64,000 bases of DNA. Origin: Flavobacteriaceae bacterium (GTDB taxonomy: Bacteria; Bacteroidota; Bacteroidia; Flavobacteriales; Flavobacteriaceae). The number at the start of each line of letters is the position of its first letter. Positions within the stretch are counted from its first letter, which is position 1. The notes under the pieces are model-generated. The model ran no database searches. It had not been told where the DNA came from and saw only the letters and a program-made list of their open reading frames with translations. Location of the stretch: contig WUAI01000009.1 in assembly GCA_009827225.1 (NCBI GenBank), positions 21,475 to 85,474 on the forward strand, read 5' to 3'. Shown one piece after another: positions 1 to 64,000 of the stretch. The position numbers and the translations under genes are program-made.

Positions 1-715
1 TTTGTTGAACAGCCAGGTTATAAATAACCAATCCGAATCCGATTTTGTTGATGGCATCGGCGATGTTGTAGAACACATCCATACTTAATCCGCCAAAGAT
101 TCCTTCATACCATCCCGGTGTACCGGCCATGTAACCAATTGGATAGATCGCCCATCCTACCAGCACGAACCAGCATAAGATTTTGTGTGCGCTTTGAACG
201 GATCCTCCGGCAGATTTGGCCAGCTTTGCTGCGCCACCCAGCCAGATTTCGTACACAATTACGAAGTAAGCAATACCAGATACAAGACCCCAGATTTGAG
301 CGTTATCTCTATCTACTCCTTCTCCGAAGTACCCGGTTACAAGCATAACCACAGATAGCAGAATCAATTTCCACATCAATGATTTTTTCGCTCCGGCCAC
401 TTTCAGAATTAAATAGAATTCAACACACATTAAGGGAACAGTGAGAATCCAATCTACGTAACGGAAGAAGGTTGGTGATTCGGCATTTGCAGCCCAGTAA
501 TCACGCATGTACCAATAGTGTACCGCTGCAATAAATGTAATTAATCCCGAAACCAGAATAGACGTTCTCCACTTACGGTCGAACCCGTTCATGGAGAGGA
601 AGAAGAAGGCAGATGCTGCCATCATGGCCATACATCCTACGAAGAAAGTAAATCCTACGTAATCGTCCGGAGCTAATTTGGGGACTAGCGAAATTAAGTT
701 TGATAAATTTTCCAT
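1..715 (-). CDS. Proteorhodopsin (light-driven proton pump), 3' end truncated by window edge
   Basis: Manual translation of the minus strand from ATG at 715: MENLSNLISLVPKLAPDDYVGFTFFVGCMAMMAASAFF...AAVHYWYMRD...FRYVDWILTVPLMCVEFYLIL...DAINKIGFGLVIYNLAVQQ. Retinal-binding Lys, H75 equivalent and D97/T101/E108 motif present. Not in the ORF track because it runs off the edge. Confidence 0.97.
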   Translation of the reverse strand, partial: MENLSNLISLVPKLAPDDYVGFTFFVGCMAMMAASAFFFLSMNGFDRKWRTSILVSGLITFIAAVHYWYMRDYWAANAESPTFFRYVDWILTVPLMCVEFYLILKVAGAKKSLMWKLILLSVVMLVTGYFGEGVDRDNAQIWGLVSGIAYFVIVYEIWLGGAAKLAKSAGGSVQSAHKILCWFVLVGWAIYPIGYMAGTPGWYEGIFGGLSMDVFYNIADAINKIGFGLVIYNLAVQQ

Positions 716-829
716 AAAAGTGCAATTTTATAATTTTTGTTTAATTAATTTTGACCAAACTTAAACAAAATATATTAACACTTTCACTAGTTTTAACATA
801 ATATTTTAAACAATTGAAAATTTAATGAG

Positions 830-1717
830 GTGAATTTTAAGAATTTATCAGTAATAGCGACCTTTTTCGGCTTATGGCTGAGTAATTTTTTTGAAGCACC
901 TTCTCAAAAAATTTTAGCATTTGTCTTAATTTTTTCCGTAGGAATCCTACACGGAAGTAATGATCTCAGCATCATTTCCAAGATGCAAGGAGTGTCAAAA
1001 TCGAAGCAAAACCTATTATTTTTTGCCTCTTATATTCTTACTGTTATTGTAGCGGCGGTGTTGTTCTATTTCACACCTGTTCTTGCCTTGATCGGTTTCA
1101 TTGTTTTTAGTGCCTTCCATTTTGGTGAACAGCACTGGCATTCCAGGATGAAAGAGAATTCACCCTGGAGTATGCTATTTATGTTCAACTATGGGTTATT
1201 TGTACTTTGTTTGTTATTTGCATTGAATACTTCGGACACGCTGGCTGTGATTTCCGAGTTAAGTGGTATACGATTGAAAGAAAAGATTTTCATTTGGGGT
1301 GCCTCGATTACCGGTGCTTTATTTTTATTGGGATTGATATGGTTAACCTTCAAAAAGATGCTCACCATTAACGACCTACTTTTCGAAAGCTTTCTCGTTC
1401 TGGTGTTTGCGATAGTGTTTGGTGTGGCTTCATTAATTTGGGCGTTTGCGATTTACTTCATTTTTTGGCATAGCATTCCGTCCATGCATGAACAAATTGG
1501 ATTTTTGTATGGGAAACATTCCATAAGATCTTTGTGGTCCTATATAAGGGCTTCCTTCCTCACCTGGAGCATTTCCATAGCAGGTATTTTTATTCTCTAT
1601 TTTCTGGTACGTGATGACGAGGATTTATTTCTGCCGATATTTTTCTCATTTCTGGGAGCTATTACATTTGCCCACGCTTTTATAATGAACCGAATGTTCA
1701 TAAAAGACAAAAAATAA
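830..1717 (+). CDS. blh: Brp/Blh family beta-carotene 15,15'-dioxygenase
   Basis: Polytopic protein with the GILHGSNDL motif, HFGEQHWHS and FWHSIPSMHEQ His motifs; GTG start; divergent from proteorhodopsin, which needs retinal. Confidence 0.93.
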   Translation: MNFKNLSVIATFFGLWLSNFFEAPSQKILAFVLIFSVGILHGSNDLSIISKMQGVSKSKQNLLFFASYILTVIVAAVLFYFTPVLALIGFIVFSAFHFGEQHWHSRMKENSPWSMLFMFNYGLFVLCLLFALNTSDTLAVISELSGIRLKEKIFIWGASITGALFLLGLIWLTFKKMLTINDLLFESFLVLVFAIVFGVASLIWAFAIYFIFWHSIPSMHEQIGFLYGKHSIRSLWSYIRASFLTWSISIAGIFILYFLVRDDEDLFLPIFFSFLGAITFAHAFIMNRMFIKDKK

Positions 1718-1718
1718 A

Positions 1719-1745
1719 AAAAGCCGGCTCAACCGGCTTTTTGAA
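1719..1745. terminator. Rho-independent bidirectional terminator
   Basis: aaaaagccgg-ctcaa-ccggcttttt between convergent genes. Confidence 0.8.
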
Positions 1746-1758
1746 TTTATAGTACTAT

Positions 1759-2781
1759 TTATAATTTGTCGGCAGTAATTCTTCCTTCCCGATTGGCAAT
1801 TTCCCACGTGGTCTGAAAGATGAGCTGAACCCTCTTTGCCAAAAGATCATAATCTATTTTATCTGCCGTGTCCGTGATTTTGTGATAATCTTCATGGACC
1901 CCGTTGAAATAAAATATAATTGGAATGTTATTCTTCGCAAAGTTGTAGTGATCACTTCTATAGTAAAAGCGATTCGGATCGTTCTTATCATTGAAGGTAT
2001 AATCAATTTCCAGGTTGATGTATTCTTTGTTCACAGCTTCGGAGACGTCATGCAACTCCTGACTTAATCTGTCACTTCCTATTAAATATATATAGTTGGG
2101 ATTCTCCACTTTTTCGGGAGAGATTCTGCCAATCATATCAGTATTCAGATTGCAAACGGTATTCTCTAGAGGGAAGATGGGGTTTTCCGTATAAAATTTT
2201 GAACCATACAATCCAATCTCCTCACCTGTAACGTGAAGGAACAAGATCGACCTCTTAGGACCATGACCATTTTTAGCCGCCATTTGGAACGCCTGGGCAA
2301 TTTCCAACATACCAACGGTTCCGCTTCCATCATCATCGGCTCCATTATAAACGTTACCATCATCGTCCATACCTACGTGGTCATAATGAGCAGACAATAC
2401 AATGATCTCGTCGGGCTTTTCTGAACCTTTAATAAAGGCTACGACGTTTTCCGAGTCTTTCGCCTTACGCATTCTCTTAAAATAATCGGCAGGAATTTCC
2501 TGGTAGTAGTCTCCATCTTCCAATGGTGCCTTAATTCCTTCAGCAATGTAAAAGTCCTTTAAGTAAGCAGCTGCTTTCTTCTGACCTTCTGCGCCCGTCA
2601 TTCTTCCTTCCATGTCGTCGCTTGCAAAAATGTAAAGATGTTTGCTAAGATCTTCGGAGGTAATGGTATTGGCGTAATCGATTCTTGTTAGGTTTTTGAT
2701 CTCGGCCGATTTTGTGGTTGTTTGTGCGGAATTACAAGACACTGTGAGTACGGCCAGGGTAGTCAATAGCAAATATTTCAT
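1759..2781 (-). CDS. M28 family metallopeptidase, lipoprotein
   Basis: Start reassigned to MKYLLLTTLAVLTVSCNS (lipobox). Motifs SAHYDHVG, NGADDDGSGT, TGEEIGLYGS typical of M28 peptidases. Confidence 0.9.
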   Translation of the reverse strand: MKYLLLTTLAVLTVSCNSAQTTTKSAEIKNLTRIDYANTITSEDLSKHLYIFASDDMEGRMTGAEGQKKAAAYLKDFYIAEGIKAPLEDGDYYQEIPADYFKRMRKAKDSENVVAFIKGSEKPDEIIVLSAHYDHVGMDDDGNVYNGADDDGSGTVGMLEIAQAFQMAAKNGHGPKRSILFLHVTGEEIGLYGSKFYTENPIFPLENTVCNLNTDMIGRISPEKVENPNYIYLIGSDRLSQELHDVSEAVNKEYINLEIDYTFNDKNDPNRFYYRSDHYNFAKNNIPIIFYFNGVHEDYHKITDTADKIDYDLLAKRVQLIFQTTWEIANREGRITADKL

Positions 2782-3072
2782 AGGAGTAAAATTTGATTCT
2801 AAAGATACAGATAGTTTAGAACGGGAATCTAAAAAAAGTGTGAAAATTAAGGAGAGGCTAAACAAAGTTTGAATCCTGTTTCTATGAACCCAACAGTTCA
2901 GATTTTTCCTTCACGGAACTGTTCAAAAGAATTAGCTAAATGTTTAAATAATTCGTTAAAAGATTAAACAAAAAGTTAAAAATATATTAAAACTGAGTTT
3001 TGCGGTAGGTATTTGGGTTCGACAATTGTTTAACTTTCGACTCCAATTGTTAAACCAAAAAAAATTATAACT

Positions 3073-6000
3073 ATGAAAAAACTTTTCTTTTTACTGGTGA
3101 GTTTCATCGCTTTCCAGATGGCAGAGGCTCAAACTGCCCAAGTACAAATCATTCATAATTCTGCGGATGCCGGTGCGGCTGAAGTAGATATCTACGTGGA
3201 TGGAATGCTGGCTTTGGATAACTTTGCCTTTAGAACCGCAACACCTTACATTCCCTTACCTGCTGATGTACAAATTGAAATTGATGTAGCTCCAGGTAAT
3301 AGTACAGGAGTTGGAGACTCAATTGCCAACTTCCCCGTTACTTTAACCAGTGGCGAGACCTATGTTGTCGTCGCAGATGGTATAGTAAGCCCGACGGGAT
3401 ATAATCCTGCTACGGCTTTCAACCTTGAAATCTTCCCAATGGGTAGAGAAGCAGCCACAGTAGGAACCAATACTGATGTATTGATTCATCACGGAGCCAC
3501 TGACGCACCGACGGTAGATATCGTTGAAGTAGGCGCCGGAGCCGGAACAATTTCAGATAACCTGCCTTATGCTGGATTTGATGGATACCTGGAACTACCT
3601 ACCGCTGATTATGCCATCGAAGTAAGAGACGAAACCGGAACCGTAACTGTTGGTGCTTATGAATTACCCGCAGCTACTCTAGGACTGGACGGTGCGGCCG
3701 TAGTAGCGGTTGCTTCAGGATTCTTGGATCCTTCCATGAATTCAAACGGTCCTGCTTTCGGAATTTGGGTAGCATTGGCTACTGGAGGACCTTTGGTTGA
3801 ATTACCTGCTTCCACTGCAAGAGTACAAGTGATTCACAACTCTGCTGACGCGGCTGCAGCTGAAGTAGATGTATACCTGAACGGAGCATTGGCAATCGAT
3901 GACTTTGCTTTCAGAACGTCTACGCCTTATCTTGATTTCCCGGCTGGAGTAGGGATCGAGATAGCTGTTGCCCCTGGTACAAGTACAGGAGTGGGAGATG
4001 CTATTGCAACTTTCCCATTGACACTAACAAGAAATGAAACTTATGTTGTTGTAGCCGACGGTATCGTTAGTCCAACAGGATATGATCCAGCTACAGCATT
4101 TAATTTAGAAATATTCCCATTCGGAAGAGAGGCCGCTACAGTTGCAACCAATACCGATGTTTTGATTCATCATGGAGCTACTGATGCGCCTACGGTAGAT
4201 ATCGTTGAGGTTGGTGCTGGTGCCGGAACTATTTCCGATAACCTGCCTTATGCCGGATTTGATGGATACCTGGAATTACCGACGGCTGATTATGCCATCG
4301 AAGTAAGAGACCAAACAGGAACTGTGACGGTAGGTGCTTATGAATTGCCTGCCGCTACTTTAGGATTGGACGGAGCTGCTGCTGTAGCTGTTGCTTCAGG
4401 ATTCTTGGATCCTTCCATGAATTCTAACGGACCTGCTTTCGGAATTTGGGTGGCACTACCAACCGGAGGAGCAATGGTTGAATTACCAGCTTCAACGGCT
4501 AGAGTACAGGTAATCCATAACTCTGCTGATGCTGCTGCTGCCGAGGTTGATGTATACCTTAATGGTGCCCTTGCCATCGATGATTTTGCTTTCAGAACTG
4601 CAACTCCTTACTTGGATTTCCCTGCGGGAGTAGGTATTGAGATCGCAGTGGCTCCAGGAAACAGTACTGGTGTAGGCGACGCCATTGCAACATTCCCATT
4701 AACGTTAGCGCGCACAGAGACCTATTCTGTCGTAGCCGATGGAATTGTTAGTGGCTCAGGATACAATCCTCCACAGCCATTTACGCTGGAGATCTATGCG
4801 ACGGCAAGAGAAACTTCTGCAGATCCTACAAAAGCTGATGTATTGGTACACCACGGTGCAACCGATGCTCCTAGAGTAGATATTTACGAAACATTAATCG
4901 GAATTGGCTTAATCGCGAATAATCTTGATTACACAGACTTTAGAAATTCATATTTAGAATTACCCGCTATCAACTACGCTATTGAGGTAAGAGATGAGAC
5001 AGGAACAGTAACTGTTGCTGCATATGATCTACCTATCGCCGACCTGGGTATTGCCGGTTTAGGTGTAACTGCTGTTGCATCTGGATTCCTTGATCCTTCT
5101 CAAAATTCAAACGGAGAGGCATTCGGAATTTGGGTTGCCCTACCCGCTGGTGGACCTATGGTAGAACTACCTGTATCCACAGCGCGTGCACAGGTAATTC
5201 ATAACTCAGCCGATGCTGCAGCTGCTGAAGTAGATGTATATGTGAACGGTGACCTTGCCGTTGATGATTTTGCTTTCAGAACAGCAACGCCTTTTATCGA
5301 TCTTCCTGCCGGAGTTACTATCGAGATCGCAATTGCTCCTGGAAATAGTACCAGCGTAGCAGATGCCATCGCTACATTCCCTTTCGCGCTTGGGGTAGAT
5401 GATACTTATATAGTAGTAGCAGACGGAATTGTTAGTGGAAGTGGATACAATCCACCTGCGCCTTTCAATCTTGAAGTATTCCCATTCGGAAGAGAAGTTG
5501 CGACAAGTGCTACGAACACAGATGTTTTGGTACACCATGGATCGACAGATGCTCCAACAGTAGATATCGTTGAAGTAGGAGCCGGAGCCGGAACACTTGT
5601 AGACGATATTTCTTATCCAGAATTTGCTGGATACTTGGAATTGCCAACTGCCAACTATGCGATTGAAGTGAGAGATGAGACCGGAACGGTAACTGTGGCT
5701 GCCTATGAAGCACCATTAGCTGATCTTGGATTGGATGGAGCTGCGCTAGTGGCTGTAGCCTCAGGTTTCCTTGATCCTTCTCAGAATTCTAACGGACCCG
5801 CTTTCGGAATCTGGGCTGCATTGCCAGCTGGAGGACCATTAGTAGAATTACCTAGCTCAACATCTAGAGTACAGGTGATCCACAACTCAGCGGATGCCGC
5901 TGCGTCAGAAGTAGATGTATATATCGGAGGAAGCCTTGCTGTAGACAACTTTGCTTTCCGCACAGCTACTCCTTTCATCGATTTCCCAGCAGGAGTTGAA

Positions 6001-6801
6001 ACTGAAATTGCTGTAGCACCAGCTAACAGTACAAGTGCAGCAGATGCGATTGCTACTTTCCCGGTTACTTTGGAGAGACAAGAAACTTACATTGTAGTAG
6101 CCGACGGAATCGTTAGCCCGGAAGGATACGATCCAGCACCAGCTTTCGGATTGGAAGTATTCGCTATAGGTAGAGAAGCTGCAACAAGTGGGTCTAATAC
6201 AGATGTCTTAGTTCACCACGGTTCGACTGATGCACCTACAGTAGATGTAGTTGAAGTAGGAGTGGGAGCAGGAACCATCGTAGACGATTTGGCTTACACT
6301 GATTTCGCCGGATATCTTGAATTACCGACTGCCGATTACACTTTGGAGATCAGAGATGAAACCGGTGCTGTAACTGTAGCCGCCTATGAAGCGCCATTAG
6401 CGACTCTAGGATTGGACGGAGCAGCTATTACTGTAGTAGCTTCAGGATTCCTTGATCCTTCTAATAACAGTGACGGTCCTGCCTTTGGATTATGGGTGGC
6501 ACTTGCTGCGGGAGGAGACCTGGTGGAATTGCCAGCGCCTGTGTTGAGCACTACCGATTTCGATGCCAGCAACATTGCTGTATACCCGAATCCAACCAAC
6601 GGTGAGCTGTTCATCCGCGGATTGGAGAATATCAACTTCGAAGTGAGTATCGTTGATATGCAGGGTAGAACACTTAGCACTAGCACTTTAAATACAAACG
6701 CCGAAGCTATCAACGTGAGCGCGTTATCGGCCGGAGTTTATCAATTGGTATTTACCGATGGTAACAACATCATCGGAAGTAAGAGATTCATTAAGAATTA
6801 A
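3073..6801 (+). CDS. Large secreted protein with five tandem ~227-aa units (each two DUF4397-like halves) and a T9SS type A C-terminal sorting domain
   Basis: Signal peptide; recurring VQVIHNSADAAAAEVDVY...FAFRTATPY and TDVLIHHGATDAPTVDIVEVG units; C-terminus VYPNPTNGELFIRG...SLSAGVYQLVFTDGNNIIGSKRFIKN. Confidence 0.92.
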   Translation: MKKLFFLLVSFIAFQMAEAQTAQVQIIHNSADAGAAEVDIYVDGMLALDNFAFRTATPYIPLPADVQIEIDVAPGNSTGVGDSIANFPVTLTSGETYVVVADGIVSPTGYNPATAFNLEIFPMGREAATVGTNTDVLIHHGATDAPTVDIVEVGAGAGTISDNLPYAGFDGYLELPTADYAIEVRDETGTVTVGAYELPAATLGLDGAAVVAVASGFLDPSMNSNGPAFGIWVALATGGPLVELPASTARVQVIHNSADAAAAEVDVYLNGALAIDDFAFRTSTPYLDFPAGVGIEIAVAPGTSTGVGDAIATFPLTLTRNETYVVVADGIVSPTGYDPATAFNLEIFPFGREAATVATNTDVLIHHGATDAPTVDIVEVGAGAGTISDNLPYAGFDGYLELPTADYAIEVRDQTGTVTVGAYELPAATLGLDGAAAVAVASGFLDPSMNSNGPAFGIWVALPTGGAMVELPASTARVQVIHNSADAAAAEVDVYLNGALAIDDFAFRTATPYLDFPAGVGIEIAVAPGNSTGVGDAIATFPLTLARTETYSVVADGIVSGSGYNPPQPFTLEIYATARETSADPTKADVLVHHGATDAPRVDIYETLIGIGLIANNLDYTDFRNSYLELPAINYAIEVRDETGTVTVAAYDLPIADLGIAGLGVTAVASGFLDPSQNSNGEAFGIWVALPAGGPMVELPVSTARAQVIHNSADAAAAEVDVYVNGDLAVDDFAFRTATPFIDLPAGVTIEIAIAPGNSTSVADAIATFPFALGVDDTYIVVADGIVSGSGYNPPAPFNLEVFPFGREVATSATNTDVLVHHGSTDAPTVDIVEVGAGAGTLVDDISYPEFAGYLELPTANYAIEVRDETGTVTVAAYEAPLADLGLDGAALVAVASGFLDPSQNSNGPAFGIWAALPAGGPLVELPSSTSRVQVIHNSADAAASEVDVYIGGSLAVDNFAFRTATPFIDFPAGVETEIAVAPANSTSAADAIATFPVTLERQETYIVVADGIVSPEGYDPAPAFGLEVFAIGREAATSGSNTDVLVHHGSTDAPTVDVVEVGVGAGTIVDDLAYTDFAGYLELPTADYTLEIRDETGAVTVAAYEAPLATLGLDGAAITVVASGFLDPSNNSDGPAFGLWVALAAGGDLVELPAPVLSTTDFDASNIAVYPNPTNGELFIRGLENINFEVSIVDMQGRTLSTSTLNTNAEAINVSALSAGVYQLVFTDGNNIIGSKRFIKN
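3130..6540 (+). repeat. Five tandem coding repeats, period about 681-684 nt
   Basis: The S-T/S-[AS]-R-[VA]-Q boundary recurs at about 3811, 4492, 5176 and 5857 (spacing 681, 684, 681 nt). Confidence 0.9.
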
Positions 6802-6824
6802 TGGATATATAAAAATTGCTATCA

Positions 6825-6854
6825 AAAAGGGCTCCCTGATAGGAGCCCTTTTTA
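6825..6854 (+). terminator. Rho-independent terminator
   Basis: aaaaagggctcc-ctgat-aggagcccttttta. Confidence 0.85.
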
Positions 6855-6929
6855 TTTTGCGTGCATTGCTTGTTTTTAACAAAAAATTAAAGGAAAAATT
6901 CTCGGGGAATTTTATTTTTGGTCTTTGCT

Positions 6930-7232
6930 ATGAATAAATCGGTCGTACATACAATTTTGTCGTTCGTGGTTGCCTTTTCATTATTGGCTCCCGCCATCGT
7001 ACCGCTATTAAAAGTGGACGGGGAGACAATTGTTTGGATCGACATTACGGAAGATGAAAGTAAAAAAGAGTCAAAAAAAGAGATCGAGGAAAAAGAAGTT
7101 TATTTCCAGGATCTAACAGGATTTGATTCAGATGACGCACTTGACGAGTCGTTGTGGAATCATGCCTACTTCGCTTTGTGGCTCGAAGGATCGACCGAAA
7201 TCATTCTCCCTCCTCCGGAACATAACGTTTAG
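6930..7232 (+). CDS. Small hypothetical protein with N-terminal hydrophobic segment
   Basis: ATG at 6930 (the track's TTG start is 12 nt upstream); MNKSVVHTILSFVVAFSLLAPAIVPLLKVDGETIVWIDITEDESKKESKKE...; sits directly upstream of sulP on the same strand. Confidence 0.65.
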   Translation: MNKSVVHTILSFVVAFSLLAPAIVPLLKVDGETIVWIDITEDESKKESKKEIEEKEVYFQDLTGFDSDDALDESLWNHAYFALWLEGSTEIILPPPEHNV

Positions 7233-7293
7233 TATTTCAGCATAAAAAAATTACTAATCATTGCGGCTCATAGAGCCGTGGAAAACTATTGTT

Positions 7294-8871
7294 ATGTTTA
7301 AAAATTTAAGAAACGACTTACCGTCGAGTATTGTTGTATTTTTTGTAGCGTTACCTTTATGTTTAGGGATCGCATTGGCGAGTGGAGCGCCGCTTTTCTC
7401 AGGTCTGATAGCCGGGATAGTTGGAGGAATTGTTGTAGGAAGTTTAAGTGGATCACAAATTGGAGTGAGTGGTCCGGCTGCAGGATTAGCAGCCATTGTT
7501 TTAACGGCGATCGCAGCCTTGGGAAGTTTTGAAAACTTTTTGCTTGCCGTTGTGTTGGGTGGAGTGATCCAAATGCTTTTTGGAGTGTTACGTGCCGGAA
7601 TTATCGGTTATTATTTCCCTTCATCCGTTATCAAGGGAATGCTTACAGGTATTGGTATTATCATTATACTGAAACAAATTCCGCATTTCTTTGGGTATGA
7701 TTCCAACCCTGAAGGAGATTTTGCCTTCTTCCAGGTGGATGGAGAAAACACCTTCTCAGGAATTATTAATTCTTTGAATTTTATTAGTCTTGGTTCTACC
7801 ATTGTAGCGATTGTAGGTCTGGGTATTCTTATCCTTTGGGAGAAAGTATTAACCAAGAAGTCTAAGATATTTAAATTGATCCAGGGACCGTTGGTAGCAG
7901 TGATCTTTGGGATTGTCTTTTTTAGCTTTGCAGGAAACTCCCAGTTTGCCATATCAACTGAAAACCTGGTTAGCGTGCCTGTACCCGGGGACATCGACTC
8001 TTTCTTTGCGCAGTTTACCTTCCCTAATTTTGGAGCGATAAGCAACCCTGAAATCTGGATCACCGCCTTTACGATTGCTTTAGTTGCCAGTTTGGAAACT
8101 TTGTTGTGTGTGGAAGCCACAGACAAACTGGATCCGGAAAAACGTGTGACACCCACCAATCGCGAGTTATTAGCGCAAGGAACCGGAAACATCCTTTCCG
8201 GACTAATCGGTGGATTGCCAATCACCCAGGTGATCGTACGTAGTTCGGCAAATGTTCAATCCGGAGGAAAGACCAAGATGTCTGCCATCATTCATGGTTT
8301 CTTTTTGCTGATCTCTGTAATGTTGATTCCAACTTTATTGAATAGAATTCCGCTTTCTGTATTAGCAGCAATTCTTTTAGTAGTTGGATATAAATTGGCC
8401 AAGCCCAGATTATTCAAAGAGATGTATGCAAAAGGTTGGAAACAATTCGTACCTTTTACCGTGACAGTCTTAGGAATCATTTTTACCGATTTATTGATTG
8501 GTATTGGTTTAGGACTGGCAGTGGGAATTGTAGTTATTTTGATCAAGAGCTATCAGAACTCACACTTCCTTCATATGGAAGATAACAGCAACGGAGAGGT
8601 GAAACTGAAAATGACGCTGGCGGAAGAAGTGACATTCTTCAATAAAGGAGCCATTTTGAAAGAATTGGATGCTTTGGAGGAAAATTCTTATTTGACCCTG
8701 GATGTTCGAAAAACCAGGTATCTGGATAACGATATCATTGAAATACTAGAAGACTTTTCGGAAAAGGCTCGGAATAAGAATATTACCATTAAGCTTATTT
8801 CTGAAAGAGGCATGGTAGAAAACCCGTCCAGTTACATTGAATTTTTTAAATTGAGACCAAAATCAGCATAA
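7294..8871 (+). CDS. SulP family inorganic anion transporter (putative bicarbonate transporter) with STAS domain
   Basis: MFKNLRNDLPSSIVVFFVALPLCLGIALASGAPLFSGLIAGIVGG...GVSGPAAGL, C-terminal STAS-like region; followed by carbonic anhydrase. Confidence 0.93.
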   Translation: MFKNLRNDLPSSIVVFFVALPLCLGIALASGAPLFSGLIAGIVGGIVVGSLSGSQIGVSGPAAGLAAIVLTAIAALGSFENFLLAVVLGGVIQMLFGVLRAGIIGYYFPSSVIKGMLTGIGIIIILKQIPHFFGYDSNPEGDFAFFQVDGENTFSGIINSLNFISLGSTIVAIVGLGILILWEKVLTKKSKIFKLIQGPLVAVIFGIVFFSFAGNSQFAISTENLVSVPVPGDIDSFFAQFTFPNFGAISNPEIWITAFTIALVASLETLLCVEATDKLDPEKRVTPTNRELLAQGTGNILSGLIGGLPITQVIVRSSANVQSGGKTKMSAIIHGFFLLISVMLIPTLLNRIPLSVLAAILLVVGYKLAKPRLFKEMYAKGWKQFVPFTVTVLGIIFTDLLIGIGLGLAVGIVVILIKSYQNSHFLHMEDNSNGEVKLKMTLAEEVTFFNKGAILKELDALEENSYLTLDVRKTRYLDNDIIEILEDFSEKARNKNITIKLISERGMVENPSSYIEFFKLRPKSA

Positions 8872-8880
8872 ACAACAACT

Positions 8881-9507
8881 ATGAAAGCACACACTAAAGA
8901 AACTCAAGCGGCCATGACCCCTCAAAGCGCGTTACAAGCTTTGAAGGATGGGAATAGCCGTTTTACCAGCGGGCAAATGGCCAGCAGAGATTTAAACGAT
9001 CAAGTGTCCGATACTTCTTCGGGTCAATATCCATTTGCTACGGTATTGCATTGTATTGATTCACGAGTCTCTGCCGAATTATTATTCGACCAGGGAATAG
9101 GGGATGTATTCTCCATTCGAATCGCAGGAAATTTTGTGAATGATGACATCCTGGGAAGTATGGAGTTCGCCTGTAAACTGGCCGGAACCAAATTAGTGGT
9201 AGTTTTAGGTCATACTGCTTGCGGAGCCGTTAAAGGTGCATGCGACCACGCTCGATTGGGTAATCTTACGACCCTGATCAATAAGCTGGAGCCTGCCGTT
9301 GCTGCGGTTACGGAGCCCACGGATGAAAGCCTTCGGAATTCCGGAAACATCAGCTTTGTGAATGAAGTTGCAAAGAAGAATGTGGAAATGACCATGGCGA
9401 ATATTCGTTCCAAAAGTCCGATATTAAAGGAGATGGAAGACAACGGAGAAATTGCCGTCGTTGGAGGAATGTACCATATAGAAGATGGAAGTGTAACCTT
9501 CTATTAA
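8881..9507 (+). CDS. Beta-class carbonic anhydrase
   Basis: CIDSRVSAELLFDQGIGDVFSIRIAGN, VLGHTACGAVKGA (Cys/Asp-Arg/His/Cys zinc motif). Confidence 0.95.
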   Translation: MKAHTKETQAAMTPQSALQALKDGNSRFTSGQMASRDLNDQVSDTSSGQYPFATVLHCIDSRVSAELLFDQGIGDVFSIRIAGNFVNDDILGSMEFACKLAGTKLVVVLGHTACGAVKGACDHARLGNLTTLINKLEPAVAAVTEPTDESLRNSGNISFVNEVAKKNVEMTMANIRSKSPILKEMEDNGEIAVVGGMYHIEDGSVTFY

Positions 9508-9527
9508 TAAATTGGAACTAAATAGTA

Positions 9528-9556
9528 AACCCGCAACTAATGTTGCGGGTTTTTTT
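9528..9556 (+). terminator. Rho-independent terminator
   Basis: aacccgcaac-taat-gttgcgggttttttt. Confidence 0.85.
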
Positions 9557-10283
9557 ATATACCTATCCGGCTGAAAAATTCAGATTTATAACTCTCACCG
9601 ATCGGGATCCGAACATCATCTATGACGATTTTACTTCGCTGAATCGAATCGATCTTGTTTACATTAACAATAAAGGAACGATGCACACGAAGGAAATTAT
9701 TGGTAGGTAACAAATTTTGAATCTCCTTAAAACTCATAAGGGTAAGCACTGGTTTGTTGGTGTTCACGTGTATCTTCAGATAGTCCTTTAGTCCCTGGAT
9801 GTATTTGATATCTTCGAGTGATAATTTCACATTATCGTATTCCGATTTTACAAAAATGTAATTTCTGGTTTCCTGTGGAGCTGTCCCGAACGCAGGTGCA
9901 ATGTTTAATTGCGCCGGCGGATTCTTTTTTAGTGAAATTAATTCCCTTGCCCGGTTAACGGCTTTGATAAATCGTGGAAATGGAATTGGTTTTACCAGGT
10001 AGTCCACCGCGTTCAGTTCGAATCCTTCAAGAGCATACTGCGGGTAAGCCGTCGTGAAAATAAAGAGAGGACGCTTGTCCATGGATTTAATAAAATCTAT
10101 CCCGCTTATCTGAGGCATTTCAATATCAGAAAATACCAGATCGACGCTTTGTTTACGCAACAATTCCAATGCCTCTATAGCGTTGGTAAAGGTGCCTATT
10201 ACCTCAATGTTACCCATATCATCGCAGTAAGATTTGATAATATTCAGGGCTAGTGGCTCGTCATCGATAATTATACATTTCAT
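9555..10283 (-). CDS. LytTR-family response regulator
   Basis: Receiver domain (IIDDEPLALNII, VFSDIEMPQISG, DYLVKP) plus LytTR DNA-binding domain (FLRVHRSFIVNVNKID). Confidence 0.95.
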   Translation of the reverse strand: MKCIIIDDEPLALNIIKSYCDDMGNIEVIGTFTNAIEALELLRKQSVDLVFSDIEMPQISGIDFIKSMDKRPLFIFTTAYPQYALEGFELNAVDYLVKPIPFPRFIKAVNRARELISLKKNPPAQLNIAPAFGTAPQETRNYIFVKSEYDNVKLSLEDIKYIQGLKDYLKIHVNTNKPVLTLMSFKEIQNLLPTNNFLRVHRSFIVNVNKIDSIQRSKIVIDDVRIPIGESYKSEFFSRIGI

Positions 10284-10284
10284 T

Positions 10285-11322
10285 TTAATAAAGATTTAAT
10301 TCGAGATCAACGAAGTACCTTTTTTCGTCTTTTTTCATAGAAAGACTATGTTTATTAGGGTACAATAGCTCGAGGCGATTCTTAATATTTCTAAGTCCGA
10401 TCCCGGAACTCTTCTCATCCTTTTTGAAATTTCCAAGGAAGTTGTTCACTCGAAAGATTAGGGTATTACCCACCACTTCAATAACAATGGCGATGTCTGT
10501 TACTCCCTTAAAATCAGTTCCATATTTAAAGGCGTTTTCAATAAATGAGATCAACAATAGGGGGTGGATCTGTTTGTCCTCATAATTTCCCTTAATGACA
10601 AGGGTTACAAGTTCACTGTTCAGCAATCGAAGTCTCTGCAATGAGATATAGTTCTGTATGTATTTAATTTCTTTGGAAAGGGGCACCTTTTCTTCCCTGG
10701 CTTCATACAGCATATATCGCATGAGTTCCGACAGGGTGATGACCGCTTCCGGAGCTTCATTCGACTTGTTTCGAACCAGTGAGTAGATACTGTTCAAAGA
10801 GTTGAATAAAAAATGAGGGTTCAACTGATTTTTAAGGAACTGAAGTTCGGTTTCCGTTTTTTGAATTTCTTTAAGTTGTACCAATTTGTCACGCTGGTAA
10901 AAGTCCTTGACCAGGGCGATCGTACCTCCCAATAAAAAGAATGCAAACGTGATCACTACCGGGATAAAATATTTCAGCTGCTTTACCGCCGATTGTTGCT
11001 CGACAGCTTCCACCATTTCCTTGAATTGCTCCATTCCTGGTGGCAATTGTGGCATCGAATGGCGTACTGCGATATTAACAACTACCAATAAGCCTATAGA
11101 CGACAGCACATAGGGAATCATTCTTTTCTTCAGCAGTAAAAATGGTACCAGGATCAGGTAATTAGCGTAAAATACAACAGCATTGATACCCAGTCTGTAG
11201 AATAGTTTGAGATCGACAGCACCGAATTCTGAAATCGCAAAGGCAACAGGGAAGGATATAAAACAAACCCAGGCAATTATATGTAGCCAGTACTCTTTAA
11301 TCTTTACTGAATTTTGTGCCAA
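10285..11322 (-). CDS. LytS/YehU-type sensor histidine kinase
   Basis: TM segments followed by FLKNQLNPHFLFNSLNSIYSL, LMRYMLYE, SFIENAFKYG, GIGLRNIKNRLELLY. Confidence 0.95.
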   Translation of the reverse strand: MAQNSVKIKEYWLHIIAWVCFISFPVAFAISEFGAVDLKLFYRLGINAVVFYANYLILVPFLLLKKRMIPYVLSSIGLLVVVNIAVRHSMPQLPPGMEQFKEMVEAVEQQSAVKQLKYFIPVVITFAFFLLGGTIALVKDFYQRDKLVQLKEIQKTETELQFLKNQLNPHFLFNSLNSIYSLVRNKSNEAPEAVITLSELMRYMLYEAREEKVPLSKEIKYIQNYISLQRLRLLNSELVTLVIKGNYEDKQIHPLLLISFIENAFKYGTDFKGVTDIAIVIEVVGNTLIFRVNNFLGNFKKDEKSSGIGLRNIKNRLELLYPNKHSLSMKKDEKRYFVDLELNLY

Positions 11323-11348
11323 AACGGTAACTTTTGGTTCGATGTTTT

Positions 11349-11714
11349 CTAGCGTTGAAAATTAATTTCATAATGTATCAATTCTGAGATTTCTACCGTG
11401 GGAGATTGGCCTTTTTTTAACTTTTCTATGACCAGTTCGGCGATCCTGGATGCTTCCTTTTCGCTTCTGAAATACTGTTCACCGGGAACTCCCGGGATAT
11501 GTTGCTGTCGAATCAAAAGTTTGTTTGTATGATAGATTTCATATCCCCATCCCGAATTGGGACCTTCCATAATACTTAGACTATATGGGTCCTGAATAGT
11601 TTTATGGGAAGGCCCCATCGGAATTGGGTGAACCAAAACCACCGTCAAAAAAATGATCAAACAAAGCAATATATATTGCTGAATTAAACTTTGCTTAAAA
11701 AAGGAACCGGCCAT
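11349..11714 (-). CDS. DUF4907-like protein with one N-terminal TM
   Basis: GWGYEIYHTNKLLIRQQHIPGVPGEQYFRSEKEASRIAELVIEKLKKGQSPTVEISEL resembles DUF4907 from memory. Confidence 0.7.
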   Translation of the reverse strand: MAGSFFKQSLIQQYILLCLIIFLTVVLVHPIPMGPSHKTIQDPYSLSIMEGPNSGWGYEIYHTNKLLIRQQHIPGVPGEQYFRSEKEASRIAELVIEKLKKGQSPTVEISELIHYEINFQR

Positions 11715-11797
11715 GATAACACCTAAATACGTTATTAACTAATACAAATCATTACATGACCGATTCACAATCAAACAACTAACAATCTATGGGTCCG

Positions 11798-12793
11798 TTA
11801 ATCATCTTCGTCTTCTTCCTCATTCGGAAAGAATTCGAAAGTATCATCCAGATAAAGATTATTACTGCGACCCAATGCTACGTAACCCCTGCTTCCGTTG
11901 TAGAAGGCAATGGCATTCTGGCGTGATGTTTTCTCCAGGGATGTTTTCTCTTCCCAGGTATCGGAAGCCGGGTTATATTCAAAAATATCGCTGGTAGCGC
12001 CTCCGCCGTCATTCCCGCAGGCGATATAACCTAAACCGTTCATCGAGAATCCAACCGCCCCGGAACGTAGGATCAACAAATCATCATCATCGTCTAGTTG
12101 GGTAAGTTCCGTCCAGGACTCCGTACTCATGTCGAACTCCCAAAAATCGTCCTCAAAAAATCCGTTGGAGACTCCGGTCCCTAAATATGCCTTGTTGTTC
12201 ATAACGAACACTATAGCTTCCCTTCTCTTGGCACCACCGAAACCAAGCTGTTCTTCCCAGCTATTGGTGGAAGGATTGTACTTCCAAAAATCTTTCTTGT
12301 CGTTATCACCGTCGAATCCTGTTCCCACATACCCGACGCTTTCAGAACTAAACGCAATGGCACTGCGTCTTGCAGTTCCTTCAAAATCTGCAATTTGCGC
12401 CCAACTGTTGGACGAAACATCGTATTGGTAGAAATCGGATAACTCATTGTCCCCGTCAAATCCCGTTCCCGCATATGCTTTGTTGCCAATACTGAATGCC
12501 ACTGCGGCACTTCTGCTTACGCCCGGGAAATCGGCCAGCTGACTCCAAAAATTACCTTCCATGTCATATACCCAGAAATCACTCAAGTAGTCATCGCCGT
12601 CGTACCCGGTTCCCATATATCCTTTGTTGCCAATCGTAAAAGCAATGGCATTACTTCGAGGCGTGCCGTCAAAAACCGATCGATCTACCCAGTTTCCTAG
12701 GCGGCTGTCGTCATCGTCATCGCCGTTACAGGAAATCAATAGACCGTTCAAGCAGAGAAGAAGTCCAATTACGTATGTTCTATTTATTTTCAT
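11798..12793 (-). CDS. Kelch-repeat lipoprotein
   Basis: Lipobox LLISCNGDDDDD; about six repeats of type SNAIAFTIGNKGYMGTGYDG...LSDFWVYDMEGNFWSQLADFPG. Confidence 0.88.
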   Translation of the reverse strand: MKINRTYVIGLLLCLNGLLISCNGDDDDDSRLGNWVDRSVFDGTPRSNAIAFTIGNKGYMGTGYDGDDYLSDFWVYDMEGNFWSQLADFPGVSRSAAVAFSIGNKAYAGTGFDGDNELSDFYQYDVSSNSWAQIADFEGTARRSAIAFSSESVGYVGTGFDGDNDKKDFWKYNPSTNSWEEQLGFGGAKRREAIVFVMNNKAYLGTGVSNGFFEDDFWEFDMSTESWTELTQLDDDDDLLILRSGAVGFSMNGLGYIACGNDGGGATSDIFEYNPASDTWEEKTSLEKTSRQNAIAFYNGSRGYVALGRSNNLYLDDTFEFFPNEEEDEDD

Positions 12794-13713
12794 AATGTGT
12801 TAGATTTTTTTGAACTATTTGATTTAAAGTTGTACTTAATACCCGTAGAGAAGTTCCACGCAGAGGAAGATTCGAATTCAAAGACTTCATTTCCCTGATC
12901 ATCCAGTATATTTATTTCACGGAATGGCGCGAAACCGGCAGAGAACTGTAGACTAAAGTTTGGCTGAATTTTGTATTGGTAATTAATTCCGGCTGAAATG
13001 GAAATGATCCGAAGTTTGGCATTGGTAATCGTACCGCCTGTATTTTCTACAAACAAGGTGTCGGAATTGTTTCCGAAGTAACCCTCCGGTTTCAACTCTA
13101 TTGATATTCGATTCCTGGTATTTGGTGTGTAATGAAAGCCAGTGCTTGGCAATCCTATGCTATAACTGTATTTCTCATTGATTTTACTTCGGAAGGCAAT
13201 AATGGGAAGCAGTTGAGGTTCTCCCAAAAGACTTCCATAACCTAACCCTACTATCAAAGCTGAATTTTTTTCAGAATCTCCCCATATTTTGGTCGCGGAG
13301 ATCATGCTATTCCAGATAAAATCCTCGCCTACAATTCCGTTTTCAAAATTAGAGGTAAGAGTAGGCCCAAAAGAGATCCCCAGCATCCAGCGGTTTTTCA
13401 AAGGTCTGCGATAAGCTAAATTTGCCCGAATGCTTTGCATTTGTTGAAAGGAGCTGAAATTCAGGGCCGGTTCACTCTCAGCAAACAAAAACTTGTTGTA
13501 ACTATAACCGACCCCGAATTCTAGGATACCGTTCATTATGAATTTATTTCCTCTAATACCCAAACGATATCCTTCTACCTGATTATCCTGATCGTCCGAT
13601 AAGTACGAATACTCAAAACTTGCGGAATTACCCATCTCAGGGTTCCCCTGAAACTGGGCTTGCAGTCGTGGTACTATAAAAGCGGTGATTACCGGAAGTA
13701 TGATCTTTCTCAA
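12790..13713 (-). CDS. Hypothetical outer-membrane beta-barrel-like protein
   Basis: Signal peptide-like N-terminus, alternating aromatic/amphipathic strands; 4-nt ATGA overlap with the Kelch gene. Confidence 0.6.
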   Translation of the reverse strand: MRKIILPVITAFIVPRLQAQFQGNPEMGNSASFEYSYLSDDQDNQVEGYRLGIRGNKFIMNGILEFGVGYSYNKFLFAESEPALNFSSFQQMQSIRANLAYRRPLKNRWMLGISFGPTLTSNFENGIVGEDFIWNSMISATKIWGDSEKNSALIVGLGYGSLLGEPQLLPIIAFRSKINEKYSYSIGLPSTGFHYTPNTRNRISIELKPEGYFGNNSDTLFVENTGGTITNAKLRIISISAGINYQYKIQPNFSLQFSAGFAPFREINILDDQGNEVFEFESSSAWNFSTGIKYNFKSNSSKKSNTL

Positions 13714-13936
13714 TGTTATGAATTTGAGGCGAATGTATACTCACGATCTCATCCCTCTAAATAAATTATACCAACCACTTTTTTTAATAGACGAACCGGA
13801 ACACTTGTTCTACCAATGGGATATGAGATCATTGATATGTTAAAATCGGGATTTGGTCTATTAAAATCCCATATAGGTCTAATATTGTTTGGGTTACCGG
13901 GCGTTCGGTCTTTATTTGCTTAAAATAAATCAATAA

Positions 13937-15247
13937 ATGAAGACTTCGAGGATATTGCTTGCATTTGTAATTTTGGCTTGGGGATGCAGTACCGCTGATA
14001 CCGAGATTCCCACCTTTGAAATAGGCCAGGAGTTTACAGACTCCAATGTGCGAGTGATTTCCATTGATACCTTGTCCTTGGAGCTCTCCACTTTTAAGTT
14101 CGATAGCATCATCACCAACGTAGTAGATCGATTGCTCATTGGCCAATACACAGATGCGGTCTTTGGTACCACAACGGCCTCTGCTTATTTCGAAATGATT
14201 CCTGCCGATTACAACATTGATAACGAAGCCGTTCTGGATAGCGTCGCTCTGATATTGGGATACGACACTTATTTCTATAATGATACGACTGCTGTTTCGC
14301 AGGTGCGAGTGCATCGTTTAACCGAGGAGGTCACACCGGAAGATGAGTTCTTTTATAACACGAGTACTCTTCCTTATGAACTGATACCGCTCGCCGTGCA
14401 GAATTATATCCCTGAACCCTTTGATGAAGATTCGCTACATATTACGATGCCGTATTCCTTCGGGCTAAGGATTTTCAACGACATCAAGAACGGATTTATT
14501 GGGGATGATTCGGAATTAAGACAAGAATTCAAAGGGTTGTCACTACAACCAGGATTTCAGGATAATGGCGCAGTGATTGGATTTTCGGTTGGGTTTGAAG
14601 AGTCTTACCTGCGATTTTTCTACACCATTGAAGATGAATTTGGAACCACCGAGCTCACTTACGACCTGGTCGTAAATCCATCGGTTCTGGAAGAGAAAGT
14701 ATTCAATAATATTTCTTCTGAAGGGAATCCCCTGTTGGATCAATTAACCGATCAGGAAATAGTGCTGTCCTCGACTGAAAGTGGAGATCAAAGTTTTATT
14801 CAATCGGGATCTGGAATCGCCACACGAATTACATTACCATCGGTAAAATCCTTAAACGATCTGGCCGGGACAGGAACCGTTTTGAGTGCTATTTTGCAGT
14901 TGCGTTCCCCCAGGTCTTTATTGAACGACAACCTTCCAATTCGAGATTCCTTAAGTGTGAACCTGGTAGATCAAAATAACGAGTTTCAGGGACCGCTTCG
15001 GAATAACTTTAGCCCGGTTTATGGAGTTCTCAACAAGGAATTGAGTGAATTCAATGATGATTTCTATGAAATTCCCATTGCTGCCTATCTCGAACAGAAA
15101 CTACAGGAGGAATTCAATATTGATGATGCATTGATTATCTATCCGTTGGATTTTACAACTAGTGTAGACAGACTTATTCTGAATGGTGAAAACAGCGAAG
15201 AATTTGAAGCGGAATTAATTGTGACCTATGCTATCTATGATGAATAG
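13937..15247 (+). CDS. DUF4270 family lipoprotein
   Basis: Lipobox ILAWGCST; IGQEFTDSNVRVISIDTLSLELSTFKFDSI...LLIGQYTDAVFG typical of DUF4270. Confidence 0.85.
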   Translation: MKTSRILLAFVILAWGCSTADTEIPTFEIGQEFTDSNVRVISIDTLSLELSTFKFDSIITNVVDRLLIGQYTDAVFGTTTASAYFEMIPADYNIDNEAVLDSVALILGYDTYFYNDTTAVSQVRVHRLTEEVTPEDEFFYNTSTLPYELIPLAVQNYIPEPFDEDSLHITMPYSFGLRIFNDIKNGFIGDDSELRQEFKGLSLQPGFQDNGAVIGFSVGFEESYLRFFYTIEDEFGTTELTYDLVVNPSVLEEKVFNNISSEGNPLLDQLTDQEIVLSSTESGDQSFIQSGSGIATRITLPSVKSLNDLAGTGTVLSAILQLRSPRSLLNDNLPIRDSLSVNLVDQNNEFQGPLRNNFSPVYGVLNKELSEFNDDFYEIPIAAYLEQKLQEEFNIDDALIIYPLDFTTSVDRLILNGENSEEFEAELIVTYAIYDE

Positions 15248-16484
15248 AATTCAGTCTGTTATGACAGTATTTGCCTTATTAAGTTGTATCCACATGGTGA
15301 GCCAATCAAACAATCTAACCGGGTCTCCCTATTCATTTTTCGGGCTGGGAGTACAATCCAAATCCTCACTTGCGGGTTTTAGTGCCCTGGGGAATACAGG
15401 CGTAGCCTATACCGAAAATTCATTTATCAATCCGTACAATCCAGCAGCGATTGCCTTTGCGACTCGTCAGTCGTTCTTGTTTGACATAGGAATGTTGACC
15501 GAAATCAACAATTTGAGTAACAGTACTAACGAAGAGCTAAAGTTATCTTCCAATTTTTCGAATGTGGCTTTTGGTTTTAATGGGAATGGGACCTGGGGTG
15601 TTGGTTTTCGATTGAGCCCTGCCACAGACGTCGGATATTCTTTGATCGGTATTCAAACGAATATCGAAGGAAGCCTGGAGGACTTTACGAGCAATGTATT
15701 GGGATCCGGTGGAATTAATGAGATGAGCTTTGACTATGGTAAAAAACTTTGGTCCAACTTCGCGGTCGGCTTTACGGCATCATATTTCTTCGGAGTGATT
15801 GAAGAACAGGAAAATGTCATTTTTGAAAATAATTTCCTTGACATCAGCGAGGAGAGCAGTTATACCGGATTCCAATTTGGCTTAGGTACGATTTATCAAA
15901 TTAAAGATGGCTTAACGATAGGAACGAACATCAAGTTTCCCACAGTTCTTGATGGAACCCAGGATCGAAGCATCGTAAAGTCGCTCGATTTTAATCCCTT
16001 TCAACTGGAAGATGAAACAGGACTGGATATCCCGGATTTTGAGTTGCCCTGGCAATATTCCGTTGGTGTAAGTGCCATGCTGCTGAAGAAGTTCAATCTT
16101 TCTATGGATTTTACGCAACGGCTTTGGACGGCCACCGATCAAAGAGATAACATTGGTTCCTTTGTGGATCAGACTCAGTGGGGAATGGGGGTGGAGTACA
16201 TTCCTGATGTTCGGGGCTTTACATACTGGAAGAAAATCCGATATCGGGCGGGGTTTCAGTATGATTCGGGTTATCTGGATGTAAAGGACATCACCATTTC
16301 GAATTACAAAATTACCGCCGGATTAGGTTTCCCATTGGGAAGAGGAAATTCAAGTTTGAATATTTCCTATGACTACGGTAATAGTGGGACTGTTCAAGGC
16401 ATTTTGGTGGAGGAAAACACCCACAGTGTGCATTTGAATGTCACTTTAACCGACTTATGGTTTTTACAACGAAAAATCGATTAA
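15240..16484 (+). CDS. Hypothetical outer-membrane beta-barrel-like protein
   Basis: NLTGSPYSFFGLGVQSKSSLAGFSALGNTGVAYTENSFINPYNPAAIAF; overlaps the DUF4270 gene end; start ambiguous (15228/15237/15240). Confidence 0.75.
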   Translation: MNRIQSVMTVFALLSCIHMVSQSNNLTGSPYSFFGLGVQSKSSLAGFSALGNTGVAYTENSFINPYNPAAIAFATRQSFLFDIGMLTEINNLSNSTNEELKLSSNFSNVAFGFNGNGTWGVGFRLSPATDVGYSLIGIQTNIEGSLEDFTSNVLGSGGINEMSFDYGKKLWSNFAVGFTASYFFGVIEEQENVIFENNFLDISEESSYTGFQFGLGTIYQIKDGLTIGTNIKFPTVLDGTQDRSIVKSLDFNPFQLEDETGLDIPDFELPWQYSVGVSAMLLKKFNLSMDFTQRLWTATDQRDNIGSFVDQTQWGMGVEYIPDVRGFTYWKKIRYRAGFQYDSGYLDVKDITISNYKITAGLGFPLGRGNSSLNISYDYGNSGTVQGILVEENTHSVHLNVTLTDLWFLQRKID

Positions 16485-16499
16485 TATAAATTTTAAACA

Positions 16500-16871
16500 A
16501 TGGTAAAATCAATAATTTATTATGTAATGCTAACGAGCACGATAAGCGTAAATGTTTTTGCGCAAAGCAAAATGAGCGCCGATGAAATGGCACTTAAACA
16601 AACAGAAGAAATGACCAAAGTATTGGAACTTGATGAAGAGCAATCCAAGAAGATCTATGAGATCAATCTAGGGCATTCCAACCAGTTGAAGGAGATCATG
16701 GATCGGCCGGGAAGTATGATGAACAAGATGGGTGATGTTCGTGAGATTCGTTCACAAAAGGACAGAGAATTGGAGGATGTGCTCAGCGAAGATCAAATGA
16801 AATTGTATAAAAACGAGGTTGAACCGAAAATGAGAAAAAGGATGAGAAAGGATATGAAGAATGGTAATTGA
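16500..16871 (+). CDS. Small secreted helical protein (Spy/CpxP- or DUF4890-like)
   Basis: Signal peptide then QTEEMTKVLELDEEQSKKIYEINL...LEDVLSEDQMKLYKNEVEPKMRKR. Confidence 0.6.
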   Translation: MVKSIIYYVMLTSTISVNVFAQSKMSADEMALKQTEEMTKVLELDEEQSKKIYEINLGHSNQLKEIMDRPGSMMNKMGDVREIRSQKDRELEDVLSEDQMKLYKNEVEPKMRKRMRKDMKNGN

Positions 16872-16882
16872 TAGAGACTGCC

Positions 16883-16908
16883 AGCCGCATTTTACATGCG
16901 GTTTTTTT
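16883..16908 (+). terminator. Rho-independent terminator
   Basis: ccgcat-tttac-atgcggttttttt. Confidence 0.8.
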
Positions 16909-16943
16909 ATTTCAAAAGACTTTAAAGAATTAAAAAAGGGTGT

Positions 16944-16951
16944 TATATTTG
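16944..16951 (+). promoter_or_regulatory. Candidate Bacteroidota -7 box for tRNA-Ser
   Basis: TATATTTG matches TAnnTTTG and ends 11 nt upstream of the tRNA 5' end. Confidence 0.5.
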
Positions 16952-16962
16952 CACCCGCATCA

Positions 16963-17047
16963 GGAGGAATGGCAGAGTGGTCGAATGCGGCAGTCTTGAA
17001 AACTGTTGAGGGTCACACCTCCGGGGGTTCGAATCCCTCTTCCTCCG
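16963..17047 (+). tRNA. tRNA-Ser (anticodon TGA)
   Basis: ggaggaa acceptor pairs with ttcctcc; anticodon arm cagtct-TGA-aaactg; long variable arm; T arm gggttcgaatccc. Confidence 0.95.
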
Positions 17048-17053
17048 CAAAAG

Positions 17054-17080
17054 AAACCCGCAACGAAAGTTGCGGGTTTT
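17054..17080 (+). terminator. Rho-independent terminator after tRNA-Ser
   Basis: aaacccgcaac-gaaa-gttgcgggtttt. Confidence 0.75.
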
Positions 17081-17092
17081 GTGTTTTCGGAA

Positions 17093-17391
17093 GCAAGTGA
17101 AACTTGTTTCAACTTGCGTAAAAAATACAAAACCGAACCACGCTCATGCGGGGTTGTGGGTTTTATATTTGCCAAGGATTCCCTATATGGGATCAACGCA
17201 GTTAATCCCTGATTTACCTTGCCTTCAGCAGGCTCAAGTCTCGAAAGCTTGCTTTCGGAAGCGAAAGAAAATACAAAACCGAACCACGCATGAGCGTGGT
17301 TGTGAGTATTATGCCCGCCCGTACCGAACGGCACGTTCGGGCGGGCTTGCCTAGGAATCTCTTAATGGGATCAACGCCGTTAATCCCAAAA
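17093..17391. repeat. Two-copy, multi-hairpin repeat element downstream of tRNA-Ser
   Basis: 22-nt perfect repeat aaaatacaaaaccgaaccacgc at 17122-17143 and 17268-17289; both copies end in gggatcaacgc[a/c]gttaatccc; each has several conserved stems (see findings). Confidence 0.85.
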
Positions 17392-17422
17392 ACTGTATCT
17401 TCGATTCCAATATTAAACCACC

Positions 17423-17704
17423 ATGGCACAAGGCAAATCCTGGCTTCGAGTCCTGCTAGATATCATAAAAGAAGTCTTTGAAGCTTCACAAAAGAATGCT
17501 CGCCCCAGAACCTGGCATCAGCATGTGGTTCCTTATGAAGATGGTTGGGCCGTTCGCAGAGAAGGGAACAAGCGCATCACTTCCAAGCATCGAAAACAAA
17601 GTACTGCTCTTAGAAAAGCCAAAAGCATAGCTAGAATAAAGAAAGCGGATGTGATTATCCATAGGGCGGATGGAACTATCAGGGATCGCATAAGCTTTGA
17701 TTAG
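17423..17704 (+). CDS. DUF2188 domain-containing protein
   Basis: TWHQHVVPYEDGWAVRREGNKRITSKHRKQSTALRKAKSIARIKKADVIIHRADGTIRDRISF. Confidence 0.85.
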   Translation: MAQGKSWLRVLLDIIKEVFEASQKNARPRTWHQHVVPYEDGWAVRREGNKRITSKHRKQSTALRKAKSIARIKKADVIIHRADGTIRDRISFD

Positions 17705-17746
17705 TATTGCACTAGATAGTATTCTTTGATTTGGTAAGGGCAATAA

Positions 17747-17784
17747 AAAAGGACCCAATTTAAGTTTATAAGTTGGATCCTTTT
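17747..17784. terminator. Bidirectional terminator-like inverted repeat
   Basis: aaaaaggacccaa...ttggatcctttt between convergent genes. Confidence 0.65.
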
Positions 17785-17811
17785 GAATGATTTTTATAGT
17801 TTTTAGAAACG

Positions 17812-19074
17812 TTATTGACTTAATGATTCCTTATTCACAAGTCTGGCCTCGATGGTGCAGCCCGACCCATTAATAAAGTAAAGATTTTCACAAACTATAT
17901 ATCCGGTATCATCTCTTTCCAATCGAACCGAGAAGCGGTCGCGCCTTTCGAAATCGGGAAGACTGGCATCTGTGATGATAAATTCGGAAGATAAGGTATT
18001 TGTAGTGTTGTCGTACAAAAACTCAAAGTTGGCCACATTGCTAGAACCGTCCAAATCAATAAATGGTTTTATAAGATTGAAGTTGCTTACATTTCCAGTA
18101 GGGAATTCAAGTTCTTCCACAAAGAAATCGGTGGTTGTTCCGGCACATCTGAAATAAAAGTCCCATTTTCCGGAAATCTTCGCATTAAAACGTACAATTC
18201 CGTAGGATTTGGTTGCCCCAAACCAATATGGGTCAGAGAGTAGAATCCTTCTTGGACCACGCTTGCTACCCAGGTTTTTGTCGCATTCGGTTTGATTTTT
18301 ACCCGGCGTTCCGTTAGACTGGAAAACTGCTAGTTGACCGTTAGTGTTTTTTAGGACTATACCAATATGATTTGCGCGAGTTCCGGATAACCAGTAGATG
18401 ATATCTCCTGTCTCAAATTTATTAGTCGAAAGTTCACCCAGATCTTCAACTTCCAAGACGTCTAGTTCAGGAATGGCACTGGTTATGGCATTCTTTATCG
18501 TGGAGGGATTCCTTTGTGAATTGGCGGGTCCAATGATAAAATCAACACCGGAATTTTCGAATAATTGATGGATAAATCCGGAGCAGTCCAAACCATAGAT
18601 TTCTTCTTCACATACCGTATTAGGACCGGGTGGAGCAATTCTCCTCGTATGATCCTTGCCTCCCCAGGAATAGGCAAGACCGGATTGTGCGGGTTTATTC
18701 TCGCCTTCGTCTGGGTATTGGTGTTTTGATCTGTTGGTTAAATTTAACGCAACGGCGGTAAGCTTACTGATCAACAAGTTTCTTGCGTCCTGTGGACCAA
18801 TCACACTATTTCTATTGGATCGAAGCCAATTGTCATAGAAATCAACGTCCATTTCTTTTAGAAATTCGCCAATGGTTAGACCGTTTGGTAACACTACGTT
18901 GTTTTCATTAAAATCTAAGGCTTCTTCAAAGTTTTCTAATACTAAGGACTCTTCAACAGTCAGAGCCTCGTCACCCTCTATGGCGATTTCGTCTTCGGAG
19001 TCGTCTTTACTACAGGCATAGAACAACCCTGATAGAAGGACTAACCCCATGAATAATTTTACAAAGTTTTTCAT
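17812..19074 (-). CDS. NlpC/P60-type peptidoglycan hydrolase-like lipoprotein
   Basis: Lipobox LSGLFYACSKDD; YGLDCSGFIHQLFENSGVDF and TRANHIGIVLKN catalytic Cys/His motifs. Confidence 0.8.
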   Translation of the reverse strand: MKNFVKLFMGLVLLSGLFYACSKDDSEDEIAIEGDEALTVEESLVLENFEEALDFNENNVVLPNGLTIGEFLKEMDVDFYDNWLRSNRNSVIGPQDARNLLISKLTAVALNLTNRSKHQYPDEGENKPAQSGLAYSWGGKDHTRRIAPPGPNTVCEEEIYGLDCSGFIHQLFENSGVDFIIGPANSQRNPSTIKNAITSAIPELDVLEVEDLGELSTNKFETGDIIYWLSGTRANHIGIVLKNTNGQLAVFQSNGTPGKNQTECDKNLGSKRGPRRILLSDPYWFGATKSYGIVRFNAKISGKWDFYFRCAGTTTDFFVEELEFPTGNVSNFNLIKPFIDLDGSSNVANFEFLYDNTTNTLSSEFIITDASLPDFERRDRFSVRLERDDTGYIVCENLYFINGSGCTIEARLVNKESLSQ

Positions 19075-19087
19075 AATAAGTGATTTT

Positions 19088-19594
19088 TTAAGGGTAGTAC
19101 TGTATACCCGTGATTTTATACTGGTTTCCTATTTTTCGAAATATGAGATCTCTGTTGGGTTCGGGTGAGTTGGGTTGTAAAAGGAATTCTGTTTGAACAA
19201 TTACATCGAAATATGATTCCCCATCGAAGAACTTTTCGGCTTCAAAACCCCGGTATCGATCTTTTTTGAATGCCTCTACTACATATTCGTTGAATATGGC
19301 ATTGTAAATCTGCTGAATTTGGTTTTTGGATTCGCAGCTTAAAGATTGTGATGGTTGATAAACATCGCCATAGGCATCTACAAAGGGAAGGTGGATATAG
19401 TCAATTACATTTTCCTTGTTTCCTTTTACTACTTCTGCTTTAATGGTATTCCAGAATGACTCGAATTCGATGGTTTGGGCGTATTCCGAATTTTGAACCA
19501 CCATATCAGATTTGCCCTCTTTCAAATCTTTGCATCCGAAGACAACGAAAATCGAAAGAGAGAAGGACACTATGTATTGAATTCTAACAGACAT
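19088..19594 (-). CDS. Hypothetical lipoprotein
   Basis: Lipobox SIFVVFGCKDLKEG; 13 nt upstream of the NlpC/P60 gene, same strand. Confidence 0.65.
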   Translation of the reverse strand: MSVRIQYIVSFSLSIFVVFGCKDLKEGKSDMVVQNSEYAQTIEFESFWNTIKAEVVKGNKENVIDYIHLPFVDAYGDVYQPSQSLSCESKNQIQQIYNAIFNEYVVEAFKKDRYRGFEAEKFFDGESYFDVIVQTEFLLQPNSPEPNRDLIFRKIGNQYKITGIQYYP

Positions 19595-19647
19595 AATAAT
19601 ACCCTATGATTATGATGTAAAACTAGAGGTACGCCATGCGCATGTCC

Positions 19648-19665
19648 ATACCCCTTAGCGGGTAT
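19648..19665. promoter_or_regulatory. Palindromic operator-like site
   Basis: ATACCC-CTTAGC-GGGTAT: perfect 6-bp arms, about 54 bp upstream of the minus-strand lipoprotein/NlpC genes. Confidence 0.45.
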
Positions 19666-19882
19666 TTTGTATGGATTGAATATTTTACCTAGTGTGAGTA
19701 GACTCCAGGGCTTGAAGTACTAGAGATAGAATTCGAATTTATTTATAAGGAATAATGATGTTTTAGAAGATAAGGGTACGAACCTTTTGTTGTAAAATCC
19801 TGTAAATAGTTGTATATTAGTAAGATAACTCCCCTTGTTGGAAACCGTTAGTTGTGTTTTCAACCGTAAATAACATCTTTTT

Positions 19883-20191
19883 ATGTCGAATACAGCAAAA
19901 GCAAAAGCCATTATGGTGGATCATTTCCACTCGGGCAATTATGAAAATATGAGCACCGCGGATTTGGTAAGTGTGCGCGATGAACTAGCCGATCTTTGGA
20001 TACAAATAGACCAGGTCGATATTCGTGTGGGTATGAGCCAGCAGGAAGTAAAGGATGCTTTGAGCGATCCTTTTATTGAAAACGATGGTACCTGGATGTA
20101 CCCATCAACGTTCGACCAGTATTACTACAGTATCGAATTTGATTCGGGGCTGGTAAAGGAAACGGATTTTGTAGCACTTAAAATATTCTGA
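19883..20191 (+). CDS. Small protein with BamE/SmpA-like motif
   Basis: RVGMSQQEVKDALSDPFIENDGTWMYPSTFDQYYYSIEFDSGLV resembles the BamE pattern GMtxxeVxxlLGxP...W.Y....F..g.V; no signal peptide. Confidence 0.55.
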   Translation: MSNTAKAKAIMVDHFHSGNYENMSTADLVSVRDELADLWIQIDQVDIRVGMSQQEVKDALSDPFIENDGTWMYPSTFDQYYYSIEFDSGLVKETDFVALKIF

Positions 20192-20192
20192 T

Positions 20193-20885
20193 ATGGCCTT
20201 TACCAACGAGACAGCGTTTATCAACGGACTGAAAACCACACCCGACCAGACCAAGGCCATTGAAGCTCTGTTCAATGATCCCGATTTTCTGAAGATTTGG
20301 AACTATTTAAAAAATTGTCAAAAGGTCATCGAACTGAAATCAATCCCCGGATACAAAATACGGGGTAAGGAACGATTTGGAGGCTATACAGCCGGAAGAA
20401 AGGGAACTTTTGTAGTGAATCCTACCAAACCCGAACACAGGGATAACCCTATGGAAATGGTAGATACCATTATACATGAGTGCATCCATGCAGTTTTGGA
20501 TGTCCAAAAAGACTGCGGGGATACCAACTATCCTTTTAGCAAAGAAATCACGGAAGTGTATGAGGACCCCAATATCAAAGGGACTCCCACCACTTCAAAG
20601 AAACATGTGGATCCTCGAGATAAAGACCATATGGACAAGCACTATGGAGATAGTGCCAGTAGTCCCAACGATGAGTACATCGATATCAATGATAAGGCGC
20701 AACAACTGATCATCAAGATTATTAGAAGGTTAATGAAACAGACAAAAGTGGGCAAGAAGACTCTCACTTTCGAAAATGAGGAAAAACGAAATCCGCCAAG
20801 CAAACCCGGTGGTTGCATATTGGTTCTTGCAACATTAGTGCTTTTGATCGGTAGCGTTATCTATTTTGCTATCCAAATGGTATAA
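20193..20885 (+). CDS. Hypothetical HExxH putative zinc metallopeptidase with C-terminal TM anchor
   Basis: DTIIHECIHAVLD (HExxH) and C-terminal GGCILVLATLVLLIGSVIYFAIQMV; 1 nt gap from the upstream gene. Confidence 0.6.
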   Translation: MAFTNETAFINGLKTTPDQTKAIEALFNDPDFLKIWNYLKNCQKVIELKSIPGYKIRGKERFGGYTAGRKGTFVVNPTKPEHRDNPMEMVDTIIHECIHAVLDVQKDCGDTNYPFSKEITEVYEDPNIKGTPTTSKKHVDPRDKDHMDKHYGDSASSPNDEYIDINDKAQQLIIKIIRRLMKQTKVGKKTLTFENEEKRNPPSKPGGCILVLATLVLLIGSVIYFAIQMV

Positions 20886-20894
20886 TTCTTCCGG

Positions 20895-21281
20895 TTAATA
20901 AATAGGAATGGGATTCATATGGTCGTCTACTGCAACGTAGGTGAAATAACCCGTGACCACACTGTCGCGTTTTTCGCTGTACATATCTTCCATAAAGATC
21001 TCTACCTTCACCACACAGCTGGTATTACCCACTTTCTCTACACGAGCCACCAGTTCTACAATTGTTCCCTGCGGAATCGGGGTGGTAAAGTCGATCTTTT
21101 CTGTGCTCACTGTAACCACTTTTTTTCTACTGAAACGGGTGGCGCAAATAAATGATGCTTCGTCCATCATGTGTAAGGTGGTGCCACCGAAAAGGGTGTC
21201 GTAGTGGTTGGTGGTATTAGGAAATACGGCTTTGAAAATCCGGGTTTCACTGTTATGAATCCTTTGTGTAAGATCAGACAT
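20895..21281 (-). CDS. Acyl-CoA thioesterase (hotdog fold)
   Basis: FPNTTNHYDTLFGGTTLHMMDEASFICATRFSRKKVVTVSTEKIDFTTPIPQG. Confidence 0.93.
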   Translation of the reverse strand: MSDLTQRIHNSETRIFKAVFPNTTNHYDTLFGGTTLHMMDEASFICATRFSRKKVVTVSTEKIDFTTPIPQGTIVELVARVEKVGNTSCVVKVEIFMEDMYSEKRDSVVTGYFTYVAVDDHMNPIPIY

Positions 21282-21378
21282 AGGGTTTTACTTTTATCTT
21301 ATCAAAATTATCAATGGAAGGCAACTTTCGTTTACGTTCACCCATCGTATTTTTGTATGGTAAATGTAATTCGAAAAA

Positions 21379-22014
21379 ATGGCTTCAGACATTATTGAAA
21401 AATTAAATTGGCGATACGCCACCAAAAAATTTGATTCGACCCGTAAACTTTCCGAAGAAAAAATACAAATTCTGAAAGATGCCTTCAATCTCACGGCGAC
21501 CTCCTATGGACTTCAGCCACTGAAGATGGTAGTTATACAGAATGAGGACCTTCAGCAGAAATTGGTGGCTGCCAGTATGGAGCAGCAGCAGGTGGCTCAA
21601 GCTTCTCATGTTTTGGTTTTATGTATTGAAGCTTCTTTGACTTCCTCATACATCAAGAACCATTTCAATAGGGTAGAGGACATTCGTAATACTCCCAGGG
21701 AAATTTTGGATCCTTTTGAAGAAAACCTGATCAGTTCATTTTCCTCGAAAGAGCAGGAAGACATTTCACTTTGGATGGCTAAACAAGCTTACATTGCTAT
21801 GGGTAACCTACTCACCGTTTGTGCGTATGAAGAAATCGATTCCTGCCCGATGGAAGGATTCGTTCCGGCCCAGTACGACGAAATTCTTGGTTTAACTGAA
21901 AAACGATTGCAATCGGTGCTGGTGCTGCCGGTAGGCTATCGTGCTGAAGACGATATGTTCTCGGAACTTAAAAAAGTTCGACGCGGTACTGAAGAGGTGA
22001 TTATCGAGATGTAG
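21379..22014 (+). CDS. Nitroreductase family NAD(P)H-dependent oxidoreductase
   Basis: LNWRYATKKFD...TSYGLQPLKMVVIQN...MAKQAYIAMGNLLTVCAYEEIDSCPMEGF. Confidence 0.93.
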   Translation: MASDIIEKLNWRYATKKFDSTRKLSEEKIQILKDAFNLTATSYGLQPLKMVVIQNEDLQQKLVAASMEQQQVAQASHVLVLCIEASLTSSYIKNHFNRVEDIRNTPREILDPFEENLISSFSSKEQEDISLWMAKQAYIAMGNLLTVCAYEEIDSCPMEGFVPAQYDEILGLTEKRLQSVLVLPVGYRAEDDMFSELKKVRRGTEEVIIEM

Positions 22015-22043
22015 GCTTTGGTGATTTTTGCTATTTTTAGTAC

Positions 22044-22625
22044 ATGATCACCCGTACCACACGCCGATTTCTAACCATTCTTATTACGGGGACCTTTACC
22101 ATTTGGTTCGACCGAAAATACCGGAAATACACGGTGATACCGTTACTCATACTAATTGTCGGGTTTCTTATCCCGCAGAATTTAATGTTACCTGTAAAGG
22201 GAGCCACGACCTCCGATTGGGACATCAATTCCTTTTGGGCCTATCCCTGGGGAACCTCCATAACACATAAAGGGATTGATATCTTTCAACGGAAGGGAGC
22301 CGAAGTGATTTCTGCCACTCACGGATGGGTAATTTATACACATGAAGGGGGTAAAGGAGGGAAGTCGGTGATGGTGCTGGGTCCAAAGTGGCGATTTCAT
22401 TATTATGCACATTTAGATGAAATAAAAGCCACTCCCTTTGTTCCGGTGAAGCAGGGAGCAGTAATTGGGACCGTTGGGGACACGGGTAATGCCAAAGGCA
22501 AACCACCGCATTTACATTATGCCATCACTTCACCTTTTCCTTATGTAAATCGATATGACAAAGAAGCAGTGCACGGTTGGAAGAAAATGTTCTATCTGAA
22601 TCCTGATAGTTATCTGCGGAAATAA
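22044..22625 (+). CDS. M23 family metallopeptidase
   Basis: ITHKGIDIFQRKGAEVISATHGWVIYTHEGGKGGKSVMVLGPKWRFHYYAHLDE...GNAKGKPPHLHYAI. Confidence 0.92.
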   Translation: MITRTTRRFLTILITGTFTIWFDRKYRKYTVIPLLILIVGFLIPQNLMLPVKGATTSDWDINSFWAYPWGTSITHKGIDIFQRKGAEVISATHGWVIYTHEGGKGGKSVMVLGPKWRFHYYAHLDEIKATPFVPVKQGAVIGTVGDTGNAKGKPPHLHYAITSPFPYVNRYDKEAVHGWKKMFYLNPDSYLRK

Positions 22626-22634
22626 TACGAAAGA

Positions 22635-23021
22635 TTATTCCACTTTCGTCATCACAAACTGGTAGAGATTGTCGTTACCGGGAATCTGAATTTCGATAGT
22701 AACATCAAGACCGTTAACTTCCAGAATAGAAACCAAAAACGGAATTTCTTCGTATCCCTTCGTAGCAGGATTGTTGGACTCTTCCAGAAGAAGTTCATAA
22801 TTGCAATCGTCGATCCACGTGATCTTGTATTTTGAAATATGCCCGCTGCCCTTGGTATATTCGGTCTGGTAATTGTCATCACGCTCGATCATTCCTTCAT
22901 AGCCCGATGCCTCATCGGATACCCGAAACTGGCCGGTCTTGAAATAATCACAATCGTGTTCCTGTGCGGAAAGCTGGGTAAAAAATAGAAGGGAGAAGAT
23001 CAGGAGTAAAGTTCGTTTCAT
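22635..23021 (-). CDS. Small secreted hypothetical protein
   Basis: Signal peptide MKRTLLLIFSLLFFTQLSAQ; compact 128-aa protein. Confidence 0.6.
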   Translation of the reverse strand: MKRTLLLIFSLLFFTQLSAQEHDCDYFKTGQFRVSDEASGYEGMIERDDNYQTEYTKGSGHISKYKITWIDDCNYELLLEESNNPATKGYEEIPFLVSILEVNGLDVTIEIQIPGNDNLYQFVMTKVE

Positions 23022-23092
23022 AGCACTTATTCTAAGATGGTTGTCGCAAGCTACGAATAATTCTTAAAGATTCGAATTCTGATTTATGGTCA

Positions 23093-23122
23093 TTGTTGTT
23101 CGCCGCGCAACGATTACCTTTG
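23093..23122 (+). promoter_or_regulatory. Candidate Bacteroidota promoter (TTG-N19-TACCTTTG)
   Basis: -33 TTG at 23093-23095 and -7 TACCTTTG at 23115-23122, upstream of the aminotransferase gene. Confidence 0.55.
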
Positions 23123-23157
23123 CAGCGCATCTAACTTTTATAAATCACAACTAGCAT

Positions 23158-24369
23158 ATGCCCGGATTTGAAGTATTTGGAGAAGAAGAAAGAAACGAAG
23201 TAAACGACGTTCTTGAAAATGGCGTTTTAATGCGTTATGGCTTTGATGGTATGCGCAATGGACACTGGAAAGCTAAAGAATTCGAGGCGGCCTTCGCCGA
23301 AAGAATGGACGTAGAGCATTGCCAGTTGGTGTCCAGCGGGACTTCAGCGCTTACCGTTGCGTTGGCTTCTGCAGGAGTGGGAGCCGGAGATGAGGTGATC
23401 ATGCCAACATTCACGTTCGTTGCAAGCTTCGAATCGATTATGATGCTGGGTGCTGTACCCGTATTGGTGGATATAGATGAAACCCTAACCCTCGATCCAG
23501 AAGCCGTAGAAAAGGCCATCACCGAAAGAACCAAATGCGTGATGCCGGTTCATATGTGTGGTTCCATGGCAAACCTCAAAGCGTTAAAGGCCATTTGTGA
23601 GAAACACGACTTGCTGCTTTTGGAGGATGCGTGTCAGGCGATTGGTGGAACTTTTGAAGGGAAACCTTTGGGAAGTTATGGTGACTTAGGGTGTTTTTCT
23701 TTTGATTTTGTAAAAACGATTACCTGCGGAGAAGGTGGAGCGGTGATCACGAACAACAAACAATACGCGGTCAATGCCGATCAATACCAGGATCACGGTC
23801 ACGACCATATAGGGAACGATCGGGGAGCGGAAACACATCCTACCCTGGGGTATAATTTCAGAATTTCTGAATTGAATGCGGCGGTGGGAATCGCGCAACT
23901 TCGAAAGATCGATGATATTTTGGCATTGCAGCGAAAGAATTACACGATTATGCGTGAAGCTCTTTCGGAAGTGGAAGGAGTTACCTTCCGAAGAGTGCCC
24001 GAAGGTGGAGTGGAAAACTATTCTTTTCTGAATTTCTATTTACCTACCGCTGAATTAACACAAAAAGCTCATAAGTCCTTAGGTGCTGAAGGAGTGGATG
24101 CTTGCTTCTACTGGTTTAACAATAACTGGCATTACATCCACGGTTGGGAGCACTTGAGGAATTTAAAGAGTTTGATGCCGTTACCTTCAGAAATTAAAAA
24201 CAGAATTCAGGATTTGAATTCAGCCGATTTCTCCAAAAGTGATGCCTGGATGAGTCGTACAATTTCTTCTTTGGTGAAAGTGGGGTGGACGGAAGCTCAG
24301 GTTCAGGAGAGAGCCGCCACCATGAAAAGGGTGATTTCAGAAATACTTAAAAAGGAATATACTCTGTAA
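23158..24369 (+). CDS. DegT/DnrJ/EryC1/StrS family aminotransferase
   Basis: SSGTSALTVALASAGVGAGDEVIMPTFTFVAS; EDACQAIGGTFEGKPLGSYGDLGCFSFDFVKTITCGEGGAV. Confidence 0.93.
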   Translation: MPGFEVFGEEERNEVNDVLENGVLMRYGFDGMRNGHWKAKEFEAAFAERMDVEHCQLVSSGTSALTVALASAGVGAGDEVIMPTFTFVASFESIMMLGAVPVLVDIDETLTLDPEAVEKAITERTKCVMPVHMCGSMANLKALKAICEKHDLLLLEDACQAIGGTFEGKPLGSYGDLGCFSFDFVKTITCGEGGAVITNNKQYAVNADQYQDHGHDHIGNDRGAETHPTLGYNFRISELNAAVGIAQLRKIDDILALQRKNYTIMREALSEVEGVTFRRVPEGGVENYSFLNFYLPTAELTQKAHKSLGAEGVDACFYWFNNNWHYIHGWEHLRNLKSLMPLPSEIKNRIQDLNSADFSKSDAWMSRTISSLVKVGWTEAQVQERAATMKRVISEILKKEYTL

Positions 24370-25510
24370 TTTCCAATCCGTAACCAATCATTCCTACACG
24401 CTTGGTTTGTTCATTGTTGGAAATAAGCCGGATCTTCGAAATTCCCAGGTCATGCAAGATCTGTGCTCCAATTCCGAAATCCTTAGCGTCCATTTCAATG
24501 CGAGGTGCTTTTGCAACGCTGGTTCCGGTCTGAGCTTCTTTTAATGCCGAAAGACGCTTCAGTAAGTTAAATGACTGACTTTGCTGATTGATAAACACCA
24601 CGGCCCCTTTACCTTGCGTATTTACAGCCTGGAACATATCGTCCAGTTTTTTGTCGGCATTGTTCGTAAGCGTACCCAGAATATCATTATTCACTAAGGT
24701 TGAATTGACGCGAACAGGCACAGGTTCATTTGCAGCCCACTCTCCTTTGGTCAACGCGATGTGTATCTGCTGATTCGTAGTTTGTTCGTAGGCGCGCAGT
24801 CGGTAGGAACCAAACTTGGTTTCGATCTGAAAATCTTCTTTTTTTTCAATCAACGAATCATGCTCCATTCGATACGCAACCAAATCTTCGATCGAAATTA
24901 ATTTCAAATCAAACTTTTTGGCTACTTCCAGTAATTGTGGCAATCGGGCCATGGTTCCGTCTTCATTTAGAATCTCAACCAAAATACCTGCGGGTTGCAA
25001 ACCTGCCAATCTTGCCAGGTCGATGGCGGCTTCGGTATGTCCGGTTCTTCGCAGAACTCCTCCTTCCTTAGCGCGCAATGGAAAAATATGTCCAGGTCGA
25101 CCGAGGTCCCCGGCCTTAGTTTCAGGATTCACCAGAGCTTTGATGGTTTTGGCACGATCATGGACCGAAATTCCCGTAGTACAGCCATGGCCTATGAGGT
25201 CCACAGAAACGGTAAACTGTGTATGATGTAATACCGTATTATTTTCTACCATCATCGTTAGGTCCAATTCTTTGCAACGCTCCTCAGTGATCGGTGCACA
25301 GATGAGTCCGCGCCCGTGAGTCGCCATGAAATTGATCATTTCAGGGGTAACCAATTCCGCGGCAGCGATAAAATCACCTTCATTTTCCCGATTTTCATCA
25401 TCCACGACAATAACGATCTTTCCATTTCGAATGTCTTTAATAGCTTCGGAGATGGTATTCAGTTGTGTTGTCTTCACGTTTTCAGTAGAAATCATATTAC
25501 GATATTTCAA
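24347..25510 (-). CDS. ribB: 3,4-dihydroxy-2-butanone-4-phosphate synthase fused to a degenerate GTP cyclohydrolase II-like domain
   Basis: DHBP synthase motifs [52 protein letters not shown]; the C-terminal RibA-like half lacks the zinc Cys motif. Confidence 0.93.
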
Positions 25511-25535
25511 GGTACAAAGATACGCAATGAAAAGT

Positions 25536-26966
25536 TTATTTTGCTTTTTTAAATAGCCTTCCGATGCGCTGTAGAAAGGTGTCTATATCGATGATTCCCT
25601 GATCGGTTGTAGCACGATAAGTGAGCCAGATTCCGAGGGGAAGCATGATCACAGTACTTAGCCAGCTGGCGATAAACGGATGCATGGTACCATCTTCTGC
25701 GCTGTTCTTGGCGAATATGCCGATAAAATGATAGGTGAGGAACAGCAGGATCGCCACTACCATAGGCAATCCCATACCGCCTTTTCGGATGATAGCTCCC
25801 AGCGGGGCACCCACGAAGAATAAAATAATACAGGCAATTGCGAGAATGTATTTCTCGTGCAAAGCGATCTCGTGTTTGTTGAGGGCTTTTGTTTTACGCT
25901 GAAACTCCATCTTCTTGGCATTTAGTGTCTGAAGAGTTCCGCGAGTATTATCGATGGCTGTAGAAACGATTTGCAATTGCTGGCCCGACTTGAAATAATC
26001 CAGTAACTCGGCATACGTCGTGTCTCGCTTTTTCTTTGGCGGAACCGTATCCCTGATTTTTGTAATTCCGGCACGGTAATACATGTTTTCAGAAAACAGT
26101 TGAATATCCCGGCTGTAGCTTGTAGAGAGACGGTCGATCTCGGAAAATAGTTCGTTGATCTTATACATGTTGTGGTTGCTCAGGTCGTTTTCCTTGTCGA
26201 TGTCGGCATCGTTGAGCTCTGTAAGATCCAGGTTGATGGTATATCGTTCAAAATAACTCTTGGCAAAAGGCCGGTTACGTTGCTTCATGATATTCTTAAC
26301 CTGAACATCTTCATAATAATTCCCGTCTTTCAGAATCAGAGAAAGCGTATTGCTTCCTTTTTCGCTGGCCAATTCTCCCTCGTCGGCAATGGTTACCTTG
26401 GTGTTTTTACTTGGACTGTTGGGGTTTTTTTGATGGATCACAACCCCTCGTAAAAACTGCTCACGATCGCCGTATTTCTCTTCCACCTTTATGTTGAAAT
26501 TGTCCCCGATACTACTGAATTGCCCTTCCACGATTGCCATGGACGGACTCACCTGGGCGATATTCCGGCGAAGGTTCTGCCATTTATATTCGGAGTAGGG
26601 GATCACATTATTCGCAAAGAAGAAGGCAAGTACGGATAATCCCACAATAAAGAATGTCAGGCTTCGCATGGCTCTCTGTAAGGAGATCCCGGTCGATTTC
26701 ATAGCCGCGAATTCGTATTTCTCGGCAAAACTTCCGAAGACCATCAAAGAGGTTACCAGAATAGTGAGCGGCAAAACTAAGGGAATAAGTCGTGGTGAAA
26801 CGTACCAAAGGAATTTTAGTACGACCCATACATCCAGATCTTTTCCGGCTAGTTCAGAAATGTACAACCAGATGGTTTGAAGCACAAAAATGAACATTAA
26901 AATAATGAAGACGCTAAAAAACGTCTTCAGGTATGCTGTTAATATGTAACGGTCTAATATTTTCAA
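25536..26966 (-). CDS. LptF/LptG family permease (YjgP/YjgQ)
   Basis: MKILDRYILTAYLKTFFSVFIILMFIFVLQTIWLYISELAGKDL...GAPLGAIIRKGGMGLPMVVAILLF. Confidence 0.95.
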   Translation of the reverse strand: MKILDRYILTAYLKTFFSVFIILMFIFVLQTIWLYISELAGKDLDVWVVLKFLWYVSPRLIPLVLPLTILVTSLMVFGSFAEKYEFAAMKSTGISLQRAMRSLTFFIVGLSVLAFFFANNVIPYSEYKWQNLRRNIAQVSPSMAIVEGQFSSIGDNFNIKVEEKYGDREQFLRGVVIHQKNPNSPSKNTKVTIADEGELASEKGSNTLSLILKDGNYYEDVQVKNIMKQRNRPFAKSYFERYTINLDLTELNDADIDKENDLSNHNMYKINELFSEIDRLSTSYSRDIQLFSENMYYRAGITKIRDTVPPKKKRDTTYAELLDYFKSGQQLQIVSTAIDNTRGTLQTLNAKKMEFQRKTKALNKHEIALHEKYILAIACIILFFVGAPLGAIIRKGGMGLPMVVAILLFLTYHFIGIFAKNSAEDGTMHPFIASWLSTVIMLPLGIWLTYRATTDQGIIDIDTFLQRIGRLFKKAK

Positions 26967-26975
26967 ACGAAAGAA

Positions 26976-27620
26976 TTAATCCAACTCGTCAATGTAATAG
27001 CCTTCTTCCTCGTATTTTTCTTTGTCAAAGGTAAAAAGTGTTTTGGACAAAGGTTGATTGGTTTTAAAAGAATTAACAGTTAATGTATACTTGGTGCCCT
27101 GGGCATCGGTTTGAATCAATCTGTAGATATGCTTGGTTTGAACATCAATTCCAAGCAGTATATCCTTGATTTCCGCTTTGGAATCGATAGGCATTAATTT
27201 TACAAACTGTATTCTTCTCCCTTTTATCGTCTGAACAATATCCATTTTAGAAGTGTACCCTTTCTCATAGAAGGTAAGTAGTTTGGAAGGTGTGATCTCC
27301 TTGTCATCCTGAGCATTGTATTTGGATATAGTTACCTCTTCATCCTCCGGTACGATAGAATATATTTTCTTTCCGTCAAACATGCGGGTGGTTCCCAACA
27401 TATTCAAAACGTATTTGTCACCATGGATGGTCACATTACCTCTTGTGTCCTGGGTTACATTTTCCTTTTTGTTGTTCAGGTTCCATCGGAAATCGATCAC
27501 GATATTGTCGTATCCTTTTACTTTTTCCGAAACTTCATTCAATAGCGTTTTGGCGCTCTGAGCCTGTGCCAAATTCAGACTGCATAACGCTACGATCAGG
27601 ATTGCTGCTACTTTCTTCAT
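26976..27620 (-). CDS. lolA: Outer-membrane lipoprotein carrier protein LolA
   Basis: Signal peptide; KVKGYDNIVIDFRWNLNNKKENVTQDTRGNVTIHGDKYVLNMLGTTRMFDGKKIYSIVPEDEEV. Confidence 0.85.
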   Translation of the reverse strand: MKKVAAILIVALCSLNLAQAQSAKTLLNEVSEKVKGYDNIVIDFRWNLNNKKENVTQDTRGNVTIHGDKYVLNMLGTTRMFDGKKIYSIVPEDEEVTISKYNAQDDKEITPSKLLTFYEKGYTSKMDIVQTIKGRRIQFVKLMPIDSKAEIKDILLGIDVQTKHIYRLIQTDAQGTKYTLTVNSFKTNQPLSKTLFTFDKEKYEEEGYYIDELD

Positions 27621-27621
27621 C

Positions 27622-29997
27622 TTACAAATCGTTATTTTCGTTGTTTAAAAGTTGGTTTAAGGCTTCAATTGTTGGGACGAGCACTTGTCTGGCTTTACTG
27701 CCTTCAAAGGGCCCTACTATACCGGCAGCCTCCAGTTGGTCTATGAGTCGGCCTGCACGATTATAGCCAAGTTTTAGTTTTCGTTGTAACAAGGATGCCG
27801 AACCTTGTTGTGCAATTACCAAAACTTCGGCTGCTTCCCGGAACAATTGATCCCGTTCTTCTACACCTATATCAAGAGTTGTGCCACCTTCCTCGCTCAC
27901 ATATTCGGGTAATAGGTGTGCATCGGGGTAGGCTTTTTGAGATCCGATATACTCCGTAATGTCCGCAACCTCCGGAGTATCTACAAAGGCGCATTGTATA
28001 CGCGTAAGGTCGTTCCCCTGGGTAAATAGCATATCTCCTCGACCTATGAGCTGATCTGCACCCGAATTATCCAATATCGTTCTGGAATCGATCTTACTTG
28101 TTACCCTGAAAGCAACACGGGCAGGGAAGTTAGCTTTAATGATCCCGGTGATCACATTTACCGAAGGCCTCTGGGTAGCGATTATCAGATGAATCCCGAT
28201 AGCCCGAGCCAACTGTGCCAATCTGGCTATAGGCGTTTCTACCTCTTTTCCCGCCGTCATGATGAGATCCGCAAATTCATCGATCACCAAAACGATATAA
28301 GGAAGGAATCTATGACCGTCATTCGGATTGAGCTTTCGTGCCTTGAATTTTGTATTGTATTCCTTAATATTTCGGCACAAGGCGTCTTTAAGAAGATCGT
28401 AGCGCGCATCCATTTCAATACAAAGTGAGTTTAGGGTATTAATCACTTTGTTCGTATCTGTAATGATTGCTTCATCGGTATCCGGCAATTTTGCCAGGAA
28501 ATGTCGCTCAATCTTATTGAACAGCGTAAGCTCTACCTTTTTTGGGTCTACAAGTACAAATTTTACCTCTGCAGGGTGTTTTTTATACAAAAGAGAAGTA
28601 AGTATCGCGTTGAGCCCAACTGATTTCCCCTGACCTGTAGCACCCGCCATTAACAGGTGCGGCATTTTGGCAAGATCCACGACGAAAGTCTCATTGCTGA
28701 TAGTTTTACCTAATGACAAAGGCAATTCCATTTCAGCATTTTGAAATTTAGGAGAGGCAATGGCGGAACGCATGGATACTATCTGCGGGTTCTTATTCGG
28801 AACCTCGATCCCGATGGTTCCACGCCCCGGTATAGGGGCAATGATTCGTATTCCCAGGGCTGAAAGGGAAAGAGCTATATCGTCCTCAAGATTCTTTATT
28901 TTGGAGATCCTTATTCCGGCTTCCGGAACAATTTCATACAGCGTCACCGTTGGACCTACAGTAGCTTTGATGTTTGCTATTCCGATCTTGTAATTGCTCA
29001 GAGTATCTACAATTCGATTCTTGTTGGCTTCCAGTTCTTCCTGGTTGATGGTGATTCCCTGGCCACCGGAATAGTCTTTTAGCAATTCAATGGTTGGAAA
29101 TTTATAACTGCCCAACTCCAGTGTTGGATCAAACTCTCCAAAATCTTCCACCAATTTCTTGCTGAGATTTTCTTCTACAGTTTCTTCTTCCACAGCTTGT
29201 TCTACCTCCATCACCACTTCTTGTTCTTGAGTGGATTTTTCTTCGGATACCTTCTTCAAGTAAGGCTCGTCGACAGTTTCCACCGCCGCTGGTGTGAGTT
29301 CGATTTCAGCGGTTTCCGGTGTTACAACCGCTTCAACTACTTCTTTTTCGTAATCCGTTTGTTCGACGACCGTCTCGGTTTCAGCGTCAAAATCAGATTT
29401 GATTTCCTGTTTGGTTTTCTTCAATGATGCTGAAATCTTCTCGGGTGTTACTTTGAGCCGTATTACCAGGTAGATGATCGCTAAAAAGGTCATCACCAGG
29501 ATAGCACCTATCAACCCCATATAATCCTGCATAAGGTCGTTGATCTCATATCCTACAACACCGCTATATAAGGAGTTGGAGTCTCCGAAGAAACCGAAAA
29601 ATACTGAAAGCCAAAGGGCGACCATGATACCCCAAAACCAAAACTTCAATAGTTGTTTTTTGGCGTAATCAAAGAAATAGAACACCCCGGTAAGGGTTAT
29701 TAAAAACGCTATGATGAAGGCTGAAATACCCAGTCCCTTGTAGATGAACAGGTCTCCCAGATTACTTCCGAATTTTTGCAACCAGTTCTTAGTCTCTACA
29801 TCACGTCCCAATTCACCTACAACACTTTGGTCGGCCTGCCAGGTGAAGTAATAAGAGATAAATGAAAAGATAAGTGCTAACCCAAGTAGGAATAAACCAC
29901 TACCAAGAATTACTTTTTGTTGTCGGGACCATTTGAAAGTAATCTTTTTTCGAGAGGTTTTGGTTCGTTTGGCGGACTTGGATTTTCTTTTGGCCAT
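27622..29997 (-). CDS. ftsK: FtsK/SpoIIIE DNA translocase
   Basis: 4 TM N-terminus; HLLMAGATGQGKSVGLNAILTSLLY Walker A; VIDEFADLIM; C-terminal gamma winged helix. Start reassigned to MAKRKSK at 29997. Confidence 0.96.
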   Translation of the reverse strand: MAKRKSKSAKRTKTSRKKITFKWSRQQKVILGSGLFLLGLALIFSFISYYFTWQADQSVVGELGRDVETKNWLQKFGSNLGDLFIYKGLGISAFIIAFLITLTGVFYFFDYAKKQLLKFWFWGIMVALWLSVFFGFFGDSNSLYSGVVGYEINDLMQDYMGLIGAILVMTFLAIIYLVIRLKVTPEKISASLKKTKQEIKSDFDAETETVVEQTDYEKEVVEAVVTPETAEIELTPAAVETVDEPYLKKVSEEKSTQEQEVVMEVEQAVEEETVEENLSKKLVEDFGEFDPTLELGSYKFPTIELLKDYSGGQGITINQEELEANKNRIVDTLSNYKIGIANIKATVGPTVTLYEIVPEAGIRISKIKNLEDDIALSLSALGIRIIAPIPGRGTIGIEVPNKNPQIVSMRSAIASPKFQNAEMELPLSLGKTISNETFVVDLAKMPHLLMAGATGQGKSVGLNAILTSLLYKKHPAEVKFVLVDPKKVELTLFNKIERHFLAKLPDTDEAIITDTNKVINTLNSLCIEMDARYDLLKDALCRNIKEYNTKFKARKLNPNDGHRFLPYIVLVIDEFADLIMTAGKEVETPIARLAQLARAIGIHLIIATQRPSVNVITGIIKANFPARVAFRVTSKIDSRTILDNSGADQLIGRGDMLFTQGNDLTRIQCAFVDTPEVADITEYIGSQKAYPDAHLLPEYVSEEGGTTLDIGVEERDQLFREAAEVLVIAQQGSASLLQRKLKLGYNRAGRLIDQLEAAGIVGPFEGSKARQVLVPTIEALNQLLNNENNDL

Positions 29998-30070
29998 GAA
30001 TGGTTGTTGTCGTTCAGCAAATATACAACGTCCCAAACAATTTAAAATTTTTTGGCAATAAAGATTCTGC

Positions 30071-31054
30071 TCAGCTCAAAAGATTATAGTTCAGCTGAAA
30101 TTGTCCGTTCTTTCTCCATTGAATCCAACCGGTGTTCACTTTCTCAAAATCTTCCGTATACAATATTACCTTCATCCAATCATCGCGGATGAGAACCGGT
30201 TTCATGAAATCAAATGTTGCGTTCACGGTGCTGCTACTTTCCAAGGCTTTAATATGAACCGTATGCCTGGCACCTTCCTGGAACTCCACCGAACTCACCT
30301 TCAGCAAAAACTCCGGCCATAACATGAGCTTCCCGGTTTCTCTTGAAACAAAAGAAGAACGACCGTCGTTCTTATTAGTTTCCACTTCGATGAAGTCGGC
30401 CGATATTGCTAGTACCTTAAAATAAAGAATGCCATAATCAAGCTTCAAATGCTCAGGAACCATCCAGGGAGGAGCAGTGGATATTTCGTAATTTCCGTAT
30501 TCATTGTTCTTAAATGTAATACTGTCGGAGGGAGAGTGTTCCATTATTGATTTCTCAAAATTCGGATTTCCGTAGAAGTATAAACTTTCAGTTTCAAAAA
30601 GAGTAGGCGCATAGAATCCCAATCCTGCATCAGAAGTTTCAAAAGAACCAAACCAACTGCTGAGTAACAATGGTTGGATAAGAAGTGCACTTGTTGGAAC
30701 GGCTTCGGCAGCAGGGCCGGTTGTTTCCCGCGGAACTTCCTGTTCAGGTTCTTTATCTTTCTTCCTTTGTGTATATTGATAATAGTTATATCCGTAGCCA
30801 ATCAACATCAAAACGAGCAACACCCAATTGGTTCGAATAATACGTTTCACCGGCGACAAATACGCATAAATTAGGGCAAGAACGAGTCCGATACCTGAAC
30901 CCATCACACCATATCCTAATACAATCGCTCCACCTGCCAGCATTTGACCTTCCCCGGCTCCGGTCCATTTGGCAACCATGATACCTACAATAAAAAAAAT
31001 GGGTATACTCAATAAATACAAAGCAAAACTTGCGGGTTTAAATAGATTTTTCAT
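30071..31054 (-). CDS. Hypothetical membrane protein
   Basis: Three predicted N-terminal TM segments and a soluble C-terminal domain; adjacent to the VWA gene, same strand. Confidence 0.65.
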   Translation of the reverse strand: MKNLFKPASFALYLLSIPIFFIVGIMVAKWTGAGEGQMLAGGAIVLGYGVMGSGIGLVLALIYAYLSPVKRIIRTNWVLLVLMLIGYGYNYYQYTQRKKDKEPEQEVPRETTGPAAEAVPTSALLIQPLLLSSWFGSFETSDAGLGFYAPTLFETESLYFYGNPNFEKSIMEHSPSDSITFKNNEYGNYEISTAPPWMVPEHLKLDYGILYFKVLAISADFIEVETNKNDGRSSFVSRETGKLMLWPEFLLKVSSVEFQEGARHTVHIKALESSSTVNATFDFMKPVLIRDDWMKVILYTEDFEKVNTGWIQWRKNGQFQLNYNLLS

Positions 31055-31063
31055 AAGATCGAT

Positions 31064-32467
31064 TTACCATTCATACATTTTGGTGTAGGTTTCTCCCTGC
31101 TTGACGGAAAATTCAAACCATTTGGTGGTGTCCGCACCATTCTTCCTACCTCTTAATCGAACCTTGTAATTTCCGGGTGTGAGGATAAATTCTCTTGGGT
31201 TTGAACTCTCACTGGTGTAGCTTCTACCCGCTGCTACAGATTCGTCCGTTTTGGCATCGTAAATACTCACAGTCACATCCACCAGTTGTCCGCTTTCTGA
31301 ACATCCAAGGTTGGCAATACCGGTTGCAAATTCATGGATGACATCCTTGGTTTCCATAGAGGACAACTCCACATCTTCGATGACATGTTCACGATAGCGT
31401 CCGTTGATCCTCAATCCCATGACTTTCACATCGTACACTCCGGCGTTCAGTTCTATGTCCTTAGGTTTTTTATAGGTTCTTCCACCCGTCACCGTTTTAC
31501 CATCCTGATCGAGAATCTTTACAGTGCTGTCCCAACCTTCGCCGTTATTGGTAGTATGAACTCTTAAAGTTCCACCATCAAAGGAAATCGTTTGATGGAC
31601 CACCTTATCTTCAAAACTCTCAATATTTCTAACCATTATTGCTGAAATCTTAGAACCTTCAAGAGGTTTAACTTCGAGATCATACGTACTTGGAGGTAGA
31701 AACACTGAAGCTGTATCACGATACGTTCGTACACTGATCGGTCTGCGTTTTGATTTCAGATCGTATGCCTTCACCCAAGCGTCCACAGGCTCTCCATTTT
31801 TGACAGCGTAGAAGGTAACATTCCCTTCGGGCATGGTCACCGTTTGCTGGGTAGCCTCATTGAGCACTTCACCCAAACCTGCAGCAGAAGAAGCATCGTA
31901 GTACATTCCATCACCTGCCTTGGCGGCACATTCCAATTGCCCGGTTTCTCCTTTTTTCAAACCAAAACCAACAATGTGTAGTTTGAAATCGATGCCTGCT
32001 TTTTTTGCTTCGGAAACCACATTGCATATATCGCCGTTACAGGACTCCACTCCATCGGTAATTAGAATAATGGTAGCACTGGAACCTGAAGCTTTCAATT
32101 GATCGATCACCATTCTGGCCGAGTACGCCAGGGGTGTTTTCCCTAATGGTTTGATGTTCTTCAATGCTTTCGTGACTTCGGTTTTGGAAGTATTTTCCAT
32201 GGAAACCAAAGTTTCAACATCCTTACAATCTCCTTTCTGCCGATGTCCATAGGCAACCACTCCTACTTGCTGGTTTTCTCCCAGCGTACCTACCGTCGTG
32301 GTCAAAACCTCAGAAGCAATCTCCATTTTAGTTTTACCCTCCAGTTGGCCCCACATGGAACCACTGGCATCATATATAAAGATAATGGGAGCTGTTGTTT
32401 CGGTCGATTGTGCGAGTCCCGGCAAGATAAAGCCCAGAACGCATAACAAGGTGATCAGATATTTCAT
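31064..32467 (-). CDS. Secreted VWA-domain protein
   Basis: Signal peptide; IIFIYDASGSMWGQLEGKTKMEIA (DxSxS MIDAS), IILITDGVESCNGD. Confidence 0.93.
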   Translation of the reverse strand: MKYLITLLCVLGFILPGLAQSTETTAPIIFIYDASGSMWGQLEGKTKMEIASEVLTTTVGTLGENQQVGVVAYGHRQKGDCKDVETLVSMENTSKTEVTKALKNIKPLGKTPLAYSARMVIDQLKASGSSATIILITDGVESCNGDICNVVSEAKKAGIDFKLHIVGFGLKKGETGQLECAAKAGDGMYYDASSAAGLGEVLNEATQQTVTMPEGNVTFYAVKNGEPVDAWVKAYDLKSKRRPISVRTYRDTASVFLPPSTYDLEVKPLEGSKISAIMVRNIESFEDKVVHQTISFDGGTLRVHTTNNGEGWDSTVKILDQDGKTVTGGRTYKKPKDIELNAGVYDVKVMGLRINGRYREHVIEDVELSSMETKDVIHEFATGIANLGCSESGQLVDVTVSIYDAKTDESVAAGRSYTSESSNPREFILTPGNYKVRLRGRKNGADTTKWFEFSVKQGETYTKMYEW

Positions 32468-32572
32468 AAAGGTGAAGAATTAGTTAGTATTATAAAAATA
32501 TCCAATAAATGGATACTTCACAAAAATATTTAACTATAATAGACTGTAAATCACCTATATGGGGTAATATTC

Positions 32573-32932
32573 TTACAGCTTGGGAATATATATAATACAG
32601 GCAATGATGATAGCACCCACGGCAGCAAAAAATACTGCCCCGGCTGCTACATCTTTTATATATCCGATTCGATCGTGGAAATCAGGGTGGACAAAGTCCG
32701 CCATTTCTTCTGCCGCTGTATTCAATCCTTCAATGCTCATCACCAGGGCTATGGCCAGAATTTGGAAAATCCACTCTGTCGTAGAAATATCATAGTAAAA
32801 ACCGGCGATGGTAACTCCAACAGCAACAATCGCCTGGACTTGTATACTTGGCTCATTTTTCAGGAGCATCCAAGCGCCCTTCGTGGCGTATACAAATCCT
32901 TTCAGTCGTTTACCAAGATAGGAGTTCCACAT
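32573..32932 (-). CDS. dgkA: Diacylglycerol kinase family protein
   Basis: GAWMLLKNEPSIQVQ...MSIEGLNTAAEEMADFVHPDFHDRIGYIKDVAAGAVF. Confidence 0.93.
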   Translation of the reverse strand: MWNSYLGKRLKGFVYATKGAWMLLKNEPSIQVQAIVAVGVTIAGFYYDISTTEWIFQILAIALVMSIEGLNTAAEEMADFVHPDFHDRIGYIKDVAAGAVFFAAVGAIIIACIIYIPKL

Positions 32933-32934
32933 TT

Positions 32935-33438
32935 TTATGCGAGTGCGTTTAGTGCCGCTTCGTAGTTGGGTTCCTGACCAATTTCCGGAACTTGTTCTGT
33001 GTAGACGATAGTATCGTTTTCATCCAACACCATTACAACCCTGGAATGTAAACCTGCGAAAGCGCTGTCGGCCATTTCGAGGGCATAGTCCTTACCAAAA
33101 CTACCCGTTTTAAAATCGGATAACATCTCTACATTCTCAATCCCTTCCGCAGCACAAAATCTAGCCTGTGCAAAGGGAAGGTCCCTTGAAATACATAGTA
33201 CGACGGTGTTTTCCAGTTTTACTGCTTCTTCGTTAAATTTTCTTGCGGACGCAGAACATACCCCGGTATCAACGCTCGGGAAAATGTTCAGGATTTTCTT
33301 CTTTCCGGAATAATCGTTCAGGGTTCTTGTGTGTTTAAGATCAGACGAGGTTAATTCGAAAGAAGGTGCTGTACTTCCTACTTGTGGAAGTTCTCCAATG
33401 GTGGTGGCCGGATGGCCGCCTAAAGTTATTTTAGCCAT
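32935..33438 (-). CDS. tpx: Thiol peroxidase
   Basis: FPSVDTGVCSASARKFNEEA, CISRDLPFAQARFCAAEGIENV; start at MAKITLGGH. Confidence 0.95.
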   Translation of the reverse strand: MAKITLGGHPATTIGELPQVGSTAPSFELTSSDLKHTRTLNDYSGKKKILNIFPSVDTGVCSASARKFNEEAVKLENTVVLCISRDLPFAQARFCAAEGIENVEMLSDFKTGSFGKDYALEMADSAFAGLHSRVVMVLDENDTIVYTEQVPEIGQEPNYEAALNALA

Positions 33439-33500
33439 GCTTAATTTTTTTGTAAAAATACACATAAGATCAATCACTCAAAATGAATCGACCGGTATTT

Positions 33501-34985
33501 TTAAGGTCTTGCCAATTGTCGGATTTTAATTCGGAAGGCCGCAAAAATCAATGTCATGAATGGGCTTAACCAATTGAAAATGGCGAAGGCAAAATAATCC
33601 AGTACCGGCACTCCCAATACACCACTTTGATAAGCTCCACAGGTATTCCATGGAACCAGCACCGAAGTTACCGTACCACTATCCTCCAGGGTTCTGGATA
33701 AATTTTCCGGGGCAAGCCCTTTGTCCTCAAAAGCCTTGGAATACATTTTACCCGGAACTACAATCGCCAGGTATTGGTCACTAGCCGTAACGTTTAATGC
33801 CAGGCAGCTTGCCACCGTGCTCGCGAAAAGTCCAAAAGTCGTGTGAAACAGGGATAGTAAAGCTTTGCTTATACGCGCCAATGCCCCGATGGCATCCATC
33901 ACCCCACCAAATACCATGGCGCAAATGATCAGCCAGATGGTACCCAACATTCCCTTCATTCCACCGGCCGAGAACAGGTCGTTGAGGGCTTCATTGTCGG
34001 TAGCCACAGAGGTATCTACAGTGATTGCATTCATAATACCTTTATAACCGTTGGTAAAATTCAGGCTTTCTCCTCCACCGATTGTGGTTACAATATCAGG
34101 TTGAAAAATAAGAGCAGCCACAGCACCTAAAAGGGTTCCAGCCAATAAGGCAATGAGCGGTGGTGTTTTCCTCACGATCATGACAATGACCAGTAGAGGA
34201 ACAATAAATAACCACGGACTTATATTAAAAGATCCCCCTATCGAGCTAAGTATGGAAGCAGTATCTGCGACTCCTTCCGGCTCCAGACCAAATCCGATGA
34301 AAATAAACACAATAAGCGTAACGGTTATTGTGGGGACCGTTGTGAATGTCATGTATTTGATGTGTGTAAACAAGTCGGTTCCAGCCATAGCCGGTGCCAG
34401 GTTGGTGGTATCACTAAGTGGTGACAACTTATCGCCAAAATAGGCTCCGGATAAGACGGCTCCCGCAGTCATCCCCAAGGAAATGCCAAGTGCTTCAGCA
34501 ATACCTATCAAGGCAATACCCACTGTAGCTGATGTCGTCCAGCTACTTCCGGTTGCAATTGAAATGATGGCACAAATGATCACACAGGATGCCAAAAATA
34601 TAGTGGGGTTTAGAATCTGAAGACCATAATAGATCATGGTCGGTATGATCCCGCTGATGAGCCAGGTACCTGCCAGTGCTCCTACCATGAGTAATATCAG
34701 CAAAGCTCCTGTGGTCGATTTTACATTTTCCGCAACTTCTTCCATCATTTGTTTGAAACCCACTTTGTTGAAAATACCGACTATGGCAGCCACTGCTGCA
34801 CCAAGTAATAGGATGAACTGATTACTTCCACTAAGAGCATCATCTCCGAAGGCATAGAAAACATTATAGAAGAGCATTGCCACCAAAGCAAATACGGGGA
34901 TCAGGGCTTCCCAGATATTCAGTTCGATGTTTTCAACTATGTTTTCGTCTTGTGGTTTTCTGGGTTTGATGTCTTGGCTTTGCAT
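33501..34985 (-). CDS. nhaC: Na+/H+ antiporter NhaC
   Basis: Polytopic; GSSWTTSATVGIALIGIAEALG, GAYFGDKLSPLSDTTNLAPAMAGTDLFTHI, VPWNTCGAYQSGVLGV. Confidence 0.95.
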   Translation of the reverse strand: MQSQDIKPRKPQDENIVENIELNIWEALIPVFALVAMLFYNVFYAFGDDALSGSNQFILLLGAAVAAIVGIFNKVGFKQMMEEVAENVKSTTGALLILLMVGALAGTWLISGIIPTMIYYGLQILNPTIFLASCVIICAIISIATGSSWTTSATVGIALIGIAEALGISLGMTAGAVLSGAYFGDKLSPLSDTTNLAPAMAGTDLFTHIKYMTFTTVPTITVTLIVFIFIGFGLEPEGVADTASILSSIGGSFNISPWLFIVPLLVIVMIVRKTPPLIALLAGTLLGAVAALIFQPDIVTTIGGGESLNFTNGYKGIMNAITVDTSVATDNEALNDLFSAGGMKGMLGTIWLIICAMVFGGVMDAIGALARISKALLSLFHTTFGLFASTVASCLALNVTASDQYLAIVVPGKMYSKAFEDKGLAPENLSRTLEDSGTVTSVLVPWNTCGAYQSGVLGVPVLDYFAFAIFNWLSPFMTLIFAAFRIKIRQLARP

Positions 34986-35252
34986 GGTAGTTTAGAATTT
35001 TGAAATGTAATGTTACGATTTTGTGGAATCCTGTGCAAATGCTCAAAAAGAGGTGAAAATTCTTAAATACGGGGTTTTTCCCTTGTTTTTATTTCGTTGA
35101 TTGTTATATATTTATAATTCTCCTCGCCCAACTTCCTACTTATTTTTTGTGAACATGGAACAACAGTCGTTACATCTGTCATGATTGCTGTTACAATCGT
35201 TCTACGCATTTTTAGCTATGGTCATTAAGTTTGAACAAGAAAACATGATCGT

Positions 35253-38200
35253 ATGAAAAAGAGTGTATTATTTATTGTAGCTATTTGCTTTTCGGCATTT
35301 TCATTTTCTCAAGTAGGTATCGGGACTATTACCCCTGATGCTTCTTCAGTACTGGATATCTCATCTTCCGATAAGGGAATTTTGATTCCGCAAGTATCAT
35401 TATCGGACGTAAGTGACACCAGCCTGGACGGTACCAACACAGCAGCCACAGGGCTGCTCATTTACAACACCAATGCGGCCGTGACCGGAGGAAGTGGAGT
35501 GGGATACTATTATTTCGATGGAACGTCCTGGGAAAAACTGCTTACCTCGGCTGCGGCTTCAGACGATATCGACTGGTACGAAGAGGGGACTACTTCCAGT
35601 CCAAACAATATTTCGGATGACAAGTATACTTTCGGAAACCTGGCTATAGGCAAAAATACGGCGGATTACCGCCTGGAATTGTGGCAAACAGATAACACAG
35701 CTACGCGCACCTTAAATATGTATGCAGATTATGCGGGAGCTGGTGTACATACCTCTATATTCAACGAAAACAATTTGACAAGCAGCGGCTCCACAAGAAA
35801 CATTTATAACTTGATTGGAGGTACCGGAGACGGTCAGTCTATCAGTATATATAATAACATTACTAATTCAGGAAACGGCACCCATTATGGAATATTTACC
35901 CAATTGGCTAGTGGAGGCACAGGAGACCACATTGGTAATTTTAATAATGTGGTTACCAACTCTGCCACAAATGACCTTTTTGGCGTGAGAAACACATTGG
36001 GTGGGGCCAACAATAATGGAGATCATACCGGGGTTGAGAACAATTTGAATAGTACAGGCTCTGGAACGCATACGGGTGTGTATAACTTTTTTACCGGTTC
36101 TAATGTGTCGTCCACGCAATTTGGAATAAACAATAATTTTGGCAGCGCAAACGGTACCACGCAATATGGAATTTTAAATAATTTGATTAACAATACCGCG
36201 ACAGGTACTCGAATTGGAATGTTAAACAATATTACGTCTTCTACCAGTGGTAATTATACTGGCCTTTACAATAATATTAGTTCCACAGGGGTAGGAAGTT
36301 TATACGGATCCCAGACCTTTATCTCAGGCTCTAATTCATCAACAAATTATGGACATTACGTAAGTGTTGGAGGAACGGGAATTGGCAATCAATTTGGATA
36401 CTACAGTATCATCAATCCGGTACAACCCGGACCGCACTACGGAGTCTATTCCCAGGCTTTACGATCAACAGGAACCACATTCGCGGGCTTCTTTGCCGGA
36501 AATGTCGCCATAGGTACACTGGCCTATACTGCCGGAACGCCTAATTACTATATCCTGCCTGGTTCAAGGGGGGCAGTGGACCAGGTGATGCAAACAGATG
36601 GAAGCGGAAACTTAAGTTGGGTGGATCCTTCCGCATTGGCAGATGACGATTGGACTACAGTTGGGACCGACGTGGAGCGTCAGTCTGGTAATGTCTATAT
36701 AGGAAATACCAGTGCCACAAATAATGATTTATACATCAGCGATCGAATTATCGATTGGGACAATAGTAGCTACTTCCTGGATCCTGCCTTTGAAAACCGA
36801 CTCAACGAAGTAGAATTTGATGATGGTTCTGCCACCGATGTGAGTATTCGTTTCACTGAACAGGATACGGGATTTTATAGTCCATTTTCGGATCGTTTTT
36901 CATATGCCGTTGGAGGGGAGACCAATATGAACTGGACAAATAATTCCAATGGTGTTTTCCGAATCGAATTTGTCAACAATAATGATAATATTGTTATTGG
37001 GGAAAATGCTGGAAACGGACTGAGTGGTACTGTAACAGATAATGTTGCCATCGGGAACCGGGCTTTACAATCTAATTCTACGGGTGTGGGTAATGTGGCA
37101 TTAGGAGAAAGAACTCTTTCATTGGCGACTCATGATTACAGTACAGCAGTTGGCTCTGTCGCGCTGGGGTCATTGACCTCGGGAGAAGAAAATGTCGCCG
37201 TGGGAGGAAGTGCTTTGTTCCATGAGACTACGGGATCATTTAATACTGCGGTAGGTCGCGCGGCGGGTTTCAACGCCACCGGTTCCAATAATACTTTCCT
37301 GGGAAACAGAGCTGGAGTTAGCGGGACCCTGCGATCCATATCTGGTAGTGTTTTTATAGGAAACGAAGCAGGGGATGGTGTTACGACCAGTAATCGTTTG
37401 TATTTAGACAATTCCGATACATCCAGCCCCTTGATCTACGGTGAATTCGATAATAATATACTTAGAGCTAACGCGGAATTCCAAATTGGTAATCCATCGG
37501 GTACAGGATATGCCTTTCCAACCACCGATGGGACTGCCAACCAGGTTCTTCAAACCGATGGGGCAGGCCAAATTTCATGGGGAACCAACGCGACAGGTGC
37601 AGCCAACGGGCTATCGTTATCCACTAATGATGTGATTTTGGGAGGTTCATTGAATCAAAATACCACCATAAACCAAGGTGTAAATAATCTTACCGTCAAC
37701 CTCAATGGATCTGGCGACTTTTACATTGCCGACGCTGGAGTGAACATATTTGAAATTGACGACGACGGGACCTCAACATTTGGAGATGATATGTATTGGA
37801 GAGACGGAAATACCGTAGGTACCCTTATTGCCAGGTTGTTGGACGATGGAGATGACGGTAGGTTCTCAATCTTTGAAAATGGAGCGGTAAGTATTGATTT
37901 GGATGCAAATTCTCAAGTAATATTCAATGAACAAGGCTTGGACCGCGATTTCCGAATAGAGTCCAACACCTACGCCAATATGTTCTATCTAAATGCTGGT
38001 ACTGATCGGGTTGGGATCAATACATCCGCACCTTCCACTGCTTTTCACGTGAACCACCCAACAGGAACATCGAACGGGCTATCCATTTCCAACGCCACAG
38101 ACACGGATCGCTGGCATTTTTATACTTTCAGTACAAACGATCTCAATTTGTATTTCAACAATGCAAATCGAGGTGCTTTCGATGACGTTTCCGGAACGTA

Positions 38201-38549
38201 TACACCGGTTTCCGACAGGAGCTTAAAGACCAATATCAATGCAATAGGGAACGTTCTCGGTAAAGTGATGAATCTTGAAGTTGTGGATTATAAATTCAAA
38301 GGACAGACCACGGCAAAAAGATATCTGGGATTCATTGCCCAGGATGTGGAAAAAATATTCCCGCAATTGGTAAAAAGACCTGAAGGTGGTAATGGGGAGA
38401 GTTCAACCTATATGATGGATTATTCGGGTATGGGAACTATCGCTATCAAAGCGATACAGGAGCAGCAGCGGATTATTGAATCGCAGCAGTCTGAGATCGA
38501 AACATTGAAAAACGAGATCAAGGCCATTAAAGCCATGCTTCAGAAATAA
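35253..38549 (+). CDS. Large secreted repeat protein with C-terminal S74 (tail-spike chaperone) domain
   Basis: Signal peptide; QVGIGTITPDASSVLDISSSDKGILIP; many Asn/Gly repeats; YadA-head-like VAIGNRAL...VALGERTL...TAVGS; TPVSDRSLKTNINAIGNVLGKVMNLEVVDYKFKGQTTAKRYLGFIAQDVEKIFPQLV and a coiled-coil end. Confidence 0.88.
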   Translation: MKKSVLFIVAICFSAFSFSQVGIGTITPDASSVLDISSSDKGILIPQVSLSDVSDTSLDGTNTAATGLLIYNTNAAVTGGSGVGYYYFDGTSWEKLLTSAAASDDIDWYEEGTTSSPNNISDDKYTFGNLAIGKNTADYRLELWQTDNTATRTLNMYADYAGAGVHTSIFNENNLTSSGSTRNIYNLIGGTGDGQSISIYNNITNSGNGTHYGIFTQLASGGTGDHIGNFNNVVTNSATNDLFGVRNTLGGANNNGDHTGVENNLNSTGSGTHTGVYNFFTGSNVSSTQFGINNNFGSANGTTQYGILNNLINNTATGTRIGMLNNITSSTSGNYTGLYNNISSTGVGSLYGSQTFISGSNSSTNYGHYVSVGGTGIGNQFGYYSIINPVQPGPHYGVYSQALRSTGTTFAGFFAGNVAIGTLAYTAGTPNYYILPGSRGAVDQVMQTDGSGNLSWVDPSALADDDWTTVGTDVERQSGNVYIGNTSATNNDLYISDRIIDWDNSSYFLDPAFENRLNEVEFDDGSATDVSIRFTEQDTGFYSPFSDRFSYAVGGETNMNWTNNSNGVFRIEFVNNNDNIVIGENAGNGLSGTVTDNVAIGNRALQSNSTGVGNVALGERTLSLATHDYSTAVGSVALGSLTSGEENVAVGGSALFHETTGSFNTAVGRAAGFNATGSNNTFLGNRAGVSGTLRSISGSVFIGNEAGDGVTTSNRLYLDNSDTSSPLIYGEFDNNILRANAEFQIGNPSGTGYAFPTTDGTANQVLQTDGAGQISWGTNATGAANGLSLSTNDVILGGSLNQNTTINQGVNNLTVNLNGSGDFYIADAGVNIFEIDDDGTSTFGDDMYWRDGNTVGTLIARLLDDGDDGRFSIFENGAVSIDLDANSQVIFNEQGLDRDFRIESNTYANMFYLNAGTDRVGINTSAPSTAFHVNHPTGTSNGLSISNATDTDRWHFYTFSTNDLNLYFNNANRGAFDDVSGTYTPVSDRSLKTNINAIGNVLGKVMNLEVVDYKFKGQTTAKRYLGFIAQDVEKIFPQLVKRPEGGNGESSTYMMDYSGMGTIAIKAIQEQQRIIESQQSEIETLKNEIKAIKAMLQK
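35799..36483 (+). repeat. Degenerate ~15-17-aa (about 48 nt) coding repeats
   Basis: About 13-14 units of form [YTIF]G-h-x-N-N-h-x-s-x-x-x-G-t-x within the S74 protein. Confidence 0.75.
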
Positions 38550-38565
38550 CCTGAAGCAGGCTGTT

Positions 38566-39786
38566 TTAATTTAATGCATATTCCGGTTGGAGCACTCCGA
38601 TCTCCACCATACATGCTTTCATCATCTGGTAGGTTCGTTCAATATCGTTGTCGAGTCCGATGGAAAAACGTATCAGTCCGTCGCTTAATCCCATGGCTTT
38701 CTGTTCTTCTTCGGAAATTTCCGAAGAGGTAGAAGTACCGGGCGCACTGAAAAGGGTCTTGTAAAAACCAAGGCTCACCGCTAGGTATCCAAGGTTTTTG
38801 GCCTGCATCAATTCCATCAGCGAATTTGCTTTTTCGAGGGAGCCTACATCAAGCGTTAGCATTCCACCATATCCATAATCAGGATTCATCATGGCATTGT
38901 AGGTTTCGTGTCCGGGATGGGATGCCATTCCCGGGTAGACTATACGCAAGCCATCTTTTTCAAACTGCTCTGCCAGGTACATGGCGTTATGGCTGTGTTG
39001 TTTCATACGGATATGCAGCGTTCTCAGGTTTTTCAGAATCGAGGCTGCTCTCATGCTGTCCAAAGAGGAGCCCAAAAGCATACTAGCGCCGTCGTTTACA
39101 TTGCGAAGTGCGTCGATAAATTCTTGGGTTCCACAGATTACCCCACCCATGGTATCGCTGCTTCCATTGATGAATTTGGTGAGGCTATGGATGACCACAT
39201 CCGCTCCTAATTGTGCAGGAGAGATCGCGAGAGGTGAAAAGGTATTGTCGACCATGAATTGAAGTCCATGTTTTATAGCAAGCATCCCAAGCGACTTCAT
39301 ATCGGCTATTTCCAACAACGGATTGCTTACCGATTCGCAATAGAGAATTTTAGTGTTTTCTGAAATGACTTTTTCTACTTCCTCCATGTTGGTGATATCG
39401 ACAAAGGTGGTTTCAATTCCAAATTGAGGAGCAAAATTCTTTAGAAAGGCATAAGTACCCCCGTAAATAGTTCGGCTGGCGACAATATGACTTCCAGCCT
39501 TACAAATTTGCATGATAGCTGCTGTAATTGCACCCATACCCGTAGCGGTAACATGAGCCGTCTCTGTTCCTTCCATGGCTGCCAGGGCTTCACCAAGATA
39601 GAGATTACTAGGAGAAGTATGTCTTGAATATAAATAACATCCTTCGGCATTGCCTTCAAAAGTGTCGAACATCGTTTTAGCCGAGAGGAAAGTATAAGTA
39701 GAAGAATCCGAAATAGATGGATTCACTCCACCGAATTCTCCAAAGTACTGTAGGTCCTGAATGTTGTTTGCGGGTTTAAATGCCAT
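38566..39786 (-). CDS. PLP-dependent Cys/Met metabolism enzyme, likely methionine gamma-lyase
   Basis: TATGMGAITAAIMQI, YCESVSNPLLEIADM, VDNTFSPLAISPAQLGADVVIHSLTKFINGSSDTMGG. Confidence 0.9.
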   Translation of the reverse strand: MAFKPANNIQDLQYFGEFGGVNPSISDSSTYTFLSAKTMFDTFEGNAEGCYLYSRHTSPSNLYLGEALAAMEGTETAHVTATGMGAITAAIMQICKAGSHIVASRTIYGGTYAFLKNFAPQFGIETTFVDITNMEEVEKVISENTKILYCESVSNPLLEIADMKSLGMLAIKHGLQFMVDNTFSPLAISPAQLGADVVIHSLTKFINGSSDTMGGVICGTQEFIDALRNVNDGASMLLGSSLDSMRAASILKNLRTLHIRMKQHSHNAMYLAEQFEKDGLRIVYPGMASHPGHETYNAMMNPDYGYGGMLTLDVGSLEKANSLMELMQAKNLGYLAVSLGFYKTLFSAPGTSTSSEISEEEQKAMGLSDGLIRFSIGLDNDIERTYQMMKACMVEIGVLQPEYALN

Positions 39787-39951
39787 GAGAATGTTTTTAG
39801 TAATTATTACATCAAAACTAGTTTAACGCTAAAATAATTACAATGATAATAGTCAATTATAGAAAATAAAACTATATTTGAATAATAAATTAGATTGAAT
39901 ACAACCATTCGTATTGAATTTAGTCTAATTACAGAAAATATTTCAGCTCAC

Positions 39952-40413
39952 ATGTTAGACGCAATAGATAAGGCTTTACTGGATTACCTGCAATTGGATG
40001 CCAAGCAAACCAATAAAGAGCTTTCGGTAAAGCTTAATTTGTCGGTTACTGCCGTTTATGAGCGCATCAAGAAGCTGGAGCGAGCAGGGGTGATCCTTGG
40101 GTATGTTGCACTTTTGGATAAACGAAAGGTACAGAGAGGATATACTGTGTTCTGCCAGATAAAGTTAAAGGAGCATCTTCAGAATTCAATTAGCGAGTTT
40201 GAATCAGAGATCATTACCCTTCCGGAGGTAATTGAATGTTTTCATGTGAGCGGAGAATACGATTATCTTTTGAAAGTCGTTGTGGAAGATATGGACGATT
40301 TCAGAAATTTTATGGTAAATAAACTCACTACTTTACGACATATTGGAAGTACTCAAAGTTCATTCACTATTTCAGAAGTAAAAAATACTACTTCTTTACC
40401 CATCAACTTATGA
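39952..40413 (+). CDS. Lrp/AsnC family transcriptional regulator
   Basis: MLDAIDKALLDYLQLDAKQTNKELSVKLNLSVTAVYERIKKLERAGVILGYVALLD; divergent from the PLP enzyme. ATG at 39952 preferred over the track TTG start. Confidence 0.95.
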   Translation: MLDAIDKALLDYLQLDAKQTNKELSVKLNLSVTAVYERIKKLERAGVILGYVALLDKRKVQRGYTVFCQIKLKEHLQNSISEFESEIITLPEVIECFHVSGEYDYLLKVVVEDMDDFRNFMVNKLTTLRHIGSTQSSFTISEVKNTTSLPINL

Positions 40414-41045
40414 GATCCACAACATACCGAAGTATTGAACTGCTCATTCTCTTTGTCCTCCTCCCGGTAAGCCTCGCATTACCTTATGCATTCGCCTTGA
40501 AGGCAGGGCTCGTTATAATCGGACTCATTTATCTAATTTATGTGCTTACAAAGGTGGAAGGGATCGCGTTCAAGATCGCGTCCAGCATTGACTGGAAAGC
40601 CTTCTGGCGACGCACGCTGGTATTGTTTATTGGTATTGCCCTTATTACCACGGCGTTTGTATTGTACAAGGACAAAACAGCCCTCTTTTTTGTGCCGCTG
40701 AATAATCCCGCACTTTTTGTAATGATACTGTTCATTTATTCATTGCTATCCGTATGGCCGCAGGAAATCATTTATCGTACTTTCTTCTTTAATCGATATA
40801 AAGACTTATTCCGAAGTGAAACTCTGATGGTATTTGTGAATGCCATTCTTTTTTCCCTGGCCCATATTTTCTTCCGAAATACCCTGGTGATGGTGCTAAC
40901 GTTTTTTGGGGGAATTCTCTTCGGACTTACCTATCTGAAATTTCGCTCAACCACATTGGTAAGTATCGAACATGCTCTTTATGGTAACTGGTTATTTACA
41001 GTTGGGATGGGGCAGATGCTTGCTTTTCCGGGAATGGAAAATTAA
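40410..41045 (+). CDS. CPBP family intramembrane metalloprotease
   Basis: WPQEIIYRTFFFNRY and FSLAHIFFRN motifs, polytopic; ATGA overlap with the lrp gene. Confidence 0.82.
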   Translation: MRSTTYRSIELLILFVLLPVSLALPYAFALKAGLVIIGLIYLIYVLTKVEGIAFKIASSIDWKAFWRRTLVLFIGIALITTAFVLYKDKTALFFVPLNNPALFVMILFIYSLLSVWPQEIIYRTFFFNRYKDLFRSETLMVFVNAILFSLAHIFFRNTLVMVLTFFGGILFGLTYLKFRSTTLVSIEHALYGNWLFTVGMGQMLAFPGMEN

Positions 41046-41172
41046 GTATTTATACTTAGTCAGAAAAAAATCGTAACTTGTTATATTGCAGAGCATTATA
41101 GCTTAACTCCCCACATTAAATAATAAAGATCCGAACCTGTTTCGGAATTAAACTAACCAAAAACTGAGTAAA

Positions 41173-42609
41173 ATGAAAACTAATTCACTTGGGGCCATGG
41201 TCATGGCCGTATTTCTAGTCATTGTAGGATTAAGTTGTAACGACAAAAAAGAAGTTTCGTATGATGACGCCGTAGCTACCAGCGGGACAGTAACACCTGT
41301 CGATTTCCCGAAACTGGACATTCCAGGATTTAATTTCCCGGAAGATTCAACCGCTATTTATGGCTGGATTTTCGATAATGATTTTGATCAAATGGCAAAA
41401 CATAGCTGGGGAATCTGGACAGGACTTACTTCTCCTACCTCTTTCGTTTGCGGGGGAGATACTCTCTTGGTGTACGAAACCTGGTTAACACCGGACGAAA
41501 TTATCGATAGCATACAAGGAGGTTATGAGATGCGGTGCGGACAAGCAAAACTGAATAAACCGCAACAGATCATTCATGCCGAGAATAAAACCGGAATATT
41601 TGACGACACAAATTCCCCGGAGTCTGTGTCCTATAGTCCGGCGGCCGCAGATTATGCGATTGATTACAAAATATTTATGGAAACCACCCTGGCCGGCTAC
41701 CTTGCCGAAGGACGTACCAAAATTCCGGATTTCCCAAATGATGCAATCACGATAAAGCCTGTATTCAAAGTTATTCCTCAGGATTCGTTGAATTCGGATG
41801 GTTTATTCGCATTTCCCGCTTGGCACGGCCCCATTTCCACGGTTGAGGCCTATCCGGAAACCGCCTGGGGTTCTTGTGTGTACGTCGATGTAAATAATAC
41901 CGCCAGCGGTGATGGTAGTATGGATATGGATTGTAGCGGGCCTACTCCACAAACCACGTACAATTTAACCGATTTCATCTATTACATTATCGATGCGGAT
42001 AATGCCGAATATTTCAATCAGCAGTTCGATCAAATTGATGCCAAAGCTGGAGATTATGTCATCCTGGTAGGTATGCACGTTACTACTCGCGAGATTGGCC
42101 GTTGGGTGTGGCAAACTTTCTGGTGGGCTTCAGACCCGAACAATCCGCCAGCACCAAGCAATAAGACCTACGCCGATTTGCGTCCAACAGAATACATGCA
42201 TGGTGCTGCAGACCACTATGCGGTAGCACTTGCGTATAGCATGGTGCTTCCCGCGCAGCCTATGACGAGCGGTGAAAGTGTGGGAGATACCCTGATTGCT
42301 TTTAATCCATATTTGGAAGCCGGTTTCGGGCCTCAAGTATTTACCGGGAGCAATAGCTATGTGGTTAAAAATGGAGATACCATCCGAACCGATGCCGGGG
42401 TACGCACCAATTGTATGAGTTGCCATGCCTATGCTGCATATACACCGATAACTTCGGGGACTCCATATACGGGAGATGCTTATGTCGACTTGAATGACGA
42501 AATTTTCAAGAATGGCCTAAAATTAGATTTTGCCTGGTCTATTAATAGCAATATAGTGAAGGATAGTGCGGCAGTGGCCAAAATATTAAAAGCTTACAAG
42601 CCGGATTGA
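41173..42609 (+). CDS. Secreted lipoprotein with a single CxxCH haem motif
   Basis: Lipobox VIVGLSCNDKK; C-terminal RTNCMSCHAYA. Confidence 0.7.
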   Translation: MKTNSLGAMVMAVFLVIVGLSCNDKKEVSYDDAVATSGTVTPVDFPKLDIPGFNFPEDSTAIYGWIFDNDFDQMAKHSWGIWTGLTSPTSFVCGGDTLLVYETWLTPDEIIDSIQGGYEMRCGQAKLNKPQQIIHAENKTGIFDDTNSPESVSYSPAAADYAIDYKIFMETTLAGYLAEGRTKIPDFPNDAITIKPVFKVIPQDSLNSDGLFAFPAWHGPISTVEAYPETAWGSCVYVDVNNTASGDGSMDMDCSGPTPQTTYNLTDFIYYIIDADNAEYFNQQFDQIDAKAGDYVILVGMHVTTREIGRWVWQTFWWASDPNNPPAPSNKTYADLRPTEYMHGAADHYAVALAYSMVLPAQPMTSGESVGDTLIAFNPYLEAGFGPQVFTGSNSYVVKNGDTIRTDAGVRTNCMSCHAYAAYTPITSGTPYTGDAYVDLNDEIFKNGLKLDFAWSINSNIVKDSAAVAKILKAYKPD

Positions 42610-42628
42610 TTTAGTGATTATTAATTTG

Positions 42629-42655
42629 GTGAGGCCCTTCGGGGCCTTTTTTTGT
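42629..42655 (+). terminator. Rho-independent terminator
   Basis: gaggccc-ttc-ggggcctttttttg. Confidence 0.8.
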
Positions 42656-42771
42656 GTAATAATTTGAAACTTTTAAAGACTAAGTAATTGTAAAAATACT
42701 AATACCAAAACCGTGAGGGGAATGCAATTTTTCTTTCGTATTTTTGCCATCTCTAATTTAAATTTCCATCT

Positions 42772-44172
42772 ATGAGCACTTACGATGTTGCTGTTATTGG
42801 ATCAGGACCCGGGGGATACGTTGCCGCCATACGCTGTGCACAACTGGGTATGAAAACTGCCATCATTGAAAAATATAATACATTGGGAGGAACCTGCCTT
42901 AACGTAGGCTGTATTCCTAGTAAAGCACTCCTTGATTCGTCCCATCATTACGAAGATGCACTGAAGCATTTTGAAGAACACGGAATTGAAATTCCAGGAG
43001 AGATCAAGCTCAATTTCAAGAAAATGATCGAGCGGAAATCAGCAGTGGTAGATCAAACCACCAAAGGGATCGATTTCCTGATGAATAAAAACAAGATTGA
43101 TGTTTATACTGGATTGGGTTCGTTTAAAGATGCCACGCATATAGAGATCGCGGGTGACAAAAAACAGACCATCGAAGCGAAGAACATCATTATTGCGACG
43201 GGGAGTAAGCCGTCTACCTTACCTTTTATTACGATTGACAAAGAGCGAATCATCACTTCTACGGAAGCCTTAAGCCTTACCGAAGTTCCTAAACACATGA
43301 TCGTGATTGGCGGTGGTGTGATAGGCCTTGAGCTTGGCCAGGTGTATCGTCGCCTGGGTGCCGAAGTTTCTGTGGTGGAATACATGGATCGAATCATACC
43401 CACTATGGATAGTGCTCAAAGCAAAGAGCTGATGAAGGTGATGAAGAAACAAGGTGTGAAGTTCTATTTGTCTCATAAAGTTTCCGCAGTGGAACGGAAG
43501 AAGAACGAGGTTACGGTAACTGCTACCGACAAGAAAAACAACGAAGTGAGCTTCACCGGGGATTACTGCCTGGTATCGGTGGGACGTCGTCCGTACACTG
43601 ATGGGTTGAAAGCCGAAAATGCCGGTGTGAAAGTGAATGAGCGCGGACAGATTGAAGTGAATGACCATTTACAAACAAACATTCCAAATATATATGCCAT
43701 TGGAGATGTGATCCGCGGAGCCATGCTGGCGCATAAAGCGGAAGAAGAGGGTGTTTTGGTTGCTGAAATATTAGCAGGACAAAAACCGCACATCGATTAC
43801 AATTTGATCCCGGGTGTGGTTTACACCTGGCCGGAAGTGGCATCGGTTGGGAAGACCGAGGAACAACTGAAAGAAGCCGGGGTGGAATATAAGTCGGGAC
43901 AATTCCCGATGCGTGCCTTGGGTAGAAGCCGGGCCAGTGGTGATACCGACGGATTCGTAAAGATTTTAAGCGATGCCAAAACGGATGAGGTATTGGGTGT
44001 TCATATGGTGGGAGCCCGTGTCGCCGACTTGATCACCGAGGCAGTAACGGCTATGGAGTTCCGTGCCAGTGCCGAGGATATCGCTCGTATGAGCCATGCA
44101 CATCCAACCTATGCAGAGGCTGTAAAAGAAGCTGCGCTGGCAGCAACCGAGAATCGGCCGTTACATATATAA
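42772..44172 (+). CDS. lpdA: Dihydrolipoyl dehydrogenase
   Basis: GSGPGGYVAAIRCAQLGMKTAIIEKYNTLGGTCLNVGCIPSKALL; HAHPTYAEAVKEAALAA. Confidence 0.97.
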   Translation: MSTYDVAVIGSGPGGYVAAIRCAQLGMKTAIIEKYNTLGGTCLNVGCIPSKALLDSSHHYEDALKHFEEHGIEIPGEIKLNFKKMIERKSAVVDQTTKGIDFLMNKNKIDVYTGLGSFKDATHIEIAGDKKQTIEAKNIIIATGSKPSTLPFITIDKERIITSTEALSLTEVPKHMIVIGGGVIGLELGQVYRRLGAEVSVVEYMDRIIPTMDSAQSKELMKVMKKQGVKFYLSHKVSAVERKKNEVTVTATDKKNNEVSFTGDYCLVSVGRRPYTDGLKAENAGVKVNERGQIEVNDHLQTNIPNIYAIGDVIRGAMLAHKAEEEGVLVAEILAGQKPHIDYNLIPGVVYTWPEVASVGKTEEQLKEAGVEYKSGQFPMRALGRSRASGDTDGFVKILSDAKTDEVLGVHMVGARVADLITEAVTAMEFRASAEDIARMSHAHPTYAEAVKEAALAATENRPLHI

Positions 44173-44194
44173 AATTTATAATTACAGGGAATTC

Positions 44195-44225
44195 AACCGC
44201 TTGTCTTTGGCAAGCGGTTTTTTTG
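44195..44225 (+). terminator. Rho-independent terminator
   Basis: aaccgcttg-tctttgg-caagcggtttttttt. Confidence 0.85.
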
Positions 44226-44320
44226 TATTAAACACTTTCGAATTTACATTATGCTCCTACGAATTTGAAAGCCAGCTAGTTGTTACTCATTTTTTTTTGT
44301 AACTTAGGAGGACAACCAAT

Positions 44321-44366
44321 TAAAAAACGCTTATTATGAAAAAGAAGTACTGTTTGGCGGCAGTGG
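44321..44366 (+). repeat. 46-nt perfect direct repeat, copy 1
   Basis: taaaaaacgcttattatgaaaaagaagtactgtttggcggcagtgg, identical to 45848-45893. Confidence 0.95.
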
Positions 44367-45850
44367 TCTTTCTTTTGACCCTGCAGTCTTTTGCCCAATT
44401 TATTGATGATGTAGAGTATCCTCCTGGGGCCACACCTGGGGATTGGTGGGTATGTAATAATTCTCCTCCATGTAACGGGCTTCCTTCCATAATGGGAGGT
44501 GCTAACACCGGTGAATATTCGATAATTGTTGGTGCACTCCCGTTTGATTATTCATTGAGTTTGGGAAATAGAACTTCCGGCGTTTGGGGTTTGTCTTTTT
44601 ATATGTTTGTGCCAACCAATAAAGAAGGGTATTTTAATTTACAAGGAATAGTACCCATTGGAACAGGTGAATGGATAGTAGGAAATATTTGGTTTAATCA
44701 GGATATCGCAAATCCCGGAGGGGGTTATATCGATAACTGTGTGGGCGCTCCCGTGAATTTCAATTTCCCACATGACGAATGGTTCAGAGTTATTATGAAT
44801 TTTGACCTAAGTGCGGGTATTGCGGAAGGAACCTGGGAAATGTATATTGGCGAGGAAGAAGTAATTCAGGCGGGTACTCCTTTTACCGATGCAAACGGAA
44901 CTATACCTACCAGTTTAGGAGGTGTGTCTTTTTATGATATCACAGGCGACACCTTCTATTACCTTGACACTTTTGCATATACTGAAGGTCCAATCCCACC
45001 GGCAACTGAGTTTACCGACGATATGGAATATCCGGCAGGCATACCGGAAAGTAGTTTCTGGTGGCCATGTACACTAACTAATGATTGCTCTATGGAGATA
45101 AGTGAAGAACAGGTCTATGATGGCACTTATTCGGGCTATGTCTCGGATACGGAGAATACCAACCAGGTGCTGAATTTAACCAATGTGATCAACGAAGACC
45201 GGGGACTCGAATTTTATATGTATGTACCAAGTGGCAAGGAAGCTGTGATGGAATTACAGGGAAATGCAGCGGGAGCTCCGATAGAATCTATAGTGGGTGA
45301 TGTCGTATTCAATGATAACAACACCGATCCCGGAAGTGGTTACATTGAAGACACACAACTAGGACAGGTTGATTTCGACTTCCCGCACGACCAATGGTTC
45401 AAAGTGGCTATGCAGTTCGATTTGGAACCCTGGATAGGCGAGAGTACCTGGGCGGTTTCGATTGATAATTCAGTCGTGATTCCCGCAGGAACAGCATTTA
45501 CCAACGGAAGCGGTGACTTTCCTTCAAGTTTGGGTAGCTTAAATTTCAAAGCTGAAAACTCAACAAGTGGTTATTACCTGGACGCCTTTAGTTTTACTGA
45601 AGAGTCTGTGCTTAGTATTTCAGATCAGACTCTCAACACAATGAAGATTGTGCCTAATCCTGTGACCGATCGCGCCAGTATCCAAGGAGTATCCCAAGTT
45701 TTGAAACTCTCCCTAATCGATGTAACCGGGAAAGAAAGACAACTTCCGGCAACAAGCGAAATTGATCTTAGCGAGTACGCTTCAGGTATTTATTTCCTTA
45801 GAGTGGAAACCTCTGAAGGTGTACAGACACAAAAAATAATAATCAACTAA
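44336..45850 (+). CDS. T9SS-secreted protein with two paralogous ~190-aa domains
   Basis: Signal peptide; duplicated DDVEYPPGATPGDWW / DDMEYPAGIPESSFWW domains; C-terminal sorting domain NTMKIVPNPVTDRASIQG...ASGIYFLRVETSEGVQTQKIIIN. Confidence 0.85.
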   Translation: MKKKYCLAAVVFLLTLQSFAQFIDDVEYPPGATPGDWWVCNNSPPCNGLPSIMGGANTGEYSIIVGALPFDYSLSLGNRTSGVWGLSFYMFVPTNKEGYFNLQGIVPIGTGEWIVGNIWFNQDIANPGGGYIDNCVGAPVNFNFPHDEWFRVIMNFDLSAGIAEGTWEMYIGEEEVIQAGTPFTDANGTIPTSLGGVSFYDITGDTFYYLDTFAYTEGPIPPATEFTDDMEYPAGIPESSFWWPCTLTNDCSMEISEEQVYDGTYSGYVSDTENTNQVLNLTNVINEDRGLEFYMYVPSGKEAVMELQGNAAGAPIESIVGDVVFNDNNTDPGSGYIEDTQLGQVDFDFPHDQWFKVAMQFDLEPWIGESTWAVSIDNSVVIPAGTAFTNGSGDFPSSLGSLNFKAENSTSGYYLDAFSFTEESVLSISDQTLNTMKIVPNPVTDRASIQGVSQVLKLSLIDVTGKERQLPATSEIDLSEYASGIYFLRVETSEGVQTQKIIIN

Positions 45851-45893
45851 AAAACGCTTATTATGAAAAAGAAGTACTGTTTGGCGGCAGTGG
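45848..45893 (+). repeat. 46-nt perfect direct repeat, copy 2
   Basis: Same sequence as 44321-44366; its first 3 nt are the upstream gene's TAA stop. Confidence 0.95.
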
Positions 45894-46759
45894 CTCTGCT
45901 ATGTTTACTGCCTATTTATTCGCAAACCCCAGATATTGACGACGACATGGAATATCCTGGGGGACAAGCTATTGCTCCCTGGTGGGTTGACGGCCCCGTC
46001 ACTGTTATGGAGCAAAGCAATAGCGGGGATTATTCCGGAAAGATTGGTGATGATCCAACCCCTTTCGACACCGTACTTGATTTAGGGGGCAAAGTTTTTG
46101 ATGTCTGGTTTTTGTCATTTTATATGTATGTGCCAGTGGACAAAGAAGCCTATTTGAATCTTCAGGGAGAGGTGCCCATTGGTGCAGGCGAGTGGATCGT
46201 GGGTAATATATTCTTTAACCAGGACCTGGCGGCTCCAGGCGTTGGCTTGATTGACAATTGTGTGGGTGCTCCGGTTAATTTTACATTTCCACACGGACAA
46301 TGGTTTGAGATTGAAATGGAGTTTGATCTTTCTTTGGGATTGTCATTAGGTACCTGGACCATGATCGTGGACGGAAATATTGTTATTCCTGCTGGAACTC
46401 CTTTTACGAATGATAATGGTGATGTTCCTACAAGCCTAGGTGGTGTTTCGTTTTATGCTATTTCTACGAACAATACCTATTATCTAGATGATTTTTTGTT
46501 CACTGATTACTTTGTCGCAGGAACAGAGGATCAGAAGTTAAATCCTGTGAAAGTATCTCCAATTCCAACCCAGGACATACTCAATGTAAATTCAGAAATT
46601 CCCATCACCTCGTTGGAACTACACAATACCAGCGGACAAAGGTTCGATGTGGTCCTAAAGGAGAATCAATTGGATATTTCAGCATTAAGTGCTGGAATCT
46701 ATTTCTTAATGATAGAAACTACGGACGGAATTCAAACCCAGAAGATCATCAAACAATAA
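45863..46759 (+). CDS. T9SS-secreted protein, single-domain paralogue of the upstream gene
   Basis: MKKKYCLAAVALLCLLPIYSQ; DDDMEYPGGQAIAPWW; shared IGAGEWIVGNIFFNQDLAAPG...IDNCVGAPVNFTFPH; sorting tail ISALSAGIYFLMIETTDGIQTQKIIKQ. Confidence 0.85.
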   Translation: MKKKYCLAAVALLCLLPIYSQTPDIDDDMEYPGGQAIAPWWVDGPVTVMEQSNSGDYSGKIGDDPTPFDTVLDLGGKVFDVWFLSFYMYVPVDKEAYLNLQGEVPIGAGEWIVGNIFFNQDLAAPGVGLIDNCVGAPVNFTFPHGQWFEIEMEFDLSLGLSLGTWTMIVDGNIVIPAGTPFTNDNGDVPTSLGGVSFYAISTNNTYYLDDFLFTDYFVAGTEDQKLNPVKVSPIPTQDILNVNSEIPITSLELHNTSGQRFDVVLKENQLDISALSAGIYFLMIETTDGIQTQKIIKQ

Positions 46760-46790
46760 AAAAAACACCCTGCTTCGGCAGGGTGTTTTG
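46757..46790 (+). terminator. Rho-independent bidirectional terminator
   Basis: aaaacaccctgc-ttcg-gcagggtgtttt. Confidence 0.9.
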
Positions 46791-46828
46791 TGAGTAATCA
46801 TTCATTGCAGTTGGGACATTAACGAAAT

Positions 46829-48058
46829 CTACTCAATGGCATTTACTTTCCAATCGCGGCTCACAGGATTGATCGCGCTACTCGTGATATTTGAAAGTCG
46901 GATAGTAGCGGTATTGGAAGCACTTATGTAACAGCTCCATTTCAATCCGTTTTCCACCGCACTCCTTGGAGCACAATTACAGGAACTGCCTGTTGCGGCA
47001 TTGGGAACAGTGACTGTAAGTTCGGCTGATCCTTTAGATGTTATATTAGGAAAGTCGAGGGTGGCGGTGGCGCTCAACCCTTTTAGTAATATTTTTCTTT
47101 CTGAATTTGGTGTGAAATAAAGGTGTGTACCATCATATTCCAGCGCACCGGTCTCCGGTGTAGTTAAGTTAGTACCCGAATTGAACTTGAGCGGGGCTCC
47201 TTCGGCGGTGTCGTTCCCTGCTTGTATTTGCAATACCGCCGTTGGATTGTCTACCCCAAAACCTATATTTCCAGATGCACGAATCACCATTTCCGATCCG
47301 TCCGTATCTGCACTTTCATTGCCGTTTCCTGTTACCGATAACTCAAATTTTGTAGCCAGGTCACCACTGCCATGGTCACCGTCGGCAGAAGAAATGATCG
47401 ATGCAATTACATCCGAACGACCGCTTCCAGAATAAGCACTACCCGTGATAGCACCAATATATTCTGAGTCCTCCAACCTATTCGGTGAACTAAAGGTACC
47501 GTCCTTGGTATACCAAATGATATTGGGCGCGTTTGGAGGCTTGGTGCTTGAAATCTGTATTCCATTTTCACCGGGAAATTTTATTTCCAGGTTTTCCATC
47601 GGATTGTCGGTTCCCATTCCTAACCCTCCGGTGTCGATAAATACCACATCCACACCATTTGCATTGGCTTGTTTGGCGTATACCAGTTTTTCGAGATCAC
47701 CGTTATAGCCGTCTACCCATTCACCACCATAAGGGGTCCATGTTTTTGAATCATCCGCCCAATAGTGAAATCCTTTTTTGTAATTACCATTTGCTGTGCT
47801 AAGGAAAACCAACATTCCATCTTGTTCGCTGGTAGGATCGCTCGACGGAAATACACTGATGCGAGGTATCAATAAGCCGTCGGTATTGGAGGGTGATAGG
47901 GGACTGGAAGCTTCAATATCGAACAAACTGTTGGGAGTCGAATTTCTGATCCCAACCTGAGCACTCGCAGCAATTCCCAGCAGGAGTGTGAAAAGAGTTA
48001 GCGTTATTTTTGGATTGAGGACCATCGGTAATTTTGTTTTCAAAATCGGTTTATTCAA
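46829..48058 (-). CDS. Secreted 'VGIGT' surface protein paralogue A
   Basis: Signal peptide; NSTPNSLFDIEASSPLSPSNTDGLLIPRISVFP; C-terminal SSCNCAPRSAVENGLKWSCYISASNTATIRLSNITSSAINPVSRDWKVNAIE. Confidence 0.75.
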   Translation of the reverse strand: MNKPILKTKLPMVLNPKITLTLFTLLLGIAASAQVGIRNSTPNSLFDIEASSPLSPSNTDGLLIPRISVFPSSDPTSEQDGMLVFLSTANGNYKKGFHYWADDSKTWTPYGGEWVDGYNGDLEKLVYAKQANANGVDVVFIDTGGLGMGTDNPMENLEIKFPGENGIQISSTKPPNAPNIIWYTKDGTFSSPNRLEDSEYIGAITGSAYSGSGRSDVIASIISSADGDHGSGDLATKFELSVTGNGNESADTDGSEMVIRASGNIGFGVDNPTAVLQIQAGNDTAEGAPLKFNSGTNLTTPETGALEYDGTHLYFTPNSERKILLKGLSATATLDFPNITSKGSAELTVTVPNAATGSSCNCAPRSAVENGLKWSCYISASNTATIRLSNITSSAINPVSRDWKVNAIE

Positions 48059-49244
48059 TTACCGTTACTTTCCAGCTTTTGCTCGCTGGGTTTATAGAAC
48101 TGGCAGAAACGTTGGAAAGTCTTATGGTTACTGTATTTGAAGAACTAACATAGCAACTCCATTGAAGTCCGGACTCTATCGATCCGTTGGGTGCGCAGGA
48201 ACACGAACTTCCCACTGAAGCTCCGGCAACAGTCACATTGAGTTCACTTGAACTACTTGCTGAAATAGAAGGAAAATTGATAGTACTGCTATTGGTAAGT
48301 CCTTTCAACAATATCTTTCGGGTTGTGCTTGGGGTGAAATACAAATGCGTTCCATCATATTCCATGGCTCCTGCTTCCACAGAAGATAAGTTTGTACCGG
48401 ACGTTAATTTCAAAGGGGCGGAATTGGCACTTGCAGTCCCGGCTTTTATCTCTAAGGCTGCAGATGGGCCATTGAGTCCAATTCCAATATTTCCTGTACT
48501 GGCTATTACAAACTCCGGGTCGTGTTCTCCAACCGAGGTATCGTTCGCTTCGGTAACGGTAAATTCAATTTTCGTGGGTAGATTTCCTGCGGAGTGATCT
48601 CCATCTGCTTTGATTTGAATATTGGCAACATCTCCCGATTTTCCGGATCCTGTCCAAACCTTTCCGGTCATGTATCCTATTGCCTCATTGTCGGTTAAAA
48701 ATTCAGGAACCGCAAATGTACCGTTTGTTGTATAAAAAGCTAGTTCCGGAGCGCTGGGTGGATTCGCACTGGAGATTTGAATATCATTATCTCCATTCAG
48801 CTTGAGTTCCAGACTTTCTTCGGGGTCGTTGGTACCCATTCCAATGCGTCCGTTGTCCAAAACTGCGATATCTACACTACCGGCATTGGCCTGTTTGGCA
48901 TAGATCAAATCATCGCTATCTCCATTGGTGCCATCTCCCCATTCGCCATTGTAAGCGATCCAATCACTTACACCATCATCCCAATAATGGAAGCCTTTAC
49001 TATAACTTCCTGTTGCTGTGGTTAAAAATACCAACATACCGTCCTGGTCTTCACCGGGATCTGTAATGGGGAAAGCTTCGATTCTTGGAATAAGTAACCC
49101 ATCGGTATTGGAAGGTGCCGCCGCATTGGAGGCCGGAATGTCGAGGGTACTTTTAGGATCGGTGGTACCGATCCCTACTTGTGCAAGTGCGGGGGCAAGT
49201 GCACAAATATTTAGGGCAATTAATGCATAAGTAGCTTTTATCAT
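48051..49244 (-). CDS. Secreted 'VGIGT' surface protein paralogue B
   Basis: Signal peptide; QVGIGTTDPKSTLDIPASNAAAPSNTDGLLIPRIEAFP; C-terminus SSCSCAPNGSIESGLQWSCYVSSSNTVTIRLSNVSASSINPASKSWKVTVIE. Confidence 0.75.
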   Translation of the reverse strand: MIKATYALIALNICALAPALAQVGIGTTDPKSTLDIPASNAAAPSNTDGLLIPRIEAFPITDPGEDQDGMLVFLTTATGSYSKGFHYWDDGVSDWIAYNGEWGDGTNGDSDDLIYAKQANAGSVDIAVLDNGRIGMGTNDPEESLELKLNGDNDIQISSANPPSAPELAFYTTNGTFAVPEFLTDNEAIGYMTGKVWTGSGKSGDVANIQIKADGDHSAGNLPTKIEFTVTEANDTSVGEHDPEFVIASTGNIGIGLNGPSAALEIKAGTASANSAPLKLTSGTNLSSVEAGAMEYDGTHLYFTPSTTRKILLKGLTNSSTINFPSISASSSSELNVTVAGASVGSSCSCAPNGSIESGLQWSCYVSSSNTVTIRLSNVSASSINPASKSWKVTVIE

Positions 49245-49452
49245 AGCAGGGGCAAAAAATGATAATTACAATACAATTATAAAGTAAATTCCTACAAGTA
49301 GTCAAATATAATTCGTTGAAATACAGTATTATTCGTTGAACAACGTAATATCATCGATTATCGAACAGATTTTTTTCGGGCTGTAGTCCAAAAAACGTTG
49401 CAGTTTTGTTAATCTTCATCCTGAAACTTTTCAATTTAGATATATTTGAACC

Positions 49453-49989
49453 ATGAAAAAAATCATCGCCTTTGCTGGAAGTAACAGCAGTACTTCCATC
49501 AACCATCACCTGGTTCTCGGGGTTGCCAAAATGAACCGCGAACAAATAGAAATCCTAAGACTTACCGATTACCCGCTTCCCATGTATGGAGAGGATCTTG
49601 AGAAAGAAAGTGGTTATCCTGCGGTTCTTTCCGACTTACTAACTAAAATCAGGAGGGCCGACGGATTGATCATTTCCGTAAACGAACACAACGGTTCTGT
49701 ATCTGCATTTTTTAAAAATGTGTTGGATTGGTTAAGTCGAATTGAATATAAATTCCTGGCCGACAAAAAGATCTTGCTCATGAGCGCTTCGCCCGGCGGT
49801 AGAGGTGCACTCTCGGCCTATCAGTATACCGAGTCTATCCTGCCCAGGTATGGGGGAGAGATCGTTTACGGATTCAACTTTCCCGGGTTCAAGGACAATT
49901 TTTCAATCGAAGATCAGGAGATAACGAATGACGAACTACGGGACAAAGCCTCTGAAGGTCTGGCCACACTGGCAAAGAGCATGGAATAA
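49453..49989 (+). CDS. NADPH-dependent FMN reductase family protein
   Basis: IIAFAGSNSSTSINHHLV; DGLIISVNEHNGSVSAFFKNVLDWLSRIEYKFLADKKILLMSASPGGRGA. Confidence 0.92.
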   Translation: MKKIIAFAGSNSSTSINHHLVLGVAKMNREQIEILRLTDYPLPMYGEDLEKESGYPAVLSDLLTKIRRADGLIISVNEHNGSVSAFFKNVLDWLSRIEYKFLADKKILLMSASPGGRGALSAYQYTESILPRYGGEIVYGFNFPGFKDNFSIEDQEITNDELRDKASEGLATLAKSME

Positions 49990-51285
49990 ATGCGAAGCAA
50001 GCGGACATACCACTACAGTCCAGACGACGAGTTAAAACTTAAATTGTTGAAATGGGCACAGCAATTCCAGGAGGTTTGCTGGCTCGATTCAAACTCCTAC
50101 GAGCAAAATCATAGTTCCTTCCAGGCAGTCCTGGCGGTAGATGCCATAACCGGAATTAAAACCGACTATCACAATGCTTTTGAGACTTTGGAGGAATATC
50201 AAAAGGTCACTCAGGACTGGTTGTTTGGGTATCTTACCTACGATTTAAAAAACGATATCGAAGAACTCCATTCCTCGAATTCCGATCATCTTCATTTCCC
50301 GGATCTCTATTTTTTTCAACCTAAAAAAGTTTTGCTTTTTGGAGAGAACACCGTGGAATTCCATTATTTAAATATGGTTGCCGATGAAATAGATGAAGAC
50401 TGGCATCAGATTCAGGAACTGGATATTTCAGAAGAAAAAAAGGCGACACATTCCGATATAAAAATCAAACTTCGGACTTCCAAAGACACCTATTTTCAGC
50501 GATTGAGAGAAATTTTAGAGCATATTGAAAAAGGCGACATTTATGAAATGAACTATTGCCAGGAGTTTTACTCGGAAGGCGCGGCAATCGACCCCCTCAA
50601 GACTTTCATGCATCTCAATGATATTTCGTTGCCACCTTTTGCCACTTTTATAAAGCTGGATGCTCATTATGCACTATGTGCTTCTCCGGAACGATATGTA
50701 AAGAGAACAGGGAGCGAAGTAATTTCGCAACCCATAAAAGGTACCGCAAAGCGATTGGACGATCGGGAGGAAGATGCTCAAATGATCGAACGCCTGAGAA
50801 ATGATCCCAAAGAACGTAGTGAAAATATAATGATCACCGATTTGGTTCGAAATGATCTTTCGAGGGTAGCCAAAAAAGGTACCGTGGAGGTCGAAGAATT
50901 ATGCGCGATATACACTTTCGAACAGGTACATCAAATGATATCAACGGTCCGTTGCACGGTAGAAGAGGATATAAGTCCTGTTTCTATCATTAAAAATACC
51001 TTCCCCATGGGAAGCATGACAGGAGCTCCGAAAGTCTCTGCCATGAAGATCATTGAAGCCAAGGAGGATGCCAAAAGAGGCTTATATAGTGGTGCCGTGG
51101 GATATTTTCGCCCGAATGGCGATTTCGATTTTAACGTGGTAATTCGCAGTATTCTTTATAACGAAATGGAAGAATATGTGAGTTATTCGGTGGGAGGTGC
51201 GATTACTGCCAAATCCATTCCGGAACAGGAATATGAGGAATGTCTCATCAAGGCAAAAGCGATGCGGGAAGCACTCGAAAAATAA
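49990..51285 (+). CDS. pabB: Anthranilate/aminodeoxychorismate synthase component I
   Basis: YEMNYCQEFYSEG, ASPERYVKR, QPIKGTAKR, NIMITDLVRNDLSRVAKKGTVEVEEL, PMGSMTGAPKVSAMKIIE. Confidence 0.92.
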   Translation: MRSKRTYHYSPDDELKLKLLKWAQQFQEVCWLDSNSYEQNHSSFQAVLAVDAITGIKTDYHNAFETLEEYQKVTQDWLFGYLTYDLKNDIEELHSSNSDHLHFPDLYFFQPKKVLLFGENTVEFHYLNMVADEIDEDWHQIQELDISEEKKATHSDIKIKLRTSKDTYFQRLREILEHIEKGDIYEMNYCQEFYSEGAAIDPLKTFMHLNDISLPPFATFIKLDAHYALCASPERYVKRTGSEVISQPIKGTAKRLDDREEDAQMIERLRNDPKERSENIMITDLVRNDLSRVAKKGTVEVEELCAIYTFEQVHQMISTVRCTVEEDISPVSIIKNTFPMGSMTGAPKVSAMKIIEAKEDAKRGLYSGAVGYFRPNGDFDFNVVIRSILYNEMEEYVSYSVGGAITAKSIPEQEYEECLIKAKAMREALEK

Positions 51286-51327
51286 CGGCGAGAAGCCTTA
51301 TCTTTACAAGATTGTGAAACCATAACA

Positions 51328-52647
51328 ATGGAACAAAACTTTCACACTCATATGAACGATCACCTGGATTTCCTCAAAGGGAAAAAAGTTCTGGTGGCCT
51401 GCAGTGGAGGCCTGGATAGCGTGGTACTGTCCCACCTGATGCTTAAGGGCGGATATGAGATGGGAATAGCACATTGTAATTTTAAATTACGTGGAAAGGA
51501 AAGTGATGATGATGAGGAGTTTGTGAATCACTTTGCAGAACAGTCCGGTGTCCCTTTTTATGCTGAAAGTTTCGAAACCGAAAAGTATGCCGCTGAAAAC
51601 GGAATATCGGTCCAAATGGCTGCCCGTGAATTGCGATACCAATGGTTCGAGGAAATCCGGAAGGACTTTGATTACGATTATATCCTTACTGCTCACCATG
51701 CGGACGATTCCCTCGAAACATTGCTTATAAACTTAAGCCGAGGAACCGGTTTGAGAGGACTAATGGGAATCCCCGAACAAAACAAATACGTTGTTCGGCC
51801 GCTGTTACCCTTTTCCAGAATCCAGATTTTGGAATATGCAAAGTCCTATAACCTTTTTTGGAGAGAAGACAGCAGCAACGACAAAGATGATTATTTACGT
51901 AATTATTTGAGACATAATGTAATCCCAGAGATGAAAGAGGGGAATTCGAGCTTGTTGACGAATGTTCGAAAAACACAGGATTTTTTAAAGGATACTGAAC
52001 TATTGATCAATGATTACCTGGTGTTGATTCGAAAGTTGGTAATGACTGAATCCAAGGATGAACTGCATATCGATGTTGAAAAACTCCAGGAGTTGCCTAA
52101 TACCGATGCCTTGTTATATGAGCTGTTGCGCCCTTTTAATTTTACAGCGTGGGATGATATTTCAGAATTGATCCATGCCCAGAGCGGGAAGCAAATATTT
52201 TCCAAGACCCACCGTCTGCTGAAGGATAGAAAACGATTGATCCTTACAGAAACTCAGCAAAACAAGGCCGATGAAGAGTATGCTCTTGGAGCATCCGTTG
52301 CTGAGATACGCCACCCCATCCATATCGATATTGCATCAGCCGAACATTTTGAGATCACCAATGCACATACGGTATTTTTGGATCGGGAACTGTTGAAATT
52401 TCCACTGACTATCAGGAAATGGAGGGAAGGAGATAGCTTTTATCCTTTCGGAATGAAAGGAAGTAAAAAGTTGAGTAAATTTTTTAAAGATGAAAAGTTA
52501 TCTTTGGTGGCTAAAGAGAATTCATGGGTGCTTTGTAGCGACGGAAAAATCGTGTGGGTGATAGGCCAGCGACTGGACGACCGCTTTAAAGTGACTAAAA
52601 CAACCAGAGATATAATTAAATTGACTTATACCCCAATAAATAAATGA
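51328..52647 (+). CDS. tilS: tRNA(Ile)-lysidine synthetase
   Basis: VLVACSGGLDSVVLSHLML (PP-loop), HHADDSLETLLINLSRGTGLRGLMGI. Confidence 0.95.
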   Translation: MEQNFHTHMNDHLDFLKGKKVLVACSGGLDSVVLSHLMLKGGYEMGIAHCNFKLRGKESDDDEEFVNHFAEQSGVPFYAESFETEKYAAENGISVQMAARELRYQWFEEIRKDFDYDYILTAHHADDSLETLLINLSRGTGLRGLMGIPEQNKYVVRPLLPFSRIQILEYAKSYNLFWREDSSNDKDDYLRNYLRHNVIPEMKEGNSSLLTNVRKTQDFLKDTELLINDYLVLIRKLVMTESKDELHIDVEKLQELPNTDALLYELLRPFNFTAWDDISELIHAQSGKQIFSKTHRLLKDRKRLILTETQQNKADEEYALGASVAEIRHPIHIDIASAEHFEITNAHTVFLDRELLKFPLTIRKWREGDSFYPFGMKGSKKLSKFFKDEKLSLVAKENSWVLCSDGKIVWVIGQRLDDRFKVTKTTRDIIKLTYTPINK

Positions 52648-54629
52648 AACGCAGCTTATTTTTAATCCTTTTCTGTCTTGGCTTTCTCACCGCAAATGGC
52701 CAGGGATTGTTGGATCCTGTAAAGTGGAAATTGTCCATCGAAAAAAAGGAAAACAACCAGGTTGATATTTTAATCGATTGTACCATCGAAGAAGGATGGC
52801 ATATCTATAGCCAGAAACAATTCGGTGAAGAATTCGAAGGGCCCATTCCTACGGAATTTGCCTATAATAATGGAGACAGTACGTTCCGTCTCTTGGGTGA
52901 GACCAAAGAACCGGAACTCACTCCCACCTATGACGAGGTGTTTGAAATGGACGTGGTCTATTTTGAAGATAAGGCGAGATTTGTACAATCTATCGAAGTC
53001 ATACAACCGGAAAATTTGATGATCACGGTAGAGGTTTACTACTCGGTGTGTGACGATACTCAGTGTCTGGCACCGGAAACCAAGGTATTCGAGATTCCAC
53101 TTGCTGGTGGTGAACAGGCTACAGTTTCAGCAGAAGTCACTGAAGAAGACCTTGTGAAGGCCGAAGCCCTCGCACTGGATCTGAAACGGAAGGAACAGTT
53201 CGAAACACTGGAGCAAGAGAAAAAGGGATTATGGACCATCTTTTTCCTTGGATTCTTGGGCGGACTTATTGCGTTAGTTACCCCTTGTGTATTCCCGATG
53301 ATCCCGCTTACCGTAAGTTTCTTTACAAAGAGCGGAAGAACCAAAAGACAAGGATTGACGAATGCAATTTTGTATGGGTTGTTTATCTTCCTGATATATC
53401 TGTTGCTGAGCATACCGTTCCATGTGTTGGATTCTGTAAATCCGGACATTCTGAATAACATTTCAACCAATACCATCCTGAATACTATATTCTTCCTGAT
53501 ATTCCTGGCTTTTGCATTTTCTTTCTTCGGATATTTCGAGCTTACCTTACCGAGTTCCTGGAGTTCCGCTATGGATAGCAAAGCCACAAGCATTGGGGGA
53601 GTGATTGGTATTTTCTTTATGGCACTCACGCTCGCAATTGTATCTTTTTCCTGTACGGGGCCAATATTAGGAACATTGCTGGGAAGTTCTCTTACCACCG
53701 ATGGAGGAGCCACACAGCTGAGTATGGGAATGGGAGGCTTTGGTTTGGCACTGGCCTTACCATTTGGGTTGTTTGCACTTTTCCCGAACTGGCTTACGAA
53801 TCTCCCCAAAAGTGGTGGTTGGTTGAATACGGTGAAGGTAGTACTCGGTTTTATTGAACTCGGATTGGCATTTAAATTCTTGTCCAATGCAGACCTGGTA
53901 GAACATTGGGGACTTTTGAAAAGAGAAGTTTTCATTGGAATCTGGATCATTTGCGCATTGGGGATCGCTCTATATTTGTTTGGGGTGATTCGTTTCCCAC
54001 ACGACGGCCCCAAAAAGAAAAAAATTCCGAAAGGCAATGTATTCGTAGCTGCTATCAGTATCGCATTTCTGATCTATTTAATTCCCGGACTCACCAATAC
54101 TAAATATGCCAACCTTAAACTGTTGAGTGGATTTCCTCCACCGTTGTTTTATAGTCTTTACGACAAAGGAACAAGTGCACCTCTAGGCCTGGAGGCATAC
54201 AAAGACTTTGACGAGGGTATTGCAGCTGCCAAAGCGGCTGGAAAACCGGTGATGGTAGATTTCACGGGATGGGCATGTGTTAACTGTCGTAAAATGGAAG
54301 AACAGGTATGGAGTCGTGAGGAGATCTTTAAGGTAATCAGTGAAGACTATGTGCTTGTTTCATTATACGTTGACGATCGAAAAGAACTTCCGGAGGAAGA
54401 AATGTTCAACTATCCAAAACCGAACGGGACCGTAAAGGAGATAGAGACAGTGGGAGACAAATGGGCGACCTTTCAAACCATAAACTTTCAGAATAATTCA
54501 CAACCTTACTACATTTTACTTGATGCCGACTTGAATTACCTTAACAAACCAGTGGGTTATACACCGGATTCGGATGAATTCTTAAGTTGGTTGGAAGAAG
54601 GAGTTGAGAATTTCAAAGAAATTAAATAA
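52644..54629 (+). CDS. dsbD: Thiol:disulfide interchange protein DsbD-like, with C-terminal thioredoxin domain
   Basis: N-terminal periplasmic domain with CDDTQC, central TM domain TPCVFPMIPLTVSFF, C-terminal WACVNCRKMEEQVW. Confidence 0.93.
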   Translation: MKRSLFLILFCLGFLTANGQGLLDPVKWKLSIEKKENNQVDILIDCTIEEGWHIYSQKQFGEEFEGPIPTEFAYNNGDSTFRLLGETKEPELTPTYDEVFEMDVVYFEDKARFVQSIEVIQPENLMITVEVYYSVCDDTQCLAPETKVFEIPLAGGEQATVSAEVTEEDLVKAEALALDLKRKEQFETLEQEKKGLWTIFFLGFLGGLIALVTPCVFPMIPLTVSFFTKSGRTKRQGLTNAILYGLFIFLIYLLLSIPFHVLDSVNPDILNNISTNTILNTIFFLIFLAFAFSFFGYFELTLPSSWSSAMDSKATSIGGVIGIFFMALTLAIVSFSCTGPILGTLLGSSLTTDGGATQLSMGMGGFGLALALPFGLFALFPNWLTNLPKSGGWLNTVKVVLGFIELGLAFKFLSNADLVEHWGLLKREVFIGIWIICALGIALYLFGVIRFPHDGPKKKKIPKGNVFVAAISIAFLIYLIPGLTNTKYANLKLLSGFPPPLFYSLYDKGTSAPLGLEAYKDFDEGIAAAKAAGKPVMVDFTGWACVNCRKMEEQVWSREEIFKVISEDYVLVSLYVDDRKELPEEEMFNYPKPNGTVKEIETVGDKWATFQTINFQNNSQPYYILLDADLNYLNKPVGYTPDSDEFLSWLEEGVENFKEIK

Positions 54630-54633
54630 TTGT

Positions 54634-56472
54634 ATGAGAAGATTGATCACATTGCTGGCAATTTGCTGTTTTCTGAACGGGTTTGCACAGGATAACTATG
54701 TTCGTGAAAATTATGATAAAACGGAAAGCTATATCACCATGAGAGATGGGATAAAGCTTTTTACGAGTATTTATTCACCCAAAGACAAATCCCAAACCTA
54801 TCCAATTTTGTTTATGCGCACTCCATATAGCTGCAGGCCTTATGGAGAGAGTCAATATCGCTCGAAAATTGGGCCCAATGAATTCCTGATGAAGGATGGT
54901 TATATAGTCGTTTATCAGGATGTTAGAGGTCGCTGGATGAGTGAAGGTGTCTACGACAACATGCGGGCTTATATTCCCAACAAGACCGGAAACCAGGTGG
55001 ATGAGGCCAGCGACACCTACGATAGTATCGAATGGCTCATCAATAATGTTCCGAATAACAATGGAAGGGTAGGTACCTGGGGTATTTCGTATCCTGGTTT
55101 TTATGCCACCTATTCCTTATTGGATGCACATCCGGCATTGAAAGCTTCTTCGCCCCAAGCCTGTATAGGAGATTTTTATTTCGATGATTTCCATCACAAC
55201 GGTGCCTATTTGTTAAGTTACTGGCGAGCTACGGCCGTTTTTGGATACGAAAAGACAGAACCTACAGATAAATCCTGGTACACGTTCCCGGATTTGGGTA
55301 CTCAGGATCAATATCAATTTTTCCTGGATGCAGGTCCGTTGTCTAATTTGGATCAATACTACAAGGAGGACAACGTATTCTGGCAACAGCTGAAGGAACA
55401 TCCGGATTATGATGAATTTTGGCAATCGCGCGGGATCATTCAGCATTTAAAGGATATTAAACCTGCCGTGATGGTGGTAGGAGGCCTTTTTGATGCAGAG
55501 GATCTGTACGGACCTTTTGAAACCTATGAAAAGATTGAACAACGCAGTAATAACTATAATACCATGGTCTTTGGTCCATGGAGTCACGGAGACTGGGCAC
55601 GCACCAAGAAGAGACAGGCCATAGGGAATGTTTATTTCGGTGACGATATCTCCCTCAATTACCAAAAGGATATAGAAACTCCATTCTTTGAACATTTTCT
55701 GAAAGGTACTGGAGATGGCAATGTAGAGCTACCGGAAGCGTATATGTTCGATTCGGGAAGTCTGGAATGGAAAGAATACACGGAATGGCCACCTAATAAT
55801 ACTGAAAAACAAACCTTCTGGTTGCAAAGTGGCCAGCGCCTTAATTCCATGGCGGAAAAGAGCTACACTTTCGAAGAGTTTGTTAGCGACCCCAAGAAAC
55901 CGGTTCCTTATTCCGAGGACATCAAAATGGTGTTTACCCCTCGAAAGTTTATGACCGACGATCAGCGATTTGCATCCAGACGAACCGACGTATTGGTATT
56001 TGAAACACCGGTGCTCGAAGAGGATATGACCTTAGCCGGAGATATAATGGCTAGCTTAAAAGTTTCTGTTACCGGGACCGATTCGGACTGGATCGTGAAG
56101 TTGATAGACGTATTCCCTCCCGATGCCAAAAATACTGAGGAGACTCAGGACCACCTCAAGATGAGCAACTATCACATGATGGTGCGCAGCGAGGTTTTGA
56201 GAGGTCGTTACAGGAACGATTTTGCAAAACCCGAGCCGTTTGTTCCCAACGAAAAGACGGACGTAAATATCAAGTTGCAGGATGTTCACCATACCTTCAA
56301 AAAAGGACATAAGATCCAGATACAGGTTCAGAGCAGTTGGTTTCCGTATATCGATATGAATCCGCAAACATTTGTGGATAATATATTCCAGGCCAAGGCA
56401 TCAGATTATAAGAAACAAACCCACAGGGTGTACAATGATTCTTCGATTGAATTCACCGTATTGAAGAAGTAA
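54634..56472 (+). CDS. CocE/NonD family hydrolase (X-Pro dipeptidyl-peptidase-like)
   Basis: Signal peptide MRRLITLLAICCFLNGFAQ; MRDGIKLFTSIYSP, VYQDVRGRWMSEG, GTWGISYPGFYATYSLL, GPWSHGDWAR. Confidence 0.93.
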   Translation: MRRLITLLAICCFLNGFAQDNYVRENYDKTESYITMRDGIKLFTSIYSPKDKSQTYPILFMRTPYSCRPYGESQYRSKIGPNEFLMKDGYIVVYQDVRGRWMSEGVYDNMRAYIPNKTGNQVDEASDTYDSIEWLINNVPNNNGRVGTWGISYPGFYATYSLLDAHPALKASSPQACIGDFYFDDFHHNGAYLLSYWRATAVFGYEKTEPTDKSWYTFPDLGTQDQYQFFLDAGPLSNLDQYYKEDNVFWQQLKEHPDYDEFWQSRGIIQHLKDIKPAVMVVGGLFDAEDLYGPFETYEKIEQRSNNYNTMVFGPWSHGDWARTKKRQAIGNVYFGDDISLNYQKDIETPFFEHFLKGTGDGNVELPEAYMFDSGSLEWKEYTEWPPNNTEKQTFWLQSGQRLNSMAEKSYTFEEFVSDPKKPVPYSEDIKMVFTPRKFMTDDQRFASRRTDVLVFETPVLEEDMTLAGDIMASLKVSVTGTDSDWIVKLIDVFPPDAKNTEETQDHLKMSNYHMMVRSEVLRGRYRNDFAKPEPFVPNEKTDVNIKLQDVHHTFKKGHKIQIQVQSSWFPYIDMNPQTFVDNIFQAKASDYKKQTHRVYNDSSIEFTVLKK

Positions 56473-56479
56473 AATACAG

Positions 56480-56515
56480 GCAAAAAAAAAGCGCCGCTCT
56501 TAAGTGGCAGCGCTT
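56480..56515. terminator. Terminator-like stem-loop
   Basis: aaaaaaaaagcgccgct-ctta-agtggcagcgctt; the A-run lies on the 5' side only, so its role for the + strand is uncertain. Confidence 0.4.
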
Positions 56516-56903
56516 ATAACAAACCTAACTTAGTAAATTTTTAATTTGGTATCAAAAGTAAATTTTTTATCCCCACAAAAAATTGCTTCGATACACATTC
56601 ACTAATGAAACAAAGATAAGACAGAAGGTAAGAAAATCTATACGTGCATACACGTATTTTATAATTCGCGAGTTTTCTCCAAACAGCCCCAATACTTGGG
56701 TAAAGTCCATAAAAATAGGCCTTAAAGAACACGAAATTCCTTAAAGCCTGATTAGTATTCAATACTAGATCTTTCTTCCGTTTCAAAAGTAATTCAATTT
56801 TGATCATAATCCCTTCGGAATCCATCAACTTTGGTTACGAAATCGTTGTAGTGTTAATAAGTTTTCTATTTTTAACAAAAATTCGATCACATATCGTGAA
56901 TTC

Positions 56904-57941
56904 ATGCAAAAACTAACCCTAAAAAAGATCGCCCAGGAACTCGAAGTCTCGATTTCGACGGTGTCAAAGGCATTGAAGGACAGTCCGGAGATCGGTGAAG
57001 ACACCAAAGAGAAGATCAAGGCTTTTGCCAAGCTATACAATTACAAGCCCAACAATATTGCCTTAAGCTTGAAGAATCGTAAAACGAGAACACTGGGTGT
57101 GATCATTCCTGAAATTGTACATCACTTCTTTACCACAGTAATAAGCGGTATCGAAGAAGTGGCAGAAGAAATGGGATATACGGTGATCATCGGTCTTTCC
57201 AATGAGTCCTTTGAAAAAGAAGTAACTAATATGGACAAACTGGCCAATGGGAGTATTGACGGTTTTATTTTATCTGTTTCTAAGGACACTCAATTACGTC
57301 AGGATTTTCATCATTTGAAGGAAACCATCGACCAGGGAATGCCCATTGTGATGTTCGATCGTGCCATCCCAGAAATTGACTGCGATAAAGTGATCGTGGA
57401 TGACGAGGAAGGAGCGCGTAAAGCGGTAAAGATGTTGCTGGAGAACGGTGCGTCCAAAGTCGCGATTATTACCACCGAAGATCATATCAATGTCGGCAAA
57501 TTGAGAACGGCCGGCTATATATCGGCGCTCGAGCAGTCTGGGGTGCCTATCAATGAAGCCTTGATCCTAAAGCTTAAGGATGCTTATAACGATGAAGCTA
57601 ACTTGGATAAACTGAATCAGGAGATTCATTCTTTCGTGCTGAAAAATGCACAGATAGATGCAATCTTCGCCGTGAATGAGAAATACGCGCTCACTGCTAT
57701 GCGCGCCGTGCAGTTAGCGGGGAAAAGTATTCCAGATGATATACAAGTGGTTGGTTTTACGGATGGAGTGCTTAGCCGGTTTGCTACGCCTGCTCTTACT
57801 ACGGTGAGTCAGCATGGGAAAGAACTCGGAAGAAAAGCTGCCCGTTTGCTGATAGACCGCATCGAAAAAGATAATTTTGATCCCCCTTTTACCACCGTAG
57901 TGTTGGAAACTGAACTTATCCAGCGAGAGTCTACCAGGTAA
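56904..57941 (+). CDS. LacI family transcriptional regulator
   Basis: MQKLTLKKIAQELEVSISTVSKALKDSPEIGEDTKEKIKAFAKLYNYKPNNIALSLKNRKTRTLGVIIP. Confidence 0.96.
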   Translation: MQKLTLKKIAQELEVSISTVSKALKDSPEIGEDTKEKIKAFAKLYNYKPNNIALSLKNRKTRTLGVIIPEIVHHFFTTVISGIEEVAEEMGYTVIIGLSNESFEKEVTNMDKLANGSIDGFILSVSKDTQLRQDFHHLKETIDQGMPIVMFDRAIPEIDCDKVIVDDEEGARKAVKMLLENGASKVAIITTEDHINVGKLRTAGYISALEQSGVPINEALILKLKDAYNDEANLDKLNQEIHSFVLKNAQIDAIFAVNEKYALTAMRAVQLAGKSIPDDIQVVGFTDGVLSRFATPALTTVSQHGKELGRKAARLLIDRIEKDNFDPPFTTVVLETELIQRESTR

Positions 57942-58095
57942 TCCCGGTTTTATAATATTTGTATATATTTACGAACTTAATTTTCAAAACTGAATCTTTC
58001 TTCCAACGTTAAAAGTTTTGAAACCAGTTTTACATATAATATTTTTAAGGGCCGAGGCATATATGGTTACTGCTGAAGGTTCATTCCATATCTAA

Positions 58096-58752
58096 ATGAA
58101 TAAAAAAGGATTTATCTTCGATTTAGACGGAGTTATTGTAGATACCGCCAAATATCACTTCCTGGCATGGCGGAAACTTGCACTCGGTCTGGGAATTTCA
58201 TTTTCAGAAGAAGACAACGAACAATTGAAAGGAGTGAGCCGTATCCATTCCCTTGAAAAAATACTGGCCTGGGGCGACAAGCAATTGTCCGAAGAACACT
58301 TCAATTCCCTGCTTCAGAAGAAAAACAACGATTACCTATCGCACATCGCACAGATGTCTCATGAAGAGATTTTACCGGATGTCCCAAGAGTACTTTCCTA
58401 CCTCAAAGATCTGGGACAACCCATGGCACTGGGATCTGCAAGTAAGAATGCCCGCAGAATTCTTCGTGAAGTTGCGCTTATCGATGAGTTTGATGCCATT
58501 GTTGACGGTACCAATGTTTCCAAAGCAAAACCAGACCCGGAAGTATTCCTTAAAGCAGCCGAAGGACTCGGTATGCCTGTGGAGCAGTGTATTGTTTTTG
58601 AAGATTCACTGGCAGGCATTCAGGCGGCCAATACGGCAGGTATGATGAGTGTAGGTATTGGCAGTGCCGAGGTGCTCACCGAAGCGGTATATGTTTTTAA
58701 GGATTTTACTGAAATATCTAATGAATTTATTTTGAACAAACTTGTATCATGA
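58096..58752 (+). CDS. pgmB: Beta-phosphoglucomutase
   Basis: GFIFDLDGVIVDTAKYHFLAWRKLA; ALGSASKNARRIL; AKPDPEVFLKAAEGLG; VFEDSLAGIQAANTAGM. Confidence 0.95.
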   Translation: MNKKGFIFDLDGVIVDTAKYHFLAWRKLALGLGISFSEEDNEQLKGVSRIHSLEKILAWGDKQLSEEHFNSLLQKKNNDYLSHIAQMSHEEILPDVPRVLSYLKDLGQPMALGSASKNARRILREVALIDEFDAIVDGTNVSKAKPDPEVFLKAAEGLGMPVEQCIVFEDSLAGIQAANTAGMMSVGIGSAEVLTEAVYVFKDFTEISNEFILNKLVS

Positions 58753-61043
58753 ATCAAGAATATATAAAACCGAATCCGTGGAGTATTATCGAAGAAGGTT
58801 TCGATAAAGAACTCGTTAAATCATCCGAAAGTCTTTTTAGCATCGGAAATGGTGCCATGGGACAACGTGCCAACTTTGAAGAGGACTATTCAGGCCCCAC
58901 TTTCCAGGGGAGTTATATCGCAGGGGTATATTATCCGGATAAAACCCGTGTTGGATGGTGGAAGAACGGATACCCGGAATATTTTGCCAAAGTGTTGAAT
59001 GCACCAAACTGGATTGGAATTCGAGTGGAAGTGAACGGTGAGAATCTCGATCTTAACCATTGTGCTGAGGTGAACAACTTCCGAAGAGAACTTAATATGA
59101 AGGAGGGATATTATCAGCGTTCGTTTGAAGCAACCCTCCAAAATGGAACTAAAGTGGCCGTGGAATCTACACGCATCCTGCATTTAGATGAGGATGAACT
59201 GGGAGTCATTCAGTATTCGGTAAAGGCCCTGAATGGCACGGCCAATATTAAATTCTCTCCCTATTTGGATGCCGGAATTACTAATGAAGACAGCAACTGG
59301 GACGATAAGTTCTGGGATATCAAGTCGGTAAATGTAGAAGGAGAAGCAGCTTTCATTCGTTCCAATACGATGAAAACGGATTTTGGAGTATGCACCTATA
59401 TGCGGTCAAGAGTGTTCAAGAACGACAACGCGTTGACAGAAGCTCCTGAAATAAACTCCGATGATAAAACGGTTTCCTTCGATTATTCGGTTTCATTGGC
59501 CGAAAGTGAAACGGCAACTATTGAAAAATACGCCGGATATACGGTTTCTTTAAATCACGCTGAAGAAGATCTAATCACAGCTGCACAACAAGTGTTAGGC
59601 CGTGGTCTGAATTCCGGCTTCGATGGTCTTAAAGCTTCTCAAGCGAAAGCATGGGAAGACATTTGGTATATGGCCGATATCGACATCGAAGGGGATGTTC
59701 AAGCCCAACAGGGGATTCGCTTTAATATCTTTCAATTGAATCAGACATACCTCGGAAAGGATGCCCGTCTAAATATTGGTCCTAAAGGATTCACGGGAGA
59801 AAAGTATGGAGGTAGTACCTATTGGGACACCGAAGCTTATTGTATCCCATTTTACATGGCAACTAAGAACCAGGAAGTGGCGCGTAACCTTCTGGTGTAT
59901 CGCCATAATCATTTACAGAAAGCCATAGAGAATGCTGAGAAGCTTGGATTTTCCAACGGAGCGGCATTGTATCCTATGGTTACCATGAATGGTGAAGAGT
60001 GTCATAACGAATGGGAAATCACCTTCGAAGAGATCCATCGAAATGGTGCCATTGCCTTTGCCATTTATAATTACGAACGATTTACGGGTGATTCGAGCTA
60101 CGTTCCTGAAAAAGGCCTCGAGGTCTTGATTGGGATTGCACGATTCTGGCATCAAAGAGCCACTTTCAGTAAAGACAAGAACCGTTACGTCATTTTGGGA
60201 GTAACCGGACCCAATGAGTATGAGAATAATGTAAATAACAATTGGTACACCAATTATACGGCCCAGTGGTGCATTCGGTATGCTACCGAACAAGTGAAGA
60301 AAGTAAAGGATTCACTTCCGGCGGATTATGACAGAATAATGGCGCTAACTCAACTAACAGATGCGGAAGTGGCGTCGTGGAATGAAGTGGCAGACCAAAT
60401 GTATTTTCCATATTCTGAAGAGCACGGCATATTCTTACAGCAAGACGGATTTTTAGACAAGGAGCTGGTGAAGGTATCCGATCTGGACAAATCGCAACGT
60501 CCTATCAATCAGCATTGGTCCTGGGATCGAATTCTTCGGTCTCCTTATATCAAACAAGCTGATACGCTTCAAGGGTTTTACTTTTTTGAAGATCATTTCA
60601 GTGATGAGGAACTTGAAAAACACTTCGACTTCTACGAACCCTTCACGGTGCATGAATCTTCATTATCACCTTGCGTTCATAGCATTCAGGCAGCCAAATT
60701 AGGTCGCATGGAACAGGCTTACACGTTCTACTTAAGAACGTCTCGTTTAGATCTCGACGACTATAACAAAGAAGTGGAAGAAGGATGCCATATTACCAGT
60801 ATGGCCGGAACCTGGATGAGCATTGTTGAAGGATTTGGAGGAATGCGGATCAAAGACGATACCCTGCATTTCAGTCCGCGAATCCCGGAACAGTGGGACG
60901 CTTATTCTTTCAAAGTAAATTTCAGAAATCAAATATTGAAAGTTACGGTTTCGAAAGAAGGAAACAGCTTCGTGCTGGATAAAGGAAATGATTTAGAGAT
61001 TATTGTTAACGGACAAAAAGTGAGCGCCTCAAGCGTCTCATAA
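58749..61043 (+). CDS. Glycoside hydrolase family 65 (maltose/kojibiose phosphorylase-like)
   Basis: IGNGAMGQRANFEE; GSTYWDTEAYCIPFYMATKNQEVARNLL; VTGPNEYENNVNNNWYTNYTAQW; HESSLSPCVHS. Confidence 0.95.
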   Translation: MNQEYIKPNPWSIIEEGFDKELVKSSESLFSIGNGAMGQRANFEEDYSGPTFQGSYIAGVYYPDKTRVGWWKNGYPEYFAKVLNAPNWIGIRVEVNGENLDLNHCAEVNNFRRELNMKEGYYQRSFEATLQNGTKVAVESTRILHLDEDELGVIQYSVKALNGTANIKFSPYLDAGITNEDSNWDDKFWDIKSVNVEGEAAFIRSNTMKTDFGVCTYMRSRVFKNDNALTEAPEINSDDKTVSFDYSVSLAESETATIEKYAGYTVSLNHAEEDLITAAQQVLGRGLNSGFDGLKASQAKAWEDIWYMADIDIEGDVQAQQGIRFNIFQLNQTYLGKDARLNIGPKGFTGEKYGGSTYWDTEAYCIPFYMATKNQEVARNLLVYRHNHLQKAIENAEKLGFSNGAALYPMVTMNGEECHNEWEITFEEIHRNGAIAFAIYNYERFTGDSSYVPEKGLEVLIGIARFWHQRATFSKDKNRYVILGVTGPNEYENNVNNNWYTNYTAQWCIRYATEQVKKVKDSLPADYDRIMALTQLTDAEVASWNEVADQMYFPYSEEHGIFLQQDGFLDKELVKVSDLDKSQRPINQHWSWDRILRSPYIKQADTLQGFYFFEDHFSDEELEKHFDFYEPFTVHESSLSPCVHSIQAAKLGRMEQAYTFYLRTSRLDLDDYNKEVEEGCHITSMAGTWMSIVEGFGGMRIKDDTLHFSPRIPEQWDAYSFKVNFRNQILKVTVSKEGNSFVLDKGNDLEIIVNGQKVSASSVS

Positions 61044-61053
61044 ATTATAACTT

Positions 61054-62727
61054 ATGAAAAATTCAATATTCTATTCTATAATAGCTTTGGCCTTACTCTT
61101 GGCAGCTTGTGGTGAAAAGAAAGAAACCGCTCAGGCCGAACCCGCGGAGGTTGAAAATGTTCCCTTTACCTGGGAAGGTGCCAATCTTTATTTTTTATTG
61201 ACAGATCGCTTTAATAATGGTGACCCCTCCAACGATTTAAATTATGATCGTTCTCAAGAAACAGCTGTGTTAAGAGGGTTTGAAGGGGGAGACCTTAAGG
61301 GGATCACTCAAAAGATCAATGAAGGATATTTTAATGATTTAGGAGTGAATGCCATATGGATGTCTCCAATCGTGGAGCAAATACATGACGGCACCGATGA
61401 AGGCACCGGATATACCTATGGGTACCACGGCTACTGGACAAAAGATTGGACGGCATTGGATCCCAATTTCGGCACCAGGGAAGATTTGAAAGAATTGGTG
61501 GATGCAGCTCATGCGAACGGTATTCGTATTTTATTGGATGCTGTGATCAATCATACCGGGCCTGTAACCGATTTAGATACGGTATGGCCCGAGGAATGGG
61601 TGCGCACCTCGCCGAAATGTACTTTCGATTCTTATGAAAACACAACCAAATGTACTTTGGTAGAAAACTTACCGGATATTAAAACCGAAAGTGATGATGC
61701 CGTAGACTTGCCGCCTCAACTGGTTGAAAAATGGAAGTCGGAAGGGCGGTATGACGAGGAAGTTGCAGAGCTGGATGCGTTTTTTGAAAAAACAGGTCAT
61801 CCACGGGCACCCAGATTCTATATCATGAAATGGTTGGCAGATTATATTACTGATTTTGGAATCGATGGTTATCGGGTGGATACCGTAAAACATACCGAAG
61901 AATACGTGTGGGAAGAGTTTGAAGATGTTTGTGAAATGGCCTTCGCCGAATATAAAGAAGCGAATGCAGACAAAGTGTTGGATGACAATCCGTTTTACCT
62001 GGTGGGTGAGATCTATTTTTATTCAGTGTTGACAGGAAAGTATTATGATTTTGGAGATAAGAATGTAGACTACTTCAATGATAGTTTTAGCGCCATGATC
62101 AATTTCGATCTTCGGGCGAGTGCCGACAGAAGTTACGAGGAAGTTTTCAGTGCTTATTCTGAAATATTAGAAGGAGACATGAATGGCTTTGGTACACTGA
62201 ACTACGTGACTTCACACGATGACGGTGAACCTTTTGATAAGAATCGCGAAAAACCTTTTGAAACGGCCAATCGATTATTATTGGCACCCGGTGCTGCACA
62301 AATCTATTATGGAGACGAACTGGCCAGGGACCTTACCATTGAAGGAACTAATGGAGATGCCACCCTGCGTTCTTTTATGAATTGGGAAGATCTCGATACC
62401 AGTTTTGAAACTCAAAAAATTCTTGCCCATTGGCAGAAATTGGGACAATTCAGAAATAATCACCCTGCCCTGGGAGCTGGAGTTCATGCCATGATCTCTG
62501 AAGCACCTTATACGTTTTCCCGGACCTGGTCCAAAGGTGAATATACCGACAAGTTGGTGGTGGCTATGAATCTGTCTGAAGGGGAAAACTCCATCAATGT
62601 GGGCTCTGTTTTTGGAGATGGCGACAAGGTGAGAGATGCCTATTCAAACAAAGAATACAATGTCGAAAACGGAGCAGTGGTTGTTTCCAAAGGAACCGGG
62701 CCGGTCTTGCTGGAGGCAGTTAAATAA
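61054..62727 (+). CDS. GH13 alpha-amylase family lipoprotein
   Basis: Lipobox LLLAACGEKKE; YFLLTDRFNNGDPSND; DAVINHTGP; GIDGYRVDTVKH; VGEIYF; TSHDDGEPF. Confidence 0.95.
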   Translation: MKNSIFYSIIALALLLAACGEKKETAQAEPAEVENVPFTWEGANLYFLLTDRFNNGDPSNDLNYDRSQETAVLRGFEGGDLKGITQKINEGYFNDLGVNAIWMSPIVEQIHDGTDEGTGYTYGYHGYWTKDWTALDPNFGTREDLKELVDAAHANGIRILLDAVINHTGPVTDLDTVWPEEWVRTSPKCTFDSYENTTKCTLVENLPDIKTESDDAVDLPPQLVEKWKSEGRYDEEVAELDAFFEKTGHPRAPRFYIMKWLADYITDFGIDGYRVDTVKHTEEYVWEEFEDVCEMAFAEYKEANADKVLDDNPFYLVGEIYFYSVLTGKYYDFGDKNVDYFNDSFSAMINFDLRASADRSYEEVFSAYSEILEGDMNGFGTLNYVTSHDDGEPFDKNREKPFETANRLLLAPGAAQIYYGDELARDLTIEGTNGDATLRSFMNWEDLDTSFETQKILAHWQKLGQFRNNHPALGAGVHAMISEAPYTFSRTWSKGEYTDKLVVAMNLSEGENSINVGSVFGDGDKVRDAYSNKEYNVENGAVVVSKGTGPVLLEAVK

Positions 62728-62732
62728 ACGAC

Positions 62733-64000
62733 ATGAAAAACCTGTATATCTATTTATTAATCATGGTTGCTTTTGTATCCTGCAAGGATCAAGCTACTGA
62801 AATTGAAACCGAATCTATGGAAACCTCGTTAGCGTTGAAACCTATAACCGATAATGTGCTTGAATCTGCTGTGATTTACGAAGCGAATATTCGTCAGTAT
62901 TCACCCGAAGGAACCTTTGAGGCGTTTACCAATGATATTCCACAGCTGAAAGAGTTGGGTGTAAAGATCATTTGGGTAATGCCCATTTTTCCAATTTCAA
63001 AAGTCAAACGAAAAGCTTTCGGAGATCTTATGGTGGAAGATATCGAAGATCCGATAGAACGCGAGAAATACCTGGGGAGTTATTACGCGGTTTCAGATTT
63101 TAAAGCGATCAATCCTGAATTTGGTACGATCGAAGACTTTCGGAAATTATTGCAAACCGCTCACGATAATGATATGTACGTTATTTTGGATTGGGTTCCA
63201 AATCATACCGGATGGGATCATGTATGGATTTCTGAAAAACCCGATTTCTATACCAGGAACAGCGAGGGTGAGATCACCGATCCATTGAATCCTGATGGCA
63301 CTCCGGTGGGATGGCAGGACGTAGCCGATCTTAATTACGAAAATATGGAGATGCAGGACCAGATGATCAATGATATGATGTACTGGGTGAAAGAAGAGGG
63401 TATTGACGGTTTCCGTTGCGACATGGCAGGGATGGTTCCTACGAGCTTTTGGGAAAAAGCAATTCCGAAGTTACGTGCTGAAAAAGATATTTTTATGCTG
63501 GCAGAGGCAGATAAACCAGAGCTAACTACCGATAATAAATTTGAAATGAGTTATGGTTGGGAAGTCCATCATTTACTCAATGATATTGCCAAGGGAAAAG
63601 CCAATGCAGCACGATTTGATGATTATATCAGACGATACAATGAAAAGTGGACCGATCGCGATATACTTATGAATTTTATTACCAATCACGATGAAAATTC
63701 CTGGGCCGGATCTGTTAAGGAACGCATGGGAGATGCCTCTGATGCCATACTCGCACTTACTTATTGTATGCCCGGAATGCCTTTGATCTATAGCGGACAA
63801 GAATACGGTCTGAACCACCGATTGAAGTTCTTTGAAAAAGATTCCATTCCAAAAATTAAGGGTGAGACCTGGGAACTGTTGCAAAAGCTTGGTGAGATAA
63901 AAAACACTTCTGTTGCCGCTCACGGTGGAAAGAATGCCGCTTCTTATGAAAGATTGAGTACTTCTGATAATGATCATGTACTTGCCTTCCGTAGAGCCAA
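62733..64000 (+). CDS. GH13 alpha-amylase family lipoprotein, 3' end cut by window edge
   Basis: Manual translation from ATG 62733: MKNLYIYLLIMVAFVSCKDQATEIE...VIYEANIRQYSPEG...LDWVPNHTGWDH...GIDGFRCDMAGMVP...MLAEADKPEL...FITNHDENSWAG...YSGQEYGL. Open to the last base; absent from the ORF track. Confidence 0.93.
   Translation, partial: MKNLYIYLLIMVAFVSCKDQATEIETESMETSLALKPITDNVLESAVIYEANIRQYSPEGTFEAFTNDIPQLKELGVKIIWVMPIFPISKVKRKAFGDLMVEDIEDPIEREKYLGSYYAVSDFKAINPEFGTIEDFRKLLQTAHDNDMYVILDWVPNHTGWDHVWISEKPDFYTRNSEGEITDPLNPDGTPVGWQDVADLNYENMEMQDQMINDMMYWVKEEGIDGFRCDMAGMVPTSFWEKAIPKLRAEKDIFMLAEADKPELTTDNKFEMSYGWEVHHLLNDIAKGKANAARFDDYIRRYNEKWTDRDILMNFITNHDENSWAGSVKERMGDASDAILALTYCMPGMPLIYSGQEYGLNHRLKFFEKDSIPKIKGETWELLQKLGEIKNTSVAAHGGKNAASYERLSTSDNDHVLAFRRA

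Follow-up and report, generated by a model that had tools for sequence, protein, structure and literature searches.

The rtT or tyrT repeats of Escherichia coli (RtT RNA in Rfam) lie in tandem behind a tRNA gene, whose 3' end is copied at the start of every repeat. To our knowledge they are confined to one operon in enterobacteria and consist of direct repeats only. Direct-inverted-direct triplications of about 148, 160 and 148 bp, with spacers of about 30 bp and short homology at their junctions, have been reported from yeast and cancer genomes, where they are attributed to errors of replication (PMC13334657), and the inverted triplications of yeast are flanked by short inverted repeats (PMC4689423). 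Genomic islands restore the tRNA gene that they split and leave a displaced fragment behind (Islander, PMC4383910). tRNA trailers can also serve as small-RNA sponges, 3'ETS-leuZ being the example cited in PMC7154689.

The locus studied here lies downstream of a tRNA-Ser gene in a 64,000-nt stretch of Flavobacteriaceae DNA (hereafter the window). It resembles rtT in that a tRNA 3' end is copied downstream of the tRNA (in 7/30 units of this genome, the window unit having AATCCC only), but many different tRNAs and a tmRNA are involved per genome, the copies are inverted and there is a conserved tip. No Rfam RtT match was found in the window or at 16 other element loci. With small inverted triplications and ODIRA it shares the direct-inverted-direct order at short inverted repeats and arms of the same order of length (PMC13334657, PMC4689423). 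Those are however sporadic mutations of yeast and human cells, whereas the units described here are recurrent, tRNA-anchored and family-wide, and have a conserved, oriented tip. The tRNA/tmRNA site and, at some genes, a displaced 3' fragment recall genomic islands, but the elements measure only about 130-300 bp, carry no genes and contain an inverted copy of trailer and terminator. As with 3'ETS-leuZ, a functional RNA would derive from a tRNA trailer; no inverted duplication is known there, whereas the element has one. None of the repeat and RNA families tested accounts for the making and use of the element, and a literature search on repeats downstream of tRNA genes in flavobacteria returned nothing relevant, most subscription journals lying outside its reach.

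The original prediction described a two-copy repeat of several hairpins at 17093-17391, and both copies are present there. They form the right half of a larger palindrome, which starts within the tRNA-Ser terminator. The fold places the beginning of the unit upstream of the predicted start, at 17075, where the first arm (17075-17088) lies in the T-tail of the terminator. The features of the locus are as follows.

16963-17048, plus strand: tRNA-Ser(TGA), the anchor gene, on whose T-arm, 3' end and trailer the element is templated (ARAGORN, Rfam tRNA).
17053-17090, plus strand: intrinsic terminator of tRNA-Ser, stem at 17053-17080, with a T-rich tail (terminator scan, fold).
17075-17088, plus strand: left arm of P1, GGTTTTGTGTTTTC, in the terminator T-tail (fold; covariation with the right arm in 22 tRNA-Ser elements).
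17093-17117, plus strand: P2 tip hairpin of copy A, GCAAGTGAAA-CTTG-TTTCAACTTGC (fold, alignment, covariation).
17122-17134, plus strand: right arm of P1, AAAATACAAAACC, an inverted copy of the terminator tail (fold, tail test, covariation).
17136-17155, plus strand: P3 hairpin of copy A, stem AACC-A-CGC / GCG-G-GGTT, loop TCAT (RNA and DNA folds).
17158-17172, plus strand: trailer', GGGTTTTATATTTGC, which repeats the tRNA-Ser 3' end and trailer GCAAAAGAAACCC imperfectly and in inverse orientation (read from the sequence; as a class, trailer' was tested across seven genomes).
17189-17209, plus strand: T-stem-derived hairpin of copy A, GGGATCAACGCAGTTAATCCC, made up of inverted ATCCC and CA, then T and direct AATCCC (pattern search, local T-stem test).
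17242-17257, plus strand: P2 tip hairpin of copy B, CGAAAG-CTTG-CTTTCG (sequence, repeat finder).
17268-17280, plus strand: right arm of P1 repeated in copy B (repeat finder).
17282-17301, minus strand: P3 hairpin of copy B, AACCACGC-ATGA-GCGTGGTT, with tail CGGTTTTGTA (terminator scan).
17314-17345, no strand assigned: dispersed 32-bp palindrome CCCGCCCG...CGGGCGGG, unrelated to the unit, which interrupts trailer' of copy B (sequence search, repeat finder).
17367-17387, plus strand: T-stem-derived hairpin of copy B, GGGATCAACGCCGTTAATCCC (pattern search, repeat finder).

In the fold, the two arms of P1, 17075-17088 and 17122-17134, pair with each other, and P3 of copy A occupies the place of the inverted terminator. 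The repeat finder aligned the two copies in blocks of 45 nt (17122-17166 with 17268-17312, 84% identity), 41 nt (17169-17209 with 17347-17387, 85%) and 21 nt (17082-17102 with 17250-17270, 81%). It also found an inverted match of 34 nt at 79% identity (17136-17169 with 17268-17301), which contains the reported inversion of the loop from TCAT to ATGA. Copy B has no left arm and resembles a tandem repeat of the right part of the unit. Right parts are often repeated in tandem, at tRNA-Val and tRNA-Leu as well as here, and this explains copy B. The extra GC-rich hairpin attributed to copy B does exist, but it is the separate palindrome at 17314-17345, which has five further strong copies in this genome (G000:C79:20995, C45:1433, C41:12049, C30:9990 and C5:38113; L039-L043).

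Both copies fold more stably than dinucleotide shuffles of themselves, as RNA with z = -4.3 for copy A (0/200 shuffles as stable) and z = -3.7 for copy B (1/200). The original prediction was right to set this palindromic or structured DNA apart from random spacer. Copy A also folds beyond chance as DNA (z = -4.4), and the two strands fold alike, neither being preferred. At about 130-300 nt the element has no integrase gene in its ORF listing, and the reading frames listed there are overlapping frames of hairpin DNA. A search of the window with Rfam, at gathering and at relaxed thresholds, returned nothing except tRNA.

Within its own genome, the 22-nt block occurs only twice, both times in the window, the T-stem hairpin pattern is strong only at the two window copies and no dispersed 16-22-mer is common to the copies. 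Downstream of the orthologous tRNA-Ser in relatives, by contrast, six loci have the same architecture in differing sequence (L006, L007, L009, L010, L012 and L031), whilst at L004 and L011 tRNA-Ser is followed by a terminator of the same type without the element. A covariance model, R1, was built from copy A and five of these six loci. It matched 114/301 genomes of the same family (E <= 0.01), many with 5-10 copies, so the copies elsewhere that the original prediction had proposed to search for were recovered as an architecture. Across the phylum, R1 matched 15/396 genomes (E <= 1e-4), including other families and classes.

The matches are anchored to tRNA genes. Among the model-search loci examined, 30/39 contain a tRNA or tmRNA gene, and most of the others adjoin a bare tRNA 3' end or a contig end. 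R1 matched 13 places in the window's own genome, and all ten that were checked lie directly downstream of a tRNA or tmRNA gene: Ser (copies A and B), Val-tac, Val-gac, Arg, Phe, Pro, Tyr, Leu and tmRNA. These fold-back repeats are real and recurrent; they are anchored to tRNA genes and belong to Flavobacteriaceae, with outliers elsewhere in the Bacteroidota. At the tmRNA gene (L080, G000:C23) the unit lies behind the gene's terminator.

We then read the regions downstream of tRNA genes in the window's own genome (G000), the same-genus G007, the hit-rich same-family genomes G150, G110, G223 and G033 and the hit-free control G031, with swapped pairs from other tRNAs as the control for a local match. 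Beyond the tip, the local terminator tail, trailer and tRNA 3' end recur in inverted form. In the seven genomes, inverted trailer and tRNA end matched their local counterparts in 40/219 units against 4.4 expected, none of them in G031. For terminator and tail, the local inverted match exceeded the 99th percentile of swapped pairs at 10/30 units in G000, 9/29 in G150, 7/36 in G007 and 0/29 in G031. The terminator tail alone gave a local inverted match in 33/185 units (3.7 expected). Examples from G150 are tRNA-Val (CCACAGCAAAACCCACCTC / GAGGGTTGTTTTGCTGTGG) and tRNA-Met (TACAAAGAAAACCA / TGGTTTTCTTTGTA). The acceptor-stem portion of the inverted copy is poorly preserved.

Units close with the pattern rc(T-stem)-CA-...-T(A/G)-T-stem, which in the window reads GGGATCA...TAATCCC. 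This pattern was found with the exact local T-stem at 21 tRNAs in all (5/30 in the own genome), where swapped tRNAs would give about 0.07, and its arms lie between a few and about 40 nt apart. Beyond it, the tRNA 3' end appears once more, as a third copy in direct orientation, in 7/30 own-genome units and in 3/29 and 3/36 units of two relatives, against 0/29 in the control; at tRNA-Ala and tRNA-His this copy includes the whole terminator. The displaced 3' fragment is clear at L009, L010, L031 and the Ala and His genes, whilst the window unit shows a direct copy, an inverted copy and six bases (AATCCC) of the third. The anatomy and the local templating are shown by these data: every element is templated on the tRNA gene that it follows. 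Two other readings were rejected. A promoter in the right half was considered because TATATTTGC resembles the Bacteroidetes -7 box, but by eye no upstream box lies at the right distance and the motif is the inverted trailer. The tail as a mini-tRNA with its own acceptor stem fitted L031 only.

The stems are preserved while their sequence changes, as originally predicted. In a structure-blind MAFFT alignment of 22 tRNA-Ser elements, every row of which was confirmed in the genomic DNA, 92.3% of cells were paired and double changes occurred at 13/19 pairs. Double-change cells numbered 66, whereas shuffles gave 22 +/- 4 and slid controls 2-16; covariation is therefore strong, and the outcome that would have spoken against the original prediction, neither copies nor covariation, did not occur. 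The tip has an asymmetric internal loop, with GT before and TAA after an apical hairpin. This loop was found on the tRNA strand at 19 tRNA loci in six genomes, for Tyr, Val, Phe, Pro, Ala, Thr, Arg and Ser, and on the opposite strand at 0. GT-[hairpin]-TAA also occurs at L193 and L194, in other families of the phylum. Outside one genus, tips of the same tRNA are no more similar (0.348) than tips of different tRNAs (0.345 and 0.331), which repeated formation or rapid turnover of units would lead one to expect. At tRNA-Pro(tgg) of G150 (L124, L125) the terminator hairpin itself bears the GT/TAA tip directly (GAAAAAGCC...GGCTTTTTC), so that tip and terminator can be one structure.

Read 5' to 3', a unit runs from tRNA 3' end, trailer, terminator and T-tail through the tip hairpin P2 into inverted copies of the same parts, with the tail first, a terminator-like hairpin next, then the trailer and finally the tRNA end as far as into the T-stem; some genes have the third, direct copy after that. 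One local segment is thus present in direct, inverted and direct copies with short turn-around spacers. From these sequence comparisons we favour, at slightly less than even confidence, an origin in hairpin-directed template switching at tRNA genes, which would have made small inverted triplications that were kept as mirror-image, or two-way, terminators. During DNA synthesis the growing strand would fold back at a hairpin past the terminator and copy over its own product as far as the palindromic T-arm. There a second fold would allow synthesis to resume, leaving direct-inverted-direct copies, and subsequent template switching between the arms would maintain their complementarity. The inverted half would then act as an opposite-facing terminator, formed by P3 and a T-rich tail on the minus strand. 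Such a pair would insulate the tRNA gene from transcription on both sides, which would favour retention of the unit. Terminators are predicted on both strands, at 17053-17080 on the plus strand and at 17301-17282 (P3 of copy B) on the minus strand; P3 of copy A has mismatched pairs and was not called. Both the making by template switching and the terminator role are what we infer. A mechanical origin alone does not predict a conserved, asymmetric tip in one orientation, and the tRNA-sense GT/TAA motif suggests a further role of the tip as a recognition site, whether in the transcript or as single-stranded DNA. The poorly preserved acceptor-stem portion of the inverted copy also counts against the favoured origin, as does the different terminator of the third copy at L009, L031, tRNA-Leu-tag and tRNA-Gln, where insertion of a foreign unit fits better.

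The main rival to template switching, and the second-best reading, is a structured sense-strand RNA, which we consider possible though rather unlikely. tRNA 3' trailers reached by terminator read-through would fold into P1, a GU/UAA internal loop, the P2 tip (with a CUUG, CUCG or UUUA loop), P3 and a stem of trailer with trailer', and this RNA would bind a protein or RNase and control tRNA 3' processing, or act as a small RNA. The strong covariation and the conserved, tRNA-sense GT/TAA loop favour it, and 3'ETS-leuZ offers a precedent. However, template switching between arms homogenises inverted repeats, according to PMC8604942, and could thereby mimic covariation. Selection on a plus-strand RNA further predicts more G.U than A.C among imperfect pairs. 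G.T did exceed A.C in hand-listed tip stems (28 to 3) and on A3, but the excess shrank in unbiased sets, to 10:0 for P1 (p = 0.04 after allowing for the fixed T-tail), 10:4 for tip stems (p = 0.18) and 14:11 for the trailer stem (p = 0.69), and was thus not used as proof of RNA function. These sets replaced a first strand test (132:115), which was contaminated by ordinary terminators because units of the control genome had been counted; a stricter detector with a mirror control lost most elements through their A/T-richness and gave way to the tail and trailer tests. Nor does Rfam hold a match, and a structured RNA alone would leave the copying of the tRNA 3' end and T-stem unexplained. The pairing of the outer-stem arms is explained by copying, whilst the tip may be under selection.

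An undescribed tRNA-parasitic mini-element of Bacteroidota, with a hairpin core of about 25 nt and the conserved GU/UAA loop, would settle behind tRNA terminators and copy the end of the host tRNA gene inversely, on arrival or through a dedicated enzyme. We hold this to be unlikely; if true, every copy would be custom-made for its host gene, much like a rolling hairpin without fixed arms of its own. We give still less credence to mini-elements inserted in the T-arm by a site-specific recombinase, with the tRNA restored and its displaced 3' end on the far side. That reading would account for the far-side copies of the tRNA 3' end at several genes and for tandem arrays of units (L064), and the same tRNA site appears to host larger integrated elements, since a bare tRNA 3' end without a neighbouring tRNA body precedes some units (L050, L058, L074). 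An inserted block would however bring its own sequence, whereas the inverted half reproduces the trailer and terminator of the local gene, outside any attachment core, and the variable T-stem arm spacing leaves no fixed crossover core. Island-type insertion accounts for the displaced 3' ends, yet not for the inversion of trailer and terminator. The tip-motif pattern also had no match in IMG/VR viral contigs, and spread by viruses was rejected. REP/REPIN palindromes moved by a Y1 (RAYT) transposase, akin to the REP/IRU-like mobile palindrome first proposed, are very improbable. Like the element, REP, BIME and REPIN sequences are short extragenic hairpins with compensatory changes that occur in clusters and, in REPINs, often in pairs (PMC2817692, PMC3116915). 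They are defined by a dispersed common sequence and a RAYT, neither of which was found here: sequence is local to each tRNA, no 16-22-mer is dispersed, and own-genome matches lie only at tRNA or tmRNA genes. Y1_Tnp (PF01797) is absent from this genome and from 19/24 element-rich genomes, and is not associated with the element across 301 genomes (50/64/67/120, odds ratio 1.4, p = 0.18).

Other sequences were observed at tRNA loci during this work. Two copies of the 32-bp palindrome are placed precisely in the D-loop of a 22-nt 5' fragment duplicated from tRNA-His and tRNA-Ala, with the intact gene downstream, which points to a mirror phenomenon at tRNA 5' ends. Upstream of an intact tRNA-Met(cat) (L099), the D-loop of a duplicated 5' fragment is likewise interrupted, by the repeat TCCTTCGACAGGCTCAGGACAGG. 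At L092 (Thr), L093 (Asn), L105 (Gln) and L112 (Leu-tag), other repeats (GAGAAGTTTATCCTGAGC..., CTGGCCCC...GGTCC) separate the intact tRNA from a second copy of its 3' end, which makes the T-loop a place where several repeat families accumulate. Integrase-like reading frames, read by eye, lie directly downstream of tRNA-Ser at L023, L028 and L030; together with the bare 3' ends they indicate that the tRNA-Ser site appears to host larger integrated elements. Two loci of G007 (L149, L148) have many tRNA genes packed in phage- or plasmid-like arrays of about 1.5 kb. At L118:2859-2927, beyond a fold-back array behind tRNA-Val, a Flavo-1 match barely above the Rfam cut-off belongs to another structure.

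These elements call for caution with covariation statistics, which can flag structured RNAs where the arms may be copies of each other. The dozens of tRNAs in each genome are natural replicates for telling copying from selection. Where the element is abundant, between a quarter and a third of the tRNA transcription units in a genome carry downstream an inverted copy of their own ends that matches the gene in question. Hairpin-directed inverted triplication, a sporadic error in yeast and tumours, would thus be recurrent at bacterial tRNA loci; alternatively, an unknown recombination or RNA system would be exploiting the tRNA genes of these bacteria.
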